This document shows positions 1 through 64,000 of a DNA stretch of 64,000 bases, piece after piece. How positions within the stretch are numbered: the first letter of the stretch is position 1; every line of letters begins with the position of its first letter. The notes under the pieces were generated by a model. The model saw nothing but the letters and a program-made list of their open reading frames with translations. It was not told the origin of the DNA and did not search any database. The stretch is taken from contig JAPOQN010000016.1 in NCBI GenBank assembly GCA_026710655.1, positions 1 to 64,000 of the forward strand, in the 5' to 3' direction. Source of the DNA: Chloroflexota bacterium (GTDB lineage Bacteria > Chloroflexota > Dehalococcoidia > Tepidiformales > Tepidiformaceae). The position numbers were made by a program, and so were the translations under genes.

Positions 1-294
<294 letters not shown>

Positions 295-355
295 CGCGAA
301 TCCTCCGTGCGGGTAGTGGCTTCACCGCATCCCCTGTTGCGGGGGCGGCGCGCCC

Positions 356-431
356 TGGAGCCCTCATCCAGATTTGAACTGGAGACCTCGTTCTTACCAA
401 GAACGCGCTCTGCCAACTGAGCTATGAGGGC
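356..431 (-). tRNA. tRNA-Thr (anticodon GGT)
   Basis: Read on the minus strand, a full cloverleaf is visible. The acceptor stem pairs GCCCTCA with TGAGGGC, the D-arm is GCTC...GAGC, the anticodon loop is TTGGTAA (anticodon GGT), and the T-arm is CCAG-TTCAAAT-CTGG. The discriminator is T and the 3' CCA is encoded. It sits directly upstream of tuf. Confidence 0.97.
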
Positions 432-540
432 CTAGTCCGCGTGTGCGTTATTGATAGTAGCGGGATTTTCGTTGTGGGGGAGTGGGGGCACTGCCTCTGT
501 GATCGCTCCCAAGAGTGGGTTCGCACACTACACTCGGTTC

Positions 541-795
541 ATGGCAACCCTGCGGATCAACAACGTGCCCGACGAGCTGCACGAGCGGCTGCGCCGCCTC
601 GCGCGCAAGAGGAACTGCACCATGAGCGCGATCGTGCTCGCGGCAGTCGAGCGCGAGATCGAGCGATTCGAGTGGCGCGAACGCATGGCCAACCGCCCCA
701 TCGTCGACCGTGGCCCAGATGAGACGGTTGCCGAGGCCCTTGCGGAAGCGCGAGCGGAGCGGGACCGCCAGATGGACGAGTGGGCCCGCCCCTAG
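541..795 (+). CDS. Orphan ribbon-helix-helix antitoxin-like protein
   Basis: An 84-residue protein that opens with MATLRINNVPDELHERLRRL, the beta strand plus helix of an Arc/FitA-type ribbon-helix-helix DNA-binding domain. It continues with a second helix (residues 26-42) and a charged Arg/Glu-rich tail such as FitA/VapB antitoxins use to wrap a PIN toxin. The ATG at 541 starts the domain cleanly; an upstream in-frame extension has no domain content. No toxin follows: the next gene is convergent and overlaps its stop codon by 4 bases. It may be a relic antitoxin or a stand-alone repressor. The fold is clear, the role is inferred. Confidence 0.75.
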   Translation: MATLRINNVPDELHERLRRLARKRNCTMSAIVLAAVEREIERFEWRERMANRPIVDRGPDETVAEALAEARAERDRQMDEWARP

Positions 796-1370
796 TCCAG
801 ACCGCGCTTCGCCAGCTCCTTCGGCATCCGCTCGGCGTCGGCGCTGAGCAGAGGGCCGCGCTCCTCGTCGGTGAGGGTGCCGGCGGTGTCCTTCGCCATC
901 TTCCCGCCGTCGAAGAGGATCCACTTCTCGGGGATGACCTCGAGGACAACGCGCAGGGGCGAGTCGAGACGGTCGACGAAGGCCATCGCCGACTCCTCGT
1001 CGGGGCTGATCTTGCGGGCGAGGGCCGGGTAGAACCAGTCCTTCGTCTCCTGGTCGTCGTGGATGATGCAGCGGCCCTTGGCTGTGGCCTGGCCACCCGG
1101 GGCGCCCGAGTCGGGCGCGCAGGCGGCGCTGCTTACGATGACAGAGACGCGCGGGTCGCGGCGGATGGCGGCGACGCGGTGGCGGTGGACGGCGCAGGTG
1201 ATCCAGAAGCGCCCATCCTGCCAGACATAGGCGTGGATGACGCCGACGGGCCAGCCGTCGCGCGTGCTCCAGTTAAGCGCGCACTCCCTGGCGTTGGTGA
1301 GCAGCGACTCAAGCTGCTCGTCGTCGAGGGGGTAGCCGGAAACGGTTTCGTGGTCTTGTGCGCCCGCCAT
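792..1370 (-). CDS. Pyridoxamine 5'-phosphate oxidase-like flavin/F420 family protein
   Basis: A 192-residue protein with the split-barrel signature of PPOX-like proteins: a short N-terminal helix, then GWPVGVIHAYVWQDGRFWIT (about residues 39-58), then HRHRVAAIRRDPRVSVIV, the usual strand-helix-strand that contacts flavin or F420 phosphate. The C-terminal part includes the PEKWILFDGGKMAKDT segment. Family members bind FMN, F420 or haem; the sequence alone does not say which. It converges on the antitoxin gene with a 4-base overlap at the stop codons. No partner gene is visible, so the substrate is unknown. Confidence 0.8.
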   Translation of the reverse strand: MAGAQDHETVSGYPLDDEQLESLLTNARECALNWSTRDGWPVGVIHAYVWQDGRFWITCAVHRHRVAAIRRDPRVSVIVSSAACAPDSGAPGGQATAKGRCIIHDDQETKDWFYPALARKISPDEESAMAFVDRLDSPLRVVLEVIPEKWILFDGGKMAKDTAGTLTDEERGPLLSADAERMPKELAKRGLD

Positions 1371-1462
1371 CTGTAGGCCTCCAGGAGGGTGTTCGTGGCC
1401 GCGCCCTGCGCGGCTCCCGAACCGTGGCAGAGCCGGGGGCGCGCGTCAACGGGTGGCACTCT

Positions 1463-2455
1463 ATGCTCGAAGCAGCCATGCGAGTTGTCGCCCCACGAGA
1501 GATCAAGGAGCCTGAGGACCTCTCGTTCCTGAGCACGGCCCACCTAGCAGAGGGTGCGCTGGAGATCGACCTGACCGATGTCGAGTGGATCTCGCCGCTG
1601 GGGGTTGTAGCGGTAGTGGCGACCTGCCTGCGGGCGGATGACCTAGAGGTTGAAGCGAGCCTCGCACTTCCGGAGAACCGTGCCGTACGGACTTACCTGT
1701 CTGAAGTCCAATTGCTGGACGAACTGGCGGCGCGTGGTTGGACCTTGACGAGCGACGGCGTCCTCGACCAGCAGGTCGCCACAGCGGGTCGGCCTGGCTG
1801 GTCAGCCCGCGGAGACATCGACTTTGAAGCCTTTGCAGGAGCCTCCGTTCTCTCCCGCCGCGGCGGGTCGGTATCGACGACCCTTGACGACATCGATATT
1901 GACCCCAACCTCACCTTCGCCCCCTTCCTACCGGTTTCTCGGCTTACGACCACGAGAGAAGTGGACCTTGCCGCAGATAGACTCGAGGACGCGTTGCGGG
2001 CGGCCCCGCACCTCCGCGGGGGAGTGTTCGACGAGCTATTCACCATCGCTGTGGAGCTAACGAATAACGCTCGGGAACACGGCTCGGATTGCTACGCTGT
2101 GGCACAGGCTCATAGCGGGCGGACCAGCGGCACTCCTGGAATCCACATCGCCGTCGCCGACTTCGGACCGGGGCTGGCCGAGACCCTTCGGGGGGAGTAC
2201 GGGGAGATGTCCGACGCCGAGGCCATCGTCCATGCGTTTATCGAGCAGGTCAGCGGTACGGGAGAGAGCGAACGAGGCTTCGGACTGACCCAGATCGCCG
2301 CCATCGTTGATCGAGACCCGGGAAGCATCCTCCACATCATCTCGCAATCGGGGCACGTCGTACGAACAGACCGACGGTTCAAAGTCAGCGAGAACGACGC
2401 TCTGCTGTTTCAGGGAACCCTCGCCACGGCATATCTTCCTTCTCCCTTCCTATAA
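1463..2455 (+). CDS. GHKL-type ATPase with N-terminal STAS-like segment
   Basis: About 330 residues. The N-terminal third (EIDLTDVEWISPLGVVAVVA) resembles a STAS or anti-sigma-factor-antagonist strand-helix pattern. The C-terminal half is a histidine-kinase-like ATPase: N-box ELTNNAREH near residue 198, G1 box DFGPG near 233, G2 box GFGLTQI near 272. There is no phospho-accepting histidine domain, so it looks like an RsbW-type switch kinase fused to an antagonist-like module. The start could be ATG 1463 or ATG 1478; neither has a strong ribosome binding site. The next gene, 19 bases on, is a STAS-like DUF4325 protein, a known genomic partner of such ATPases. Function is inferred. Confidence 0.75.
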   Translation: MLEAAMRVVAPREIKEPEDLSFLSTAHLAEGALEIDLTDVEWISPLGVVAVVATCLRADDLEVEASLALPENRAVRTYLSEVQLLDELAARGWTLTSDGVLDQQVATAGRPGWSARGDIDFEAFAGASVLSRRGGSVSTTLDDIDIDPNLTFAPFLPVSRLTTTREVDLAADRLEDALRAAPHLRGGVFDELFTIAVELTNNAREHGSDCYAVAQAHSGRTSGTPGIHIAVADFGPGLAETLRGEYGEMSDAEAIVHAFIEQVSGTGESERGFGLTQIAAIVDRDPGSILHIISQSGHVVRTDRRFKVSENDALLFQGTLATAYLPSPFL

Positions 2456-2474
2456 TGCTCGCAGGGGTCGACGC

Positions 2475-2777
2475 GTGAACATCGTTCTTTCGAAGCACGG
2501 CCGCACATTCGCCTCGCGTCCCCGTGCCCGCGAGGTCTTTGGCGAGGCATTCACCTCCTCACATGCCGCTTCCGTCACGATCGACGCGAGTGATGTCTAC
2601 ATGAGCCCTTCGTTCATCGCCGAAGTGCTGGTAATGCTGGTAAAGGAGAGGGGCCTCAAGCGGGTGGTGGTGCGAGGGGCAAGGGAGCATCCCGCCCAGG
2701 TGGCGCAACACCTCGCCGAGAAGTTCGGTTTTGCCGACCGCGTCGAGGTCGAGCAGCCGGCCCTGCCGACCACCTAG
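2475..2777 (+). CDS. STAS-like DUF4325 family protein
   Basis: A 100-residue protein starting at GTG (NIVLSKHGRTFASRPRAREV...). The pattern VTIDASDVYMSPSFIAEVLV at about residues 35-54 is the core strand and helix of the STAS-like DUF4325 family, in which a Ser/Thr after the strand is the likely control residue. It follows the GHKL ATPase with a 19-base gap, so the two probably form one unit: ATPase plus regulated STAS-like substrate, parallel to RsbW/RsbV. No sigma factor is adjacent. An upstream in-frame extension would overlap the ATPase gene and carries no domain. Confidence 0.75.
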   Translation: MNIVLSKHGRTFASRPRAREVFGEAFTSSHAASVTIDASDVYMSPSFIAEVLVMLVKERGLKRVVVRGAREHPAQVAQHLAEKFGFADRVEVEQPALPTT

Positions 2778-2823
2778 CACCCTCCGCTTCCGCCTGCCGA
2801 CCGCAGGGGCTACGCTCGCGGCC

Positions 2824-4680
2824 ATGGGCATAGACGCGCTTACGCACGACCTCGCCGGCAACCTTGTCGTCCCCGCGACCGATGCGGAGTGGGACGAGTG
2901 GGTCTCGGCCTCGCGGGTACGCAACCCCCTGCTCGACAACCCCCTGCTCGACTGGCTCGACCTCTACGGCGAGGCGAACGGCTTCGTTCGCGACGAGGTC
3001 GAGGAGCCGCACGACTTCCTGCGGTTCCTGTTCGGGCAAGGGAACGCGTTCGAGGCGGCCGTCGTGGAGCACCTGCGCGGGCTCGTCGAGGTGCGCACGA
3101 TCCTGCCTGAGGACTCGACCCACGAGCAGCGCCAGGACCTCGCCTTCGCGGAGGCAACGTTCGCGGCGATGGCGGAGGGCGTACCGATTGTCTTTCAGGG
3201 GTCGCTGCGCGACGCGGAGTCCCGCACCTACGGCGGTCCCGACCTGCTCGTCCGCAGCGACGTGCTGGCGGAGCTGTTCCCGAAGTCGCTCCCGGCCGCG
3301 GAGGCCGCCGTCCCCGCCTCCGACCTCGACATCGGGGAGCGCCACTACCGCGTGGTCGACATCAAGTTCTCGACCCTCCACCTGGCGGCGGGGGGCGAGC
3401 TCGGCAACGGCGGCTCGGCGCCCGCTTACAAGGCCCAGGTCTACATCTACAACCGCGCGCTGGGGCGGCTGCAGGGCTACCTGCCGCCCGAGGCCTTCGT
3501 GCTGGGCCGGGGCTGGGACCAGACACGGCGGGGCGAGACGACTCGCTGCGACAGCTGCATGGACCTGGTCGCGCCCGTCGCCAACGACTACGCCTCCTAC
3601 GGACGGGGGCGTCTGTCGGACCAGGTCGACCAGGCGGTCGACTGGGTCAGGCGCGTGCGCCGGGAGGGGCAGGACTGGCACGCGCTCCCCGAGCCGTCCG
3701 TCGAGGAGTTGCGCCCCAACGCCAAGGGCGACGCCGGGGAGTGGTCGAGCGCCGTCAAGGAGATCGTGAAGCAGGGCGAGGACCTGACGCAGCTCTGGTG
3801 GGTCGGGGTCGCGAAGCGGCGGGAGGCGAACCGGGAGGGGATCACCCGCTGGACGGACCCGCGCGTCACCCCCAAGGCGGTCGGCGTCGAGGGGCGCACG
3901 ACGGCTCCGAACCTGCAGGCCCTCCTCGACGTGAACCGGGAGCCCGGCCCGGGCGTGCGTCCGGCCCGCATCGCGGCCGCGCGCTCCGAGTGGATCGACG
4001 AGGCGCCGGTCGAGTTCTACGTGGACTTCGAGACGGTTGGCGACCTGGACGACGACTTCTCGCGCATCCCGAAGCGGGGCGGGCAGCCGCTCATCTTCAT
4101 GGTCGGCTGCGGGCACCTGGAGGCGGGGGAGTGGGTCTTCGAGTGCTTCATCGCCGACCGGCTCGACGAGCCTTCCGAGGCGAAGGTGATCGACGACTGG
4201 TTCGAGCACATGACGGCCGTCCGCGACCGGCTGGCGCCGGGCGTGGACCCGAAGGTCATCCACTGGTCGCCCCACGAGACGATCACGCTGGAGACAGCCT
4301 TCGATGCCGCCGTGAGGCGCCACCAGGCGACGGGCTGGGAGCACACGCGAACGCGGCAGCCGTGGCCCCACCCCAACTGGTTCGACTTCCTCAAGCGGGT
4401 GATGAAGGAGGAGCCGGTGGTGGTGCGGGGGGCGCACGGCTTCGGGCTGAAGGCGGTCACGAACGGGATGCACGCCCTCGGGCTGGTGGAGACCAGCTGG
4501 GACGAGGGTCCCGCCGACGGCCTCGGGGCGATGGTGGGGGCGTGGTGGTGCGACCGAGAGGCGGATCGGTCCGGCGGCAGCATGCGCGACCTCGAGGTGA
4601 TGAAGGGCATCGAGCGCTACAACGAGGTCGACTGCAAAGCGATGATGGAGCTGGTGCGCTACCTGCGCCGCAGCCACTGA
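2824..4680 (+). CDS. Two-domain nuclease: RecB-like PD-(D/E)XK plus RNase H-like exonuclease
   Basis: A 618-residue protein of the TM0106-like RecB nuclease type. An N-terminal PD-(D/E)XK domain shows GGPDLL near residue 138 and VVDIKFS near residue 176, so D139 to D179-x-K181 is the likely metal site. A second domain starts with FYVDFETVGDL (D401, E403), continues with IHWSPHE, and ends with NEVDCKAMMEL (D near 603), the layout of a DEDD/RNase H-like exonuclease. Relatives are sometimes fused to helicases; this one has none. It starts at ATG 2824, 46 bases after the STAS-like gene, and may be co-transcribed with the ATPase pair. A DNA repair or defence role is inferred only. Confidence 0.75.
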   Translation: MGIDALTHDLAGNLVVPATDAEWDEWVSASRVRNPLLDNPLLDWLDLYGEANGFVRDEVEEPHDFLRFLFGQGNAFEAAVVEHLRGLVEVRTILPEDSTHEQRQDLAFAEATFAAMAEGVPIVFQGSLRDAESRTYGGPDLLVRSDVLAELFPKSLPAAEAAVPASDLDIGERHYRVVDIKFSTLHLAAGGELGNGGSAPAYKAQVYIYNRALGRLQGYLPPEAFVLGRGWDQTRRGETTRCDSCMDLVAPVANDYASYGRGRLSDQVDQAVDWVRRVRREGQDWHALPEPSVEELRPNAKGDAGEWSSAVKEIVKQGEDLTQLWWVGVAKRREANREGITRWTDPRVTPKAVGVEGRTTAPNLQALLDVNREPGPGVRPARIAAARSEWIDEAPVEFYVDFETVGDLDDDFSRIPKRGGQPLIFMVGCGHLEAGEWVFECFIADRLDEPSEAKVIDDWFEHMTAVRDRLAPGVDPKVIHWSPHETITLETAFDAAVRRHQATGWEHTRTRQPWPHPNWFDFLKRVMKEEPVVVRGAHGFGLKAVTNGMHALGLVETSWDEGPADGLGAMVGAWWCDREADRSGGSMRDLEVMKGIERYNEVDCKAMMELVRYLRRSH

Positions 4681-4692
4681 GGTAGTGCAGCC

Positions 4693-5847
4693 CTAGCCGA
4701 GGTCCCCCTGCCAGAGGTGTCGCACGAAGTCGTTCGCGGGGAGAATGTCGATGCCGTCGCCGGTCCGTCGCGCGCGGGTCTCAAGACAGACGACGATTCT
4801 GCGGGACACGCCGGGGTGCTCCTCGGTGAGAGTGCGGAGACCCTTCAGGTGGTCGCTGGTGATGCGGGCGCTGGCCTTCGCCTCGATCGCGAGTCGCATG
4901 TCGCCCAGCACGAAGTCAACCTCGATGCCGCTCGGGATCCGCCAGTAGGTCAGGCGCTCATCGAGATGGCGGTAGGCGATGAGGGCGGAGAGTTCATGGA
5001 ACACCCAGTTCTCGAAGGCCTTGCCGTAGAGGGCGGAGCCGCGTTCCAGCTCTCCGCGCCGGGCCAGGCGGTTCACAACACCGACATCTTCGAAATAGAA
5101 CTTCGGAGCCCCGGCGAGGCGGCGCTTCGCGCGTCGACGCCAGCGCGGCAGCCAGCGTGCAAGCAGGGTGTCCTCAAGGATGCCGAAGTAGGCCTTGGCG
5201 GTGGGGCCGGACACGCCACACTCGCGGGCGATGTTCGAGTAGTTGACGGGATCGCCGTCGCTGAGGGCGGCCGCATCGAGAAAGTCCGAGAAGGCTGGGA
5301 GGTTGCGGACCAGCCCTTCGGCGGCAACCTCCTGGCGCAGGTAGTCGGCGATGTAGGCATCGAGCATCCGCCGGGGTTGGTCGGCCTCGTACGTGCTGGG
5401 CAGGTAGCCGTGGTTCAGCATCCGATCAAGGTCGAACGCGTCGCCCAGCTCTTCAGCCGTCAGGCCCCGCAGTTCATAGCGCAGGGCGCGCCCACCCAGC
5501 AGGTTGGCGCCGCCGCGCTTCACCTTGCGCGCACTGGAGCCGCAGAGTGCAAAGGAAGACCCTCGGTTCTCCATGAGCCAGTGGACCTCATCGAGCAGGG
5601 CGGGAACCTTCTGAACCTCGTCGATGACTATCTGGCGGTCGGCGTCCGGGCCGGCTGCCTCCAACTCCTGCCGCAAGAGTTCGGGGCGGGTGGCGTAGCG
5701 GCGGAACTCGTCCGCTTTGAGGAGATCGACCCACACAGCGTCCGGGTAGCGCTGCCTGAGCAGGGTGCTCTTCCCCGCCTGGCGCGGTCCCCACAGGAAG
5801 AAGGTCTCCGTTCCGGATCCCGGAAGCGTGAGTGAGCGCTGAAACAT
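4693..5847 (-). CDS. AAA (AAA_14) ATPase with DUF4143 domain
   Basis: A 384-residue protein. The N-terminal ATPase shows Walker A WGPRQAGKST (about residues 18-27) and Walker B QIVIDEVQ. The C-terminal DUF4143 region holds IEVDFVLGD...AIEAKAS, a PD-(D/E)XK-like signature. This family is widespread, often mobile, and still poorly defined in function. The ATG at 5847 is chosen because the in-frame extension upstream would run through the AT-rich palindromes and across the divergent sigma gene. A perfect 14-bp palindrome lies 9 bases upstream of the start, suggesting repression by itself or by another factor. It is divergent from the ECF sigma gene. Confidence 0.88.
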   Translation of the reverse strand: MFQRSLTLPGSGTETFFLWGPRQAGKSTLLRQRYPDAVWVDLLKADEFRRYATRPELLRQELEAAGPDADRQIVIDEVQKVPALLDEVHWLMENRGSSFALCGSSARKVKRGGANLLGGRALRYELRGLTAEELGDAFDLDRMLNHGYLPSTYEADQPRRMLDAYIADYLRQEVAAEGLVRNLPAFSDFLDAAALSDGDPVNYSNIARECGVSGPTAKAYFGILEDTLLARWLPRWRRRAKRRLAGAPKFYFEDVGVVNRLARRGELERGSALYGKAFENWVFHELSALIAYRHLDERLTYWRIPSGIEVDFVLGDMRLAIEAKASARITSDHLKGLRTLTEEHPGVSRRIVVCLETRARRTGDGIDILPANDFVRHLWQGDLG

Positions 5848-5856
5848 GTACTTCAG

Positions 5857-5890
5857 ATTATCATGATAATTCAAAACCACGATTTGAATT
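5857..5890. promoter_or_regulatory. Pair of AT-rich palindromes, candidate operator
   Basis: ATTATCATGATAAT at 5857-5870 is a perfect 14-bp palindrome. It overlaps a second inverted repeat, AATTCAAA (5868-5875) and TTTGAATT (5883-5890), around a 7-base loop. The composition is strikingly AT-rich for this genome. The site lies just upstream of the AAA/DUF4143 gene and in the divergent gap before the ECF sigma gene, as an operator would. No binding protein is identified. Confidence 0.55.
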
Positions 5891-5911
5891 AGCCAAGTAC
5901 CGACTGAATTG

Positions 5912-5937
5912 GGAACGATCCGGGGGCTTCCCGCGTA
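5912..5937 (+). promoter_or_regulatory. Candidate ECF-type promoter upstream of the sigma gene
   Basis: GGAAC at 5912-5916 and CGTA at 5934-5937 are separated by 17 bases. This resembles the GAAC/CGTA boxes used by several ECF sigma factors. It lies about 80 bases upstream of the ECF sigma start, so it would allow autoregulation. The match is short and unproven. Confidence 0.35.
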
Positions 5938-6018
5938 TTTCTTCTCAGGATGGTATTGGCGGGGATTGCACCGCAGCGCGAACACTACCCCAGCGGAATA
6001 GCGAAGGGTGACAGGCGT

Positions 6019-6576
6019 ATGACCGACGACGAAGCCGTTCTGCGCTGCCAGGACGGCGACCGCGAAGCCTTCCGCCACCTGGTGGAGCAGTACAAGAACC
6101 CGCTCTACGGCACGGCTTACCTGATGACGGGGAACGCGGCCCAGGCCGAGGAGCACGTGCAGGACGCCTTCCTGCTGGCCTGGAGGGGCATCCGCACCTT
6201 CCAGCCGGGCCGCCCCGTGAAGCCCTGGCTGATGCGCATCCTCGTCAACTCCGTCCTCGGCCAGCAGCGCAAGCGCTCGCTGACAACCGTCCCCCTGGAG
6301 GAGTCCTTGCCGCTGGAAGCGCCCTCCGACCGAAGCGAATCGATCGAGGCCAAGGAAGACCGCGAGGCCGTGCGGCAAGCCCTCGCCCAGTTGACCCCCG
6401 AACACCGACAGGTCGTGGTGCTGCGGTACTTCGCCGACCTGACGGTCCCACAGGTCGCCCGTTCCGCCGGCGTGCGGGAGGGAACAGTCAAGTCTCGGCT
6501 GCACCGAGCGCTCCGCCAGATGCGTGAGCTGCTGGAGCAGTCCGGTGTGATGGAGGTGGCCGGCAATGGCGCGTAA
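6019..6576 (+). CDS. ECF-family RNA polymerase sigma factor
   Basis: A 185-residue sigma factor of the ECF group. Region 2 spans about residues 18-85 (DREAFRHLVEQY...HVQDAFLLAWRGIRTFQPGR) and region 4 about 118-172 (ALAQLTPEHRQVVVLRYFADL, then the helix-turn-helix VPQVARSAGVREGTVKSRLH). ATG 6019 opens with MTDDEAVLRCQDGD as in many ECF factors; an upstream GTG/ATG extension lacks domain content. The stop overlaps the start of the next gene by 11 bases, which implies translational coupling to a membrane protein with an anti-sigma-like N-terminus. Confidence 0.93.
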   Translation: MTDDEAVLRCQDGDREAFRHLVEQYKNPLYGTAYLMTGNAAQAEEHVQDAFLLAWRGIRTFQPGRPVKPWLMRILVNSVLGQQRKRSLTTVPLEESLPLEAPSDRSESIEAKEDREAVRQALAQLTPEHRQVVVLRYFADLTVPQVARSAGVREGTVKSRLHRALRQMRELLEQSGVMEVAGNGA

Positions 6577-8833
6577 CGAGATGCCGGATCAGGAGATGGA
6601 ACGACGCCTTCGCGAGCACTTCAGCGAAGAGGCTCGCGAGTTGCAGGCCCCGGACGACCTCTGGGCGCGACTTGAGGGACGCCTGGGAAAACAGCAGCCG
6701 CCGCGCTTCGCTTTCTTGCGTGGCGGAGCCGCCGCCATTGGCGCGACTCCCTGGATCCCCGCGGCGGCAGCGGCCGTCCTGGTTGTGGGCCTTGGGATCG
6801 GGGCCTGGGCCCTGGCCGGCGGCCCCGGCGATAGCGGCGACGACGACGACGACAGCGCCCCCGTCGCAGCCGCAGCGACACAGGCAGCGGCAACGGCCTC
6901 CGCGACGGAGGCAGCGGCGGCCACCGAGGCAGCGGCAACGGCCTACGCAGCGGAGGCAGCGGCAGAGGCAGCCGCGGAGGAAGCTCCCGCCCAGGAAGCA
7001 GCCACGGCAGCGGCAAGGGCGGCTGCCACGCCCACGCCCGCACAGGCCGCTGCCGCGCAGGCAGCGACCGCGACGGAGGCGCCAGCCGCTACGGAGGCAG
7101 CCGCTGCTACGGAGGCAGCCGCCGCTACCCAGGCAGCCGCCGCGACGGAGGAAGCTGCTGCCGAAGAGGAAGAACCCCCGGCAGTAGCCGAGGCGGCGCC
7201 CCGGGAAGAGCCGGCGGAGCCGTCCGAAGACGCGGCCGAGGTCGGCGGTGCCGAGGAAGAGATGGCCGAAGGCATGGCCGGCGACGACATGGCCGACGAC
7301 GCCATGATGGAAGACGAGGCCGAAGAGGCAGCCGACAGCGCCTCCTGGTCCGGCCGCGGCGACGCGCCGGACGAGCCGCTGGAGCGGGAACAGGAGCAGC
7401 CCTCGGACACGACGTTCCAGGACTACGAGCGCGCAGGCTTTGTGGACACGTCGACCGACGCCGTCTCCACCTTCAGCCTCGATACCGACCGCACGTCGTA
7501 CTTCCTCGCCCTCACCTGGGCTCGCGCCGGCTTTACGGTCGAGCCCGACTCCGTGCGCGCGGAGGAGTGGATCAACGCCTTCGACTACGCCTACGCCGGA
7601 CCGGGCAACGACAGCAGCTTCGCCATCACGAGCGACCTCGTGGGGCACCCGCTGGAGATCGACTGGCACGTCGCCCGCGTCGCCTTCCAGGCGCCGGAAC
7701 TGCGCGACGACGTTCCCCTGAACGTGACCCTGGTGCTCGACGCCTCGGGCTCGATGTCCTGGGGGAACCGCGTGGCCATTGCCCGCGAGGCGGCGGAGAC
7801 CATCCGCCAGAGCCTGCGGCCCCGTGACCGCATCGCCGTCGTGCACTTCACGGCCGGCGTGCTCGACGCCTACACCGTTGAGCACAGCACGCCCGACGAC
7901 GAGGACGTTGTCTGGTCGATCGGGCGCCTGGCGGCGCACGACAGCACGAACGTGCAGGCCGGCCTCAACCTCGGGGTCGAGCTGGCGGCCGAGGCCCGCC
8001 GCGAGCGGCCCGACGCCTACAACTACATCATCCTGATGTCGGACGGCGTCGCGAACGTCGACACCACGGATCCCTTCGCCATCCTCGAAGGCGCGCCGGA
8101 CACGGACAGCAAGAACCCGCTGCGGCTAATCACCATCGGGGTCGGCATCGAGAACTACAACGACGTGCTGCTCGAGCAGTTGGCCCAGCACGGCAACGGC
8201 TGGTACCGCTACCTCGACGACACGGCCCAGGCGCAGGAGACGTTCAGCCGCGAGCGCTGGCTGGCGCTCTCCTCGCCCTTCGCCGACCAGACGCGCGCCC
8301 AGGTGACCTGGGACCCGGCGGTCGTGAAGGCCTGGCGCATCGTCGGCTACGAGAACCGGGTCACGCCCGACCACACCTTTACGCAGAACCGCCGGGAGTT
8401 CGCCGAGATTCCCTCCGGGACGGCCACGACGGTGCTCTACGAGCTCGACCTGCACGCCGACGTCGACACCTCGGCCGTGCTGGGGAGCGTGGAGGTGCGA
8501 TGGGTCGACCCGGCCACGGGCGCCTCGGTCAGCCAGACGGCAGCGGTCACGGGCCGCACCGACTCCCGCTTCGGCGATAGCGATCGCTACCTCAGGCTCG
8601 GGGTTATTGTGGGGCTCGCGGCCGATCGCTACAGCGCCCTCTCGCCCCAGGTCGAGAACGCCACCGTCGACTACAACGGCATCCACGGCGACCTCTCCGT
8701 CCTGCTGCGGGAGTTCGCCGCGCTGCAGGGCCAGCTGGGCACAACCCGGGCCTACGACGACTTCCGCTTCCTCCTGGAGCAGCTAACGGCGGCAGCAGCC
8801 GAGCAGGCCCCCTCCTCGGGTTACAGCCAGTGA
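6566..8833 (+). CDS. Membrane-anchored von Willebrand factor A (YfbK-like) protein, possible anti-sigma partner
   Basis: A 755-residue protein. Residues 1-60 are cytoplasmic and charged (EMERRLREHFSEEARELQAPDDLW), placed like an anti-sigma domain. One membrane segment lies at about 61-86. Residues 95-200 are Ala/Thr/Glu low complexity, followed by acidic linkers. The VWA domain carries the MIDAS motif DASGSMS (D near 392) after a YfbK-type N-terminal region (DTDRTSYFLALTWAR). A C-terminal DUF3520-like region ends in SGYSQ. It overlaps the ECF sigma gene by 11 bases, so sigma sequestration by the N-terminus is a reasonable inference. A lipoprotein paralogue follows. Confidence 0.85.
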   Translation: MARNEMPDQEMERRLREHFSEEARELQAPDDLWARLEGRLGKQQPPRFAFLRGGAAAIGATPWIPAAAAAVLVVGLGIGAWALAGGPGDSGDDDDDSAPVAAAATQAAATASATEAAAATEAAATAYAAEAAAEAAAEEAPAQEAATAAARAAATPTPAQAAAAQAATATEAPAATEAAAATEAAAATQAAAATEEAAAEEEEPPAVAEAAPREEPAEPSEDAAEVGGAEEEMAEGMAGDDMADDAMMEDEAEEAADSASWSGRGDAPDEPLEREQEQPSDTTFQDYERAGFVDTSTDAVSTFSLDTDRTSYFLALTWARAGFTVEPDSVRAEEWINAFDYAYAGPGNDSSFAITSDLVGHPLEIDWHVARVAFQAPELRDDVPLNVTLVLDASGSMSWGNRVAIAREAAETIRQSLRPRDRIAVVHFTAGVLDAYTVEHSTPDDEDVVWSIGRLAAHDSTNVQAGLNLGVELAAEARRERPDAYNYIILMSDGVANVDTTDPFAILEGAPDTDSKNPLRLITIGVGIENYNDVLLEQLAQHGNGWYRYLDDTAQAQETFSRERWLALSSPFADQTRAQVTWDPAVVKAWRIVGYENRVTPDHTFTQNRREFAEIPSGTATTVLYELDLHADVDTSAVLGSVEVRWVDPATGASVSQTAAVTGRTDSRFGDSDRYLRLGVIVGLAADRYSALSPQVENATVDYNGIHGDLSVLLREFAALQGQLGTTRAYDDFRFLLEQLTAAAAEQAPSSGYSQ

Positions 8834-8851
8834 GCCGGTCAACCGGCTCAC
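8830..8851 (+). other. Stem-loop containing the VWA stop codon
   Basis: GTGAGCCGG (8830-8838), loop TCAA, CCGGCTCAC (8843-8851): a perfect 9-bp stem that includes the TGA of the upstream VWA gene. No T tract follows, so it may be an mRNA processing or stability element that lowers expression of the second VWA gene, rather than a full terminator. Confidence 0.5.
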
Positions 8852-8898
8852 GCGGGCGGCATCCAGACAACCGCACACAACGGACAAAGGAGACTCAG

Positions 8899-10662
8899 AT
8901 GCGACTCCCCACACGGTTCCTCCGGACCCTCGCGGCCACCGCCGCGATCTCGCTCCTCGCCATGGCGGTTATCGCCTGCGGCGACGACGACGATGACGAC
9001 GACTCCGCGGCGGCGCCCGCCGCCACGCAAGCCGCTGCCGCCGAGGAGCAAGCAGCGGCGGCCACCGAAGCTGCCGCCGCTGCCGAAGCCGCCCCTGCGG
9101 AAGCCACCGCAGCGGCAAGCCGCGCTCGCCCGGTGGAGGAAGCCGCCGCCCAGGAGGCCCCCGCATCGTCGAGGTCTCAGGAAGCGGCGGACTCGTCCGA
9201 GCCGGCGCCACCGCAGCGGGCCTCCCCGCCCGATACCGACTTCGAGAACTACGGCCGGACGCCCTACGTCGATACCGCGGAGGACGCCGTCTCGACGTTC
9301 AGCCTCGACACCGACCGGACCTCGTATTTCCTCGCCCTGAACTGGGCTCAGAACGGGTACGTCGTGGAGCCCGACTCGGTGCGCGCGGAGGAGTGGATCA
9401 ACGCCTTCTCCTACGGCTACGACCTGCCCCGGCGGGACGACAGCTTCGCCATCACGAGCGATGTCCTGGAGCACCCCCTCGGGGGCGGCCGGCACCTCGC
9501 CCGCATCGCCTTCCAGGCCCCGAAGGTGCGCGACGACATCCCCCTGAACGTGACGCTCGTGCTCGACGCATCAGGGTCCATGAGGGACGGCAACCGCGTC
9601 GCCATCGCCCGCGAGGCGGCGGAAGCGATCCGCCAGAGCCTCACCTCACGGGACCGCATCGCGGTGGTGCACTTCACCACCGAGGTCATCCACAGTCTGA
9701 CCGTGGAGCACAGCCGGCCCGACGACGGTGACGTTGCCTGGTCGATCGGCCAGCTCACCCCGAACAATTCCACGAACGTGCAGGCCGGCCTCAACCTCGG
9801 CGTGCGGCTCGCGGACGAGGCTCGCCGCGAGCGGCCCGACGCCTTCAACTACGTCATCCTGATGTCCGACGGCGTCGCCAACGTGGACGCCACCAACCCC
9901 TTCGCCATCCTCGATTCCTCGCCGGACAGGGACTACCGTAACCCGCTGCGGCTGATCACCATCGGGGTGGGCATCGCGAACTACAACGACGTGCTGTTGG
10001 AGCAGCTGGCCCAGCACGGCAACGGCTGGTACCGCTACTTCGACGACACCGCCCAGGCACGGGAGACCTTCAGCCGCGAGAACTGGGTCGCCCTCTCCAC
10101 GCCCTTCGCTGACCAGACGCGCGCCCAGGTGACCTGGGATCCGCGCGAGGTCAGCTCCTGGCGCATCGTCGGCTACGAGAACCGCATCACGGCGGACCAC
10201 ACCTTCGAGCAGAACCGCCGGGAGTTCGCCGAGCTTCCCTCCGGGTCCGCCACGACCGTCTTCTACGAGCTGGTGCTGTTTGACCAGAGTCGCGGCGGCT
10301 CGGCCACGCTGGGGAACGTCGAGGTGCGCTGGGTCGACCCGGTCTCGGGAACGTCGCTCACGCAGTCGGCCCCGGTCAGCGGCCGCCCGGACGCCCCGTT
10401 CGACGCGGGCGACCGGCACCTCCGCTTTGGCTCCATCGTGGCGCTCTCGGCGGACCGATACAGCGCGCTCACCCCGCAGGTCGAGAACGCCTCGGTGGAC
10501 TACGGCGGGATCTACGACGACCTCGACGCGCTGCAGGCGGAGCTGGGCTCGCTCGAGGCCCGGATGGGCTCGACGCAGGCATTCCGCGACTTCAGCTTCC
10601 TGCTCGACCAGCTGACGGCGCGGGCAGAGGAGCTATCGCCGGATTCAGGCTACAGCCAGTGA
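8899..10662 (+). CDS. VWA-domain (YfbK-like) lipoprotein
   Basis: A 587-residue exported paralogue of the preceding protein. It has a lipoprotein signal (RFLRTLAATAAISLLAMAVIAC) with the lipobox Cys near residue 24, an Asp run, and an Ala/Glu-rich linker to about residue 115. The VWA domain has MIDAS DASGSMRDGN (D near 223) and a C-terminal region ending SGYSQ. The ATG at 8899 has an AAAGGAGA ribosome binding site. From about residue 125 it aligns almost colinearly with the upstream VWA protein, so the pair is a tandem duplication with different anchors: a transmembrane helix versus a lipid. The ligand is unknown. Confidence 0.88.
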   Translation: MRLPTRFLRTLAATAAISLLAMAVIACGDDDDDDDSAAAPAATQAAAAEEQAAAATEAAAAAEAAPAEATAAASRARPVEEAAAQEAPASSRSQEAADSSEPAPPQRASPPDTDFENYGRTPYVDTAEDAVSTFSLDTDRTSYFLALNWAQNGYVVEPDSVRAEEWINAFSYGYDLPRRDDSFAITSDVLEHPLGGGRHLARIAFQAPKVRDDIPLNVTLVLDASGSMRDGNRVAIAREAAEAIRQSLTSRDRIAVVHFTTEVIHSLTVEHSRPDDGDVAWSIGQLTPNNSTNVQAGLNLGVRLADEARRERPDAFNYVILMSDGVANVDATNPFAILDSSPDRDYRNPLRLITIGVGIANYNDVLLEQLAQHGNGWYRYFDDTAQARETFSRENWVALSTPFADQTRAQVTWDPREVSSWRIVGYENRITADHTFEQNRREFAELPSGSATTVFYELVLFDQSRGGSATLGNVEVRWVDPVSGTSLTQSAPVSGRPDAPFDAGDRHLRFGSIVALSADRYSALTPQVENASVDYGGIYDDLDALQAELGSLEARMGSTQAFRDFSFLLDQLTARAEELSPDSGYSQ

Positions 10663-11007
10663 CGAGCCCCCTCGCACGACACCGGCTGTAACGCGCGAAA
10701 CCGGCCGCGGCGGTCAACACCCCACCACCCGCCGCGGCCGGCTCGCGCATCCCCGATCTGGCCCCCCAGGTGGGCCGCGCCCGAGACCGATTGCGGCACG
10801 AATGCAAGGCTGAGGCCCGCACGCCTCCACCCTTCCTTTCCTAATAGTTCCTGAACCCTTTACGCACACCTGAGGCATAAGGTGGTTGTGCGATGAAGAA
10901 GGAACAGACAGGGAACAACCAGCGACGTATTCCGGGACTCATCCGGGAACTAGTGGACCGGTTCTCAACGGTGCACCAGGAACGCTCTCGCTGGAGGGAG
11001 GTTCAGA
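10663..11007. other. Gene-free stretch with a long GC hairpin
   Basis: No supported gene. CCGGCCGCGGCGG (10701-10713) and CCGCCGCGGCCGG (10729-10741) form a perfect 13-bp stem with a 15-base loop, a likely end-of-transcript structure for the VWA lipoprotein gene although no T run follows. An 87-codon reading frame from 10893 overlaps the next gene out of frame and looks spurious. A weak promoter-like CATAAG box lies near 10875. Confidence 0.5.
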
Positions 11008-11442
11008 ATGCCTGCCCAGGTAACCAGACTCGCAGCCCTGCTGGTGGTGGTGGTGATCGCGATGGAAGCCTTCGCTCTCCCCGCCGACGTTTCCGCGACC
11101 ACCGGCGACCGGCCGTTGGTGTCCTTCACGGCGCCCGGCTCGATCACCGAGGGTGAGCCGGCCGTATTCACATTCAGGCGCACCGGCGACCTCTCGGACG
11201 AGCTCTACCTGAACCTGGACTTCTACTTCGAGGGCGAATTCCTGCAGACCGACGAGATGCCCGAGGTGTGGTTCGCGGCAGGCGAGGCGGAGACTGTTCT
11301 GTCCATCCCAACGGTCGATGACAGCACGCCCGAGCCCGATGGCTCCATCGGCGTCCACCTGCAGCTACGCTACTTCGACCCGGAGCCGTACGACCCCCAG
11401 GCCCCCGTCTATCTGCAGGTAACGGTGCGGGATAACGACTAA
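11008..11442 (+). CDS. Secreted Calx-beta-like domain protein
   Basis: A 144-residue protein with a strong GGAGGGAGG ribosome binding site. An N-terminal signal peptide (RLAALLVVVVIAMEAFALPADVSA, about residues 7-30) is followed by a single beta-sandwich. PLVSFTAPGSITEGEPAVFTFRRTGDL and the closing VYLQVTVRDND match the Calx-beta/cadherin-like edge strands, which bind calcium in other proteins. It is small for such proteins, which usually carry many copies. It lies after the VWA pair and faces a convergent exported protein, so this stretch is rich in envelope genes. The role is unknown. Confidence 0.72.
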   Translation: MPAQVTRLAALLVVVVIAMEAFALPADVSATTGDRPLVSFTAPGSITEGEPAVFTFRRTGDLSDELYLNLDFYFEGEFLQTDEMPEVWFAAGEAETVLSIPTVDDSTPEPDGSIGVHLQLRYFDPEPYDPQAPVYLQVTVRDND

Positions 11443-11484
11443 GGGGGCATCGCTGGGCCCTACCAGCCCCGCGGGAAGCACCCC

Positions 11485-12378
11485 CTACAGGCCCGGCCTT
11501 CTCCATCGAGCACGCAGGCCCAGTCCGGCCAGGGCCACCCCCACGACCGCGAACACCACCCAGGCCAGAGTCGTCCGACCGCCCGGAAGTGGCGCCGACA
11601 GGCCGCTGCCGGTGTCAGCGGCATCAGGGGGCTGCACGCTGTTGAGCGCGTAGGCGATCCGGGCGTAGTAGAGGCTGGTGAGCCCTTCGAACCCGGAGTC
11701 GGTTCCCACGATGAGCCAGAGGCTGCCCTCGTCGTCAGTCGTGACAGTCAGGGGTGCATCCGCGTTGGTGAGGGTCTTGATGGCATAGGTGTCGCCGGAC
11801 GCTTCGGGGTGGGCGATGTCCCCCAGTACGACCATCGCCTCGCCGCCGGTGCTCTGGTTGCCCTTGTCGATGTTCATCCGCAGGTGGCCGATGGCGTCCA
11901 CCGCTGTCGTGGGCTCGATGGTGGCGGCTCCGGCCTTCACGAACACGCTCTCTCCCGGCGAGCCCCCGATCCCGACCAGCCCCGGGGGAACGTCGGTCGC
12001 GAGGTCGATGGAGACCGAGACCGAATACACGGTGTTCGGCTGCAAGCCGCCGACCTGCCGCTTCAGGTACATGAACAGGTCGTCGCTACGGTTGTGCCCC
12101 TGGACGTAGATGCCGCCGCCAGCGAGTCCCTCTGGAAGGGGGCGGTGGCCGCTGTCGAGCTCGTAGAGGTCGTGGTCGTAGTCCGCCGGGAGGTCGGCGA
12201 ACGCGACCGCCCACCCCTCGGGGTCGTGGTCGAAAGTGAAGGCAAAGGCGGCGTCTTCCCCGCCCTCTGCGCGGACAGGCGGGCTGCCGGCCAGCACGGG
12301 CGCCAGGAGGACGAGCAGGGTGAGGCAGGGGAGCCAGGTCCGCCACGAAAACCGAGCGCCCTCTGTGGTGCCTCGCAA
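11485..12378 (-). CDS. Exported membrane-anchored protein of unknown function
   Basis: 297 residues. A signal peptide (WLPCLTLLVLLAPVLAG, about 14-30) is followed by a beta-rich exterior part (FTFDHDPEGWAVAFADLPADYD...). A C-terminal membrane helix (TLAWVVFAVVGVALAGLGL) ends in the basic tail RARWRRP, the layout of a type I wall- or membrane-anchored protein. The exterior segment resembles the carbohydrate-binding-like jelly-roll fold found in choice-of-anchor proteins, but I do not recognise a family. It is convergent with the Calx-beta-like gene and lies just downstream of tRNA-Tyr on the same strand. Confidence 0.65.
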   Translation of the reverse strand: MRGTTEGARFSWRTWLPCLTLLVLLAPVLAGSPPVRAEGGEDAAFAFTFDHDPEGWAVAFADLPADYDHDLYELDSGHRPLPEGLAGGGIYVQGHNRSDDLFMYLKRQVGGLQPNTVYSVSVSIDLATDVPPGLVGIGGSPGESVFVKAGAATIEPTTAVDAIGHLRMNIDKGNQSTGGEAMVVLGDIAHPEASGDTYAIKTLTNADAPLTVTTDDEGSLWLIVGTDSGFEGLTSLYYARIAYALNSVQPPDAADTGSGLSAPLPGGRTTLAWVVFAVVGVALAGLGLRARWRRPGL

Positions 12379-12407
12379 GGGGATGCACCTCCCGGAAGGA
12401 AAGAAGC

Positions 12408-12494
12408 TGGTGGAGGGGGCAGGATTCGAACCTGCGTACCGCTTTGCGGGGCAGATTTACAGTCTGCTGCCTTTAACCACTCGGCCACCCCTCC
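12408..12494 (-). tRNA. tRNA-Tyr (anticodon GTA)
   Basis: A class II tRNA on the minus strand. The acceptor stem is GGAGGGG/CCCCTCC, the anticodon loop CTGTAAA gives GTA, the long variable arm is CCCCGCAAAGCGG, and the T-loop is TTCGAAT. The discriminator is A and the CCA is encoded. It follows tRNA-Thr(TGT) after 8 bases, so the two are one transcript. Confidence 0.97.
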
Positions 12495-12502
12495 ACCTGG
12501 TA

Positions 12503-12575
12503 AGCCCAGGAGGGGACTCGAACCCCTAACCTGCTGATTACAAATCAGCCGCGCTGCCAGTTGCGCCACCTGGGC
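12503..12575 (-). tRNA. tRNA-Thr (anticodon TGT)
   Basis: Minus-strand cloverleaf. The acceptor is GCCCAGG/CCTGGGC, the anticodon stem GCTGA/TCAGC surrounds TTTGTAA (anticodon TGT), and the T-arm is GGGG-TTCGAGT-CCCC. CCA is not encoded. It is the first gene of the Thr-Tyr tRNA pair. Confidence 0.97.
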
Positions 12576-12754
12576 AGGGGAGCGACCCCTTCCCGTTGGG
12601 GGCCGTGTGACACCGCCTTGCGGCGGCGGCTCTGCGAGTATCGCCCCGCGCACCCTCACCCGCAAACGGAACGGCCTGCCCGCGACACCGGGGCCTTGGC
12701 GCTCCCGCGCCGGGCCGCGAGGCTCCCGCCCAATCCCACTCGTGGAGGTACGCG

Positions 12755-13120
12755 ATGAACGACGAACCGGTAATCGGCGCTGACGACGCGCAGAAAGACG
12801 GCACCGAGAGCCACGCAGAGCCCGTGATCGGCGGGCCGGCGGACGAACCGTCCCCGGAGGACGCGAGCGAGGCCGAGCTCGCCGAGCTGCTGCGCGAAAC
12901 CCTGCTCGCCGCGCACGACGACCTCTCGCCGGCGGACCTGGAGGGGGAGAGCCCCGCGGAGGTGCGCGAGCGCTACGTGGCCGTGCGCGCCCGCCTCGAG
13001 CGCGAGGCCGCCGAAGCGAAGGGCGCACCGGTGCCCGCCGGCGCCCCGGGGCGCTTCGCCCCCGAACCGGCGAGCGCCTTCGAGAAGATCCGCGAGGGGC
13101 TCACGCGGCTCAACGCCTGA
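12755..13120 (+). CDS. Small acidic protein of unknown function
   Basis: 121 residues with a GTGGAGG ribosome binding site at good spacing. The first 40 residues are acidic and low complexity (Asp/Glu/Pro/Ala). The rest is predicted helical, with a possible coiled coil at about 45-90 (AELAELLRETLLAAHDDLSPADLEG...RYVAVRARLEREAAEAKG). No signal peptide or membrane segment is seen, and I recognise no family. It is divergent from the tRNA pair. A 31-base direct repeat begins 6 bases after its stop codon. Confidence 0.65.
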   Translation: MNDEPVIGADDAQKDGTESHAEPVIGGPADEPSPEDASEAELAELLRETLLAAHDDLSPADLEGESPAEVRERYVAVRARLEREAAEAKGAPVPAGAPGRFAPEPASAFEKIREGLTRLNA

Positions 13121-13125
13121 GCATC

Positions 13126-13156
13126 GCGGTCGACGGCGGGGGAGCGCGGGGCTAGC
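13126..13156 (+). repeat. 31-bp direct repeat, left copy
   Basis: Matches 13686-13716 at 30 of 31 positions; the only difference is G at 13150 versus A at 13710. The two copies are 560 bases apart and bracket the grpB-like gene. The left copy is intergenic. Confidence 0.85.
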
Positions 13157-13169
13157 CTGACCCACGGCT

Positions 13170-13715
13170 GTGACCCACACCATCGAGATTGTCGACCACG
13201 ACCCCGGCTGGGCCGAGGCGTTCGCCGCCATCAGCGGTGCGGTGGCGGCGGCCCTGGGTCCGCTGGCGCTGCGAATCGAGCACGTCGGCAGCACCTCCGT
13301 GCCTGGGCTCGGCGCGAAGCCGATCGTCGACCTCGATGTGGTCATCGAGTCGCCCGCCTTGCTCCCACCCGTCGTGGAGGCGCTGGCGGCGCTCGGCTAC
13401 TCCCACAAGGGCGATCTGGGCATCGCGGGCAGGGAGGCCTTCGGTCGCGAGGACGACACCGTTCCGAGGGACGGCTCGGGGCGGGCGTGGCCCGCGCACC
13501 ACCTGTACGTCTGCGCCCGGGAGAGCAGGGAGTTGCACCGCCACGTCCGGTTCCGCGACTACCTCCGGAGCCACCCCGACTCCGCTGCTTCGTACGAAGC
13601 GCTCAAGCGCGCGCTCGCGCAGCGGCATCCCCACGACATCGAGTCCTACATCGAAGGCAAGTCAGAGTTCGTCGAGGGCATCCTTGCGGTCGACGGCGGG
13701 GGAGCGCGGAGCTAG
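13170..13715 (+). CDS. GrpB/UPF0157 family nucleotidyltransferase-like protein
   Basis: A 181-residue protein with a GTG start. The GrpB family is a nucleotidyltransferase-fold group. RIEHVGSTSVPGLGAKPIVDLDVVI at about residues 35-59 holds the GSTSVPG and two-Asp (DLD) motifs of the catalytic fold, and HHLYVC, RFRDYLRSHP and YIEGKSEFV follow as in relatives. The full domain is present. The last codons (AVDGGGARS and stop) lie inside the right copy of a 31-bp direct repeat whose left copy sits just before the gene, suggesting arrival as a discrete cassette. No operon partner is apparent. Confidence 0.9.
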   Translation: MTHTIEIVDHDPGWAEAFAAISGAVAAALGPLALRIEHVGSTSVPGLGAKPIVDLDVVIESPALLPPVVEALAALGYSHKGDLGIAGREAFGREDDTVPRDGSGRAWPAHHLYVCARESRELHRHVRFRDYLRSHPDSAASYEALKRALAQRHPHDIESYIEGKSEFVEGILAVDGGGARS

Positions 13716-13716
13716 C
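13686..13716 (+). repeat. 31-bp direct repeat, right copy
   Basis: Right partner of 13126-13156. It includes the last ten codons and the stop of the grpB-like gene and ends 20 bases before the RCK-domain gene. Confidence 0.85.
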
Positions 13717-13736
13717 ATCGGCGGCAGGGGGAAACG

Positions 13737-14381
13737 ATGAACGTTGCCATCCTCGGCCTGGGACGTTTCGGCACGCAGCTCGCGCGCGAGCTCGCCGCGC
13801 TCGGCATCGATGTGCTCGGCGTCGACCGCGACGGCGGCCGCGTCAACGAAGTCGTCGAGACGGTGCTGCTGGCCGCCGAGGGGAACGTCGAGGAGGTCGA
13901 CTTCCTCGAGTCGCTCTCGCTGCACAACTACGACTCGGTGGTGGTGGCCATCGGCAGCGACGTGGCCACGAGCGTGCTGGTCACGCTCACGCTGAAGCAG
14001 CGACTGCGCCTGACGCACGTGGTCGCCAAGGCGAGTTCGGAGGAACACACGCGCGCCCTGGAGCTGGCGGGCGCCGACGTGCTCGTGAACCCGGAGCGGG
14101 AGTCGGCGCAGCGGCTGGCGCACACGCTGGGCAGCAGCGACATCACCGACTACATGGCTCTGGGGGGCGCGCAGGGCATCGCCCGCGTGCGGGCGCCCTA
14201 CTCGGCCACGGGCCACGCCATCGGCGAGCTCGACATCGCCGGGCGCTACAACGTCTTCCTGCTGGCCCGGCTGCGAGAGAACTCGGTCACCTTCAACCCG
14301 GACATGGAAGAGACGGTGCAGAACGGGGACTTCTGGATCGTGGCGGGCCGCGACGACCACCTGCGCGACCTGCAGCAGTAG
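13737..14381 (+). CDS. RCK-domain potassium uptake regulatory protein (TrkA/KtrA-like)
   Basis: 214 residues. The N-terminal RCK Rossmann domain has the dinucleotide motif GLGRFGTQLARELAALG (about 6-22) and an acidic residue at the end of strand 2 (GVDRD). The RCK_C domain follows at about 140-214 (APYSATGHAIGELDIAGRYNVFLLARLRE). Such proteins bind NAD(H) or ATP and gate KtrB/TrkH channels. An AGGGGGAAACG ribosome binding site precedes the ATG. No membrane KtrB partner lies nearby, so it must act on a channel encoded elsewhere. An intrinsic terminator follows 23 bases downstream. Confidence 0.92.
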   Translation: MNVAILGLGRFGTQLARELAALGIDVLGVDRDGGRVNEVVETVLLAAEGNVEEVDFLESLSLHNYDSVVVAIGSDVATSVLVTLTLKQRLRLTHVVAKASSEEHTRALELAGADVLVNPERESAQRLAHTLGSSDITDYMALGGAQGIARVRAPYSATGHAIGELDIAGRYNVFLLARLRENSVTFNPDMEETVQNGDFWIVAGRDDHLRDLQQ

Positions 14382-14404
14382 CCCCCGCCCACGCCGCCCA
14401 TACA

Positions 14405-14434
14405 AAAGCCGCCCGCGTTGCCACGGGCGGCTTT
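14405..14434 (+). terminator. Rho-independent terminator after the RCK gene
   Basis: AAAGCCGCCCG (14405-14415), loop of 8, CGGGCGGCTTT (14424-14434): a perfect 11-bp stem ending in TTT. The flanking A run also lets it work in the other direction for the minus-strand gene at 14487-14678. Confidence 0.85.
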
Positions 14435-14486
14435 GCTGTTCCCGGCGGAAAGGAGGAAAACACCGGGAGTGTCGAAGCGGAGCGGC

Positions 14487-14678
14487 TTAGGCCGCCCTGC
14501 TCATGCGGTGCTCCTCGTTGGTGATGAAGTCACCCTCGGAAAGCCAGTTCTTGAACTCCTTCACGGCGCCACACTCGTAGCAACGCCCGAGGCTCATGGG
14601 CCCGGACGGCTCGTCGATGCGCCAGCGGTGGAAATGCTGGGGCTTCGAGGCGGTGTGTTTGGTGCTGCGCTTGTTCAT
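14487..14678 (-). CDS. Small zinc-ribbon-like protein of unknown function
   Basis: 63 residues with a strong TTGGAGG ribosome binding site 7 bases before the ATG. The centre reads LGRCYECGAVKEFKN, a single CxxC knuckle; no second pair is present, so a complete zinc ribbon would need dimerisation or His ligands (HFHRW lies upstream). The rest is basic. It is divergently transcribed from the HxlR-type regulator with promoter elements between them. It may be a small RNA- or DNA-binding protein. Confidence 0.6.
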   Translation of the reverse strand: MNKRSTKHTASKPQHFHRWRIDEPSGPMSLGRCYECGAVKEFKNWLSEGDFITNEEHRMSRAA

Positions 14679-14694
14679 GACCGTACCTCCAAGG

Positions 14695-14723
14695 TTGACG
14701 TCGTGGGGCCGCTGCCCTACGCT
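14695..14723 (+). promoter_or_regulatory. Candidate sigma-70-type promoter for the HxlR gene
   Basis: TTGACG (14695-14700), a 17-base spacer and TACGCT (14718-14723) lie about 130 bases upstream of the regulator's start. The -35 box is near-consensus and the -10 box is partial. Confidence 0.4.
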
Positions 14724-14850
14724 CCTAAAGAAGAACCTCCGCTACTATGTTTTCCGAAGTTCTGGTACAAGTCTAGCAGGAGCGCCGAAAGCGTCAAGCG
14801 GTGGTTCCCCAGGCCCTCATCCGGCCTTTACCGTGGAGAAGCACAGGTCC

Positions 14851-15543
14851 ATGGCCCGATCAAACGGCAACGGCACATCTCGCAAGTACGGGCACGCGTG
14901 CCTGATCGCGCAATCGCTCGACGTACTGGGTGACCGCTGGACGCTGCTCGTGCTGCGGGACCTGATGACGGGCCTGCATCGCTACACCGACATCCTCAAC
15001 AACTGTCCCGGCCTCTCGCCCAACGTGCTCGCCGACCGGCTGAAAATGCTGGAGCGCGAGGGCCTCGTCCACCGTCACTACGAGCGCGGCCTTCCGCCGC
15101 GCGTCGAGTACACACTTACCGACAAAGGATGGGCCGTACGACCCATCCTTCTTTCATTTGTGGAGTGGGGGATGATCTTCGCGAACCGCTTCACCCGCCA
15201 ATCCGTCGGAGACACCGTCCCGACGGATTTTGCTGTGCGGATGGTTCCCACCTTCGCCTTCCAGCCCCAGAACGCCGAGGGCGTGAGCGTCTCGCTCGTG
15301 CTGGAGATCGACGACTGCGAGGGCTGCAGCGCCTGGACTTTCCAGGTCGATGACGGCCGCCTTATCCCGCAGCGGGGCGGCGCCGCCGCGGACCTGTACT
15401 TCCGCACGGACACCAGCGGCTTCTTCCGCTTCTTCCGCGGCGCCGAGCCGTCGGAGTGCGGCGAGCTGCGCGGTCCGGTGGAGCTGGCGAAGTCCTTCCA
15501 GTCCTGCTTCGAGCTCGCGCCCCCCGTCCCGGCGGGGGTCTAG
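14851..15543 (+). CDS. HxlR-family transcriptional regulator fused to an SCP2-like domain
   Basis: 230 residues. The N-terminal HxlR winged helix covers about 15-110, starting with CLIAQSLDVLGDRWTLLVLRDL and continuing GLSPNVLADRLKMLEREGLV and VEYTLTDKG, the classical HxlR signature. The remaining 110 residues (VSLVLEIDDCEGCSAWTFQVDDGRL...ADLYFRTDTSGFFRFFRG) fit an SCP2/sterol-carrier-like ligand-binding domain. This architecture implies a repressor that senses a lipid-like or hydrophobic ligand. ATG 14851 begins the domain; the longer in-frame extension is dropped. No obvious target operon is adjacent, though the P450 operon lies 1.3 kb away. Confidence 0.88.
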   Translation: MARSNGNGTSRKYGHACLIAQSLDVLGDRWTLLVLRDLMTGLHRYTDILNNCPGLSPNVLADRLKMLEREGLVHRHYERGLPPRVEYTLTDKGWAVRPILLSFVEWGMIFANRFTRQSVGDTVPTDFAVRMVPTFAFQPQNAEGVSVSLVLEIDDCEGCSAWTFQVDDGRLIPQRGGAAADLYFRTDTSGFFRFFRGAEPSECGELRGPVELAKSFQSCFELAPPVPAGV

Positions 15544-15564
15544 GAGCTACAGTCGCGGCGCTGC

Positions 15565-15593
15565 TTGCTAGCACCTCTTCATTATTGTAATAT
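15565..15593 (+). promoter_or_regulatory. Sigma-70-type promoter upstream of the small DUF1640-like gene
   Basis: TTGCTA (15565-15570), a 17-base spacer and TAATAT (15588-15593), in an AT-rich patch that stands out in this genome, 40 bases upstream of the ATG at 15633. Confidence 0.6.
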
Positions 15594-15632
15594 CCTACTA
15601 ACAAGGGGTTGAACCTCCGGGCAGCGAGTCAG

Positions 15633-15857
15633 ATGGCCGTAACATTCGACACCCGCAAAGCCGTGAAGAAGCTCCGGGAGAAAGGCGGCTTCTCCGAAGC
15701 TGGCGCCGATGCCACCGTGGAAGTCGTATCCGAAGCAACCAGTCCCCTCGTGACTCGCGACGACCTGAGCACCGCGCTTCTCCGCGAACGCCTCTGGGTG
15801 ATCGGCTCGGTCCTCGCCGTAGCGGGCGCCGCCGTGACCGCAGTCGAGCTGCTCTAG
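15633..15857 (+). CDS. Small membrane-tailed DUF1640-like protein
   Basis: 74 residues: an N-terminal amphipathic part (FDTRKAVKKLREKGGFSEAGADATVEVVSE), a linker (SPLVTRDDLSTALLRERL), and a C-terminal membrane helix (WVIGSVLAVAGAAVTAVELL). This is the layout of short bacterial relatives of the CCDC90/DUF1640 coiled-coil family, whose function in bacteria is unknown. ATG 15633 is preferred to TTG 15609 because the family similarity starts there. A good promoter lies just upstream. It is convergent with the DM13 gene. Confidence 0.65.
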   Translation: MAVTFDTRKAVKKLREKGGFSEAGADATVEVVSEATSPLVTRDDLSTALLRERLWVIGSVLAVAGAAVTAVELL

Positions 15858-15872
15858 GCGCCAGCCGATCCC

Positions 15873-16652
15873 CTACTCCGTGACCACCTCCAGGGTGGCG
15901 TGGCCGAAGAGGACGGCGAAGCGCCGGCACCACACGACCGCGCTCTTGAACTCCTCGACATCGATGTCGGCCGGGATCTCGTAGTTGAAGGCGCCGTCGG
16001 TGGCCTTCAGATCGCCGAGGTTGATGGCCTCCTCCTCCCAGCCGTCGGGGTTGCGGGAGAGGTAGACGAACAGGTCGGGGCCATTGCGCACGGAGAATTC
16101 CTCGACGCGCAGGATGTAGACGCCCGGCTCGGTCTCGATGATGAAGGCCTTGCCCTCGGCGAAATGGAAGTCGTCGGAGCCCTGCCAGTCGCCGAAGGCG
16201 ACAAGGCGGGGCCCATCTTCCTCCTCAGCCTCCCCGGCCTGATCGCCGGAGGCGGCCGCCGTCGTCGAGGCGGGTGTGGTGGCGGCGGCCGCCTCGGCTG
16301 CTGAGGTCGCGGTGGACTGGGCGGGTGTCGCGGGAGGCGACGTAGCCGTCGCGGCGGGCGTGGTCTCGGCTATGGCCGAGCGATCGAACTCGGGGGCGGC
16401 TTCCTCGAGGAAGCTGCGCTCCCAGAGGGGCGAGAGCAGGTACCAGGCGAGGGGGATGGCAATCGCCAGCAGGGGAAGGCCGATGCCGGCGGTGAGGTAC
16501 TTGTGCTCCAGCAGCGGGCGGTAGAGCCGCAGCCGCCAGACGGCGGCCAGCGCGCCCACGATCAGGACGATCACGATAGGGAGGATGATCCAGCGGTTGG
16601 GGTAGATAAATTCAGAGCCGAAGCGTTCGAGTTCGCCGAAGAATTCTTCCAT
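15873..16652 (-). CDS. Membrane-anchored DM13-domain protein
   Basis: 259 residues. Two N-terminal membrane helices (WIILPIVIVLIVGALAAVWRL and YLTAGIGLPLLAIAIPLAWYLL, about residues 20-80) are followed by a Thr/Ala-rich spacer (95-145) and an extracytoplasmic DM13 domain. The domain reads GVYILRVEEFSVRNGPDLFVYLS through SAVVWCRRFAVLFGHATL. DM13 is predicted to take part in redox transfer, and the conserved Cys of the VWCRRF motif is present. An AGAGGAAA ribosome binding site supports ATG 16652 over an ATG ten codons upstream. CcdA is encoded 3 kb away, but no direct link is visible. Confidence 0.85.
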   Translation of the reverse strand: MEEFFGELERFGSEFIYPNRWIILPIVIVLIVGALAAVWRLRLYRPLLEHKYLTAGIGLPLLAIAIPLAWYLLSPLWERSFLEEAAPEFDRSAIAETTPAATATSPPATPAQSTATSAAEAAAATTPASTTAAASGDQAGEAEEEDGPRLVAFGDWQGSDDFHFAEGKAFIIETEPGVYILRVEEFSVRNGPDLFVYLSRNPDGWEEEAINLGDLKATDGAFNYEIPADIDVEEFKSAVVWCRRFAVLFGHATLEVVTE

Positions 16653-16806
16653 CTGTACGTTTCCTCTGTACGTTCCTCGCAACCAGTGTAGCCGTGGGGC
16701 GCCCGGCGGCTTCGCGGTGCGTCTTTACCTTGGGCCGCCCCCTTGCCTCGCCCTTTCCGAACGCCTACAAGAGGGGTGGCCCCTCGCCGGGGCCGGGGAG
16801 CGGGCC

Positions 16807-17004
16807 ATGAAACCAGTCGTCGACCACACGCTCTGCGAGGGCCACGCGCGCTGCGAGGAGACGGCGCCCCAGGTGTTCGAGGTGGACGAGAACGACAAGA
16901 GCCAGGTGCTCGTGGAGGTCGTGCCCGAGGAGCTTCGCGATCGCGTCGACGTGGCCGTGCGCGTCTGCCCGCGGCAGGCCATCAGCCTGGAGGGGGCGTC
17001 ATGA
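16807..17004 (+). CDS. 3Fe-4S-type ferredoxin, P450 electron donor
   Basis: 65 residues. The cysteine pattern LCEGHARCEETAPQVF...VRVCPRQAI has His where a 4Fe-4S ferredoxin would have its second Cys, as in the single 3Fe-4S-cluster ferredoxins that feed bacterial cytochromes P450. ATG 16807 has a purine-rich upstream region (GGGGAG). The stop codon overlaps the ATG of the P450 gene (ATGA), so the two are translationally coupled and the ferredoxin is very probably its electron donor. No ferredoxin reductase lies in the operon. Confidence 0.92.
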   Translation: MKPVVDHTLCEGHARCEETAPQVFEVDENDKSQVLVEVVPEELRDRVDVAVRVCPRQAISLEGAS

Positions 17005-18356
17005 CCAGCGGCGCGCCCGCCCGCGACGGCGAAGCCCTCCACCTGAACACGCTCTCCATCACGGATACGCAGCGCTACGTCGAGCGCGGCTACCCCTGGG
17101 CGGAATGGGACCTGCTGCGCCGCGAGGCGCCCGTCTACTGGTACGACCGGCCCGACGTCGATCCGTTCTGGGCGCTAACCAGGTACGAGGACGCGCTCAC
17201 CGTCTCGAAGCGCTCGGACATCTTCATCAGCTCCGACCGGCTGCGCATCTTCCCGCGCACGCAGGAGGAGTTCTCGAAGCGGCGGAAGGCGGAACTGATC
17301 GCCCGCTACGGGCCGGAGAAGGCGCGGCGCTTCTACACGCTCAGCTTCATCGACATGGACGACCCCGACCACGCCGCCTACCGCAACCTGACCAACCGCA
17401 GCTTCACGCCGCGCGCCATGCGCATGATCGAGGACCACATCGCCGAGCTGGCGGAGGCGTATGCGAGCGGGTTCGCGAAGCAGCTCATCAATACCGTGGC
17501 CGAGCAGGGTGAGTGCGACTTCGTGCACGACCTCTCCGTGAAGCTGCCCATGGCCGCCATCTTCGAGATGGTCGGGTTCCCCCGCGACGACTGGGACGAG
17601 CTGTTCGGGATCAAGGAGATCGAGTACGGGTCCGACCGGGAGCTGGCGCTCGCCGGCCTCACGCCCGAGGAGCGCGATGTCGAGCGCCGCAAGGCCAACC
17701 GCTTCTCGACCCAGTACCTGTTCGACTTCGTCGAGGCCCGGAAGAAGGCGGGGGCGCCCAGCGACTGCCTCGCCGACGTGCTCCTGCGGGCCGAGCTGGA
17801 CGGGCGCAAGCTCGAGGACGACGAGATCTTCTCGTACATCAACCTGCTCATCGCGGGCGGGCTGGAGACGACCCGGAACGCCACAACCGGCGGCGTGCTC
17901 GCCCTGCTGGAACACCCCGAGGAGCGCGACAAGCTCGTGGCGAACCCAGAGCTGCTGCGTCCGGCGGTCGAGGAGATCCTGCGCTGGACCTCGCCCGTGA
18001 TCCAGTTCGCGCGGGTGGCCACGGAGGACTTCGAGTTGCGCGGCCACACCATCCGCGCGGGCGAGACGGTGGCGATGTGGTACCCCTCGACGAACCGCGA
18101 CGAGGAGGCCTGGGACGACCCCTACCGCTTCGACATCACGCGCGACCCGAACGACCACCTCGCCTTCGGCGGTTTCGGGGCGCACTTCTGCCTGGGGGCG
18201 AACCTGGCGCGCTGGGAGCTACGGGGCATCTTCAAGGAGCTGCTGCCGCTGCTGCCGGAGATGGAGCTCGACGGGCCGCCTTTCCGCCAGGACAGCCTGC
18301 ACGTGGGGGGCATCGTGAAGATGCCCGTGCGCTACCGGCCCGTCCCGGCGGCGTGA
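17001..18356 (+). CDS. Cytochrome P450
   Basis: 451 residues. All core P450 motifs are visible: I-helix oxygen-binding LIAGGLETTRN (about residues 287-297), K-helix EEILRW, and the haem loop FGGFGAHFCLGANLAR with Cys ligand near residue 397. It resembles the class I bacterial P450s that oxidise steroid, fatty-acid or terpene substrates; the substrate cannot be read from sequence. It is coupled to the ferredoxin upstream (4-base overlap) and the GNAT gene downstream (GTGA overlap). This makes a tight ferredoxin-P450-acetyltransferase-NUDIX operon, perhaps for modifying a small molecule. Confidence 0.95.
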   Translation: MTSGAPARDGEALHLNTLSITDTQRYVERGYPWAEWDLLRREAPVYWYDRPDVDPFWALTRYEDALTVSKRSDIFISSDRLRIFPRTQEEFSKRRKAELIARYGPEKARRFYTLSFIDMDDPDHAAYRNLTNRSFTPRAMRMIEDHIAELAEAYASGFAKQLINTVAEQGECDFVHDLSVKLPMAAIFEMVGFPRDDWDELFGIKEIEYGSDRELALAGLTPEERDVERRKANRFSTQYLFDFVEARKKAGAPSDCLADVLLRAELDGRKLEDDEIFSYINLLIAGGLETTRNATTGGVLALLEHPEERDKLVANPELLRPAVEEILRWTSPVIQFARVATEDFELRGHTIRAGETVAMWYPSTNRDEEAWDDPYRFDITRDPNDHLAFGGFGAHFCLGANLARWELRGIFKELLPLLPEMELDGPPFRQDSLHVGGIVKMPVRYRPVPAA

Positions 18357-18919
18357 CGGACGGCGGCGACGAGTACGAGTTCCGCGAGGTCGACGCCGCC
18401 GCGTGGGGGGACTTCGCGTCGCTGTTCGAGGGGCGCGGCGGTCCGAGCTACTGCTGGTGCATGGTCTTCCGCGCGCCCCCGGGGCAATCGCACGCCCCCG
18501 ACAAGGCGGCGAAGAAGGCGGAGATACGGCGGCGAATCTCCGCGAACGAACCGGTGGGCTTCCTCGCCTACGCGCAGGGCGAGCCCGTTGCCTGGTGCTC
18601 GATCGCGCCCGTGGGCACGTTCCAGCGGCTCGGCAAGGGCATCGACACGGAGCGCGAGGGGGTCTGGGCGCTGACCTGCTTCTACGTGCCCAGGCGGCTG
18701 CGGGGCCAGGGCCTCGCGCGACGCCTCCTGCAGGGCGCTATCGAGCACGCCCGCGCTCGCGGCGCGCACACCGTCGAGGCCTACCCGGTCGACCCGGACT
18801 CGCCCAGCTACGGCTACCTCGGCCGCGTCCCTATGTTCCTGGCGGCGGGGTTCGAGGAGGTGGGGCGGCACGGCACACGCCGCCACGTCATGCGCCTGGC
18901 GCTGGGGGAGCACGCCTGA
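18353..18919 (+). CDS. GNAT-family N-acetyltransferase
   Basis: 188 residues from a GTG that overlaps the P450 stop. The GNAT core is present: VGFLAYAQGEPVAWCSIAP, then LTCFYVPRRLRGQGLARRLLQGAIEHARARG (about 105-135), which holds the acetyl-CoA-binding R-x-x-G-x-G/A signature as RGQGLA, and the C-terminal YPVDPDSPSYGYLGRVPMFLAAGFEEV. An N-terminal PSYCWCMVF segment is typical of a subgroup of these proteins. The substrate is unknown. The operon position suggests action on a P450 product or self-protection, which is inference only. Confidence 0.88.
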   Translation: MTDGGDEYEFREVDAAAWGDFASLFEGRGGPSYCWCMVFRAPPGQSHAPDKAAKKAEIRRRISANEPVGFLAYAQGEPVAWCSIAPVGTFQRLGKGIDTEREGVWALTCFYVPRRLRGQGLARRLLQGAIEHARARGAHTVEAYPVDPDSPSYGYLGRVPMFLAAGFEEVGRHGTRRHVMRLALGEHA

Positions 18920-18920
18920 C

Positions 18921-19373
18921 GTGCGCGCGCCGTTCAACGCCCTGGTCATTCCCTTCTACCGCGCGCCCGGGGCGCCGACGCTCTACTGCGTGCTCCTGCG
19001 GGCCGATGCCGGGTTCTGGCAGTGGGTGGCCGGGGGCGGCGAGGACTCGGAGACGCCGGCAGAGACGGCGGTCCGGGAGACACGCGAGGAGACGGGCATC
19101 GAAGGTCCGCCGTACGCCCTCCAGTCCCAGGCGCGCGTCCCGGTGTCGGCGTTCGCCGCCCGCGACGAGTGGCCGGACGACCTCTACGTCATCCCCGAGT
19201 ACCACTTCGCGGTCGAGGCGAGCGCCCCCGAGGCGCAGCTCTCCGCGGAGCACACGGCCTGCGAGTGGCTCCGGTACGACGAGGCGTTCTCGCGCCTCCG
19301 CTTCCAGAGCAACCAGACCGCTCTCTGGGAGCTCGCCGAGCGCCTGTCGCGGGACGAGCTCGTGCTGGCTTGA
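18921..19373 (+). CDS. NUDIX hydrolase
   Basis: 150 residues, GTG start one base after the GNAT stop. The Nudix box GGGEDSETPAETAVRETREETGI at about residues 37-59 matches Gx5Ex7REUxEExGU completely, so it should bind metal and hydrolyse a nucleoside diphosphate-linked compound. The surrounding beta strands (ALVIPFYRAPGAPTLYCVLL, WQWVAGGGE) resemble the dihydroneopterin-triphosphate type NudB group, but that assignment is tentative. It is the last gene of the ferredoxin-P450 operon. Confidence 0.92.
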   Translation: MRAPFNALVIPFYRAPGAPTLYCVLLRADAGFWQWVAGGGEDSETPAETAVRETREETGIEGPPYALQSQARVPVSAFAARDEWPDDLYVIPEYHFAVEASAPEAQLSAEHTACEWLRYDEAFSRLRFQSNQTALWELAERLSRDELVLA

Positions 19374-19397
19374 TCCGGCCAGGAGCCCGGGCGCGGA

Positions 19398-19562
19398 CTA
19401 CAGCTTGGCGAGCCTTTCGAGCACCTTGCGTCGCCGCTCGATTACGAGCTTGGCCGCTTCCCGGACTCGTTGACGCTCCGGCGCATTGGGCGCCTTCTCC
19501 CGAGCTCCCCGGTTTGCCTCGGCATGGCGGTGGGTCTTCTTTGCCTGCGTCCTTTTCGCCAT
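19398..19562 (-). CDS. Small, very basic protein (54 residues)
   Basis: A short gene with a TGGAG ribosome binding site 7 bases before its ATG at 19562. The protein (MAKRTQAKKTHRHAEANRGA...) has about 18 Lys/Arg in 54 residues, is Ala/Glu-rich and predicted helical, and ends VIERRRKVLERLAKL. It could be a nucleic-acid-binding or ribosome-associated peptide; I recognise no family. It lies downstream of ccdA on the same strand, between that gene and the convergent NUDIX operon. Support is the ribosome binding site plus clean codon structure. Confidence 0.5.
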   Translation of the reverse strand: MAKRTQAKKTHRHAEANRGAREKAPNAPERQRVREAAKLVIERRRKVLERLAKL

Positions 19563-19622
19563 AGCGACTCCAGTGGCTATCGGCGCCCTTGCCTCAGGAC
19601 GCAGCCAGCGTTGCCCAGGCCA

Positions 19623-20681
19623 CTACAGGCCCTCGTTGATCTCCGCGAGGCCGAGGTCGAAGTACTCGTTCAGGTTCGTGACCGTGCCCGCCAGCAGGAG
19701 TGCGCCGAGGGCGATGAGCATGGCCGCGCTCGCCATCTCCACGGCCGGCATGAAGCGCTGCATCTTGCGCACGGCGCGGGCGGCGTCGCCGACGGCGAGG
19801 CCGGCGAGCAGGAAGGGGATGCCCAGCCCGGCGGAGTAGAAGGCCAGCAGGTAGGTGCCCGTGGCCGCATCGCCGGAAGTGGCCGCCAGCGTCAGGATGA
19901 AGCCGAGGACCGGCCCCACGCAGGGCGACCACCCGACCGCGAAGCCACCGCCCACCATCGCCGAGCGCGTGTAGCCCACGCTGCGGGCACCGCCGAAGTC
20001 GGCCTTGAAGGTCCGCTGCAGCAGGTTGAACTGGATGTAGCCCGAGAACTTCGCCCAGGCGACGAGCCCGCCCAGCCCCAGCAGCGCCATCCGCCACGGC
20101 TCGTCCCGCATTTCGGCGAACTCCACGATGCCGAAAAAGGCGGCGGCCGTGACTGCCAGCGCGATTGCGGCCACGAGCGGCGACTTCCGCGTGAAGGAGG
20201 GGATGAGGAGGGAGCCCAGCACGATGAGCAGGATGCCGGCCGCCGTCTCCAACTCGGGCTGGTAGTCGAGGAGGGCGAAGCCGAACAGGCCCGCGCTGGC
20301 TCCGAGCGCGATGAAGACGATGCTCAGGCCGATCACGAACGCGACGGCGTGCATGAACGTCTTGCCGCGGTTGGCGCGAATCTCGCCCTGCTCGACGGTC
20401 GCGCCGGCCAGGTTGGTCAGGTAGATGGGAACGATCGGGAGCACGCAGGGCGAGAGGAACGAGAGCACGCCCGCGGAGAAGGCGATGAACGGTCCGCCCG
20501 CGCCCTTCAGCGTCTCGCGTGGGTCAACCTCCACGCCGCCGACGGTGAAGATCAGGAACGGCGCGGCGAGCAGCGCGGCGAAGGCAAGGTACACCGCCCC
20601 CGCCCTGCCGCTCGGCAGCATGCGCGCCAGACCGGGCCCCGCCGTTTGCCGAGACGCCACCGCGTCCTCCCTCCGAGCCAT
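19623..20681 (-). CDS. ccdA: CcdA/DsbD-like cytochrome c biogenesis membrane protein
   Basis: 352 residues, polytopic. After an N-terminal helix the DsbD/CcdA domain begins with FSAGVLSFLSPCVLPIVPIYLTNLAG (about residues 68-93) and its second half has AVGWSPCVGPVLGF. These two SPCV/SPCVGP motifs hold the cysteines that carry electrons from cytoplasmic thioredoxin across the membrane to apocytochrome c or other thiol proteins. It is longer than minimal CcdA (about 240 residues) through extra helices. The ATG at 20681 is 11 bases after GGGAGGGG. No thioredoxin-like partner or haem lyase lies next to it. Confidence 0.93.
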   Translation of the reverse strand: MARREDAVASRQTAGPGLARMLPSGRAGAVYLAFAALLAAPFLIFTVGGVEVDPRETLKGAGGPFIAFSAGVLSFLSPCVLPIVPIYLTNLAGATVEQGEIRANRGKTFMHAVAFVIGLSIVFIALGASAGLFGFALLDYQPELETAAGILLIVLGSLLIPSFTRKSPLVAAIALAVTAAAFFGIVEFAEMRDEPWRMALLGLGGLVAWAKFSGYIQFNLLQRTFKADFGGARSVGYTRSAMVGGGFAVGWSPCVGPVLGFILTLAATSGDAATGTYLLAFYSAGLGIPFLLAGLAVGDAARAVRKMQRFMPAVEMASAAMLIALGALLLAGTVTNLNEYFDLGLAEINEGL

Positions 20682-20756
20682 TATGGCCCGCGGCCCCTCC
20701 CGTGCCAGAGGCGGAAGGTAAAGGCAGCGGACGGGCCTTCATCTGGGCGGCGGGCG

Positions 20757-21974
20757 CTACTCGCGGTCGGCGAGGTCGACGGTCTCGGTGCCAAGGGTGA
20801 CGGGATTCCCGCCGTCCTCCCAGGTATGGATGCTGTAGACGGCGACCGTCGGGTCGCCCTCGGCGCTCAGGTTGATGGGACCGCTTACGCCGCTGTAGTC
20901 GATGTCCGTGCCCTCGTCGATCAGGGCCGCGCACTCGCCGTAGCTGCCGCACTCGACGCCGTCGTGCGTGAGGCTCGCGATGGCGGCCATCATCGCCTCG
21001 CCGTCGCTGGGGTCGCCCACGATGCGCGCCGCCAGGGCCATCAGGATGACGCAGTCATAGCCTTCCGCAGCGTAGGCGAGGTAGTCGCCCGCACGGGCGC
21101 TGAGGCGCTCCTTGAATGCCTCGTTGCCCTTGGCGGTCTGCGAGATGCCCAGCATCCCGTCGAGCACGGACGGGTTGGAGGCGTCGACGCTCTCCCAGAG
21201 GGTGGGGCTGTAGAGGCCGGTGGCGGCGAACTGCCGCTCCGGCCCCACGCCCGACTCGATGAGCTGGCGTACGGTCTCGGAGCCGTCGCTGCTGAAGCCG
21301 AGGTTGATCACGATGTCGCCGTCGTAGTTCACGACAGCGGCAACCTCGGCGCTGTAGGAGGCGGTCTCCGGGTCGTAGAGGACCGAGAAGGTCTCGGCGC
21401 CGAGCCGCTCGAACTCGTCCCGCAGGAGGGCGTCGAGGGCGTTCCCCCAGGCATCGGCGCGACCGATGATGGCGATACGCGACACGCCCAGGGAGACGAC
21501 GTAGTCGGCGATGACGGGCGCCATGGCGGTGTCGGGCGGGATGGTGCGGAAGTAGTAGGCGGCGTTCGGTTGGCCGGTGAATACAGGAGAGGTGTTGGAT
21601 GGCGAGCATTGCGGCACCTGCTCGTCGAAGAGCGTCTGCACGAACGCCTGCGAGACGGACGATGCCGCCGCGCCGACGATGACGTGGGCGCCCTCGCCGG
21701 TGAGGCGGCGTGCCCCCTCGAGGCCGGTGGCGGGGTTGGTAGCTGAATCGGCGAGCGAGAGCGTGATCTCTCCACCCTGGGCGTTCACGTCCTCCACGGC
21801 GAGGCGCACGGCGGCGATGATGGGCACGCCAAGGAAGGCCAGCGAGCCCGTCTCGGGCAGCACCGCGCCGATGTGCAGCGCCTCCTCCTCCTCCCCGCCA
21901 CCACACGACCCGACCATGATCGCGAGCAGCACCGCTCCCGCGATCACCGCGTACGTCCGTCCCGCTGGCTTCAC
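20757..21974 (-). CDS. ABC-type branched-chain amino acid-like substrate-binding lipoprotein
   Basis: About 405 residues. The lipoprotein signal (YAVIAGAVLLAIMVGSC, lipobox Cys near residue 24) is followed by a periplasmic-binding-protein type I fold: LHIGAVLPETGSLAFLGVPIIAAVRLAVEDVNAQGG, then VIVGAAASSVSQAF and YYFRTIPPDTAMAPVIADYV, as in LivJ/LivK-type receptors. GTG 21974 has an AGGAGG ribosome binding site; an in-frame ATG at 22007 without one would add 11 residues. No permease or ATPase genes adjoin, so it either serves a transporter elsewhere or acts as a receptor. Confidence 0.9.
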   Translation of the reverse strand: MKPAGRTYAVIAGAVLLAIMVGSCGGGEEEEALHIGAVLPETGSLAFLGVPIIAAVRLAVEDVNAQGGEITLSLADSATNPATGLEGARRLTGEGAHVIVGAAASSVSQAFVQTLFDEQVPQCSPSNTSPVFTGQPNAAYYFRTIPPDTAMAPVIADYVVSLGVSRIAIIGRADAWGNALDALLRDEFERLGAETFSVLYDPETASYSAEVAAVVNYDGDIVINLGFSSDGSETVRQLIESGVGPERQFAATGLYSPTLWESVDASNPSVLDGMLGISQTAKGNEAFKERLSARAGDYLAYAAEGYDCVILMALAARIVGDPSDGEAMMAAIASLTHDGVECGSYGECAALIDEGTDIDYSGVSGPINLSAEGDPTVAVYSIHTWEDGGNPVTLGTETVDLADRE

Positions 21975-22093
21975 CGGAGCCCTCCTGTCTATCGACCTAA
22001 CCTGCATGCAACCGACAGCCAGGACGATACCAGAGGGCTAACGGCTCGCCGAACTATTCTCCGCTACACTGCGCGCCCAACGGAGGTACACGC

Positions 22094-22894
22094 GTGAACG
22101 AGTTTCGGGGCAAGACAGCAGTCGTGACGGGCGGCGCCGGCGGCATCGGCCGGGCCATGGCGCTGACGTTCGCGGAAGAAGGCATGAACGTCGTCATCGC
22201 CGACGTCGAAATGGAGACGGCCGCGAAGACGGCAGCCGAGATCGAGGCCAAGGGGGTGCGCTGCATCACCGTCGAGACGGATGTATCGAGCCGCGCCTCG
22301 GTGGGGAACCTCGCCGACCGCGCCTTCGCCGAGATGGGCGGCGTGCACGTCCTCTGCAACAACGCCGGCGTCGTCTCGATGGGCCCCGCCCACCAGCTCA
22401 CCGACCACGACTGGGACTGGGTCATCGGAGTCGACTTGCTGGGCGTGATCTACGGTATCCAGGCGTTCCTGAAGCGGATGGTGGACCAGGACGAGGCGTG
22501 CCACATCGTGAGCACGGCCTCGATCGCGGGGCTCGTGGCGCACCAGGGCATCGCGCCGTACAACGTCGCGAAGTTCGGCGTCGTCGCGCTCACGGAGACG
22601 CTGCGCATCGACCTGGGGGAGACGAAGGTGAGCGCCTCGGTGCTCTGCCCGGGCGGCGTGCGCACGCGCATCATGGAGTCCGACCGCAACCGACCGCAGG
22701 ATCTCGGTGGCCCCGGCGACTTCGAGGCGCGCGCGGGGGCGATGCCCCCCGATCCGATCGAGCCGATGGTTGTGGGCCAGCGGGTGCTCGCCGCGATCAA
22801 GGCAGACGCGCCCTACATCGTGACGCACAAGGAGCAGAAGGCGATGGTTGAAGGCCGCTTCAACCCGATCTTGGAGGCCTTCGACCGGCTGTAG
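22094..22894 (+). CDS. Short-chain dehydrogenase/reductase
   Basis: 266 residues, GTG start after a CGGAGG ribosome binding site. Classical SDR motifs are all present: cofactor loop VTGGAGGIGRA (about 12-22), an acidic residue after strand 2 (IADVE) that favours NAD, the NNAG motif, and the catalytic Ser of STASIAG with the YNVAK Tyr-Lys pair near residue 156. The exact substrate is unknown; neighbours include an enoyl-CoA hydratase on the other strand. It stands alone on its strand before the antitoxin gene. Confidence 0.93.
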   Translation: MNEFRGKTAVVTGGAGGIGRAMALTFAEEGMNVVIADVEMETAAKTAAEIEAKGVRCITVETDVSSRASVGNLADRAFAEMGGVHVLCNNAGVVSMGPAHQLTDHDWDWVIGVDLLGVIYGIQAFLKRMVDQDEACHIVSTASIAGLVAHQGIAPYNVAKFGVVALTETLRIDLGETKVSASVLCPGGVRTRIMESDRNRPQDLGGPGDFEARAGAMPPDPIEPMVVGQRVLAAIKADAPYIVTHKEQKAMVEGRFNPILEAFDRL

Positions 22895-22933
22895 GCATTT
22901 ACAGGTCCCGGCCATCTGTTGTAGGGTCTAAAG

Positions 22934-23188
22934 GTGAGTCACAGGGCCCAGGTCACGCTTACCGACGAGCAGTATTCTCGCCTACGCGATGAGTCGCGAC
23001 GCACTGGCCTCAGCTGCGCCGAGCTCATGCGTCGCGCCATCGACCGAAGCTATGCGGAAGGCCCCTCCGGCGGCCTGGACGAGGCTCTTGCCGAGACCTT
23101 CGGCCTCTGGAAGGACCGAGAACTGGACGGCGCCGCTTACGTTGACAAGCTGCGTCGCGGCATGGGCCGTCGGCTCGACAGGCGATGA
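22934..23188 (+). CDS. Ribbon-helix-helix antitoxin (VapB-like)
   Basis: 84 residues from GTG 22934. It opens with RAQVTLTDEQYSRLRDESRRTGLSCAELMRRAIDRSY, a ribbon-helix-helix DNA-binding domain, and ends in a charged, toxin-wrapping type tail (WKDRELDGAAYVDKLRRGMG). Its TGA overlaps the ATG of a PIN-domain toxin frame (ATGA), the normal VapBC arrangement. The toxin itself is broken by two frameshifts, so this antitoxin is intact without a working partner. Confidence 0.85.
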   Translation: MSHRAQVTLTDEQYSRLRDESRRTGLSCAELMRRAIDRSYAEGPSGGLDEALAETFGLWKDRELDGAAYVDKLRRGMGRRLDRR

Positions 23189-23567
23189 CGGTCGTCATCG
23201 ATACCACCGTTTCTCATCGACCACTTGCGGGGTGACCAACGGGCCCAAGAAGCAATTCGGCTGCCAGCCGGGCGCGGTGAGCGCCTTGCCGCGTCTGTGC
23301 TGACAAGGCTTGAGTTATTGGCCGGGATGCGCCCCGGCGAAGAGGACTCGATCCTGCGTCTCTTCGGCAACCTTGACTGGATCGACGTAGACGCGAATCT
23401 CGCTGATCGGCGCTGGGCGGCTCGCCAACCAGTTCCTGCTCTCTCACCCGCGTATCGACCCTGTCGACTACGTAATCGCTGCCACCACCGAACAGTTGAA
23501 CGCCCACCTCTGGACTCACAACGTCCGTGACTTCCCCATGTTTCGGGGGCTCCAGCCCCCGTACTAG
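23185..23567 (+). pseudogene. PIN-domain (VapC-like) toxin broken by two +1 frameshifts
   Basis: Three consecutive frames together give one PIN domain. Frame one reads MTVVIDTTV. After an extra T in the TTT at 23210-23212 the frame gives LIDHLRGDQRAQEAIRL...ASVLTRLELLAGMRPGEED...GNLDWIDVDANLADR. After an extra C near 23418, frame three gives RLANQFLLSHPRIDPVDYVIAATTEQLNAHLWTHNVRDFPMF and ends at TAG 23565-23567. The catalytic acids (D in VIDTT, E in LELLAG, D in VDYVIAA and D in VRDFPMF) are all still encoded. As written the toxin cannot be made in full. Two indels could be decay or sequencing error. Confidence 0.85.
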
Positions 23568-24349
23568 CGCCCCTGGAACTCCGGCTCGCGGCGCTCGAGG
23601 AAGGCGGCGGCGGCGTTCTTGAAGTCCTCCGTCTTCGAGGCGGCGATCATGTTGCCGGCCTCGAAGGTGAGCGTCTCCGCGAAGGTGTGGGTGGAGCCGT
23701 AGGCGAAGTTGCGCTTCATGCGCGCGTAGGCGGCAGTGGGGCCGGCGGCGAGCTTGCCCGCGAGCGCCATCGCTTCGTCGCGCAGGGCACCGTCGGCGAC
23801 GACCCGGTTGACGATGCCGAGCCGCAGGGCGGTGGCGGCGTCGATCTGCGAGCCGAGCAGGTAGAGCTCCTTGGCCTTCGCGACCCCCACGATGCGTTCG
23901 AGCTGCCAGCTCCCGCCGAAGTCGCCCGTGAGGCCCACGCGGCCGAAGGCGGTGACGAAGCGCGAGCTTGCCCCGGCCAGGCGGATGTCGGCGGCGAGGG
24001 CGAGGGAGAAGCCGGCGCCCGCGGCGGCCCCGTTGACGGCTGCGATGGTGGGCTTGGGCATCTCCGCGAGCAGTCGCGAGATATCCTCGAAGCGCCGTAG
24101 CTGGGCCGTGCCCCCGAGCGGGTCGAGCTCGTCGCCGGAACCGATTCCCTTCAGGTCACCGCCCGAGCAGAACGCACGCCCCGCGCCGGTTACGACGACG
24201 CAGCGCACGGCTTCGTCGGCAGCCGCCTCCTGGCCGCGCTGGACGAGGGCGTCGAGCAGCTCGCCGCTCATGGCGTTGAGCGCGTCGGGGCGGTTCAGGG
24301 TGATGACGCCGACGGCGCCGTCGGTCTCATAGCGGACGGTCTCGGACAT
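23564..24349 (-). CDS. Enoyl-CoA hydratase/isomerase family protein
   Basis: 261 residues. Crotonase-fold motifs are visible: VGVITLNRPDALNAMSGELL at the start, oxyanion-hole segments GRAFCSGGDLKGIG (about 60-73) and NGAAAGAGFSLALAADIRLA (about 107-126), then FGRVGLTGDFGGSWQLERIVG. The second catalytic Glu of true hydratases falls where this protein has Gly/Asp (LTGDFGG), so an isomerase or another crotonase reaction is possible. An AGGAGG ribosome binding site supports ATG 24349. The stop overlaps the end of the PIN pseudogene. Obg lies just downstream on the same strand's far side. Confidence 0.9.
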   Translation of the reverse strand: MSETVRYETDGAVGVITLNRPDALNAMSGELLDALVQRGQEAAADEAVRCVVVTGAGRAFCSGGDLKGIGSGDELDPLGGTAQLRRFEDISRLLAEMPKPTIAAVNGAAAGAGFSLALAADIRLAGASSRFVTAFGRVGLTGDFGGSWQLERIVGVAKAKELYLLGSQIDAATALRLGIVNRVVADGALRDEAMALAGKLAAGPTAAYARMKRNFAYGSTHTFAETLTFEAGNMIAASKTEDFKNAAAAFLERREPEFQGR

Positions 24350-24397
24350 TGCAGGGCCTCCTTCGGCAGGGGAGGCCATTCTAGCGCGAGGCTGCGT

Positions 24398-25657
24398 TCA
24401 CTCCCGCCAGACGATGTCGGCCTCGCCGAAGCGCACCGTGTCGCCCTCGGCGACCCCCTCGCGGCGAAGGGCGCGGGCCACGCCCCACCGCGTCAGGCGC
24501 CGGTCGATCTCGTCGCGCGCGCCCTCCTGCTCGAAGTCCATCATCTCGACGAACGTGACCACGCGTTGCCCCTCGACGACAAGGAGTCCCGGGCCCCGCC
24601 GCGTGACGGTGAAGCGCTCTTCCGGTTGCGGTCGCACAACCGGCAACACCTCGGGGGGGCGGGAGGCTGCGCGCTCGCGCTCGTCCCGCACCAGGGCCAT
24701 GAGCTGCGCCACGAGCGCATCCGTCCCGATGGCTTCCTGCGCCGAGATAGTGGCGACGGGCGCGCCCACGTGGGCCTCGAGCGTGGCGGCGGCGTCCCGC
24801 GCGATCTCCTCGTCGAGGTCCGACTTGGTGACGGCCACCACGCGGGGGATGTTGCTGAGCGCGTCGTCGTAGGCGCGTACCTCCGACTCGATGAGCTCGT
24901 AGTCGGTCACGGGGTCGATGGAGCTGCAGTCGACCACGTGCAGCAGGACACGGCAGCGGCGCACGTGCTTGAGGAACTCGAAGCCGAGGCCGTAGCCCTC
25001 GCTGGCCCCCTCGATGAGCCCCGGCAGATCGGCCAGGGTGAAGCGCTCGTAGCGGACTGAGACCACCCCGAGCATCGGTTCGAGGGTCGTGAACGGGTAC
25101 TCGGCAATCTTGGGCTTCGCGTGCGAGACGGCCGCCAGCAGGGTCGACTTCCCTGCGTTCGGGAGGCCCAGCAAGCCCACGTCCGCGAGCAGCCGCAGGT
25201 CGAGGCGCAGCGAAACCGACTCGCCGGCGTGGCCGCGCTGGGAGTAGTGCGGGGCCTGGTTCGTGCTGCTGGCGAAGCGCTTGTTGCCCCAGCCGCCACG
25301 CCCGCCCCACGCGACCAGGGCCGTCGCACCAGGCTCGGCGAGGTCGGCCAACGGCTCCCCCGTCTCGTCGTCGAAGGCAATGGTGCCCGCGGGCACGTCG
25401 AGCGTCAGGTCATCGCCCTGGGGGCCGGCACGGAGCTTGGGGCCGCCCGGACCACCGTTCCCGGCCTTGAAGCGGCGTCGGCTGCGGAACTGCTCCAGGG
25501 TGTACACGTCATCGACCGCGCGCAGGAGCACCCTTCCGCCCCGGCCCCCGTCACCCCCATCGGGCCCACCGAGGGGAACGAACTTCTCGCGGTGGAACGT
25601 CGCGGACCCATCCCCTCCGGAGCCGCCTTCGACTGTGATCAGAACGCTATCGAACAT
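24398..25657 (-). CDS. obg: GTPase Obg/CgtA
   Basis: 419 residues. The N-terminal Obg fold is glycine-rich (EGGSGGDGSATFHREKFVPLGGPDGGDGG). The central G domain has G1 GLPNAGKST, G3 DLPGLIEGAS and G4 TKSD. The C-terminal OCT domain runs from about residue 340 (FTVTRRGPGLLVVEGQRVVTFVEMMDFEQEGARDEIDRRLTRWGV). Obg is an essential GTPase in 50S ribosome maturation and stress control. It usually follows rplU-rpmA; here it stands without those genes. ATG 25657 starts the fold directly; an upstream extension is low-complexity and rejected. Confidence 0.97.
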   Translation of the reverse strand: MFDSVLITVEGGSGGDGSATFHREKFVPLGGPDGGDGGRGGRVLLRAVDDVYTLEQFRSRRRFKAGNGGPGGPKLRAGPQGDDLTLDVPAGTIAFDDETGEPLADLAEPGATALVAWGGRGGWGNKRFASSTNQAPHYSQRGHAGESVSLRLDLRLLADVGLLGLPNAGKSTLLAAVSHAKPKIAEYPFTTLEPMLGVVSVRYERFTLADLPGLIEGASEGYGLGFEFLKHVRRCRVLLHVVDCSSIDPVTDYELIESEVRAYDDALSNIPRVVAVTKSDLDEEIARDAAATLEAHVGAPVATISAQEAIGTDALVAQLMALVRDERERAASRPPEVLPVVRPQPEERFTVTRRGPGLLVVEGQRVVTFVEMMDFEQEGARDEIDRRLTRWGVARALRREGVAEGDTVRFGEADIVWRE

Positions 25658-25710
25658 CAGAACAGATCGTAGCGAAGGTGGAGGAGATAGGGATGGTGAT
25701 GGTGATGAGG

Positions 25711-25750
25711 CCTGCGGGACCGTTCGGGAATCACGCGATTCCCCCGCAGG
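25711..25750. other. Nested inverted repeat between the ABC exporter and obg
   Basis: An outer stem CCTGCGG (25711-25717)/CCGCAGG (25744-25750) encloses an inner perfect stem GGGAATC (25726-25732)/GATTCCC (25737-25743) with loop ACGC. It lies in the 246-base gap after the ABC genes and before obg on the minus strand, so it may end the exporter transcript or structure the obg leader. No T tract is present. Confidence 0.45.
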
Positions 25751-25903
25751 GATGGGGCTTTCCGGGGCGGTTGGCAGCGATGGCACCCGGGTGGGTTCCG
25801 TGCGGGTGGGTGTGCGGGGTTCGGCGTGCCTGCGGAGTTACACGGCAAGCCGTCGCGATGCGAACGCGGTTCCGCACGAGTTCCGTTCGGGTATCGGAAC
25901 GTG

Positions 25904-27877
25904 CTACTTGCCACCCGCGGGCTGCGGTGCGGCGTCGCCGACGTCACCCACATCGCCGCGGCGCCGGCGGATAGCGGCCTCGTCCTCGCCGAGGGCAGCA
26001 TCCTCTTCCTGCTCGTAGGTCATCTTGTAGAGACGTGCGTAGACGCCGTCGCGTGCGAGCAACTCATCGTGCGTGCCGATCTCGACCATGCGGCCGTTCT
26101 CGAGGACGACGATGCGGCTGGCCTCGCGGATGGTCGAGAGGCGGTGGGCGATAACGAACGAGGTGCGGTTCTGGAGGAGGTTGCGCAGGGCGCGCTGGAT
26201 GATGACCTCGGTCTGTGTGTCCACGTAGGCCGTGGCCTCGTCGAGGATGAGGATGCGGGGGGCGGCGAGGACCGCGCGGGCGAAGCTGAGGAGCTGGCGC
26301 TGCCCTACCGAGATGTTCTGGCCCCGCTGGTGGAGTTCGTGGTTGTAGGCGCCGGGCAGCCGGGAGATGAAGTCGTGCGCGCCCACCGCGATCGAGGCCT
26401 GCTCGATCTCCTCGTCGGTGGCGCCGGGCTTTCCGTACTCGATGTTCTCGCGGATGGTGCCGCTGAAGAGGTAGGGCTGCTGCAGAACCACGCCCATGAA
26501 CTGCGTGAGCGAGCGGCGCTTGATGTCGCGAACGTCGTGACCATCGATCTTGATGGAGCCGCCTGAGACGTCGTAGCCGCGGCTGATGAGGGTGGTGATG
26601 GTGGTCTTGCCCGAGCCGGTGTGGCCCACGAGGGCCATGGTCTCGCCGGGCTCCACGTGCAGATCGAAGTCCTGGAGGACGGGCACGCCCTCGACGTAGT
26701 GGAACTGGACATCGTCGAAGTCCACGCGGCCCTCGACGCTCTCGAGCTCGATGGCGTCCTTGCGGTCGCGGATGCGGGGCACCGTCTCGAGCACCTCGAA
26801 GATGCGCTGGCCCCCTGCCATGGCCCGCTGGAGCATGGTGTACTGCATCACCAGGTCCCGGATGGGCTCGAAGAAGCGCAGGATGAGGAGGATGAAGAGG
26901 ACGATGGCGCCCACGATGGTGGCCGCGGCCTCTGCCTCGATCGACCCGGAGCCGAGGGCGCGCCAGCCGGCGGCGATGAGCACTGCCGCCGTGGAGATGG
27001 CGATGCAGAGTTCGATGAGGGGCACCACCACCGCTGTCAGCGTTCCCGCCCAGATGTTGGCGTTGCGGTTCTCCTGGTTCATCACGTCGAACCGCTTGGC
27101 GTTTTCCTCCTCACGGTTGAGCGACTGCACCGTGCGCACGCCAGCGAGGCTCTCCCCGAGGTTCCCGTAGAGCTCGCTGATGCGGATGCGGACGTTGATG
27201 AAGGCCTCGCGCGCGTAGCGGGCCCAGATGGTGAGCACGAAGATGAGGGGGGGCACCACCGCCAGCGTGTACAGCGCCAGCTCCCAGTCCGCGTTCAGAA
27301 GCAGGGTGATAGCGATGGCGATGCCGACGATGTCGGCGAGGAACGTGAGGGAGCCCGTGCTGAGGAGCTCCTGCATGACCGTGACATCGCTGGTGAGGCG
27401 GGAAATCATGCGGCCCACCTCCATCTCGTCGTAGAACGAGAGCGAGAGGCCCTGCATGTGCTCGTACATCTCTGAGCGGAGCTCGTAGAGGAGCTGGGTG
27501 CCGACGCGCGCCATGACCAGTTGCTGGGCCATGCCGGCGACCCACCCGGCCACGCCCAGCCCGGCCAGCGTGCCCGCCCAGAAGGGGATACGCGAGGCGT
27601 CGCCCGTGAGCGCATCGGCCGTGGCCTTGGCGATGAAGAAGGCGGGTACGTAGATGGAGACGGAGACGATGAGCATGCAGGCGAAGGCGAGGATCAGCGC
27701 CCGCCGCCGGTGCTTCAGGTAGGGGATCATCTTGCGCACGACTTCGGCGTCGTACGGCTTGCCCAGGTACTCTTCGTCCCAGCCGTCGCTGCCGCGGTTG
27801 CCGCCCCGCATATTGCCTCGCTGGCCGCCGATGCCGGAGCTGTACCCGCCGGCGCCGCCGCCTCCCCACATGCCCAT
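25904..27877 (-). CDS. ABC exporter subunit with consensus ATPase half and degenerate signature
   Basis: 657 residues: a Gly-rich N-terminal tail, six membrane helices (about 55-355), and an ATPase domain (about 390-620). Walker A is GHTGSGKTT, Walker B is ILILDEAT with the catalytic Glu, and the switch His is in VIAHRLST. Its signature loop is NISVGQRQ instead of LSGGQ. The partner gene upstream has the mirror-image defects, so the two should form one heterodimeric exporter of the TM287/288 or BmrCD type, with this subunit giving the Walker/His half of the active site. It starts within the stop of the partner gene (TAATG overlap). A lipid or drug substrate is likely, but unknown. Confidence 0.93.
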   Translation of the reverse strand: MGMWGGGGAGGYSSGIGGQRGNMRGGNRGSDGWDEEYLGKPYDAEVVRKMIPYLKHRRRALILAFACMLIVSVSIYVPAFFIAKATADALTGDASRIPFWAGTLAGLGVAGWVAGMAQQLVMARVGTQLLYELRSEMYEHMQGLSLSFYDEMEVGRMISRLTSDVTVMQELLSTGSLTFLADIVGIAIAITLLLNADWELALYTLAVVPPLIFVLTIWARYAREAFINVRIRISELYGNLGESLAGVRTVQSLNREEENAKRFDVMNQENRNANIWAGTLTAVVVPLIELCIAISTAAVLIAAGWRALGSGSIEAEAAATIVGAIVLFILLILRFFEPIRDLVMQYTMLQRAMAGGQRIFEVLETVPRIRDRKDAIELESVEGRVDFDDVQFHYVEGVPVLQDFDLHVEPGETMALVGHTGSGKTTITTLISRGYDVSGGSIKIDGHDVRDIKRRSLTQFMGVVLQQPYLFSGTIRENIEYGKPGATDEEIEQASIAVGAHDFISRLPGAYNHELHQRGQNISVGQRQLLSFARAVLAAPRILILDEATAYVDTQTEVIIQRALRNLLQNRTSFVIAHRLSTIREASRIVVLENGRMVEIGTHDELLARDGVYARLYKMTYEQEEDAALGEDEAAIRRRRGDVGDVGDAAPQPAGGK

Positions 27878-29742
27878 TAGGACGCGCCTCCACCGCCGCC
27901 CGCTGCGGGCGCGGCCTGCTCCGGCTCGGTTGCGGTCTCGCCGGCCTCCCGTGCGGCCGCGGCCGCGGTGACCTCCCCCAGCGCTTCTTCCTGGTCCCGC
28001 AGCTCGAGGTCGTAGATGGAGCGGTACAGCCCCTCCTGCTCAAGCAGCTCCGTGTGCGTGCCGCGCTGGACGACCTCGCCCTGGTCGAGAACGAGAATCT
28101 CGTCGGCCCGCATCACCGTGCGCAGGCGCTGGGCGATAACGAACGTCGTGCGGCCTTCCATCAGCGTCGCCAGGGCCTGCTGGATGAGGAACTCGGTCTG
28201 CGTGTCGACGCTGGCCGTCGAGTCGTCGAAGACGAGGATGCGCGGGTCGAGCAGGAGCGTGCGCGCGATGGCGACGCGCTGGCGCTGGCCGCCGGAGAGG
28301 GTGACGCCGCGCTCGCCCACCCACTCGTCGTAGCCGTAGGGCAGGCTCATGATGAAGTCGTGGATGCGGGCGGCCTTGGCGGCCGTCTCGATCTCTTCCT
28401 GGGTGGCCCCGGGCTGGCCGTAGGCGATGTTGTCGCGGATGGTCCCCACGAACAGGAAGACATCCTGCTGCACCGAGCCGATGCTGGCGCGCAGGGAGTC
28501 GAGGGTGAAGTTGCGGATGTCGACCCCGTCGATGGAGATGGAGCCCTCGGTCACGTCATAGAAGCGTGGCAGCAGGTTCACGACGGTGGACTTGCCGCTG
28601 CCGGTGGGCCCGAGCAGGGCGATGATCTTTCCCGGTGGCGCGTCGATTTCGATGTTCTTGAGGACGGCGCTGACGCTGTCGTACCCGAAGGAGACGTCGC
28701 GGAAGCGGACATGGCCGCTGGGGCTGCCGAGGGGCGTGGCGCTGGGGCGCTCCTCCACGGCGGAGCGGGCGTCGAGGACCTCGAAGACCCGCGTGCCCGC
28801 GGCGATGGCGCGTGAGAAGGAGGTGATCATGAAGCCGAGCATGCGCACCGGCATCTGCAGGAGCTGCAGGGCCACGAGGAAGAGGATGAGCTCGCCAGCG
28901 GTGAGGCTCCCCTGTGTGATGTAGAAGGCGCCCACGCCCACCGTGGCCGCCACCTGGATTCCGGAGATGCCCTGCAGCATGGGCGCGTGCCGCGCCATCA
29001 GGGTTGCCTGGGTGAGCTGGAGGTTGCGCTGCTCCTCGGCGGCGTTCCCGAACTTGGCGGCCTCCACGGGCTCGCGGCTGAACGCTTTTACCACGCGGAT
29101 GCCGCCCAGCCCCTCGTCCGCGACCTCCGTCATACGCGCCTCGCTCTGCTGGATCTCGACCCAGAGGGGGCGCATGACGCGGTGGACCGCCCACGAGCGG
29201 TAGGCGATGAAGGGCAGGGTGACGCAGCTCACGAGGGCGAGCTGCCAGTGGAAGTAGAACATCCCCCCCACGCCCACGATGACCATGATGATGATCATCA
29301 GGAGCCGCAGCGAGGCCATCGACATGAACATGCGGATGGCCTCCACGTCCTGCGTCGCGCGGGACATGATCTGGCCGGTCTGCACCTTGTCGTGGTAGGC
29401 GTAGCTGAGCCGCTGGACGGTGTCGTAGATCTGGTTCCGCAGGTCGTAGGCGATGCGCTGGCCGAGGCTCTCACTGATGTACGTCTGCGCGAACGCGGAG
29501 ATGCCGCGAGCCGCGGCGAAGCCGATGACCAGCATCGCCGCCAGGATGAGCGTGCTGCGGTCTCCCGTGAAGGTGATGAAGTTGCCTTCGCGCACCGGGT
29601 CCAGTCCGATATCGATGGCGATCTGGGCGAGGAAGGCCGAGCCCATGCCGAAAAGGGCGGCGCCAAGCATGGAGAAAAGCCCGATGCTGAGCATCCGCCG
29701 GTAGGGGATCGCGTAGCTCCAGAGGCGAAGAATGACGCCCAA
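27877..29742 (-). CDS. ABC exporter subunit with degenerate Walker B and switch residues
   Basis: About 621 residues: six membrane helices, then an ATPase domain with Walker A GPTGSGKST and a perfect signature LSGGQRQR. Walker B is ILVFDDST (Asp in place of the catalytic Glu) and the switch residue is Gln (VIAQRL) instead of His. This is the regulatory half typical of heterodimeric exporters, and its LSGGQ completes the active site of the 657-residue partner downstream. The TTG start at 29742 has an AAGGAG ribosome binding site; a GTG at 29775 would add 11 residues. The C-terminus is Ala/Gly-rich. It is divergent from groES. Confidence 0.92.
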   Translation of the reverse strand: MGVILRLWSYAIPYRRMLSIGLFSMLGAALFGMGSAFLAQIAIDIGLDPVREGNFITFTGDRSTLILAAMLVIGFAAARGISAFAQTYISESLGQRIAYDLRNQIYDTVQRLSYAYHDKVQTGQIMSRATQDVEAIRMFMSMASLRLLMIIIMVIVGVGGMFYFHWQLALVSCVTLPFIAYRSWAVHRVMRPLWVEIQQSEARMTEVADEGLGGIRVVKAFSREPVEAAKFGNAAEEQRNLQLTQATLMARHAPMLQGISGIQVAATVGVGAFYITQGSLTAGELILFLVALQLLQMPVRMLGFMITSFSRAIAAGTRVFEVLDARSAVEERPSATPLGSPSGHVRFRDVSFGYDSVSAVLKNIEIDAPPGKIIALLGPTGSGKSTVVNLLPRFYDVTEGSISIDGVDIRNFTLDSLRASIGSVQQDVFLFVGTIRDNIAYGQPGATQEEIETAAKAARIHDFIMSLPYGYDEWVGERGVTLSGGQRQRVAIARTLLLDPRILVFDDSTASVDTQTEFLIQQALATLMEGRTTFVIAQRLRTVMRADEILVLDQGEVVQRGTHTELLEQEGLYRSIYDLELRDQEEALGEVTAAAAAREAGETATEPEQAAPAAGGGGGAS

Positions 29743-29830
29743 TCCGCAACTCCTTGGAGCCTCCGACGCTACCACACCCTCACGCGAAGGTGAAATTTGC
29801 CGGATCCGGGGCCGGTCATGAACAGCCTCG

Positions 29831-29857
29831 CTAGCACTCTCGGCGGGAGAGTGCTAA
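29831..29857. promoter_or_regulatory. CIRCE element (HrcA operator)
   Basis: CTAGCACTC (29831-29839), a 9-base spacer and GAGTGCTAA (29849-29857). This matches the CIRCE consensus TTAGCACTC-N9-GAGTGCTAA except for the first base. It lies 47 bases upstream of groES, so groESL should be repressed by HrcA and released on heat shock. hrcA is not in the window. Confidence 0.95.
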
Positions 29858-29903
29858 GATGCCCGGCACGCTCAAATTTCAAGAAAGCGTTTGGAGGAAA
29901 TCC

Positions 29904-30218
29904 ATGCCCGCCAAGACAGCCACCAAGACCGAGCTCGTGCCCCTGGCCGACCGCATCGTCGTCACTGCCCTCAAGCAGGAAGAAGAGACCGCCAGCGGCA
30001 TCATCATTCCCGACACCGTGAAGGAGAAGCCGCAGCAGGGCGAAGTGATCGCCGTGGGCCCCGGCAAGCGCGATGACAGCGGCTCCCGCCACACCATCGA
30101 CCTGGAGCCCGGCGACCGCATTCTCTACGCCAAGTACTCCGGTACGGACGTGAAGCTCGACGGGATCGACTACATCGTCCTCGAAGAGAAGAACATCCTC
30201 TGCAAGCTCGTCTCCTAA
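29904..30218 (+). CDS. groES: Co-chaperonin GroES
   Basis: 104 residues with a TTGGAGGAAA ribosome binding site before ATG 29904. The GroES barrel is plain: [43 protein letters not shown], with the mobile loop [10 protein letters not shown] that docks on GroEL, and the final [14 protein letters not shown] strand. It caps GroEL during folding. The CIRCE operator lies upstream and groEL begins 27 bases downstream, making one heat-shock operon. Confidence 0.98.
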
Positions 30219-30242
30219 GGGAGCGCACGGGAAGGACCCTGA

Positions 30243-31865
<1,623 letters not shown>

Positions 31866-31867
31866 TC

Positions 31868-31987
31868 ATGTTGGAACGGCTGCGGTCCGGCCCTATCAAG
31901 TACATCGCCTTCCCCATCATCCTGCTGGGACTCGCCTTCGTGGTGGTCCGAAGGTTCATGGGGGGCGGGTCCTCGGAAGAGGCCTAG
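31868..31987 (+). CDS. 39-residue single-pass membrane protein behind groEL
   Basis: The short frame starts at ATG 31868, two bases after the groEL stop, with GGAGGAG inside the groEL end as its ribosome binding site. The peptide opens MLERLRSGPIKYIAFPII and has one hydrophobic helix (IKYIAFPIILLGLAFVVV, about residues 10-27), then RRFMGGGSSEEA. Basic residues flank both ends of the helix. Position and signal imply co-expression with the chaperonin under CIRCE control. No family is recognised. A hairpin terminator follows, so it appears to be the last gene of the operon. Confidence 0.6.
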   Translation: MLERLRSGPIKYIAFPIILLGLAFVVVRRFMGGGSSEEA

Positions 31988-32009
31988 GCAGCCCTCCCCG
32001 GCATTCATA

Positions 32010-32053
32010 CGCAGAGCGCGGCCCCTCATTGGGGGCGGCGCTCTGTGCGTTTA
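32010..32053 (+). terminator. Terminator-like hairpin of the groESL operon
   Basis: CAGAGCGC (32012-32019) pairs with GCGCTCTG (32038-32045), and an inner GCCCC (32021-32025) pairs with GGGGC (32032-32036). The stem is followed closely by GCGTTT. It lies just after the small membrane protein gene. Confidence 0.65.
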
Positions 32054-32054
32054 A

Positions 32055-32075
32055 GGGCCCGGAAGCGCCGGGCCC
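32055..32075. terminator. Second hairpin after the groESL operon
   Basis: GGGCCCGG (32055-32062), loop AAGCG, CCGGGCCC (32068-32075): a perfect 8-bp stem immediately after the first hairpin and before the ClC gene. There is no T run; it may reinforce termination. Confidence 0.45.
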
Positions 32076-32156
32076 CGATGGCCGTGGGTTGGTTTCCGCT
32101 CCCCGCCATCGATATGCGGAGTAGCCGGAGAGGGCTATAGGCGTACGATTTAGCGC

Positions 32157-34202
32157 GTGGCAATAAGGCGGGCGCGGGGGCGTCGCTGGAGAAGGCGGGC
32201 CGGTGGCCGCCTGCGGCGGCGTCTCGGCCGCCTCACGACCCAGGATGTCCTGCGAGCGCTCTGGCTGGGCGCGCTCATCGGGCTGGTCACGGGCATCGCC
32301 GCCATCCTCTTCTTCGAAGCGCTCGACCTTGCGACCAAGTACATCCTCGGCGAGCTGACGGGCTATTCGCCTCCCCACCCCTTCGGTGAAGGGGGCGACG
32401 AGGCCCAAGGCCCCAGCCGCAGGTGGGCGCTGCCCCTCGTGGTGGGGCTGGGGGCGCTTGCGTCGGGCATCCTCGTGTACACCCTCGCCCCCGAGGCGGA
32501 GGGCGCCGGCGCCGACCAGGTCATCGACGCCTTCCACAAGCGCGGGGGACGCATGCGCCTGCGTGTCATCCCCGTGAAGCTGGTCGCCTCCGCCATCACG
32601 ATCGGAAGCGGGGGGTCGGCCGGCAGGGAGGGTCCGGCCGCCCAGATTTCGGGCGGCATCGGGTCGGTGATCGCCGACCGCCTTGGACTGGACGCCGTCG
32701 AGCGCCGCCGCGCGCTGGTGGCGGGTATGGGAGCGGGCGTGGGCGCCATCTTCCGCGCCCCCCTGGGCGGCGCGATGATGGCCGCCGAGGCGCTCTACCG
32801 CGACGACTTCGAGGCAGACGCCATCCTGCTCTCGCTCATCTCTTCGATCGTGGCCTTCGCGGTGTACGGCGCCTGGTACGACTACACGCCCATCTTCGGG
32901 GGCACCTCGGGGTTCTCCTTCAGCAACCCGGAGGAGCTGCCCTACTACCTCGCCCTGGGCGTGGCCTGCGGCCTGCTCGGGATCCTCTACGCGCGCGGGT
33001 TCGAGACGACCCAGGACCTCTTCCGCCGTCTCACCGCCCCGCGCTGGGTGAAGCCCGCCATCGGCGGCGTGCTCGTCGGCTGCATCGCCATGTTCGCCCC
33101 CGAGGCGATCCACATCGGGTACGGGTGGGTGCAGCGCTCCCTGACCCCGGACGAGGTGATGGACTTCTCTCTCTGGCTCATCATCGCCCTGCCCTTCCTG
33201 CGCATCATCACCGCTTCCCTCACGGTGGGGTCCGGGGGAGCGGGAGGCATCTTCGGCCCCGGGATGGTGGCGGGAGGGATGCTGGGGGCGCTCTTCTGGC
33301 GGCTGTTCCACGACCTCCCCGGCTTCCCGGCCGACCCCGCGCCGCTCGTGATCATCGGCATGATTGCCGTCTTCGGCAGCATCGCCCACGCCCCCCTCGC
33401 GATGATGCTGATGGTGGGCGAGATGACCGGAAACCTCTCGCTGCTGGCCCCGGCCATGGTGGCGGTTGCGGTGGCGACGCTGCTGGTGGGCAACACGAGC
33501 ATCTACCGCAGCCAGGTGTCCACGCGCGCGGACTCGACCGCCCACCGCCACCGTTTCGCCTTCCCCCTGCTCGACGCGCTGCCCGCCGAGCGCGCGGTAG
33601 TGCCCCTGCCCACCGTGCCCGACACCGCCAATGTGGCGGAGGCGCTCTCTGTGCTGGAGCGGGCGAGCAGCGTCGACGGGATGGTCGTGGACGAGCAGGG
33701 CAAACTCGTGGGCGAGATCGTGGCCGAGGAGCTGCGGGCCGCCCCCGATGCGGGCGCGCCCGCCGGGGGGTTCACCAACGACCTGCCCGCCGTGGTGCTC
33801 GCCGACACGCCCCTCGACGAGGCCCTCGACCGGCTCGCGAGCAACGATCGCCGCTGGCTGCCCGTGCTCGATGGCAGCGATGGTCCCGTGCTGGGCGTCA
33901 TCGATGCGCGTGCGCTGGTGCGCTCCTACCGCCAGGCCGTGCAGCAGCAGGTGCGCCCGCTGACGCCGGTCGATGAGCAGATCAGCACGATGGAACTGAC
34001 GGTGGCGGTGGGGGCCCCGGTGGAGGGCAAGACACTGGCCGCGGCGGGGCTGCCCCAGGGCGTGCGCGTCCTGACGATGGAGCGGGCGGGGCGCCTCTCG
34101 GCCCCCGCGGGCGACACGGTTCTGCGCCGCGGTGATCGCCTGACGCTGGCGATGACGCGGGGCACGCGGGCCGAGGTGCTCTCGCTGGTGCTCGGCAACT
34201 GA
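32157..34202 (+). CDS. ClC-type chloride channel/antiporter with CBS and TrkA_C-like regulatory tail
   Basis: 681 residues from a GTG. An Arg-rich N-terminus precedes the ClC membrane domain (about 30-450). Selectivity-filter motifs are GSGGSAGREGPAAQ (the gating Glu follows GR) and GSGGAGGIFGPGM. The C-terminal cytoplasmic part has a CBS pair at about 475-600 (TVPDTANVAEALSVLERASSVDGMVVDEQGKLVGEI and a second copy) and a final RCK_C-like segment (PVEGKTLAAAGLPQGVRVLTMERAG...LRRGDRLTLAM). This combination suggests nucleotide-controlled chloride transport. The sequence does not decide between channel and H+/Cl- exchanger. Confidence 0.93.
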   Translation: MAIRRARGRRWRRRAGGRLRRRLGRLTTQDVLRALWLGALIGLVTGIAAILFFEALDLATKYILGELTGYSPPHPFGEGGDEAQGPSRRWALPLVVGLGALASGILVYTLAPEAEGAGADQVIDAFHKRGGRMRLRVIPVKLVASAITIGSGGSAGREGPAAQISGGIGSVIADRLGLDAVERRRALVAGMGAGVGAIFRAPLGGAMMAAEALYRDDFEADAILLSLISSIVAFAVYGAWYDYTPIFGGTSGFSFSNPEELPYYLALGVACGLLGILYARGFETTQDLFRRLTAPRWVKPAIGGVLVGCIAMFAPEAIHIGYGWVQRSLTPDEVMDFSLWLIIALPFLRIITASLTVGSGGAGGIFGPGMVAGGMLGALFWRLFHDLPGFPADPAPLVIIGMIAVFGSIAHAPLAMMLMVGEMTGNLSLLAPAMVAVAVATLLVGNTSIYRSQVSTRADSTAHRHRFAFPLLDALPAERAVVPLPTVPDTANVAEALSVLERASSVDGMVVDEQGKLVGEIVAEELRAAPDAGAPAGGFTNDLPAVVLADTPLDEALDRLASNDRRWLPVLDGSDGPVLGVIDARALVRSYRQAVQQQVRPLTPVDEQISTMELTVAVGAPVEGKTLAAAGLPQGVRVLTMERAGRLSAPAGDTVLRRGDRLTLAMTRGTRAEVLSLVLGN

Positions 34203-34205
34203 GGG

Positions 34206-34571
34206 CTAGCCGTACACGAAGCGCAGGGCCACGGCGAGCGCGGCCACGAGCAGGATGGCTCCCGCGACCGTGAGGAAGGCTCGCCGGGAGCGCTCGCGCT
34301 CCTCCGCGGCGGTGCGGTAGGCGACGAGCGCGTGTTCGCCGCCCAGCTCGCCGATGATGCCGCGGGCCTCGTCTATGCGGGCGCGGGGGACGAGCAGGGC
34401 GTAGGAGCTTCCGAAGACGCTGGCGCCGCCGAGAGCCGCGCCCGAGCCGCGCTCGACGAAGGCGGCGTCGATCTCGGCTTCGTGGAGGGCATCCATCCAG
34501 ATGCTCGCCTCGGCGATGTCGCTCGCCTCGGCGACGATGGTGGCGCCGTCGGTGTCGCCTGCGGAGGTCAT
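34206..34571 (-). CDS. DUF2007-like small protein with C-terminal membrane helix
   Basis: 121 residues. The N-terminal 70 residues (ATIVAEASDIAEASIWMDALHEAEIDAAFVERG...SYALLVPRARIDEARGIIGEL) match the DUF2007 putative signal-transducing fold, in which a short alpha/beta domain resembles half a ferredoxin-like PII fold. A Lys/Arg-rich linker and one membrane helix (FLTVAGAILLVAALAVALRFVYG) close the protein. ATG 34571 is chosen; it faces the divergent gene at 34623. It is convergent with the ClC gene, only 3 bases apart. Confidence 0.72.
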   Translation of the reverse strand: MTSAGDTDGATIVAEASDIAEASIWMDALHEAEIDAAFVERGSGAALGGASVFGSSYALLVPRARIDEARGIIGELGGEHALVAYRTAAEERERSRRAFLTVAGAILLVAALAVALRFVYG

Positions 34572-34622
34572 GTTGGGGGCAGTGTAGTCCCCGCAGCGCC
34601 GGGGTTCGCTACAGTTGGGGCC

Positions 34623-35153
34623 ATGCCGAAGGCGGACGGCTCCCTCAAGGCGCGCGAGTTCGTGTTCTTCTGCGAGGACCAGATCCTGACGCAGCTGCCG
34701 CCCGCCATGCCCCAGCCGGAGCGCCGCGTGCGCTGGACGATGCTGCAGATGCACTTCGGCAACCAGCACGTGCACTTCGAGCTGCAGCCGCAGATGGGGC
34801 GGGGCGTGGTGGAGGCGGGGCTGCACTTCGAGGGGCCGGTCGAGGCGAACGACGCGTGGGTCGAGCTGCTGGCCGCCAACGCCGCCGACCTGCTCGGCGA
34901 GCTGGGCCCTGTCTGGGAGCTGGAGGAGTGGACCTCGACCTGGCGGCGGCTGCACCGCCCCTTCCCCTTCGACCGCCTCACCGTCGAGCTCGCGAACGAG
35001 GTCTCGGGCGAGGTCGCCCGCGCGATGACGGTGCTCCACCCGCTCATCGAGGAAGGCGCCGCCGCCATCGCGGTCGCCACGCCCGCATCTCCAACGGGGC
35101 GGCACGGCGGTTCCGGTCGGGACCGGCGCTGGCGCCGGCGCGCGCGTCGCTAG
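34623..35153 (+). CDS. Conserved-looking protein of unknown function
   Basis: 176 residues. Residues 1-150 form a mixed alpha/beta domain (FVFFCEDQILTQLPPAMPQPERRVRWTMLQMHFGNQHVHFELQP...GRGVVEAGLHFEGPVEANDAWVELLAANAADL). The ends of the second strand carry several His residues (HFGNQHVHFE). The C-terminal 25 residues are strongly basic (Arg/Gly). No signal peptide or membrane segment is seen, and I do not recognise the family. It is divergent from the DUF2007-like gene, whose start is 51 bases away, so they share a promoter region. Confidence 0.6.
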   Translation: MPKADGSLKAREFVFFCEDQILTQLPPAMPQPERRVRWTMLQMHFGNQHVHFELQPQMGRGVVEAGLHFEGPVEANDAWVELLAANAADLLGELGPVWELEEWTSTWRRLHRPFPFDRLTVELANEVSGEVARAMTVLHPLIEEGAAAIAVATPASPTGRHGGSGRDRRWRRRARR

Positions 35154-35156
35154 GCG

Positions 35157-35579
35157 TCAGGCGTAGGTCGTGTCCATCTGCGCGGAGATGTCGAAGTATT
35201 CCTGGAAGGTCTGGTTGAAGCGGTAGAAGAGGTCGCGGCGGGTGTAGTCCTCGCCCGTGGCGAGGCCGTTGGATGCCGAGAGGTCGAGCGAGTTGAGGGT
35301 GAAGAGCGCGTCCGCCTCACCGTTCGCCTTGATGTTCTCGAGCATGGCCCGCCAGGCCTCCGGCGTCTGGAGCAGGATGAAGTCGAGGTCGCCGGGGGCG
35401 TCGCAGGGCACCTCGGCGATGTCGGTGATGGCGAAGGCGTCGAAGGTGATGGCGAAGCAGCGGTCGCCGACGCGCACGCCCACATCGGCGTCGCAGTTGC
35501 CGAGGCGGTCGAAGCTGTCGGAAGCGTTGAGGAGGTCGGCGGCTTCCTGGAACCACTCGGTGGAGGGGAAGACGGGCAT
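35157..35579 (-). CDS. SCP2-like sterol-carrier domain protein
   Basis: 140 residues. The pattern WFQEAADLLNASDSF...VGVRVGDRCFAITFDAFAITDIAE...FILLQTPEAWRAMLENIKANGEADALFTLNSLDLS follows the SCP2/alkyl-sulfatase-C-type fold, a small hydrophobic-ligand carrier. It stands alone as in many actinobacterial and Chloroflexota genomes. The ligand is unknown. It converges on the unknown gene 34623-35153 with a 3-base gap. A second SCP2-like domain in this window is fused to the HxlR regulator at 14851. Confidence 0.7.
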   Translation of the reverse strand: MPVFPSTEWFQEAADLLNASDSFDRLGNCDADVGVRVGDRCFAITFDAFAITDIAEVPCDAPGDLDFILLQTPEAWRAMLENIKANGEADALFTLNSLDLSASNGLATGEDYTRRDLFYRFNQTFQEYFDISAQMDTTYA

Positions 35580-35611
35580 GGGGAGAGTGTACCGGAGGAG
35601 AGCGCCCCGGC

Positions 35612-35798
35612 GGATTTACCCGCTCGACTGCTGCGCGCTCGCGAAGCTCGCTGAGTAAAGCGCCGGGCTGGCGCCCGACTGAGGAGAGCGCTCGCTGTGC
35701 TCGCTGAGTGGAGCGCCCCGCTGAGGCGGGGCTGAGTGGAGCGGCGCCACGGATTTCTGCGCTCGACTGCTTCGCGCTCGCGATGCGCGGCTGAGTGG
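35612..35798. repeat. Short imperfect direct-repeat patch
   Basis: A unit with core GCTCGACTGCT and CGCGCTCGCGA occurs at 35612-35656 and again at 35751-35796. Between them GCTGAGT(G/A)(G/A)AGCG units recur at about 35650, 35703 and 35732. The patch is non-coding, GC-rich and lies between two genes. It is not a CRISPR: units are unequal and overlapping. Confidence 0.55.
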
Positions 35799-35827
35799 GT
35801 TGCGGGCGCGAGTACCATGCCGGGGCG

Positions 35828-36139
35828 ATGAAGTGGGAATACGCGCTGCTTTACCTCACCGATGAGCAACCGTCGCGACGCTGGATCCTGTTCAGCCACG
35901 CGCAGGACGAGGCGAGCCTCGAGGGGTACGCCGACCGGGCCACCAGCCAGACGCCAACGTCCATCCACTTCGATTCCGAGCTCGTGCGGACGACCTGGAT
36001 CCTGGGCACGTTGGGGATGGAGGGCTGGGAGCTGGTCGGCTCGGCGAAGGTCGACTCGCTGGAGGCGACGTGCCTCTACCTCAAGCGCGAGCTCACGGAC
36101 GACCGCCGGCGGGTGGGCGAGGTCCTGCCCCCGCCCTGA
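35828..36139 (+). CDS. Small DUF4177-like protein
   Basis: 103 residues from ATG 35828. It opens MKWEYALLYLTDEQPSRRWILFSHAQDE and ends TTWILGTLGMEGWELVGSAKVDSLEATCLYLKRE. The Trp-Glu-Tyr opening plus LG-x2-GWELV and a closing YLKR strand are the hallmark of DUF4177-type small beta-alpha-beta proteins of unknown role. It appears soluble. An upstream in-frame ATG at 35795 lies inside the repeat patch and is not used. It converges on the HicB-like gene. Confidence 0.7.
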   Translation: MKWEYALLYLTDEQPSRRWILFSHAQDEASLEGYADRATSQTPTSIHFDSELVRTTWILGTLGMEGWELVGSAKVDSLEATCLYLKRELTDDRRRVGEVLPPP

Positions 36140-36148
36140 GAGCGTTTC

Positions 36149-36523
36149 CTAGCGGCTAGCTGTCTCCCCCGCGGGTACTGGTTGGGAGAGGTAGGCAGTG
36201 ACCGCTGTAGCAATCAGGAAGTTGAGGGAGACGCCTTCGACCTTGGCCCTCATGGCGGCGTTGGCGTGCAGGGACTTTGGCAGGCGAAGACGGATGTCAC
36301 CGGAGCGGTTGGCGCTCCAGGGCCTTGGAATCGCGTGCCCTGCATCGAGCTCGTGGTCTATCCAGAGCCCCATGGCAACGTTCAGGTTCTCGGCTGTCTC
36401 GGCGGCGGTCGCGCCCTCGCTGAAGACACCATCCAATTCAAGGACATGTGCGGACCAGAACCCGCTCTCGTCGGGTTGGAGGATGCGGTGGTAGGGAAGC
36501 TCAAGGTAGTCAGCAGTCTGCAT
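36149..36523 (-). CDS. HicB-like antitoxin without HicA
   Basis: 124 residues. The N-terminal HicB RNase H-like fold (YHRILQPDESGFWSAHVLELDGVFSEGATAAETAENLNVAMGLWID) is followed by a helical DNA-binding region (DIRLRLPKSLHANAAMRAKVEGVSLNFLIATAVTAYLSQ), a ribbon-helix-helix of the type seen in HicB antitoxins. ATG 36523 is chosen; a GTG at 36535 would start inside a palindrome that more likely serves as operator. No HicA toxin lies on either side: upstream is a convergent gene and downstream the ABC operon. It may act alone or on a distant toxin. Confidence 0.78.
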   Translation of the reverse strand: MQTADYLELPYHRILQPDESGFWSAHVLELDGVFSEGATAAETAENLNVAMGLWIDHELDAGHAIPRPWSANRSGDIRLRLPKSLHANAAMRAKVEGVSLNFLIATAVTAYLSQPVPAGETASR

Positions 36524-36530
36524 CTCGCCT

Positions 36531-36548
36531 GACACCGTATCCGGTGTC
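36531..36548. promoter_or_regulatory. Palindromic operator candidate at the HicB start
   Basis: GACACCG (36531-36537), spacer TATC, CGGTGTC (36542-36548): a perfect 7-bp inverted repeat 8 bases upstream of the chosen ATG. HicB and RHH antitoxins often repress their own promoters through such sites, so autoregulation is inferred. Confidence 0.55.
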
Positions 36549-36560
36549 GGCAGGCTGGCG

Positions 36561-37454
36561 CTAGCTGGGGCGGGCCCAGCGGCCCTCGGGGATGTCCTCG
36601 ACCTCTTCGGGCTCCTCCGGTTCCGGCTCGGGCTCGGGTTCGTCGGCGCGGATGCCGAAGTTGCTGGTGTCGGCGCCGATGAGGGAGGGGAGCGACTGGC
36701 TCTGTTCGTCCTCGCCCTCGGGCGCCTCGAAGGGGGTGCGCTCGCGCGACTGCACGCGGCCCCAGACGTCGCCGCGGTGGCCGGTCACGAGGCGGCCGTC
36801 CTCCAGCTCCTCCACGCGGCTCGCCATCTCCATCACGAGGCGGTCGTGGGTGCAGGTGATGATGGAGACGCCGCGCTCGCGGCAGATGTCGCGGATGAGG
36901 GTGAAGACGGTGGTGGCGGTGGCTGAGTCGAGCTCGCCGGTGGGCTCGTCGGCCAGCACGAGCGTGGGTTCGGTCACGAGCGCGCGGGCGATGGCGACGC
37001 GCTGCTGCTCCCCGCCGGAGAGCTCGTAGGGGCGGTGGTGGGCGCGGCGCTCGAGCCCGACCAGCTCCAGCACCTCGCGTGCGCGGGCGGGGCGCTCGCG
37101 GTGCACGCCCGCGATGCGCAGGGGCAGCTCCACGTTCTCCTGGGCGGAGAGGAGAGGCAGCAGGCCGAACGACTGGAAGATGAAGCCCAGCTTCTCGCGG
37201 CGCAGGCCGATCAGTTCCGACTCGCGCATGGTGTCGACGCGTTCGCCGTCGATCTCGACCTCGCCGGCGGTGGGGCGGTCCAGCCCGGCGATGGTGTTAA
37301 GCAGGGTGGTCTTGCCCGAGCCGGAGCGTCCAATGAGGGCGAGGAACTCCCCCGGCTCGATGGAGAGGGACACGTCGCGCACGGCCCAGACCACCTCCGA
37401 GCCAAGCTCGAAGCGGCGGGAGACGTTGCGCAGCTCGACGGATGCGCCGGCCAT
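36561..37454 (-). CDS. ABC transporter ATP-binding protein (LolD/MacB-like) of the giant FtsX operon
   Basis: 297 residues. Walker A is GRSGSGKTT (about 42-50), signature LSGGEQQR, Walker [16 protein letters not shown] and the switch His is in TCTHD, all intact, with FQSFGLLPLLSAQENVELPL typical of MacB/LolD-type ATPases that drive FtsX permeases. The last 70 residues are acidic and low complexity (PEPEPEPEEPEEVED). It is the last gene of the minus-strand operon; its start overlaps the stop of the previous ATPase gene. With it the operon has two ATPases, perhaps one for each giant permease. Confidence 0.93.
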   Translation of the reverse strand: MAGASVELRNVSRRFELGSEVVWAVRDVSLSIEPGEFLALIGRSGSGKTTLLNTIAGLDRPTAGEVEIDGERVDTMRESELIGLRREKLGFIFQSFGLLPLLSAQENVELPLRIAGVHRERPARAREVLELVGLERRAHHRPYELSGGEQQRVAIARALVTEPTLVLADEPTGELDSATATTVFTLIRDICRERGVSIITCTHDRLVMEMASRVEELEDGRLVTGHRGDVWGRVQSRERTPFEAPEGEDEQSQSLPSLIGADTSNFGIRADEPEPEPEPEEPEEVEDIPEGRWARPS

Positions 37455-38371
37455 CAGCGGTCCTCCTCGGCAACCCGGTGGACGCGGTCGGGCAGCACCT
37501 CGACGCGCCCCTCGCCCAGGAAGAGCTTGGCCCGCTCGCTGATGCTGAGGCGGTCGAGGAACTCGCGCGGCACCTGCAGGCGTCCGGCCGAATCGATGAG
37601 CACGTACTCGTCGTGGACGACGTGGGTGACGCCGCCCGCCTTCTCCACGCGCCGGAAGATCTCCATGCTCGTGCGGCCGTCGCGAATGGCGACGACGCGG
37701 TTCACGCGGGAGGCGATCTCGGGGTCGTGCGTGACGATGATGATGGTGACGCCGTAGCGCGCGTTCAGCTCGCCGAGCACCTCGTAGACGCTGTCGGCGC
37801 CGATGGCGTCGAGCTCGCCCGTGGGCTCGTCGGCGAGGAGGAGGGGCGGGCGGTTGGCGAGAGCGACGGCGATGGAGACGCGCTGCTGCTCGCCGCCCGA
37901 AAGCTGCTCGGGATGGTGGTCGTGGCGGTGCTCCAGGCTCACCGCGGCGAGCAGCTCGTTGGCGCGCTCGCGGGCGGCTCCGGCCTCGACGCCGTCGAGC
38001 ATGAGGGGCAGTTCGACGTTCTGCGTGGCGGTCAGGTAGGGGATGAGGTTGCGTCCCGTCTGCTGCCAGATGAAGCCGACGGCGCTGCGGCGGTAGCGCA
38101 CCATCTCGGCCTCGGTCATGGTCAGCAGGTCGCGTCCGCCGACGAAGGCGCGGCCGGCGCTGGGCTGGTCGAGCCCGGCGAGGATGTTGAGCAGGGTGCT
38201 CTTGCCCGAGCCGGAAGCGCCGACGATGGCCATCAGCTCGCCCCCGCGCACCTTCAGGTCGAGCCCGCGGAGGGCGACCACCTCGAGCTCGTCGCTCTTG
38301 TGAATCTTGAACAGATCCTCGCAGACGATGTACGGGGCCGTGTCGGTTTCGGTGCCGGGGAGAGTGGTCAT
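37454..38371 (-). CDS. ABC transporter ATP-binding protein with C-terminal AbrB-like domain
   Basis: 305 residues. Residues 1-235 form a LolD/MacB-like ATPase: Walker [10 protein letters not shown], signature LSGGEQQR, Walker [18 protein letters not shown]. The last 50 residues ([41 protein letters not shown]) look like a SpoVT/AbrB swapped-hairpin domain, normally a DNA-binding or toxin-antitoxin regulator unit. Such a fusion at the end of an ABC ATPase is unusual and may oligomerise the enzyme. The gene lies between the permease (9 bases after it) and the second ATPase (1-base overlap), so all three are one operon. Confidence 0.9.
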
Positions 38372-38379
38372 GGGGTGTC

Positions 38380-41300
38380 CTAGAGCTCGCCGATGCGCAG
38401 GGCGCGATGCAGGGCCAGGCGCGAGTAGAGCCGCGCGAGGGCGGCCACGGTGGCGATGAAGACGAGGGCGAGCAGGCCGTAAACGGAGAGCACGGTTTCC
38501 CAGCTTACCTGCGAAAGCAGGGGCGGGACCACGTCGCTGCCGTCCTCGGTGAGGGCGAGGGCGCCGATCATGAGGCGTCCGAGGGGGAAGCCGAGGGCGG
38601 TGCCGGCGGCTACCCCGGCGACGATCACGAAGAGCTGCTCGAAGCCGACGACGCCCACGATCTGTCGTCCGGAGAAGCCCATCGTGCGGAGAATCGCGAA
38701 TTCGAGGGAGCGTGTCTGCGCGGCCAGGTAGGAGAAGACGATAAAGCCGAGGGCCGTGAGCAGCAGGACCGCGCCGAAGGACAGGAAGAGGATGCCCTCC
38801 CAGCTGGCCGCGACCAGCGGGTCGGAGGATTCGAGGGCGAAGATGGCGGCTCCGTCGTACACGTCGCGGGCGCGGACGCCGCGTTCATCGAGCCACTCGG
38901 GGGTGAGCTCGACCCCCTCGACGCTGCCCAGCCAGACCTCGTTCACGTTGATGCCGCCGGCAATGCGCGGGATGCCGGCCCCCGCGCCCCGCAGGGTGGC
39001 GAGGTCGGCCACGAGCAGGTGGTCGCGCGGGCCGGGGTAGAAGCCGGGGAAGAGCTCGAAGGAGCCCGCGATGCGGGCCTGCAGCACCTGACGGTTCACG
39101 CGCACGGGGATGGTGTCGCCGGGGCTGCCGTCGATGGCCTCCAGGAACGACTCGCTCACGAGCACGCGCAGCGGTTCGGGCGAACGGCGCAGGCGCAGCC
39201 CCACGGCGCTCGTGGAGAAGTTGTCGTAGTTGAACGAAACCTGGGCGGCGTAGCGGCCGCGGTCGTTGCCGATGTCGGCGCGCGTGATCGTGGTCTCCGC
39301 AGCCCCGGAGGCGCCGGTGATGGACTGGTAGCGTTCGAGCGACTCGAAGGGCTCGATGACGACGCCGTCGCCGCGATCGCCGCCCTCGGGGTAGGCAATG
39401 AGGTCGTCGAGCACGGCCGTCACGCGTCCGGGGGCGGCGGCGAAGCGCCGGATGTTGATGAAGATGGACTCGACCTCGAGGGCGCCTTCGAGGTCGGGAG
39501 GGGTGTTGCGGGGGGTGAAGGGACGGGTGAGGTCGACGACGTAGAGGAGCCAGCCATCGTCCTCGTCCACGGGGTCGGAGAAGAAGAGGTACTCGAAGAG
39601 GAGGCCGTTTTCGTCGCGCACGCGGATGCCGGGGCGAGCGGCCTGGTCGGGCAGGGAGATGCGCGTCCAGATGCCGAGGGCGCGCGAACCCGGTGGGACG
39701 ACGGCGCCATCGGGGAGGTCCACGTCGGCGCGGGGCTGGAGGCCGGCCAGCAACGAGTCGAGGTCACCGCCGAAGTCGTTCCGCCAGAAGGCGACCTCGG
39801 CGAAGTCTTCGCCCACCCCCAGAAGCTCGGCCGAGACCGAGCGGCCGGTCTCGGGCACGTAGGCCACCTCCATGCGGGCGGCGGCGCTGGCCTGGTCGAG
39901 CCCGTCGAGGGCCTCGATGGTGTCCTCCATCCGCTCGGGGGAGAGGCGCGAGGGGCTGCGGATGTCGACAAGGCGTCCGGGGGCGCCCGCTTCGTAGGCG
40001 GCGCGGTCCTCGAAGCTGCGGTCGAGAGTTGCGCGGAAGCCGGCGGCGAACATGCCCACGGAGGTCGCCAGGAGAAGCAGGAGGATGAGGCGGCTGTAGT
40101 GCAGCGGGCTTCGCACCATGCGCCAGAGCCCCAGGAGCACGGTGGCCCCGCTCAGGCCCCGCAGCGCCCACGAGGCGACGCCCAGGATCACGGGGAAGAG
40201 GCGCAGGAAGATCAGCGCCATCATCAACATGAAGAGCGCGGGCGAGACCAGCAGGAGCGGGTCGGCGGAAAGGTCGCCGAAGAGGTTCTCGGTGACGAGC
40301 GAGCCCCGCTGGCGGAGCTGGTAGAAGAGGAAGGCGCCCACGCCCACGAGCACGAGGTCGAGGTAGTAGCGCAGGAAGAGGGGCTGCTTCGCGGGCCGGG
40401 CGAGGCTTTGCTTGTAGTGCACCATGCTCGCCCCGGAGGCCCGGTAGGCGGGCCAGAGCAGGGCGGCGAGGGCGAGGATGGCCCCGAGCGCGGCCATGCC
40501 GAAGGCTTCGCCCGTCAGGGTCACGCTCAGCAGCTCGCCCTGGCTCAGGTCGGAGAAGGGCGGCGTTGGACCGAGCAGGCGGATCACGCCCGAGGCCACG
40601 AGGGGCCCGAGGACCACCGCGAACACGGTCAGTGCCAGCCCCTCGACCAGGTAGACGGTCATGATCTGGCCGAGGCCCGCGCCGCGGCTCTTGAGGAGGG
40701 CGATCTCGCCGGCCTGGCGTTCGACCAGCATCGTCGCCACCAGCACCAGGTAGTAGAGGGCGATGCCGACGATGAGGAGCATGAGCGCGAACAGGGGCAG
40801 GCGCGTGAAGAAGAGCTTCTCCTGGTACTCGGCGATAACGTCGGGCAGCTCCGAGCTGAGCGTTGAAAGCTCGAGCTGCGCGCGGATCTGGCGTTCCAGG
40901 GCGCGCAGGTTCAGCTCGACTTGCTCGGCGTTGCGGCTGTTGACGCGGCCGGTATCGACGAAGGCGTAGGTCTCGAAGGTGCCATCGATGGAGGGGAGGT
41001 AGGGGGCTATGACCTCGACGAAGGTGCGCTCGTCGATGATGAAGGGGTACGTCGGCCAGCGGGTCGTATCCACGACGAGGCGATGGGCGTTACCGAACCA
41101 GTAGTCGGCCTCCGGGTCGAGCGGCTCGACGAGCCCGGCGACGGTGACCTCGACGGGCTCGACATCGTCGCGCCAGAAGGGGTGAAGGTCGAAGGTGTCG
41201 CCGGGGCCGACCCCGAGCTGGCGGGCGGCGGTGGCGCCCATCCAGACCTCGATGCTGGGCCGCCCGGAGGAGGCGGTGGTGGGGGGCGAGGTGGCGGCGG

Positions 41301-41742
41301 GGCCGCCCTCGATGAGCGTGACGTTGGCGCCCACATTGGAGAAGAAGAGGAAGTGGGCGCGCGCACGGAGGTCGTCGTCGTAGTCGACGGGCTGGCCGGG
41401 CTCGGCCAGGAAGAAGGTGGAGGAGCGGGCGTAGAGGCCCGTTTCCTCGGTGAGGCTCCCGGCGTAGCGCCGGAGGAGGGACATGGTCGCGTCCCGCCGC
41501 TCGGTGTAGATGTCGGGCTCACCCGGCTGGCTGTTGCTCACCACCTTGAGGTCGAGGTCGAGGGGTTCCTCCTGGCGGAGGGTGAAGCTGAGGCCGAGGT
41601 CGCGGACGGCGTCGGAGTAGAGGATGACGCTCGACATGAGGGCGGAGGCGAGGACCATGCCGAAGATGACGGTTGCGAGCAGCCGCCAGTTGGCAAGGCT
41701 CCGCTGAGCGACGATCCGCAAGAGGGAGGCGAAGCTGGTCAT
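38380..41742 (-). CDS. Giant FtsX-like ABC permease
   Basis: 1120 residues. An N-terminal membrane helix (about 18-42) is followed by a large exterior MacB-type domain. A first set of helices lies near 315-450 (RLPLFALMLLIVGIALYYLVLVATM...), further helices near 470-560, then a second large exterior region and a final FtsX set near 975-1110 (LLTALGFIVFSYLAAQTRSLEFAILRTMGFSGRQIVGVVGFEQLFVIVAGVAAG). Two FtsX domains in one chain suit a lipoprotein- or lipid-extracting mechanotransmitter such as LolCDE/MacB. It is the permease of the two ATPases downstream. A second giant permease of similar size is divergent at 42549. Confidence 0.9.
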   Translation of the reverse strand: MTSFASLLRIVAQRSLANWRLLATVIFGMVLASALMSSVILYSDAVRDLGLSFTLRQEEPLDLDLKVVSNSQPGEPDIYTERRDATMSLLRRYAGSLTEETGLYARSSTFFLAEPGQPVDYDDDLRARAHFLFFSNVGANVTLIEGGPAATSPPTTASSGRPSIEVWMGATAARQLGVGPGDTFDLHPFWRDDVEPVEVTVAGLVEPLDPEADYWFGNAHRLVVDTTRWPTYPFIIDERTFVEVIAPYLPSIDGTFETYAFVDTGRVNSRNAEQVELNLRALERQIRAQLELSTLSSELPDVIAEYQEKLFFTRLPLFALMLLIVGIALYYLVLVATMLVERQAGEIALLKSRGAGLGQIMTVYLVEGLALTVFAVVLGPLVASGVIRLLGPTPPFSDLSQGELLSVTLTGEAFGMAALGAILALAALLWPAYRASGASMVHYKQSLARPAKQPLFLRYYLDLVLVGVGAFLFYQLRQRGSLVTENLFGDLSADPLLLVSPALFMLMMALIFLRLFPVILGVASWALRGLSGATVLLGLWRMVRSPLHYSRLILLLLLATSVGMFAAGFRATLDRSFEDRAAYEAGAPGRLVDIRSPSRLSPERMEDTIEALDGLDQASAAARMEVAYVPETGRSVSAELLGVGEDFAEVAFWRNDFGGDLDSLLAGLQPRADVDLPDGAVVPPGSRALGIWTRISLPDQAARPGIRVRDENGLLFEYLFFSDPVDEDDGWLLYVVDLTRPFTPRNTPPDLEGALEVESIFINIRRFAAAPGRVTAVLDDLIAYPEGGDRGDGVVIEPFESLERYQSITGASGAAETTITRADIGNDRGRYAAQVSFNYDNFSTSAVGLRLRRSPEPLRVLVSESFLEAIDGSPGDTIPVRVNRQVLQARIAGSFELFPGFYPGPRDHLLVADLATLRGAGAGIPRIAGGINVNEVWLGSVEGVELTPEWLDERGVRARDVYDGAAIFALESSDPLVAASWEGILFLSFGAVLLLTALGFIVFSYLAAQTRSLEFAILRTMGFSGRQIVGVVGFEQLFVIVAGVAAGTALGFPLGRLMIGALALTEDGSDVVPPLLSQVSWETVLSVYGLLALVFIATVAALARLYSRLALHRALRIGEL

Positions 41743-41775
41743 GAGCGTCGCGCCAGCGTACAGGAGAGGGCCGCG

Positions 41776-42420
41776 TCACGGCTCCCGGCGGCCGACCGAG
41801 CCGCGCTCGCGGGAGGCACGGTAGTCGGTCGGATCGCGGACGGCGTCATAGTCCGTCTGCTCAAGGCGGTGGCACCAGGTCGAAGGGTTCCGGAGCCGCA
41901 GTTCGCTGCCCTTGCCGCCCGTGAGCCAGGCGGCCGTTTCGGCGCGTTCCCGACCGAAACGGGAGGCGACGAACTCGAGGGCCGGGAGCAGGTCGGTGTC
42001 AGTCGAGCAGATGATGCCGGTGTCGTAGCTGTCATCGATGGCGCCGGCGACGAAGTCGATGGCGAGTTGCACGTCGATGCCCTTCTCTTGGGCGCGGTCC
42101 CGGGGCCAGTCTCGGGGGTAGCGCAGGGGTCGGGTAATGACAACGGCCCCGGATCGCTCCCAGGCCGCGCACTGGCGCATGTGGGCAGCATGGGTCCGGG
42201 GATCCCTCTCCCCGTCTGGGCGACCCGTGTAGACGCGCACCTGTTCCAGGATGCGTGGGCCCATCGAAGTTCGGCGTGGGCGTGGGCGAGCAGCGAGGAG
42301 TTCGCCGAACGCGTGGGGAGCGATGTGCCCCATTCGCCCAGGAGCCCTTGGCGGAAAGAAGGCTTGCCGGGCGCCGCCGTAGACGTTTCGGTAGTCGATG
42401 AAGACTTGGACGCGATCCAT
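41776..42420 (-). CDS. NYN-domain (LabA/PIN-like) RNase
   Basis: 214 residues from ATG 42420. It opens MDRVQVFIDYRNVYGGARQAF, holding the first catalytic Asp and Asn of NYN domains. EKGIDVQLAIDFVAGAIDDSYDTGIICSTDTDLLPALEFV carries the acidic metal-binding residues and the STDTDLLP motif. NYN proteins are single-strand RNA nucleases related to PIN toxins. The gene is first in the minus-strand operon, 33 bases before the giant permease. A hairpin plus T8 terminator structure lies between its likely promoter and its start, hinting at attenuation. An extension to a TTG at 42447 lacks a ribosome binding site. Confidence 0.85.
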   Translation of the reverse strand: MDRVQVFIDYRNVYGGARQAFFPPRAPGRMGHIAPHAFGELLAARPRPRRTSMGPRILEQVRVYTGRPDGERDPRTHAAHMRQCAAWERSGAVVITRPLRYPRDWPRDRAQEKGIDVQLAIDFVAGAIDDSYDTGIICSTDTDLLPALEFVASRFGRERAETAAWLTGGKGSELRLRNPSTWCHRLEQTDYDAVRDPTDYRASRERGSVGRREP

Positions 42421-42429
42421 GGAGAACCC

Positions 42430-42456
42430 AAAAAAAACCCCCGCCAACGCTTGCGG
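42430..42456 (-). terminator. Terminator-like hairpin with T8 in the NYN gene leader
   Basis: On the minus strand, CCGCAA (42456-42451), a short loop and TTGGCGG (42448-42442) form a stem with one bulged G, followed by GGGG and eight T residues (42437-42430). It lies directly before the NYN start at 42420, in the intergenic gap before the divergent permease, so it would act as a leader attenuator, not an end-of-gene terminator. Confidence 0.45.
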
Positions 42457-42548
42457 ACCCCTTTGTCAAGGGCATAGTTTGATGCAAGGAGGGGGTTCGG
42501 GAGGATTCCGAGCGCACTTGGGGGCCGGGACCGCTACCCTGTGCGGTC

Positions 42549-45500
42549 ATGGGGAACCTTGCCGTCCTCTGGGGGTTGCTGCTGCGCCACGGCGCGGCCA
42601 GCTGGCGGATGCTGGCCGTGCTCGCGCTGGGCGTGCTGGTCGCCTCCACCCTGCTGGCGAGCGCGCCCATCTACGCGCGCGCCATGGCCGACCTTGGGCT
42701 TAAGTTCACCGTGCGCGACGAGCTGCGCGGCGAGCCCTCCATCCGCGCCGGTATCGAGGCGCAGCAGCTCGCCACGCCCGACTCGCTCGCCGTGCGCGAG
42801 GCCGTCGAGGACCGCATCGACGAGCGGCTCGGCTGGTTCGCGCACGACCGCTCCGTCGTCGTCGAGTCGGCGCGACTGACGATCGGGGAGAGCGGCGAGG
42901 AACTGCGCGCCGGAACGACGCTGGGCGTGCTCTACGCCATCGAGGGGTTCGAGGAGTACGTCTCCGTGGTCGAGGGGCACTTGCCCTCGGCCAACGGCCC
43001 GGACGAACCGCTGGAGGTGGTGATGGGCGCGCGCGCCGCAGCCGTCGCGCGGTTGCAGCCGGGCGACCACTTCCTGCTCATCGAAGAGGTCGACAACTGC
43101 GACCGCATCATTCCCCAGGGACTGCAGCCGCAGCTCCCCTGCGACCTGCGCGTCATCTATCGCTACAGCGTGCCGGCCGTGCTCACGGGCATCATTTCGA
43201 TCGAGGACCCGGACGCTTCGTTCTGGTCGCGGGCCAGCGACCGCTATGTGCAGCCCACCGCGCCCATCGCCGATTCCGGCCTGGTCTCGCCCATGCTCGC
43301 GCACGTCGACGCGGTGCTGGGCGACCCGGCGGGGGGCTATCCGGGCCTGGCGGGGCGCTATCCGGGGCTGCCCCTCAGCCTGCGCTGGAACGTCCTCGCC
43401 GATATCGACCAGCTTGACCAGGGGAACTTCAAGCGCGCCCGCGAGGACATCCTCGGGCTCAACCAGGACCTGCGCGTCTACAACGGCTATGCCACCAGCC
43501 CGCTCACGGTCACGCTCGATGCGTTCGGGCGGAGCGCCGACTTCCAGCGGGCGCCGCTCACGATCCTGCTCGTCCAGATCGCCGCGATCGCGCTCTTCTA
43601 CGTGGCCCTCATCTCAGTTGCGGTGGTGGAGCGGCAGGGGGAGCAGATCGCCCTGCTGCGCGGGCGCGGGTCGAGCACCTCCCAGATCGTCGCGCTGTAC
43701 GCCCTCGAGGGGCTGGCGCTGGGGCTGCCCGCGATCCTCGTGGCGCCCTTCATCGCCGGCGGCGTGACGGCGCTGCTCGGCTTCACGCCCGTGTTCAGCG
43801 ACATCTCCGGGGGCGACCTGCTGCCCGTCTCCTTCGACCCGCTCGCCTTCCCGCTGGCGGCCTTGGGCGCGCTGCTCTCGATCATCGCGCTCACGGCGCC
43901 CGCCTTCATCGTGGCGCGGCGGGGACCGCAGGGGCAGCGCCGGGCGCTGGCCCGACCGGCGGCGGGCCTGATCCAGCGCTACTACCTCGACGTCGTGCTG
44001 GTTGGGTTCGCGCTGCTCGCCCTCTGGGAGCTGAGCGAGCGCGAGTCCGTCTACACGCCCTCCTCAACGGGCGGCGTCTCCAGCGACCCCCTCCTCCTCG
44101 CCTCGCCGGCGTTGATCATCGCGGCGTCGGCGGCAGTGCTGGCGCGTTTCTACCCGATCGTCCTGCGCGTCATCGTGCGGGTGGCGCAGCGCGTGGCGGG
44201 GGGGGCGGTGGCGATGGGGCTCTGGCAGCTGGTGCGCCGCCCCGGGCCGTACACGCAGCTCGCCCTGCTCCTGATGATGGCCGTGGCCGTGGGCATGTTC
44301 GCGGCCAGCTATACGAGCACCACCGAGCGCTCCTACGAGGACCGTGCCCGCTTCGCCGCGGGCGTCGAGCTGCGCGCGACCGCCAACGACTCCACCTTCC
44401 TGCCCGCGGATCCCGCCCGCCTCGAAGAGACGATTGCCGCCGTCCAGGGGGTCGACGACGTGTCCGCCGTGCTCCGCCGCGAAGGGGAGGTGGCCACGCC
44501 CAACAGCTCCGGCCCGGAGGTGGCCGTGCTGGGCGTCTCCGGGGACTCGGGCGACCTCCTCTGGTGGCGGGAGGACTTCGCCGACCGCCCCCTTGAGGCC
44601 GTCCTCGACCGCGTGGACAGCGGCGAGATACTGCGGGGCATGCCCATCCCGGAAGGCTCGACCGAGCTCTCCGTCTGGGTGAACCCCGCGCTCGACCGCG
44701 GCACGGTGACCATCTGGGCGCGCGTGCGTGACGCCACCGGCCGGCACGACCTGCTGCCCTTCGGCAAGCTCAACTTCCGCGGCTGGCGGGAGTTGCGCGC
44801 CCCCATCCACGATGAGGTGTTCCGCCCGCTGCAGGAGCCGCTCTCCCTGGTCGCGCTCATCCTTACGGAGCCGCAGAACCAGTTCAACGCCAGCAACGAG
44901 CCCGTCTACATCGACGACCTCTCGTCGGTGGATCCGGACGGGACGCTGAACCTGCTGGAAGGCTTCGAGGGCGTCGTCCAATGGGAGGCGATCCCCAGCG
45001 CCGAACGGCTGAGGGACAGCCTGCAGCTGAGCAACGAGGAGGCGCAAACGGGCTCGCAGTCGGCTCGCCTGGGCTTCCGCCGCGGCACTACCGGCGAGCG
45101 CCGCGGGCTCTTTCCCGCCGACCGCGCCATCCCCCTGCCCGCCGTCGCGAGCGAGGCCTTCATGGAGCAGAACCGGCTGGAGGTCGGCGACGAGGAGCTG
45201 ATCGAGATTGACGGCATCATCGTGCCCATCATCGTGCGCGACGTGTACGAGCGCTTCCCCACGCTGCCGACGCTCGAAGGCCCCTCGGTGGTGCTGAACC
45301 GCGACCAGCTGCTGCGCTGGGGGTACATGGTCAGCACCGCCCCGGGCGACCTCTCGCGGCCGAACGAGGTGTGGCTCGACCTGGCGCCCGGCGCCGACCG
45401 CGCGCCCATCATCGAGGCGCTGGACGAGCTGGGGCTGCGACGCATCGTCGACCAGGAAGCGACGCTCGAGTCGGTGCGCTCGAACCCCCTGATCGCGGCC

Positions 45501-45920
45501 AGCGGCACGGGCATCCTCTCCGTCTCGTTCGTGGCGACGCTGGCGCTGGTGGCGGTGGCGCTGCTGGTCTCGCTCTGGATGGCCGTCCAGCGCAGGCGCG
45601 TCGAGTTCGCGGTGCTGGGAGCGATCGGACTGACGCGGCGCCAGGTGATGGCGGTGCTCGGGCTGGAGTACGCCATCGTGGGGGTGGTGGGCGTGGCCGC
45701 GGGCGTGCTCGTGGGGCAGTTCGTGGGACAGCGCATGCTCTCATTCCTCGACGTGACTGAGGCGGGCTTGCCGGTCGAGCCCGGCTTCGTGCTCCAGACG
45801 GAGTGGACGTTCGTGATCGTCGGGGCGGCCGCGGTAGCGGCCGTGTTCGCGGTGGCGCTCATCGCGACGGTGCAGGCCCTCAGCCGCACCTCCGACGCGG
45901 CCGTGCTGCGCACGGAGTAG
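42549..45920 (+). CDS. Second giant FtsX-like ABC permease
   Basis: 1123 residues. An N-terminal helix (MLAVLALGVLVASTLLASAPIYA, residues about 20-42) is followed by an exterior domain of about 300 residues. A first FtsX set spans about 335-450 (TILLVQIAAIALFYVALISVAVVERQGEQIALLRGRGSSTSQIVALYALEGLALG), then helices near 475-600, a second exterior region, and a last FtsX set at about 985-1115. It has the same architecture as the divergent 1120-residue permease, so the two are likely subunits of one transporter. It has no ATPase genes of its own nearby. Confidence 0.9.
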   Translation: MGNLAVLWGLLLRHGAASWRMLAVLALGVLVASTLLASAPIYARAMADLGLKFTVRDELRGEPSIRAGIEAQQLATPDSLAVREAVEDRIDERLGWFAHDRSVVVESARLTIGESGEELRAGTTLGVLYAIEGFEEYVSVVEGHLPSANGPDEPLEVVMGARAAAVARLQPGDHFLLIEEVDNCDRIIPQGLQPQLPCDLRVIYRYSVPAVLTGIISIEDPDASFWSRASDRYVQPTAPIADSGLVSPMLAHVDAVLGDPAGGYPGLAGRYPGLPLSLRWNVLADIDQLDQGNFKRAREDILGLNQDLRVYNGYATSPLTVTLDAFGRSADFQRAPLTILLVQIAAIALFYVALISVAVVERQGEQIALLRGRGSSTSQIVALYALEGLALGLPAILVAPFIAGGVTALLGFTPVFSDISGGDLLPVSFDPLAFPLAALGALLSIIALTAPAFIVARRGPQGQRRALARPAAGLIQRYYLDVVLVGFALLALWELSERESVYTPSSTGGVSSDPLLLASPALIIAASAAVLARFYPIVLRVIVRVAQRVAGGAVAMGLWQLVRRPGPYTQLALLLMMAVAVGMFAASYTSTTERSYEDRARFAAGVELRATANDSTFLPADPARLEETIAAVQGVDDVSAVLRREGEVATPNSSGPEVAVLGVSGDSGDLLWWREDFADRPLEAVLDRVDSGEILRGMPIPEGSTELSVWVNPALDRGTVTIWARVRDATGRHDLLPFGKLNFRGWRELRAPIHDEVFRPLQEPLSLVALILTEPQNQFNASNEPVYIDDLSSVDPDGTLNLLEGFEGVVQWEAIPSAERLRDSLQLSNEEAQTGSQSARLGFRRGTTGERRGLFPADRAIPLPAVASEAFMEQNRLEVGDEELIEIDGIIVPIIVRDVYERFPTLPTLEGPSVVLNRDQLLRWGYMVSTAPGDLSRPNEVWLDLAPGADRAPIIEALDELGLRRIVDQEATLESVRSNPLIAASGTGILSVSFVATLALVAVALLVSLWMAVQRRRVEFAVLGAIGLTRRQVMAVLGLEYAIVGVVGVAAGVLVGQFVGQRMLSFLDVTEAGLPVEPGFVLQTEWTFVIVGAAAVAAVFAVALIATVQALSRTSDAAVLRTE

Positions 45921-46021
45921 GCGGCCGCCGCCCGGCCCGCGCCCGATTAGGCGCGAAATTGGTCGAAATTTCCTCAAAACGGACGGGGTAATTCGGGGTT
46001 TTCGTCCCTAGGGTTTGGCCA

Positions 46022-46130
46022 TGATGCGCCGGACCCGAACTTCTCTCCCGCCAATCGCCGGTCTGCTTCCCTCGCAGCAGGGGCGTGCCGCGGGCGAGCG
46101 GATCCCTCCCGCCACGGGTCCGGCGCATCA
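46022..46130. repeat. 16-bp perfect inverted repeat, long leader hairpin
   Basis: TGATGCGCCGGACCCG (46022-46037) and CGGGTCCGGCGCATCA (46115-46130) are perfect reverse complements 77 bases apart, just upstream of the third VWA gene. The span between them has further small stems. No gene lies inside; it could be a leader structure or the ends of a tiny inserted element. Confidence 0.7.
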
Positions 46131-46182
46131 GTCCCAGACGGTCATGGCGATCTAGCGCCACGCAGACCGCAAGGAGACCCTG

Positions 46183-48039
46183 ATGCCACGAACCAGCCGA
46201 ATCTCCCGGATGCTTGCGGCGATCATCGCGATCGCCATCCTCACCGCGGCCGTCGTTGTCTGGGGGGGTGTCGACGCTGAGTCCGACGCCGCCCCCGCGG
46301 ACGCCAGTCCGGCCGCAGCCACGCAGGCCGCCTCTGAGGCCGCCCGCACTGAGACCGCCCGGGAGGCTGCCCCCACCAATGAGGTCCCGGACACGCAGGT
46401 CGCCTCCAGCCCCACTCCGGTGGCGGGCGAGACCTGCGCCAATTGCGCCACTGACGCCTCCGCCGATCGTACGCCGGGGCAGGTCCGCGCCAGCCAGCGG
46501 GTCGGCACGGTCCTGGGCATCGGCTACGCCTCCAAGGGGGGAGGCGGGCCCATCGAGGTTCTCGGCGCGGTCCAGGAGCTGTACCCGTCCGATACGACCT
46601 TCGAGGACTACGGGCGCCTGCCGTTCGTCGAGACCTCCGTCGACGCCGTCTCCACGTTCAGCCTCGACACCGACCGCACGTCGTACTTGCTTGCCCTGAC
46701 GTGGGCGAAGGAGGGCTACGGCGTGCAGCCGGACTCGGTGCGGGCGGAAGAATGGGTGAACGCGTTCGACTATCGCTACGACCCGCCCGACGACGCCACG
46801 GAGTTCGGCATCACGAGCGCGGCCGCGGGGCACCCGCTGGAGGATGGCCTGCACCTGGTCCGCATCGCCTTCCGGGCCCCGCAGGTTCCCGACGACACGC
46901 CGCTGAACGTGACCCTCGTTCTCGATGCCTCCGGCTCCATGTCGTTCGGGAACCGGGTCGCTATCGCCCGGGAAGCGGCGGAGACCATTCGCCAGAGCCT
47001 GGGCGAACGCGACCGCATCGCCGTCGTGCACTTCACGACAACGGTTCTCGAGACTCTCACGGTCGAGCACACGACTCCCGACGACGAGGCCGTAGCGCGA
47101 TCGATCAGCATGCACTCGCCGCATGGCAGCACGAACGTGCAGGCCGGGCTCAACCTCGGGGTGCAACTGGCCGACGAGGCTCGCCGGGAGCGGCCCGACG
47201 CCTACAACTACATCATTCTCATGTCCGACGGCGTCGCGAACGTGGACGCCACCGACCCGTTCGCCATCCTCGATTCCTCGCCGGATGCCGACAGCCTGAA
47301 TCCGCTCCGCCTGATCACGATCGGCGTGGGCCTCGAGAACTACAACGACTACCTGCTGGAGCAGCTCGCCCAGCACGGCAACGGCTGGTACCGCTACCTC
47401 AACGACATCGATGGGGCGCGGGAGACGTTCAGCCGCGAGAGTTGGCTCACCCTCTCCACCCCCTTCGCCGACCAGACGCGCGCCCAGGTGACCTGGGACC
47501 CGGCAGTGGTGAAGGCCTGGCGCATCCTCGGCTACGAGAACCGCGTGACCCCCGACGAAACGTTCGAGGAGGACCGCAAGGAGTTTGCGGAGATCTTCGC
47601 GACGGCGCCCACGACGGTCTTCTACGAGGTGGAGCTGCACCCGGACGACGGGCTGTCGAAGGCAGGCGATGCGCCCCTTCGCCTCGGCGGCGTGGAGCTG
47701 CGCTGGGTTGACCCGGCCTCGGGTGAGTCCCGCAGCCAGCAGGCGGATGTGTCGGGCCGCACGGACACCGGCTTCGGCGACTTCGAGGACGACCTGTTCC
47801 GGCTGGGCGCCGTCGTGGCGCTCACCGCCGACCGCTACAGCGCCCTTTCCGACGAGAGCGAGGATGCGGAGCCCGCCCCCGCCAGCGTTCATGCCGATCT
47901 GACGGTGCTGCGGGAGGAGCTCCTTGCGCTCCGCGTCAGCCTCAGCGGGCGCGACTCCTACCGCGACTTCCGCTATCTCCTCGGCGAACTCGTACGGCTC
48001 GCCGGGGAGGCGGCCACGTCCCCGCGCTCTGGCCAGTGA
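46183..48039 (+). CDS. Third VWA-domain (YfbK-like) exported protein
   Basis: 618 residues. An N-terminal membrane or signal helix (MLAAIIAIAILTAAVVVWGG, about 10-29) has no lipobox Cys. An Ala/Thr-rich spacer precedes a VWA region that starts with SVDAVSTFSLDTDRTSYLLALTWAKEGYGV and has MIDAS DASGSMSFGNRV (D near 248). It aligns with the two VWA proteins at 6566 and 8899 along the whole domain, including the VTWDPAVVKAWRILGYENR region, and ends in a shorter C-terminus. A hairpin-forming leader of 109 bases lies upstream. Its ligand is unknown; it is convergent with the gene at 48077. Confidence 0.88.
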   Translation: MPRTSRISRMLAAIIAIAILTAAVVVWGGVDAESDAAPADASPAAATQAASEAARTETAREAAPTNEVPDTQVASSPTPVAGETCANCATDASADRTPGQVRASQRVGTVLGIGYASKGGGGPIEVLGAVQELYPSDTTFEDYGRLPFVETSVDAVSTFSLDTDRTSYLLALTWAKEGYGVQPDSVRAEEWVNAFDYRYDPPDDATEFGITSAAAGHPLEDGLHLVRIAFRAPQVPDDTPLNVTLVLDASGSMSFGNRVAIAREAAETIRQSLGERDRIAVVHFTTTVLETLTVEHTTPDDEAVARSISMHSPHGSTNVQAGLNLGVQLADEARRERPDAYNYIILMSDGVANVDATDPFAILDSSPDADSLNPLRLITIGVGLENYNDYLLEQLAQHGNGWYRYLNDIDGARETFSRESWLTLSTPFADQTRAQVTWDPAVVKAWRILGYENRVTPDETFEEDRKEFAEIFATAPTTVFYEVELHPDDGLSKAGDAPLRLGGVELRWVDPASGESRSQQADVSGRTDTGFGDFEDDLFRLGAVVALTADRYSALSDESEDAEPAPASVHADLTVLREELLALRVSLSGRDSYRDFRYLLGELVRLAGEAATSPRSGQ

Positions 48040-48076
48040 CCGGGCTCGCCACGCGGCCGGGGATTTGTCCCTGGTC

Positions 48077-48817
48077 CTAGCGGGCGCCCTGGGGGGAGAC
48101 GAGGATGGCCTCCGCGCTGGCGGGGCTGGCGCCGGCGGGGGCGCGCGTCGCGATGCGGTCGCCGCCGGTGATGGGAGAGTCGTAGGGCTCGACGAAGAAC
48201 AGCGGCACCTGCGCGAATATGCGCACCGTGATCGGTCCATCCGGGCCCGCGAGGGCAATGTCGGCGCCGCCGTCGTCGTAGTGGGCCACGGACTCTACGC
48301 GACCCCAGAGGATGGGCAGCAGGCCCGGGTCGCTCAGCAGCTCCAGGCCGGTGAAGCCCGCGGGCGAGCGGGCGAGGCCATCGGCCTGGGGGGCGCCCGG
48401 CTGCTCGATGGCGATCACCTGGCGGATGACGTAGTTGCGAACGGGATCGCCCTCGCCGACGAAGGTGAGCCAGTGGCCCGCTTCGATGCGTGAGGCCAGG
48501 GTGGGGACGAACGCCTCGAGCGTGGCCCCGGCCTGCAGCGTGGCGGTGAGCGCCTCGCCCTCGGTGTTGGCAGACAGCAGCGTCAGCGAGGCGCCGTTCG
48601 CCTCGCGCACGTCGAAGACGGCGGCGGGGTTGGCGGGCTGGGGCGTCACGAACGGCCCCGCCGCCGGGGGCGCATCGCTGCCGGCCGACTGCGAGACGAT
48701 GAAGGCCACGGCCCCACCCCCCACGAGCAGCGCCAGCACGACCATGACGGCGGCCACGGGCGCGACCAGACGGCGTCGCGAGGGGCCGGGCGGCATCAGC
48801 GGTTCTTCGAGTGCCAC
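48077..48817 (-). CDS. Membrane-anchored DUF5666-like exported protein of unknown function
   Basis: About 246 residues from GTG 48817 (or 239 from ATG 48796). One N-terminal helix (LVAPVAAVMVVLALLVGGGAVAFIV, about 18-42) anchors an exterior beta-rich part with two similar halves (VFDVREANGASLTLLSANTEGEALTATLQAGATLEAFVP and VESVAHYDDGGADIALAGPDGPITVRIFAQVPLFF). These halves resemble the small OB/beta-barrel repeats of DUF5666-type proteins, but I do not claim the family with confidence. It converges on the third VWA gene with a 37-base gap. Confidence 0.6.
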   Translation of the reverse strand: MALEEPLMPPGPSRRRLVAPVAAVMVVLALLVGGGAVAFIVSQSAGSDAPPAAGPFVTPQPANPAAVFDVREANGASLTLLSANTEGEALTATLQAGATLEAFVPTLASRIEAGHWLTFVGEGDPVRNYVIRQVIAIEQPGAPQADGLARSPAGFTGLELLSDPGLLPILWGRVESVAHYDDGGADIALAGPDGPITVRIFAQVPLFFVEPYDSPITGGDRIATRAPAGASPASAEAILVSPQGAR

Positions 48818-48902
48818 GGGCCCATGATAGATGGCGCGCCGCCAGCGGGTGGGGCGAGGGAGACGGCGTAATTCCGGCACTGGTTCTGTTAGGGTCGCAA
48901 GC

Positions 48903-51275
48903 GTGATCCAGAAGGGTGCAGGGCGACTCATGGCGACCGTCGCGGTGGCCGCCGTGCTCGGGATGGCCGCAGTCTCCAGCGGCGAGGCACAGAGCGGCGT
49001 GACCGCCAACCTTGAGGTGCGCGTCTGGCAGAACGTGCGGGACGACCTCGACATCAGCATCAGCGCCCGCCCCGAGGGTGGCTCGTGGCGGACCCTTGGA
49101 ACGGTCGGGCTGCCGCTCGACGACGGTGTCAGCGACACGGGCTACCGCTACGGTGACATCGCGCTGGACGTGCCTCTCCGGGCAGGGGGTCCGGCAGCCG
49201 CCATTGAGGTGCGCGTCTGGCAGAACATCGGGAACCCGAGACTGGTCTACATCAGCGCCCGGTACGCTGGAGGCTTGTGGAGCACGCTCGGAACTGTCCG
49301 CCTGCCGATGGAGGAGCTCAGCCTCACGGGCCGCTTCCGCTATTCGGACATCACGCTCGAGGTTCCAATTCCCGAGGGTGATGTCACGACACTGGTCGGT
49401 CGCCAGGGCTTCTGGGGGTTCCAGGATGGCAGCGGCACGTCCGTGCTTTTCGGCGGCAGGGCGGGGGCCGCCCGGCATGTCGCGCTGGCGGCCCACCCGG
49501 ACGGCCGGGTCATCATTGTGGACAACTGGAACAACGCCATTCGCGAACTCTCGACCGATGGCATCGTGACCACGCTCGCGGGCCGTAACGGCTACGGCGA
49601 CAGGGATGGATCGACCTCGGTGGCGCAGTTCCAGGCCCTGGGCGATGTCGACGTCGACGGGGAGGGGAATATCTACATCGCCGACCGGGGCAACGAATTG
49701 ATCCGCAAGATCACGCCCGACGGCGCCGTTTCCACGATTGCGGGTGGGGGAGAAGGGATCGCCGCCGGTCCCGCACTGGAGGCGGAACTCGACCAACCGC
49801 GCGGGGTCGCGCTGGACGGCGCGGGGAACCTGTACATCCTTGAGAAGCACCGAATCCTGCGTCTCGCGACGAGCGGCACGCTCTCGGTGGTCGCGGGCGG
49901 AGGGGGGCGGAGCCAGGTCGATGGTCCGAGGGAGCGGGCCCAGTTCGCCCACCTCCACGACCTCGACATCGACGATGCCGGGAACGTCTACGTGATCGAC
50001 ATCGACGACGGGCAGAACACCGAGTTCGCAGCAATCCGCAAGGTCGATGTGAGTGGCATGGTGACGACCCTTCTCCACAGCAAGCCGCCGAGCCTTGGCG
50101 GGCTGCTGGCCTATCCAAACGGCATTGCGGTAACGGGCGACGGGACCATTTTCATTGCGAACTCGGGGCGCCACCAGATCGTTACGCTCAGCGCCGATGG
50201 CGAGCTGCGGGGGATCGCCGGAACGGGGGCTGCAGGGTCGGCCGACGGACCGGCGGGGGCGGCTACGTTCTACCGACCGAAGTCGCTCGACATCATGCCC
50301 GACGGTTCGCTCGTCGTGTTCGACCAGGACGGCACCGTCATTCGCGCGATCACGCCCGCCGAGGCGGGCTTCCCACCGGGCCCGGTCGCTCTCGCTGAGG
50401 ACACGTCGCCCTCTCGCCTTGAGGGCGTGTCGGTGCGGAAGTACGCCAGCCACCTCGGGCTCGTCCCCATTGACCTGACCCTCGCCGAAGACGACACCCT
50501 CTTCGTCGGGGACAACAGCGATGGCGTGTGGCGCGTCACGCCGGGCCGGAGATTTGCTACCTTCGCGGGCAACAACGGTTCGGGCTTCGTCGACGGTCCC
50601 GCCAGTGAGGCCGAGTTCCGGTCCCCGGAAGGGATCGTCCTCGACTCCGACGGCAACATTCTCCTCGCTGGTTACGGCAACCGGGCCATCCGCCAGATCG
50701 CGCCCGATGGCACAGTCACGACGCTCCACACATTCGGCAAGAACCCCCACCTGCTGGAATACGAGAGCGATGGCGACTTGCTGGTTCTCCTCAAGGGAGG
50801 GATCGGCGGGGACGAGATCGTGCGCATCACCCCCGAGGGCGCCCAATCGAGCGTGGCAGTTCCCCAGTTCGATGCGATCACGGGCATGGGTGTGAGCCCC
50901 GCGGGTGAGATCTGGATCATTGGCACGGACTATCTGGAAGGGACGACCATCATGCGGCGGACCAGCAGTGGCGACTTCGTAACCGTGCTTGAGACCGACC
51001 CGGGGCGGTGGGGAGGTCTGTTCTCCATCCACGTGCGCGGAATCGATTTCTCGTCCGATGGCATGGCCTACGTGACGGACGAGAAGTACGGACGCATCCT
51101 CAGGATCGCCCCCGACGGGACGGTGGCGACGGTGCTCGATCGGGAGGACTTCGGCTCCGCGAACTTCACGCCGCGGGGCCTCGTGGTCACTCCGCGTGGG
51201 CGCCTGCTCGTCACCAGCGGAGGACTGTTCCCCTCGGAGGGGACTATCTGGCAGATCACGCTCCCGGACGAGTAG
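48903..51275 (+). CDS. Secreted NHL-repeat beta-propeller with duplicated N-terminal VRVWQN domain
   Basis: About 790 residues from GTG 48903 (signal peptide MATVAVAAVLGMAAVSSGEAQS). Two tandem copies of a roughly 60-residue unit follow (LEVRVWQNVRDDLDISISARPEGGSWRTLGTVGLPLDD... and IEVRVWQNIGNPRLVYISARYAGGLWSTLGTVRLPM...). The rest is an NHL propeller of more than ten blades (for example GDVDVDGEGNIYIADRGNELIRKITPDGAVSTIAGGG). Such propellers bind proteins or ligands outside the cell. A GTG rather than the distal ATG 48831 is chosen since the upstream part is only basic. It is divergent from the DUF5666-like gene. Confidence 0.85.
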   Translation: MIQKGAGRLMATVAVAAVLGMAAVSSGEAQSGVTANLEVRVWQNVRDDLDISISARPEGGSWRTLGTVGLPLDDGVSDTGYRYGDIALDVPLRAGGPAAAIEVRVWQNIGNPRLVYISARYAGGLWSTLGTVRLPMEELSLTGRFRYSDITLEVPIPEGDVTTLVGRQGFWGFQDGSGTSVLFGGRAGAARHVALAAHPDGRVIIVDNWNNAIRELSTDGIVTTLAGRNGYGDRDGSTSVAQFQALGDVDVDGEGNIYIADRGNELIRKITPDGAVSTIAGGGEGIAAGPALEAELDQPRGVALDGAGNLYILEKHRILRLATSGTLSVVAGGGGRSQVDGPRERAQFAHLHDLDIDDAGNVYVIDIDDGQNTEFAAIRKVDVSGMVTTLLHSKPPSLGGLLAYPNGIAVTGDGTIFIANSGRHQIVTLSADGELRGIAGTGAAGSADGPAGAATFYRPKSLDIMPDGSLVVFDQDGTVIRAITPAEAGFPPGPVALAEDTSPSRLEGVSVRKYASHLGLVPIDLTLAEDDTLFVGDNSDGVWRVTPGRRFATFAGNNGSGFVDGPASEAEFRSPEGIVLDSDGNILLAGYGNRAIRQIAPDGTVTTLHTFGKNPHLLEYESDGDLLVLLKGGIGGDEIVRITPEGAQSSVAVPQFDAITGMGVSPAGEIWIIGTDYLEGTTIMRRTSSGDFVTVLETDPGRWGGLFSIHVRGIDFSSDGMAYVTDEKYGRILRIAPDGTVATVLDREDFGSANFTPRGLVVTPRGRLLVTSGGLFPSEGTIWQITLPDE

Positions 51276-51282
51276 CCCCGGA

Positions 51283-52095
51283 CTACCTGGCCTTCGAGCC
51301 GCCGTCGACCTGGTAGTAGGCGCCTGTCATGAAGGATGACTCGTCGCTCAGCAGGAAGGCGGCGAGGGCGGCCACCTCGTGCGGTTCGCCGTAGCGACGC
51401 AGGGGCAGGCCCGCGGCGATGTCGCGGTAGCGGCCCTCGGGGTCGTCGGGATCGCCGCCGCGCTCGATGGACCGCATCATGCGCGTCTCGATGGGCGCGG
51501 GGCAGATGGCGTTCACGCGGATGTTGTCGCGGGCGAATTCGAGCGCGGCCGTGCGCGTGATGCCGATGACGGCGTGCTTGCTCGCCCCGTAGGCGACCAG
51601 GTGGGGCGTGCCACCCAGCCCGGCCGTGGAGGCGGTGTTCACGATCGCCCCGCCGCCGCGCGCCCGCATGGCCGGTCCGACGGCTTTGAGGCCCAGCCAG
51701 ACGCCCTTCACGTTCACGTCGATGACCTTGTCGAAGACGTCCTCGGGGTAGTCGGTCAGGGGGGTGACCACGCCCTCGATGCCGGCGTTGTTGAAAAAGG
51801 CGTCGATGCCGCCGAAGCGGTCGACGGCTTCACTCACGTAGCGCTCGTGGTCGGCCCAGCGGGTGACGTCGGCGGGGACGGCGAGGGCCTCGCTGCCCGC
51901 CTCCTCGACGGCCGCCACGGCGCCTGCGAGGTCGGTCCCCGCGAGGTCGACGGCGACAATGCGCGCGCCCTCCTGCGCGAGGCGGACGCAGGTGGCGCGG
52001 CCGATGCCGCCCGCCGCGCCGGTGATGACGGCGACCTTGCCGTCGAAACGCTCGCTCGGGTTCTCCAGGCGCTTGCTCGCTGCCTGCTCGCTCAT
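51283..52095 (-). CDS. Short-chain dehydrogenase/reductase
   Basis: 270 residues. SDR signature: VITGAAGGIGRATCVRLAQEG (about 24-44), IVAVDLAG after strand 2 (Asp favours NAD), NNAGIEG, STAGLGG with the catalytic Ser, and YGASKHA with Tyr/Lys near 161-165. The C-terminal FLLSDESSFMTGAYYQVDGG is the conserved dimer tail of the classical family (3-oxoacyl-ACP reductase and polyol dehydrogenase type). A second, more distant SDR lies at 22094. Its stop codon is 8 bases from the convergent NHL gene. Confidence 0.94.
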   Translation of the reverse strand: MSEQAASKRLENPSERFDGKVAVITGAAGGIGRATCVRLAQEGARIVAVDLAGTDLAGAVAAVEEAGSEALAVPADVTRWADHERYVSEAVDRFGGIDAFFNNAGIEGVVTPLTDYPEDVFDKVIDVNVKGVWLGLKAVGPAMRARGGGAIVNTASTAGLGGTPHLVAYGASKHAVIGITRTAALEFARDNIRVNAICPAPIETRMMRSIERGGDPDDPEGRYRDIAAGLPLRRYGEPHEVAALAAFLLSDESSFMTGAYYQVDGGSKAR

Positions 52096-52195
52096 GACGT
52101 CCTCCGGGGGCGGTCCGCCCGCGGGCGTAGTGTAGGAGAGCGGGGCGCGGAGGGGGCGACGGGTAGGGGCGGCGGCGCTATTCTGGGAGTTCGTT

Positions 52196-52272
52196 CGGGG
52201 TGTAGCTCAGCCAGGTAGAGTGCTTCGTTCGGGACGAAGAGGTCCCCGGTTCAAATCCGGGCACCCCGACCA
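52196..52272 (+). tRNA. tRNA-Pro (anticodon CGG)
   Basis: Plus-strand cloverleaf with acceptor CGGGGTG/CACCCCG, D-arm, anticodon stem CTTCG/CGAAG around TTCGGGA (anticodon CGG), and T-arm CCCGG-TTCAAAT-CCGGG. The discriminator is A and CCA is encoded. The C1-G72 start is normal for bacterial tRNA-Pro. Confidence 0.97.
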
Positions 52273-52288
52273 TCCTTCTCCCGGGACT

Positions 52289-52696
52289 TCAGGATCCGCG
52301 GCGGCCCGCCGGCAGGCGCGCGAGCGCCTTCGCGAGTCGCTCGCGTACCTCGGCCGCGATGGCGGCCAGCGCCTCGTTGCCCGCCCCGCCCAGCGTGACC
52401 GTGGGGTCGACCGCCTCGACGACGATACTGTCGCCACTCGCGTGGACGGCGACGCTGCAGGGGAGGAGGGCCCCCGCGTCGGGGTCCGCGGCGACGGCGC
52501 GGCGCAGCAGGTCGTCATCGCACACGCCGAGGATGGTGCAGGCGCCCCCGAGGGCCACGCTCGCATCGAGCGTGGTGGCGATGTCGAAGCCCTGCTCGCG
52601 AAGGGCTTCCTTCGTGCGGTTCAGCCCTTCGATGAAATCGAAGGCGGCGGTGCGGCGCAGGGCGAAGGGGCGCTCCTCGACGTGTGACGCGGACAT
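52289..52696 (-). CDS. DUF302-domain protein
   Basis: 135 residues. The core (KEALREQGFDIATTLDASVALGGACTILGVCDDDLLRRAVAADPDAGALLPCSVAVHASGDSIVVEAVDP) matches the DUF302 family, which has a two-layer alpha/beta fold and an unknown role. A helical tail follows (EALAAIAAEVRERLAKALARL). Family members often bind small molecules; a conserved Cys is seen in LLPCSVAVH. ATG 52696 fits the domain; upstream in-frame codons are GC-biased filler. It lies between tRNA-Pro and the M23 gene on opposite strands. Confidence 0.85.
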   Translation of the reverse strand: MSASHVEERPFALRRTAAFDFIEGLNRTKEALREQGFDIATTLDASVALGGACTILGVCDDDLLRRAVAADPDAGALLPCSVAVHASGDSIVVEAVDPTVTLGGAGNEALAAIAAEVRERLAKALARLPAGRRGS

Positions 52697-52770
52697 GGCC
52701 GGGATGGTAGCAGGGTGGAGGCGGTCGGGGCGCGGTCGACGCTGGGGAACGGCTGTCGCACCCTTGTGGC

Positions 52771-53736
52771 GTGTGGTTCTCACGCCTGCGGGTGGGCCTC
52801 GGGCTGGCGGTGCTGGCCCTGCTGGCGGTCGGCTGCCTGGGAGGGGACGGGAACGAGGGGGTGGAGGTGAAGACGGTAACGCCGGTCTCCACGGAGTCCC
52901 CGCCGCCGCGCGTGGGCATCGCCACCGAGGAACCAGTCATCGAGCCGCCCGAACTCCTTGTGTCCGTGAGCGAGGTTGTGCAGGGGAGCGCCATCCTCGT
53001 GTCCGTCACCGGCAGCGTGACCGAGGGGGAGGCCGTGTTCCTCGGGCAGCGCTACCCCCTCACGCAGGGCGATTTCAGCAAGTACACCTACGTGGGCATC
53101 GGCATCTTCGATGCTCCGGGCGTGCACATCCTGCACGTGCGTCTCACCCTGGCGAACGGCTCGGCGGGCAGCTTCGACCACGAGATCACGGTAAGCGAGT
53201 CGCAGTGGGACGTCGCCAACATCTACTACGTCGAGGGGGCGGGCGATCCCGTGCTGGACCAGTCAGAGCGCGACCGCGAGGGCTCCCTCCTGGCCGACAC
53301 CTACGCCGGGGTGACACCGGAGAAGCTGTGGCAGGGACGCTGGCGGATCCCGGTGGAGGGCGGCATCTCGAGCCGGTTCGGCGAGCGCCGCTCCTTCAAC
53401 GACGGTCCCGTGGGGGGGAACCATGGGGGTACGGACTTCGGCGCTGCGGAGGGCACGCCGGTGACGGCCACGAACAGCGGACGCGTGGCGCTCGCGCGGC
53501 AGCTGGCAATCCGCGGGAACATGGTCATCATCGACCACGGCGGCGGCGTGTTCTCCGGCTACGCCCACCTGAGCGCGTTTGCCGTGGCCGAGGGGCAGCA
53601 GGTCGAGAAGGGCCAGTTGATCGCCTTCGTGGGCAACTCCGGCCTCTCCACGGCGCCCCACCTGCACTGGGAGATATCGGTACACGGCGTCCTTGTCGAC
53701 CCGATGCGCTTCATCGACGGCCGGAACGGGTTCTAG
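52771..53736 (+). CDS. M23-family peptidase lipoprotein
   Basis: 321 residues from a GTG. The lipoprotein signal (GLGLAVLALLAVGC, lipobox near residue 22) precedes a spacer and beta domain (50-190). The LytM/M23 domain spans about 190-315: GGISSRFGERRSF, zinc ligands in NHGGTDFGA (His and Asp) and HLHWEI, and the typical GNMVIIDHGGGVFSGYAHLS. It should cut peptidoglycan cross-links or act as a scaffold. All metal ligands seem present, so it is likely active. It is followed by two unrelated small genes and near the SLT gene, in a cell-wall region. Confidence 0.92.
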   Translation: MWFSRLRVGLGLAVLALLAVGCLGGDGNEGVEVKTVTPVSTESPPPRVGIATEEPVIEPPELLVSVSEVVQGSAILVSVTGSVTEGEAVFLGQRYPLTQGDFSKYTYVGIGIFDAPGVHILHVRLTLANGSAGSFDHEITVSESQWDVANIYYVEGAGDPVLDQSERDREGSLLADTYAGVTPEKLWQGRWRIPVEGGISSRFGERRSFNDGPVGGNHGGTDFGAAEGTPVTATNSGRVALARQLAIRGNMVIIDHGGGVFSGYAHLSAFAVAEGQQVEKGQLIAFVGNSGLSTAPHLHWEISVHGVLVDPMRFIDGRNGF

Positions 53737-53739
53737 GCG

Positions 53740-54165
53740 ATGCGTCTCACGGTTGAGGTCGAAGGCGAGGGGGAGGCCGGGGGGCTGCCGGGCGAGGGCG
53801 CGGCGCTCGTGGCCTTCATGTCGTTTGCGGCGGTGCGGGGGTTTGGCGCGCGCCATCCGCTGATCGCCCTCTCCGAGCGCGTGGCCGACCTGGGCGTACG
53901 GCTGGGCCCGCTCACCACCTTCTACGAGCGCCGCCCGGAAGATGCGGAGGACGAGGCGAATCTGGAGCGCGCCTGGCAGGACGCAGCGCCGCTCGCGGCG
54001 AGCCTCGGGACGCTGGTCGCGGCGCTGGCGGAGGATGAGCGCGCGGCCGTCTTTGTGCGGCGGGCCGGAGCCGAGACGCTGGCCGCGGAGGCTGCGGCAA
54101 TGCGCGCCATCGCCGAACGCGCGGGGCGCGCCAAGCGGCGCGTGCGCCTAACCTACGAGCTGTGA
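53740..54165 (+). CDS. Small helical protein of unknown function
   Basis: 141 residues, ATG 53740, three bases after the M23 stop. The first 30 residues are beta (RLTVEVEGEGEAGG) and the rest is helical and Ala/Arg/Glu-rich (AFMSFAAVRGFGARHPLIALSERVADLGVRLGPLTTFYERRP). No known motif is seen. The last codons overlap the GTG of the methyltransferase gene (GTGA), so it is co-translated with that gene and likely forms one unit with it. Confidence 0.55.
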   Translation: MRLTVEVEGEGEAGGLPGEGAALVAFMSFAAVRGFGARHPLIALSERVADLGVRLGPLTTFYERRPEDAEDEANLERAWQDAAPLAASLGTLVAALAEDERAAVFVRRAGAETLAAEAAAMRAIAERAGRAKRRVRLTYEL

Positions 54166-54803
54166 TTCGCCGCCGCCGGGAAGCCATCAACGCCCGCGAG
54201 CGCTGGCTCGCGGGCCCGCAGGCCGCCTTCGCGCGCGCCCTCGACTCCCCCGCGGCGCGCGCGGCCCTCTTTCCCCGAGCTCCAAGAATGATCGAGCTTC
54301 TCCAACTCGACACCGCCCGCACCTACCTCGACGTGAGCCTCGGCGGGGGCGGTTTCGCCGAGCTGCTGGCCTCCGCCGCCGGCTCGCCCGCGACACCCGT
54401 GGTCATGGACGTATCGGCCTCGGACGATGCCGTCGACCTCGTGGGCTGGCCCGAGCGTTTGCCCTTCCGCGACGCATCCTTCGACGCCATCACGGTGCTG
54501 CATGTGCTGCGCGCCCTCGACGACGATGCCGTCCACGGCCTCGCCGAGGAGCTGTCGCGCATCCTGGCGCCGGGCGGGGCGGGGCTGCTGGTCGAGTTCG
54601 CGCCCGTGCGCTCGGGGCTGCTCAACGACCTCCACCGGCGCGTCGTCTCCGGTGGCTGCGCGGAGGTCGACCTGCGCGGCTGGGGCCGGATGGCGGCCCT
54701 CCTGACGGAGTGCGGTTTCGAGGCGATCGACCTGGTGGAGCTGGGCCCCTTCGCCCTGCCGCCCATCCCGCGGGTGTGCGTCCTGGTGCGGAGAAACCCC
54801 TAG
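54162..54803 (+). CDS. SAM-dependent methyltransferase-like protein
   Basis: 213 residues, GTG start overlapping the previous stop by 4 bases. A class I methyltransferase layout: TYLDVSLGGGGFAELLA (motif I in a G-x-G-G-G form, about 48-65), then VVMDVSASDDAVDLVG, ERLPFRDASFDAITVLHVLRAL (motif IV) and LSRILAPGGAGLLVEF. Motif I lacks the usual E/DxGxGxG acid; DVSLGGG is degenerate, so SAM binding is less certain. The substrate is unknown. The last bases converge with alanine racemase over a 4-base overlap. Confidence 0.7.
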   Translation: MIRRRREAINARERWLAGPQAAFARALDSPAARAALFPRAPRMIELLQLDTARTYLDVSLGGGGFAELLASAAGSPATPVVMDVSASDDAVDLVGWPERLPFRDASFDAITVLHVLRALDDDAVHGLAEELSRILAPGGAGLLVEFAPVRSGLLNDLHRRVVSGGCAEVDLRGWGRMAALLTECGFEAIDLVELGPFALPPIPRVCVLVRRNP

Positions 54804-55972
54804 CAGGTCGCTTCGAGGACGCCCTGGCGGTGGCCGAGGCGGGGGAGGCGGCGGTTAAGGCCGGCCAGCACCTCGTAGTTGATGGTGTCGATGGCGGCGG
54901 CGACCTCGCGGGCGGTGATGGTCTCGCCGCCCTGCTCGCCGATGAGCACCGTTTCGTCGCCGGTCGCGGCGCCGGGGACGTCGGTCACGTCGACGAGGAA
55001 GTGGTCCATGCAGACGCGCCCGACGACCGGGCAGCGCCGGCCTCGGACCAGCACCTGCCCGCGGTTGCTGAGCCCGCGGTTGTAGCCGTCGGCGTAGCCA
55101 ACGGCCACGAGGGCGACGCGCGACTGCCGCTCGGCGCGCCAGGTCAGGCCGTAGCTGACACCCTCGCCGGGGGCGACATCGAACACGCGCGCGAGCCGCG
55201 CCTTCATGCTGAGCACGGGCTGGAGGCCGGGGTTGGGGGTGTGGTCGGGGAGCGCGCCGTAGATCCCGATCCCCGTGCGAACCCCCTCGTACTGGAACTC
55301 GGGATGGCGGATGGTCGTGGCGGTGTTGGCGATGTGCCGCATGGGCACGCCCCCGACGAGCCGGACCGCCTCCTGGACAACCGCGTCCTGCTGCACGGTG
55401 AACGAGTCGTCCTCGTGGTCGGCCATGGCGAGGTGGGTCCAGAGCGCTTCGAGGGTGACGCCTCCGAGGCCTCGCACGTGGCTGGCGAGGGCGGCCACCT
55501 CGGCCGGCATGAGTCCGAAGCGGTGCATGCCGCTATCGACCTTGATGTGGACGGGCACGGGCGCCTTGCCCGCGCGCAGCGCTGCCTCGGAGACGGCTTC
55601 GGCCTGGGCGTTCGTGTCGACCGTGAGGGTGATGTCGTTGGCGACGGCCGCCGCGGCGTCCTCGGGAAAGGAGTGGCCGAGCACGACGACCGGTCGCGTG
55701 ACCCCTGTGGCGCGCAGGTCGAGCGCTTCGGGCATAAAGATGACGCCGAAGCGCTCGATGCCGGCGGCTTCGAGCGCGGGCCCGACGATGTCGAGGCCGT
55801 GCCCGTAGGCGTTCGCCTTCACCACGGCGATGACGGTGGCGTCGCCGGCGGTTTCGCGGAGCACGCGGGCGTTGTTCGCAAGGGCGTCGAGGTCGACCTC
55901 GATCCAGGCGTTGAGGGCCTTCGTGGCGTTGGAGAGGGTGGTTCCCGGGGTTGCGGGACTGCTAGCCGGCAC
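54800..55972 (-). CDS. alr: Alanine racemase
   Basis: 390 residues from GTG 55972, chosen because AGGGGAGA lies 7 bases upstream and the frame before it is filler. The PLP Lys is in VVKANAYGHG (near residue 52), substrate pocket HIKVDSGMHRFG, and the second catalytic residue Tyr is in GVSYGLTW (near 274). The C-terminal beta domain has GRVCMDHFLVDVTD. It makes D-alanine for peptidoglycan. It converges with the methyltransferase gene and is divergent from the lytic transglycosylase, which fits a cell-wall neighbourhood. Confidence 0.97.
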   Translation of the reverse strand: MPASSPATPGTTLSNATKALNAWIEVDLDALANNARVLRETAGDATVIAVVKANAYGHGLDIVGPALEAAGIERFGVIFMPEALDLRATGVTRPVVVLGHSFPEDAAAAVANDITLTVDTNAQAEAVSEAALRAGKAPVPVHIKVDSGMHRFGLMPAEVAALASHVRGLGGVTLEALWTHLAMADHEDDSFTVQQDAVVQEAVRLVGGVPMRHIANTATTIRHPEFQYEGVRTGIGIYGALPDHTPNPGLQPVLSMKARLARVFDVAPGEGVSYGLTWRAERQSRVALVAVGYADGYNRGLSNRGQVLVRGRRCPVVGRVCMDHFLVDVTDVPGAATGDETVLIGEQGGETITAREVAAAIDTINYEVLAGLNRRLPRLGHRQGVLEATC

Positions 55973-56036
55973 GGCGTCTCCCCTTCCCCGGCGGGCGCTT
56001 TGACCCGCCCTCCGGGACGGGCCTAGCATCAGTGGG

Positions 56037-58286
56037 GTGGAGACCAGGCGCAACCGGCCCGGCCCCCGCCCACGGAGGGGCTTGCGGCACGGTGCGCTGG
56101 CGGCCCTTCTCGCCGCCCTGACCCTGCTCTCCTGTGGTGGGGATGAAGCGCCTCTCCCAACACCCTCGCCGACCCCCACTGCGGTCGTCACCGCCACGCC
56201 CACGCCCTCGCCGACGCCCGAACCGGCGGCCCTGCTCGACCAGGGCTACGTGCTGCTGCGGGCGGGGCGCTACGACGAGGCGGCGCAGGCCTTCGCGGGC
56301 GCCGCCGAACGCACGACGGACCCAGCCGCCCTCTCAACGGCGCGGCTGGGGGAGGCCGTGGCTGCGTACGAGGTCGGAGCCGCAGGGCGTTCGGTGTCGC
56401 TGTTGCGCCTGGCGATGGCGGCGGCAGTTCACGGCTCGCCCGAGGAGGCGCGCGCCGTCTACCTCCTGGGTGTGCGCCTGAACGATGCGCGCGCCTTCGA
56501 CGAGGCGGTGGCGCTGCTGCGAGGCCACGCGGTGCTCGGCAGCGGGCTCGCGCTCGCCCCTTCGATCGTGTCGGAGTACGCGCGCGCCCTCGCGGGGACG
56601 GGCGATGTGCAGCGCGCGGAGACGGTCTGGCAGTCGCTGCTGGCGACACCCGGCCTCGGGGACCAGCTGCGGTTGCCGGTGTTGCGTCAGCGGGCGGCCA
56701 TTGCCCGCGTAGCCGGCGACCTGGAGGGGCGGCGGCGCTGGCTGAGCGAACTGGCGGTTCTCACAGGCGATCCCGTCGTGCGCCACGAGCTGGCGGCGGT
56801 GGGCTTCCTGCTGAACGACCTGGACCTCTTCGAGGCGCAGCTGCGCGCCATCATCGCCGAGAGCCCCCACACCGAAGAGGCCCTGCAGTCCGTCCAGGAC
56901 CTGCGCACTGCGGGCTACGAGGTCGACCCCGGGGACGAGGGGTTTGTGCTCTACCGGCACCGCTTGTTCGGCCAGGCGCGGGCCGTCCTGGGGGCCGCGA
57001 TCCAGGATTCGCTGGCGACGGGTGAGGCGCTCGCCTTCCGCACCTACTTCCTGGCGGCCTCGTACGACGACGAGGGGTTCTACCTGGAGTCGGTGCCGCT
57101 CTACGACGCGGTCGCGGCCTCGCCGGAGGCGGGGGGGTTTGCGCATCGGGCCCGGTACTGGGCGGCGCGCGCCCTCGAGAGCGCCGGCCGCTACGAGGAG
57201 GCCGCCGCCCGCTACGACGCCGTCGCGCGGGAGCTCGGGGGCGAGTTTGCGGGCGAGGCGGTGTTCCGCGCCGGTTTCGCGCGGCTGCGGGCCGGAGACC
57301 TCAGGGGCGCGATCGCGGCGTGGGAGGGGGGGGGCGCCAGGGAAGCGCGTACGTCCTACTGGCTCGGCCGAGCCTTCGAGGACAGGGGGGACGCGGAGGC
57401 GGCGCAGCGCGCCTACCTCGATGCGCTGGCGGTGCAGCCACGGGCGTTCCACGGGATCGAGGCGCGACGGGCGCTAGAGATGGATGTCGGTGGGGATGGA
57501 CGCTACCGGGCCCTCGCGGCGCCGGCGCCGGTCGACTGGACGGAGCTGGAGGCGTGGCTGGCGACCATCCGTCCGGGGACGCTCTCGGATCTGGCCTCGG
57601 AGGCGCCGGAGCTGGCGCTGGTGGGCCTGGGGAGCCGGGCGGCGGAGACGATCGCGCTGGCCGCGGCGCGCACGAACGACCCGTGGGCGCTCCTGTCGCT
57701 CGCCCGTACGGCGACCGAGGCAGGTCTGCCCGCGCAGGTGTCGGCCATGGCGGTCGGCATCCAAGAGATACTAGGTATCACTGATGCCGCGCTCCCGGAA
57801 GAGCTCGCGCGGCTGAAGTACCCCCTCGGGTATCCAGGCCTGCTGGAGGAGCACGGCAGGGCGAACGGGCTCGACCCGCTGTTCCTGGCTGCGCTGATCC
57901 ACCAGGAGAGCCGCTGGGATGCGACGGCCGTCTCGGTCGCGGACGCGGTGGGGCTGACCCAGGTCATCCCGCCGACGGCCGCCTGGATCGCCGGCCGCCT
58001 GGGCCGCGAGATTGCGCTGGGGGAACTGTTCCGTCCGGCGACCTCGATCGAGTTCGGGGCTTACTACCTGGGCGTGCAGCTGCAGGACTTCGGCGACGCG
58101 CACCACGCGCTCGCCGCCTACAACGGCGGCCCCTCGAACGTGGAGCGGTGGGCGCTGGTGGCCTCGTGGCCGCCCGCCGACTTCGTGGAGACGATCGTGT
58201 TCCAGGAAACGCGCGATTATGTGCAGCTGGTGATGGAGCACTACGCCTGGTACCGGGCCCTCTACGGCGAAGGGGCTGGCGGTTAG
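56037..58286 (+). CDS. Slt70-like lytic transglycosylase lipoprotein with TPR-type superhelix
   Basis: 749 residues from a GTG. Lipobox LTLLSC near residue 33, then a Pro/Thr-rich linker (45-65). A long helical superhelix of TPR-like repeats runs from 67 to about 580 (for example ALLDQGYVLLRAGRYDEAAQAFAGAAE). The SLT domain lies at about 605-730: AALIHQESRWDATAVSVADAVGLTQVIPPTA, with the catalytic Glu near 624, and ALAAYNGGPSNVERW. It cleaves peptidoglycan glycan strands. It lies immediately upstream of rpmH-rnpA. Confidence 0.93.
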   Translation: METRRNRPGPRPRRGLRHGALAALLAALTLLSCGGDEAPLPTPSPTPTAVVTATPTPSPTPEPAALLDQGYVLLRAGRYDEAAQAFAGAAERTTDPAALSTARLGEAVAAYEVGAAGRSVSLLRLAMAAAVHGSPEEARAVYLLGVRLNDARAFDEAVALLRGHAVLGSGLALAPSIVSEYARALAGTGDVQRAETVWQSLLATPGLGDQLRLPVLRQRAAIARVAGDLEGRRRWLSELAVLTGDPVVRHELAAVGFLLNDLDLFEAQLRAIIAESPHTEEALQSVQDLRTAGYEVDPGDEGFVLYRHRLFGQARAVLGAAIQDSLATGEALAFRTYFLAASYDDEGFYLESVPLYDAVAASPEAGGFAHRARYWAARALESAGRYEEAAARYDAVARELGGEFAGEAVFRAGFARLRAGDLRGAIAAWEGGGAREARTSYWLGRAFEDRGDAEAAQRAYLDALAVQPRAFHGIEARRALEMDVGGDGRYRALAAPAPVDWTELEAWLATIRPGTLSDLASEAPELALVGLGSRAAETIALAAARTNDPWALLSLARTATEAGLPAQVSAMAVGIQEILGITDAALPEELARLKYPLGYPGLLEEHGRANGLDPLFLAALIHQESRWDATAVSVADAVGLTQVIPPTAAWIAGRLGREIALGELFRPATSIEFGAYYLGVQLQDFGDAHHALAAYNGGPSNVERWALVASWPPADFVETIVFQETRDYVQLVMEHYAWYRALYGEGAGG

Positions 58287-58326
58287 GGGCATCGGATCGT
58301 AGCCTAGGCCGTCGAGGAAAGAGACC

Positions 58327-58470
58327 GTGTCGCCGAAGAGAACGTATCAACCGCACCGCCGCCCGCGCCAGCGCCGTCACGGCTTTCGCCGGCGGATGGC
58401 CTCGCGTACGGGTCGAGCGGTGCTGAAGGCACGGCGCCTCAAGGGCCGGAGGCGGCTGACGGTCGTCTAG
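58327..58470 (+). CDS. rpmH: 50S ribosomal protein L34
   Basis: 47 residues, GTG start with a GAGGAAAGAG ribosome binding site. It reads [20 protein letters not shown], then [20 protein letters not shown] and LTVV. The KRTYQP opening, R-x-HGFRxRM and GR-x-VLxxRRxKGR are diagnostic of L34. It comes 14 bases before rnpA, the conserved ribosomal protein-RNase P protein pairing near bacterial origins. Confidence 0.97.
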
Positions 58471-58484
58471 GCAAGGAGCGCGCG

Positions 58485-58823
58485 GTGGAGCCACTACGGC
58501 GGCGCGCGGACTTCGAACAAGTGTTCGCATCAGGGAAATTCGTACGAGGACGTGCGTTGGCCGTCCGGGTACTGGCGCGTGGGGAGGGTCCGTCGCGTGT
58601 CGGCTACGCCGTCGGCAAGCGCCTCGACAAACGGGCCGTGATCCGGAACCGGGCGCGTCGCCGGCTGCGGGAGGCGATCCGCCGGACGCCCCTCCAGGAC
58701 GGCTACGACGTTGTCGTGCTCGCGCGGCGCGCCGTGCTCGAGGACGAGTTCGAGGCGCTGGTCGGGGATGTGGAGTCTGTATTCCGGCGTGCCGGGCTGC
58801 TGGGTGAGGGGGGCGCAGGGTGA
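58485..58823 (+). CDS. rnpA: Ribonuclease P protein component
   Basis: 112 residues, GTG start with an AAGGAG ribosome binding site. LRRRADFEQVFASGKFVRGRALAVRVL, then VGYAVGKRLDKRAVIRNRARRRLREAIRR, the RNR signature that binds pre-tRNA leader and RNase P RNA, and DVVVLARRAV. It supports 5' processing of tRNAs with the RNA subunit, which is not found in this window. It overlaps the yidD start by 4 bases. Confidence 0.96.
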   Translation: MEPLRRRADFEQVFASGKFVRGRALAVRVLARGEGPSRVGYAVGKRLDKRAVIRNRARRRLREAIRRTPLQDGYDVVVLARRAVLEDEFEALVGDVESVFRRAGLLGEGGAG

Positions 58824-59032
58824 GGTGGGTGCTGATCGGGGCGATTCGTCTGTACCAGGTCACCCTCTCGGGTCTGTTCATGGGAAACTGCCGGTTCGAG
58901 CCGAGCTGCTCTCGGTACGGGGAGGAAGCCCTGCGGCGCCACGGCGTCTTGCGAGGCACCTGGCTGACGGCGAAGCGCCTGGCGCGGTGCCGGCCGGGCG
59001 GGGGCTACGGTTACGATCCGGTCCCGGAGTAA
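58820..59032 (+). CDS. yidD: Membrane protein insertion efficiency factor YidD
   Basis: 70 residues. LIGAIRLYQVTLSGLFMGNCRFEPSCSRYGEEALRRHGVLRGTWLTAKRLARCRPGGGYGYDPVP has the diagnostic C-R-F-x-PSCS-x-Y and LARC-P-x-GxGxDPVP motifs. It assists YidC in the insertion of membrane proteins. The usual rnpA-yidD-yidC order is interrupted here by a 697-base parS region and a lipoprotein gene. Confidence 0.97.
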   Translation: MRWVLIGAIRLYQVTLSGLFMGNCRFEPSCSRYGEEALRRHGVLRGTWLTAKRLARCRPGGGYGYDPVPE

Positions 59033-59043
59033 CGGAAGCCGTT

Positions 59044-59059
59044 TGTTTCACGTGAAACA
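59044..59059. promoter_or_regulatory. parS centromere site 1
   Basis: TGTTTCACGTGAAACA, a perfect match to the palindromic ParB-binding consensus TGTTNCACGTGAAACA, 11 bases after yidD. Confidence 0.95.
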
Positions 59060-59527
59060 TCCTGCTGGTGCCGGTCTTGGGCGCGGGCTCGGGGGTTCGG
59101 AAGCAAGTGGTGGGAGGGTGGTGAGCGGAACCCGGCGTCCAGAGGACGACTGAGGAGTCGCGGCTCACACGGGTCCTTGCGCCGGCCTTCGAGTGGAAAC
59201 AGCCTTCCTGCCCGGTGCCTGCAGGCAGGACATGGCGCCGAGGGGCCGACCGGCAACCTGCCCCTGTGATGGTAAGCCAACCTCGCTGGGCAAAATGCGA
59301 GAGATCGGGGTCGCGAGTCCGCAATAGCTGCCCCAAGGGCGGCTGAGTGTCGAAACGGGCGACAGGGTGGTACGGAGCGGGGACTTTGGCCCGTCTCGGG
59401 AAGTTGCAGGACCATGGGTTCGCAATCGGTGGCCGGCGAAGAGGAGACGACAACCGGCTTCGGCTCAGGGAAAGGGAGCAGGACAGGGTTCGAGGAGAGG
59501 AACTGCGGCAGGAAGGCGCATTCCATT

Positions 59528-59543
59528 TGTTTCACGTGAAACA
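59528..59543. promoter_or_regulatory. parS centromere site 2
   Basis: Second perfect copy of TGTTTCACGTGAAACA, 468 bases after site 1, centre to centre 484. Confidence 0.95.
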
Positions 59544-59673
59544 TGGCGTGACGCTGCGGTCGCCTGGGTTCGGAGGCAACTGGAAGAGGTAAAGGGAGTA
59601 GGCACTTTGGTGGAAGGGAGGGGATGTCTCCCCCGAGCCCCAGTTTGTTTGGGAGAAAGAGTGCGAAATGTGC

Positions 59674-59689
59674 TGTTTCACGTGAAACA
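59674..59689. promoter_or_regulatory. parS centromere site 3
   Basis: Third perfect copy of TGTTTCACGTGAAACA, 40 bases before the start of the PQQ-like lipoprotein gene, so it could also affect its promoter. Confidence 0.95.
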
Positions 59690-59729
59690 GGGACTTACGT
59701 CTGCTGACCGTAAGGGGGTTGCTGCTAGG

Positions 59730-60869
59730 ATGCCCGCTGTGCGTCGCGCCAAGCTGCTCATTCCCGTCATCCTGGCTGTCGCCTTCCTCTCCAGCGCCTG
59801 TGTCGGTTTTTCCGAGCCACGGGGGTGGGCGGAGCCTGTCTTCGACGGCGACACCGTATACGCATTCCTGGATCGCGACGAGTTCGTCGCAGCCAGCCTC
59901 GACGACTTTGGCGCGGAATGGCGCTGGACGTTCCCGGACGATGATCTGGATGCGGAAGAGGAGATCGAGCTCGAGGCGGTGTACGGACCGCCGCTGTTCG
60001 CTGGTGAACGCATCATCCTGGCCGGTTTTTCGGGAGAAATGGTGGCCCTGGGCACGGAGGGGCGCTTCCTCTTGGGGCGGGGCAGCTGGCATCGTGATGA
60101 CGTGGACGGCAGCATCGTGGGTGGGGCGACCCTCGCCGGCGACCGCTTCGCCTTCGGCACCACGGAACAGCGGCTCTACGTGCGCAGCGTCGAGGACGGC
60201 GGTTCGGTTCCGGGCTGGCCCATTGATGGGCGGCCCCTCGATGGTGAGATTTGGTCTCAACCGGTAGTCGTCGGCGGGACCCTGTATGTCAGCACCATGG
60301 ACGGGAAGCTCTACGCCTTCGACCTGGAGACGGGGCAGGAGCTGTGGGCGGAGCCCTTTGACGCCGACGGCGCCATCGCGGACCTCGCCTATATAGGGGA
60401 TGGGATCCTCTTCGTCCCCACGCTCCGGGGCGAGGTCTGGCTGGTGGACGCGGAGAGCGGTCAGGCGCGGCTGCCCGATCCCTTCGAGGCGGAGGGCTGG
60501 GTCTGGACGCGGCCCGCCGTGCAGGACGGAATCGCGTATTTCGGTGACTTCGACGACTTCGTCTACGCCATGGACCTGGCGACGGGGAGAACGCTCTGGA
60601 CGTACCTCGCGGAGGACAAGGTCAAGGCGCAACCCGTCATAATCGGCGATGTGCTTATCGTTGGCGACGAAGGCGGCACCGTGCATTTCGTGGATCTGGC
60701 GACGGGGGTGAGGCGACACGCCGTCAACCTCGACAGGGCAGGGAAGATTCGAGCAGGTTTGGTGGAAAAGGAAGGTTTTGTCTGGATCCTCGGCACTGAG
60801 GGCCGGCTCTATCGCGCCGACCCCGAGACGTTCACGGTGTTGGAGCGCGAAGTGCGGGGTCTTCCGTGA
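59730..60869 (+). CDS. PQQ-like beta-propeller lipoprotein (BamB-like)
   Basis: 379 residues from ATG 59730. The signal peptide (LLIPVILAVAFLSSAC) has a lipobox Cys near residue 24. An eight-bladed PQQ-like propeller follows: repeated blades such as GGTLYVSTMDGKLYAFDLETGQELWAEPF and DGIAYFGDFDDFVYAMDLATGRTLWTYLAEDK have the DLxTGxxLW signature. BamB-type propellers scaffold outer membrane assembly or other membrane complexes. Here it is co-translated with yidC (GTGA overlap), so a role in membrane protein insertion or folding is a reasonable inference. Confidence 0.88.
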   Translation: MPAVRRAKLLIPVILAVAFLSSACVGFSEPRGWAEPVFDGDTVYAFLDRDEFVAASLDDFGAEWRWTFPDDDLDAEEEIELEAVYGPPLFAGERIILAGFSGEMVALGTEGRFLLGRGSWHRDDVDGSIVGGATLAGDRFAFGTTEQRLYVRSVEDGGSVPGWPIDGRPLDGEIWSQPVVVGGTLYVSTMDGKLYAFDLETGQELWAEPFDADGAIADLAYIGDGILFVPTLRGEVWLVDAESGQARLPDPFEAEGWVWTRPAVQDGIAYFGDFDDFVYAMDLATGRTLWTYLAEDKVKAQPVIIGDVLIVGDEGGTVHFVDLATGVRRHAVNLDRAGKIRAGLVEKEGFVWILGTEGRLYRADPETFTVLEREVRGLP

Positions 60870-61846
60870 TCCGCCAGGTGCCCCAGCGGGCCGGTCTCGG
60901 GGTCGCCCTCATCGGCGGCGTCGCGCTCGTCTTCGTGATCGCGACCTTCGGCTTCACGCAGTCATTCACGGTCGGGTTGCTCGACCCGATGATCAACGTG
61001 CTCGTCATCCTCAACCACGCGCTCTGGGGCAGCTTCGGGCTGGCCGTCATCGCCTTCACCATCCTCGTGCGGTTCGTCACCTTCCCGCTCACGCTGCGCC
61101 AGCTCCAGCAGACGCGTGCGATGCAGGCGCTGCAGCCGCGCGTGCAGGAGATCCAGAAGAAGTTCACCGACCCGAAACGGCGCCAGGAAGAGATGATGAA
61201 GGCCTACCGCGAGGCGGGCGTGAATCCGCTCGGCTGCCTGGGGCCGCTGGTGCTCCAGTTCCCTGTCCTGATCGGGCTCTTCTACGCCATCCGCCAGACG
61301 CTCGCGATCTCCCCCGAAGCGCTCGATAACCTCTCCAGTCACCTCTACTCCTGGAGCTACATCCAGAGCGCCATCCCGCTCGAAGAGAGCTTCATCGGCA
61401 TCAACCTGGCCGAAGGCGCGTCCATCAACGTCCTCAACCTGAACCTCCTGATCGTGGTGCTGGTTGGCGTTGCCACCTGGGCCCAGTCGAAGACGACGGT
61501 CGTGGTGGCGACGGACGAACGGGCGCGCACCCAGCAACAGATGATGCAGTGGATGCTGCCCATCATGTTCATGTTCTTCGGCCTCAGCTTTCCCAGTGGA
61601 GTCAGCCTCTACTGGGTGGTCACCTCGATCGTGAGCGTGGGCTTCAACGTCGTCACCTACGGCTTCCCCGCGCTCAATATTCCGCCGTTGGTGGGGCCGC
61701 CGAAGCCCCCGGCGCCGGTCGAGGCAACAGCATCAGTAACTTCGGAGGGCGAGGGCCAGTCGCGCCCGCGACCCTCCCGCGAATTGAGGACATCTGCTCA
61801 TGGATCACGCCGAAGCAAACGGAAAAACCGTCGACGACGCGCTTAA
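60866..61846 (+). CDS. yidC: Membrane protein insertase YidC
   Basis: 326 residues, GTG start overlapping the lipoprotein stop. Five membrane helices form the YidC/Oxa1 core: FGLAVIAFTILVRFVTFPLTLRQLQQTRAMQALQPRVQEIQKKFTDPKRRQEEMMKAYREAGVNPLGCLGPLVLQFPVLIGLFYAIR is the conserved stretch with the groove Arg in LVRFVTFPL. It closes with SVGFNVVTYGF. The C-terminal tail is basic (RRSKRKNRRRRA), as in ribosome-binding YidC. It lacks the large periplasmic domain of Gram-negative YidC. jag begins 47 bases before its end. Confidence 0.97.
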   Translation: MIRQVPQRAGLGVALIGGVALVFVIATFGFTQSFTVGLLDPMINVLVILNHALWGSFGLAVIAFTILVRFVTFPLTLRQLQQTRAMQALQPRVQEIQKKFTDPKRRQEEMMKAYREAGVNPLGCLGPLVLQFPVLIGLFYAIRQTLAISPEALDNLSSHLYSWSYIQSAIPLEESFIGINLAEGASINVLNLNLLIVVLVGVATWAQSKTTVVVATDERARTQQQMMQWMLPIMFMFFGLSFPSGVSLYWVVTSIVSVGFNVVTYGFPALNIPPLVGPPKPPAPVEATASVTSEGEGQSRPRPSRELRTSAHGSRRSKRKNRRRRA

Positions 61847-62849
61847 GGCAGCGCTCTCCAAGCTCAACGCCTCCGTTGATGAAGTCGACATCGTCGTGCT
61901 CGACGAAGGACAGCGCGGGGGTCGCCTCTTCGGGCGCGGCGCCCGCGACGCCGTCGTCCGCGTCGAGCGCCGCGAGGGCGGGGCCCGCGAAAGCGAGCCC
62001 GAACCGCCCGACACGTCCATCCCGCGGGGACGCGGCGGACGCGGGCGCGGCGGCAGCGGTGGCGCTGGTGGCCGCGGCGGTCGTGGCCGCGGTGGCAGCG
62101 GCGGTCCGCGCGGCGGCAGTGGCGGTCCCCGTGGTGGCAGTGGCGGTCCCCGTGGCGGCCAGCGAGGGCCTCGCGCCGAACGCGCGCCCCAGCTGACCGA
62201 ACAGGACTTCTTTGGCGAAGGCGACGCCCCGCCGGCGCGTGAACCCGACCGCAGCGGCCCGCCGCCACGACGTTCGTCCGGACGCGGCGGCAGCGGTGGC
62301 GGCGGCGGTTCGCCCCGCCGTGACGGTCCGCGGAGGCGGCGTCGCGAGGAGAACGTCGAGCCTGATATCAATGCGGAAGAGGTCGACCTGGCCGCCGAGG
62401 TGGTCGACTCCATCCTCCAGATCCTCGAGATCGACGCCGACATCAACATCCGCGAGCCCATCACGGCCGGGGACGGACTCGGCAGCGCCCGCGCCGTCAT
62501 CGACATCTCCGGGGACGACCTTGGCATGCTCATCGGGAGGCGGGGCGAGAGCCTGATGGCCTTCCAGTACGTCGTGAACCTGATCATGACGCGGCGCTTC
62601 CCCGGCCGGGGTTCCGTCACGATCGATGTCGAGCAGTACCGCCGCCGGCGCGAGGACCAGGTCGTCTCGCTGGCGGAGCGAATGGCCGAGCGCGTGCGCG
62701 ACGCCGGCGAGCCGATCACGCTCGAGCCGATGTCCGCCGCCGAGCGCCGCCTCGTCCACCTCGCCCTCGTCGACGACCCCGAACTCGAGACGAACAGTGT
62801 CGGTGAGGGGGACAGCCGCAAGGTCGTAATCAGCCTGTTGGAGGATTAG
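61800..62849 (+). CDS. jag: Jag/SpoIIIJ-associated RNA-binding protein with RGG-rich linker
   Basis: 349 residues. Jag_N (residues 1-60, AEANGKTVDDALKAALSKLNASVDEVDIVVLDEGQRGGRLFG) is followed by an unusually long Gly/Arg/Ser-rich linker (70-185) with tandem GGSGGPR units. The KH domain has the GxxG loop in LIGRRGESLMAFQYVVNLI (about 240-260), and R3H follows (R3H-like RVRDAGEPITLEPMSAAERRLVHLALVDD). This RNA-binding protein acts with YidC. The linker is longer and more repetitive than in most Jag proteins. It overlaps yidC by 47 bases. Confidence 0.95.
   Translation: MDHAEANGKTVDDALKAALSKLNASVDEVDIVVLDEGQRGGRLFGRGARDAVVRVERREGGARESEPEPPDTSIPRGRGGRGRGGSGGAGGRGGRGRGGSGGPRGGSGGPRGGSGGPRGGQRGPRAERAPQLTEQDFFGEGDAPPAREPDRSGPPPRRSSGRGGSGGGGGSPRRDGPRRRRREENVEPDINAEEVDLAAEVVDSILQILEIDADINIREPITAGDGLGSARAVIDISGDDLGMLIGRRGESLMAFQYVVNLIMTRRFPGRGSVTIDVEQYRRRREDQVVSLAERMAERVRDAGEPITLEPMSAAERRLVHLALVDDPELETNSVGEGDSRKVVISLLED
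62091..62153 (+). repeat. Three 21-bp tandem repeats in jag
   Basis: Three adjacent 21-base units (62091-62111, 62112-62132, 62133-62153) encode GGSGGPR each, with a fourth diverged copy after them. They differ at a few third positions. In-frame copy changes would lengthen or shorten the linker without a frameshift. Confidence 0.75.
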
Positions 62850-62853
62850 TGGA

Positions 62854-63702
62854 ATGAGCCCGTCCGCGCCAAGAATCGTGATCGTGGGGAACGTGACCGA
62901 GGATCTGACGCCCGAGTGCGTTTGGACGGCGGGAGGGCCCGCGCTCTACAGCGCGCGCGCCACCGCGGCGCTGGGAGCAGACGTGACACTCGTGAGTCGC
63001 GTACCGGCGGACTACGACCGGAGCTACTTCGAGGGGCTGACCGTGAAAGAGCTACCGGCCGGGGGCGCTCCCCGCTTCGAGAACAGCTACCCGGAGGGCG
63101 GCCTCCGCCGCCAGCGGCTGCACCAGGCGGGAGAGCCGATCGCCAGCGCCGACGTGCCAGCTGGCCTCAAGGCCGATGCCGTCATCGCCGCGCCCGTGCT
63201 CGATGAGCTGGCCGAGTCCCCGCCGGTCGAGGCGGCCGTCCGCATCGTCTCGCTACAGGGGGCGTTGCGCTGGGGGATGCCCGGCCGCCCCGTGCGCCGC
63301 GCCGGCTTCGCCCCCTCGCGGGCGCGGGCCTTGCAGCCGATGGGCGCCGTCGCCGTGTTCAGCGACGAGGATGCCGACGACCCGCCGGAGCTGGCGAGGG
63401 GGCTCTCCCTGCGGGGACCCTCCATCGTGACGCGCGGCGCTCGCGGCGCCTGGCTCTACCGCAGGGGCGCGCGCAGCGTGCTCCCCGGCTTCGCCACCAA
63501 CGTGACCGACGTCACGGGCGCCGGCGACGGCTTTGTGGCGGCGCTCGCGGTGCGGCTGGTGGAGACCGGCGACCTGTTTGAATCGTGTACATTCGCAAAT
63601 GCGATGGGCTCTCTTGTCGTCGAACGGAGCGGTCTGATGGAGCTGCCGTCGCGCAGCGAGGTCGACGCGCGCGTGCGGCGGGGGGTAGCGGATGGTTCGT
63701 GA
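62854..63702 (+). CDS. PfkB-family carbohydrate/nucleoside kinase
   Basis: 282 residues. The opening [39 protein letters not shown] fits the N-terminal sheet of PfkB/ribokinase enzymes. The C-terminal [24 protein letters not shown] (about residues 215-238) has the DTGAGD-type anion hole with the catalytic Asp in GAGDGF. The substrate is unknown; the early motif is short for a classic ribokinase. It starts 4 bases after jag and its stop overlaps the parA start by 11 bases, so it sits in the origin operon. Confidence 0.9.
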
Positions 63703-64000
63703 AACCATCGCCTTCGTGAACCAGAAGGGTGGCGTGGGCAAGACCACGACGGCCGTCTCGCTGGCCGCGGCCCTGGGGCGGCGGGGCGAACGCGTCCTGC
63801 TGATCGACCTCGATGCGCAGGCGAACGCGACCAGCGCCGCCGGCGTCGCGGACGTGCCGGGCCCATCGATCTACGAGGCGCTCATGCTGGAGGTGGAGGC
63901 GAAGGACTGCGTGGTGCGGGTGGAGGACGAGCAGTTCGACCTCCTCCCCGCGACGCGCGAGCTTTCGGGGGCGGAGGTGGAGCTGGCCCCCGCCATGGCG
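63692..64000 (+). CDS. parA: ParA/Soj chromosome-partitioning ATPase, N-terminal part
   Basis: The 103 residues present begin [20 protein letters not shown]. The deviant Walker A KGGVGKTT (about residues 12-19) and [13 protein letters not shown] are diagnostic of ParA. It runs off the right edge. With the three parS sites and the rnpA-yidC cluster it forms the usual origin-proximal segregation locus; parB is expected just beyond the window. It overlaps the PfkB stop by 11 bases. Confidence 0.97.

Follow-up and report, generated by a model that had tools for sequence, protein, structure and literature searches.

An apparently undescribed module of often paired units at the start of varied, apparently exported proteins in a lineage of Dehalococcoidia

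Background

The ChW repeats (PF07538) of Clostridium acetobutylicum measure about 50 residues, contain a conserved Trp and occur in tandem in many different secreted proteins of one lineage. One protein is annotated as "ChW repeat-containing mannanase ManB" (passages of PMC3044671). The starch-binding CBM25 module is all-beta and sometimes found in tandem; tandem CBM25 has been used for anchoring proteins to starch (passages of PMC5715617), and the binding site includes H26 and W34 (passages of PMC4625611). A third point of comparison is provided by the eukaryote-like repeat proteins (ankyrin, LRR, NHL) of sponge symbionts. Most sponge MAGs encode eukaryote-like proteins and few lineages encode secretion systems (passages of PMC8163846), and Ircinia MAGs show an enrichment in NHL proteins (PMC9531527), whose passages on eukaryote-like proteins make no mention of a shared N-terminal module. 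Cultured Tepidiforma, of the same family as the genome studied here, is described as monoderm with peptidoglycan and an S-layer (passages of PMC10284905).

The window gene and its repeat unit

The window is the whole stretch of DNA that was analysed, 64,000 nucleotides of contig JAPOQN010000016.1 from a bacterium of the Tepidiformaceae (Chloroflexota; assembly GCA_026710655.1). It contains a gene for an NHL propeller protein whose features are given in Table 1. The frame opens with an ATG 72 bases upstream of the start assigned in an earlier sequence-only reading of this DNA (48903), and the true start codon may differ. Judged by eye, the protein has a basic start, a hydrophobic core at about residues 34–50 and a possible cleavage site between GEA and QS.

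Table 1. Features of the window gene (positions in the window)
Feature	Positions	Strand	Basis
Open frame, 814 residues: signal-peptide-like segment, two units, NHL propeller	48831..51275	+	Translation, Pfam scan
Probable Sec signal peptide, N-terminal segment	48831..48989	+	Sequence; hydrophobicity scan of family
Unit 1, residues 61–116; nearly invariant W66, S78, R80, W86	49011..49178	+	
Linker between units, 8 residues	49179..49202	+	
Unit 2, residues 125–180; nearly invariant W130, S142, R144, W150	49203..49370	+	
Both units as one predicted eight-stranded all-beta domain	48993..49382	+	Mean pLDDT 94.2, pTM 0.87
NHL / teneurin-like NHL β-propeller passenger, boundary approximate	49383..51272	+	Pfam scan

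The earlier reading had proposed two tandem copies of roughly 60 residues in front of an NHL propeller, and both parts of this proposal are borne out. Two units of about 56 residues are present, and a Pfam scan of the window protein assigns the sequence behind them to NHL (PF01436) with 79.7 bits over five stretches (cut-off 20). The units exhibit 53% identity over 60 columns (BLASTP, E 5e-19), and their Smith-Waterman score is 144, whereas none of 10,000 shuffles of unit 2 exceeded 50. Among 123 distinct unit rows, which include partial ones and of which 119–121 are filled at the columns reported, conservation is 98% for W6, 94% for S18, 98% for R20, 89% for G24, 97% for W26 and 92% for L34; the conserved Trp, Arg and Gly positions first noticed in the single gene (W6, R20, G24, W26) thus extend to the family. 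Among named loci, the closest relative of the window gene is L098:2038-4500, which is split into two frames and has a passenger that is 75% identical.

Searches for a known family

The units have no clear counterpart in Pfam, NCBIfam or the PDB, which agrees with the earlier suggestion of an undescribed module, and in the rows shown no Pfam match over cut-off falls on them. For the isolated window pair the best rows have E-values of 0.096 (Pfam) and 0.2 (NCBIfam), while 45 units of the same genome reached 0.041 in Pfam and 56 units 0.02 in NCBIfam. PHROGs gave scattered weak rows only (best 0.0013). Sequence profiles against PDB chains (best E 0.41 to nitrile hydratase, 0.099 to an antifreeze-protein repeat, and 0.69) and phmmer against PDB chains (best E 0.19 and 0.45) gave matches that were taken as chance. 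An established family was rejected for the units since none of the Pfam and NCBIfam rows shown that fall on them lies over a cut-off. The literature covered by titles and abstracts, with most subscription papers outside its scope, holds no description of the module, and the string VRVWQ is absent from it.

As far as the libraries searched show, the module therefore appears to be a new domain family. By analogy its kind would be a known one, that of a short unit multiplied across a lineage's secreted proteins in the way of clostridial ChW. Like ChW, it is a short tandem repeat with conserved Trp found before varied, apparently secreted proteins. It differs in that the 45 own-genome units gave no ChW row in Pfam at E ≤ 1; a ChW profile search of the own genome was also empty, as it was in the control genomes, and hence does not prove absence.

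Predicted structure

An AlphaFold2 prediction of the window pair, made with 28 pairs as the alignment, contains eight strands that fall into two similar sets of four. A pTM as high as 0.87 over both units and their linker points to joint packing into one body. Prediction of one copy, which the earlier reading had proposed as a check, was run with 56 rows and gave a pLDDT of 87.9 and a pTM of 0.65 with the last strand unformed; the two predictions used different alignments, and the lost strand may be a modelling effect. The models are suggestive of a single all-beta domain formed by the pair, with the units completing one another.

Neither Foldseek (pair: best E 0.096 at a probability of 0.14; one unit: best E 2.5) nor VIA-align (best Z 4.4 for the pair, 3.1 for one unit) returned a clear solved relative, an outcome compatible with a new as well as with a known fold. 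VIA-align Z-scores below 5 are in the range given by unrelated beta proteins. The top VIA-align row, 5xmz (Z 4.4, rmsd 4.6, 103 aligned), belongs to the fungal secreted β-barrels of the Alt a 1 / PevD1 type (5xmz, 3v0r, 7cwj, 7esw), other members of which score Z 3.7–3.9. These are tied with unrelated rows such as the POMGnT1 stem (Z 3.9) and YEATS (Z 3.6), have 2–8% identity and show no functional link to the module. Among viral models, a 134-residue protein of Serratia phage PS2 was matched with E 3.6e-3 and probability 0.99, but with a TM of 0.38 and an rmsd of 9.5.

Position in the protein and export

Of the 71 distinct proteins whose first unit is nearly complete, 66 have a hydrophobic 12-mer in the 60 residues that precede this unit (median gap 15), as judged by hydrophobicity. 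Three of the other five (L040, L055 and L108) have a hydrophobic segment further upstream, followed by an extra stretch, and the remaining two (L118:3401-4924 and L128:409-3690) lie in broken frames. At the C-terminus, no module frame contains LPxTG in its last 60 residues, and a hydrophobic stretch (KD19 ≥ 1.6) is found in one of the 62 frames with enough sequence behind the units, nine of the counted frames ending at the locus edge with their true C-termini outside the data. The module is thus nearly always the first part of an apparently exported chain, and where the C-terminus lies within the data no further anchor can be seen. The module proteins are probably exported, and a putative surface location is suggested by the signal-peptide-like segments and the types of passenger. 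One-unit proteins often run on into Pro/Thr-rich linkers, which would fit a tag and equally an ordinary extracellular enzyme.

The extra stretch in three of these proteins (L040:3954-5393, L055:5019-5831 and L108:3512-6169) is itself shared. It spans about 90 residues between the signal-like segment and the units and ends in a pattern like G..A..(T/S)G-x-W......(L)D/NL, and a like pattern is present at the C-terminus of L103:3866-4765. Possibly it represents another undescribed extracellular domain.

Passengers of the module

Following the earlier suggestion of a profile search, a profile built from 45 units found 47 matches in the own genome, compared with 37 by protein search, as well as carriers beyond it. 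The own-genome units are spread over 31 open frames, which lie at about 30 places; two units are present in 16 of the frames. Nine of the 30 frames scanned contain a Pfam domain over cut-off: NHL in three, the window gene among them, and RCC1, ankyrin, CAP, alpha-2-macroglobulin (with Big_5 in addition), YscW and trypsin in one each. The other 21 contain none. Ten proteins of related genomes were also chosen for scanning, of which seven have a Pfam domain (LRR in two, trypsin in two, NHL in one, and esterase- or hydrolase-like domains, barely over the cut-off, in two). The passengers tested have no other domain in common, and the module is not specific to NHL propellers. Several passengers belong to the ankyrin, LRR and NHL classes known as eukaryote-like in sponge symbionts.

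Some of these genes have features of their own. L052:4940-5599 encodes a single unit followed by a YscW domain, of the type III secretion lipoprotein chaperone family. Module proteins with alpha-2-macroglobulin are encoded in L046:6099-12476 (by Pfam) and in L117, L119, L120, L122, L123 and L144 (51–66% identical to L046); they occur in all three carrier families and mostly have a one-residue linker between the units. In L099, L100, L101 and L105, module-NHL genes of about 2.4 kb each lie head to tail in arrays of at least two. The one-unit proteins of L031, L033:3353-4840 and L056 have C-terminal Excalibur-like stretches below the Pfam cut-off. Module genes with broken frames occur in L034, L047, L106:1710-5185, L115:3767-6444, L118:2936-4924 and L128:409-3690, and one module match in another genome contains an inner TAG; assembly error, decay or switching may be the source of the frame breaks.

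Evolution of the units

Within the 44 two-unit proteins compared, the two units share 68% of their residues, against 52% between proteins, and where residues are identical their codon is also shared in 63% of cases inside a protein and in 52% between proteins. The combination of 52% residue identity between proteins with only 52% identical codons indicates constraint, by which residues were kept while silent sites drifted. DNA identity of the two units rises to 98% in L103 and 92% in L102, where some fresher homogenisation, by duplication or conversion, appears to occur.

In a tree of 47 pairs, of whose 44 forks 21 are open and whose bootstrap is not settled, passenger types cluster, requiring 13 changes against 26.7 in shuffles. 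Passenger labels were assigned by length and likeness, with NHL, alpha-2-macroglobulin, trypsin and esterase-like types confirmed by BLASTP against a Pfam-scanned member. Five of the seven alpha-2-macroglobulin pairs fall in one supported group, and trypsin needs three changes, no better than shuffled. From this clustering, pairs seem to have been inherited mostly together with their passenger, with some swaps.

Distribution and habitat

All nine genomes of the genus carry the module, with 3 to 47 matches each, and none of the family's 29 other genomes does. Across the class, 19 of 393 genomes are carriers, namely the nine of the genus, six of a second family and four of a third; the distribution there is patchy, with four carriers among the 20 genomes in the family of one of them. 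A sample of 400 genomes of the phylum gave no full match outside the own genome, though the class search has ten carriers in other families, and two partial matches (E 3e-4 and 6e-4) were taken as chance. The phylum and class searches scored 16 candidates per genome, so that their absences are weaker than those at the family level.

A scan of named assemblies found 35 loci in 11 assemblies with 2 to 45 matches each. By bin name, six of the 11 look like sponge MAGs. Two have names of the jk18x series, a name used for Caribbean Ircinia sponge MAGs in PMC9531527 (passages), one of the two being the suspect contig L104 discussed below. Four names start with IRC, COS or APA, initials that fit Ircinia, Coscinoderma and Aplysina, which are among the sponges of PMC8163846 (in the passages available). 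The window genome may be that of a sponge symbiont.

L104 is a 5-kb contig of a bin labelled Gemmatimonadetes (Gemmatimonadota) and carries a module-NHL gene. It exhibits 84% DNA identity over 529 bases to a Chloroflexi locus, its G+C is as in the Chloroflexi loci, and within its labelled family a real match occurs in one of 96 genomes, that of L104 itself. From these three observations a spread to Gemmatimonadota was set aside; misbinning of L104 is likeliest, and recent transfer may be the alternative. Two marginal matches in the labelled family (L154 and L155) were taken as chance. A phage origin was rejected after none of 17 pattern matches in viral contigs proved to encode a relative. A plasmid origin was likewise rejected, as the alignments in the ten rows listed of 26 begin at query residue 171 or beyond and so fall on the propeller.

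Proposed role and alternatives

The reading preferred here, to which a probability of about 40% is given, is that the module acts as an interchangeable tag that retains exported passengers at the bacterial envelope. The two units would together make up a single beta domain at the N-terminus, pseudo-dimeric in that neither unit has its last strand without the other, and this domain would follow the Sec signal peptide. Once exported, the protein would be kept at the envelope by a ligand there that the conserved Trp/Ser/Arg/Trp set binds, a glycan or the S-layer being the likeliest candidates. The passengers retained in this way would be of unrelated structure, among them propellers, ankyrin and LRR repeats, trypsin- and esterase-like enzymes and alpha-2-macroglobulin. 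Proteins with one unit may obtain the missing partner from a second copy. Conservation of W6, S18, R20 and W26 (94–98%) on the only common part found in otherwise unrelated proteins points to a shared ligand, the simplest of which, for a monoderm with peptidoglycan and S-layer like Tepidiforma, would be a part of the envelope. The architecture seen would equally suit freely secreted proteins.

It is also conceivable, if doubtful, that the module binds a glycan of the sponge matrix or mucus or a dissolved polysaccharide, and so holds the proteins on the host or substrate and not on the bacterium. The sponge-like names of six of the 11 carriers would agree with this, as would the resemblance to CBM_25 (PF03423), the best Pfam row for the 28 pairs. 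CBM_25 matches 8 of the 28 (best E 3.1e-5, 24.7 bits) along a strand-hairpin stretch that ends just after W26; W26 may stand where CBM25 has its binding-site W34 (PMC4625611), and CBM25 amylase chains are present among the chance-level PDB rows (2laa, E 1.4). All eight rows, however, score 13.5–24.7 bits and thus fall below the cut-off of 27.3; their best stretches cover 15–29 of 106 profile positions, the score sums two repeats, and CysA_C_terminal matches 10 of the 28 pairs just as weakly (best E 6.9e-4). No CBM_25 over cut-off was found in the nine genus genomes (nor in 14 control genomes), and Foldseek is without a clear solved relative; the CBM25 fold is absent from the structural matches listed for pair and unit, where a missing row does not exclude it. 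CBM25 further differs in its length of about 100 residues, against 56 for the unit, and no amylase is among the identified passengers. CBM_25 is kept as a lead and not as an established family.

A less probable explanation is that the module serves chiefly for dimerisation, with two-unit proteins as built-in dimers, one-unit proteins forming dimers or mixed pairs, and ligand binding secondary. Unit numbers are in keeping with it, as the distinct frames of the own genome and the named loci comprise 47 with two units, 30 with one (some of them cut or broken) and none with three; so are the last strand missing from the single-unit model and the greater likeness of units within a protein. A dimer closed within one chain would nevertheless leave unexplained why the module is retained before so many passengers, and W6, R20 and W26 (97–98%) are conserved above the last strand, which reaches at most 89%.

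Still less likely is a pro-domain or export aid that assists folding or secretion and has no ligand. Such a function would suit a module that nearly always stands at the start of the mature chain, before passengers with no other domain in common, but in three proteins an extra stretch intervenes between the signal-like segment and the units, and plasmid NHL propellers of other bacteria lack the module (in the ten listed rows of 26 mentioned above). An ordinary tandem duplication within one protein, of no wider meaning, is suggested by the near-identical unit DNA of L103 and L102 and is refuted by the spread of the unit over 47 own-genome matches, all nine genus genomes, three families and varied proteins.

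Significance

How sponge symbionts deliver their eukaryote-like proteins to the host is a puzzle, since few of the lineages encode the secretion systems. If the tag keeps exported ankyrin, LRR and NHL proteins at the cell surface, it would offer these symbionts a concrete and testable route. A tentative and rather unlikely extension is that this sponge-associated lineage of Dehalococcoidia uses one common pseudo-dimeric address tag to display an exported arsenal at the symbiont-sponge interface; the arsenal would comprise eukaryote-like repeats, proteases, esterases and protease inhibitors, and no dedicated secretion machine would be needed. Within the own genome, the module marks the roughly 20 frames without a known domain as one set of apparently exported proteins.
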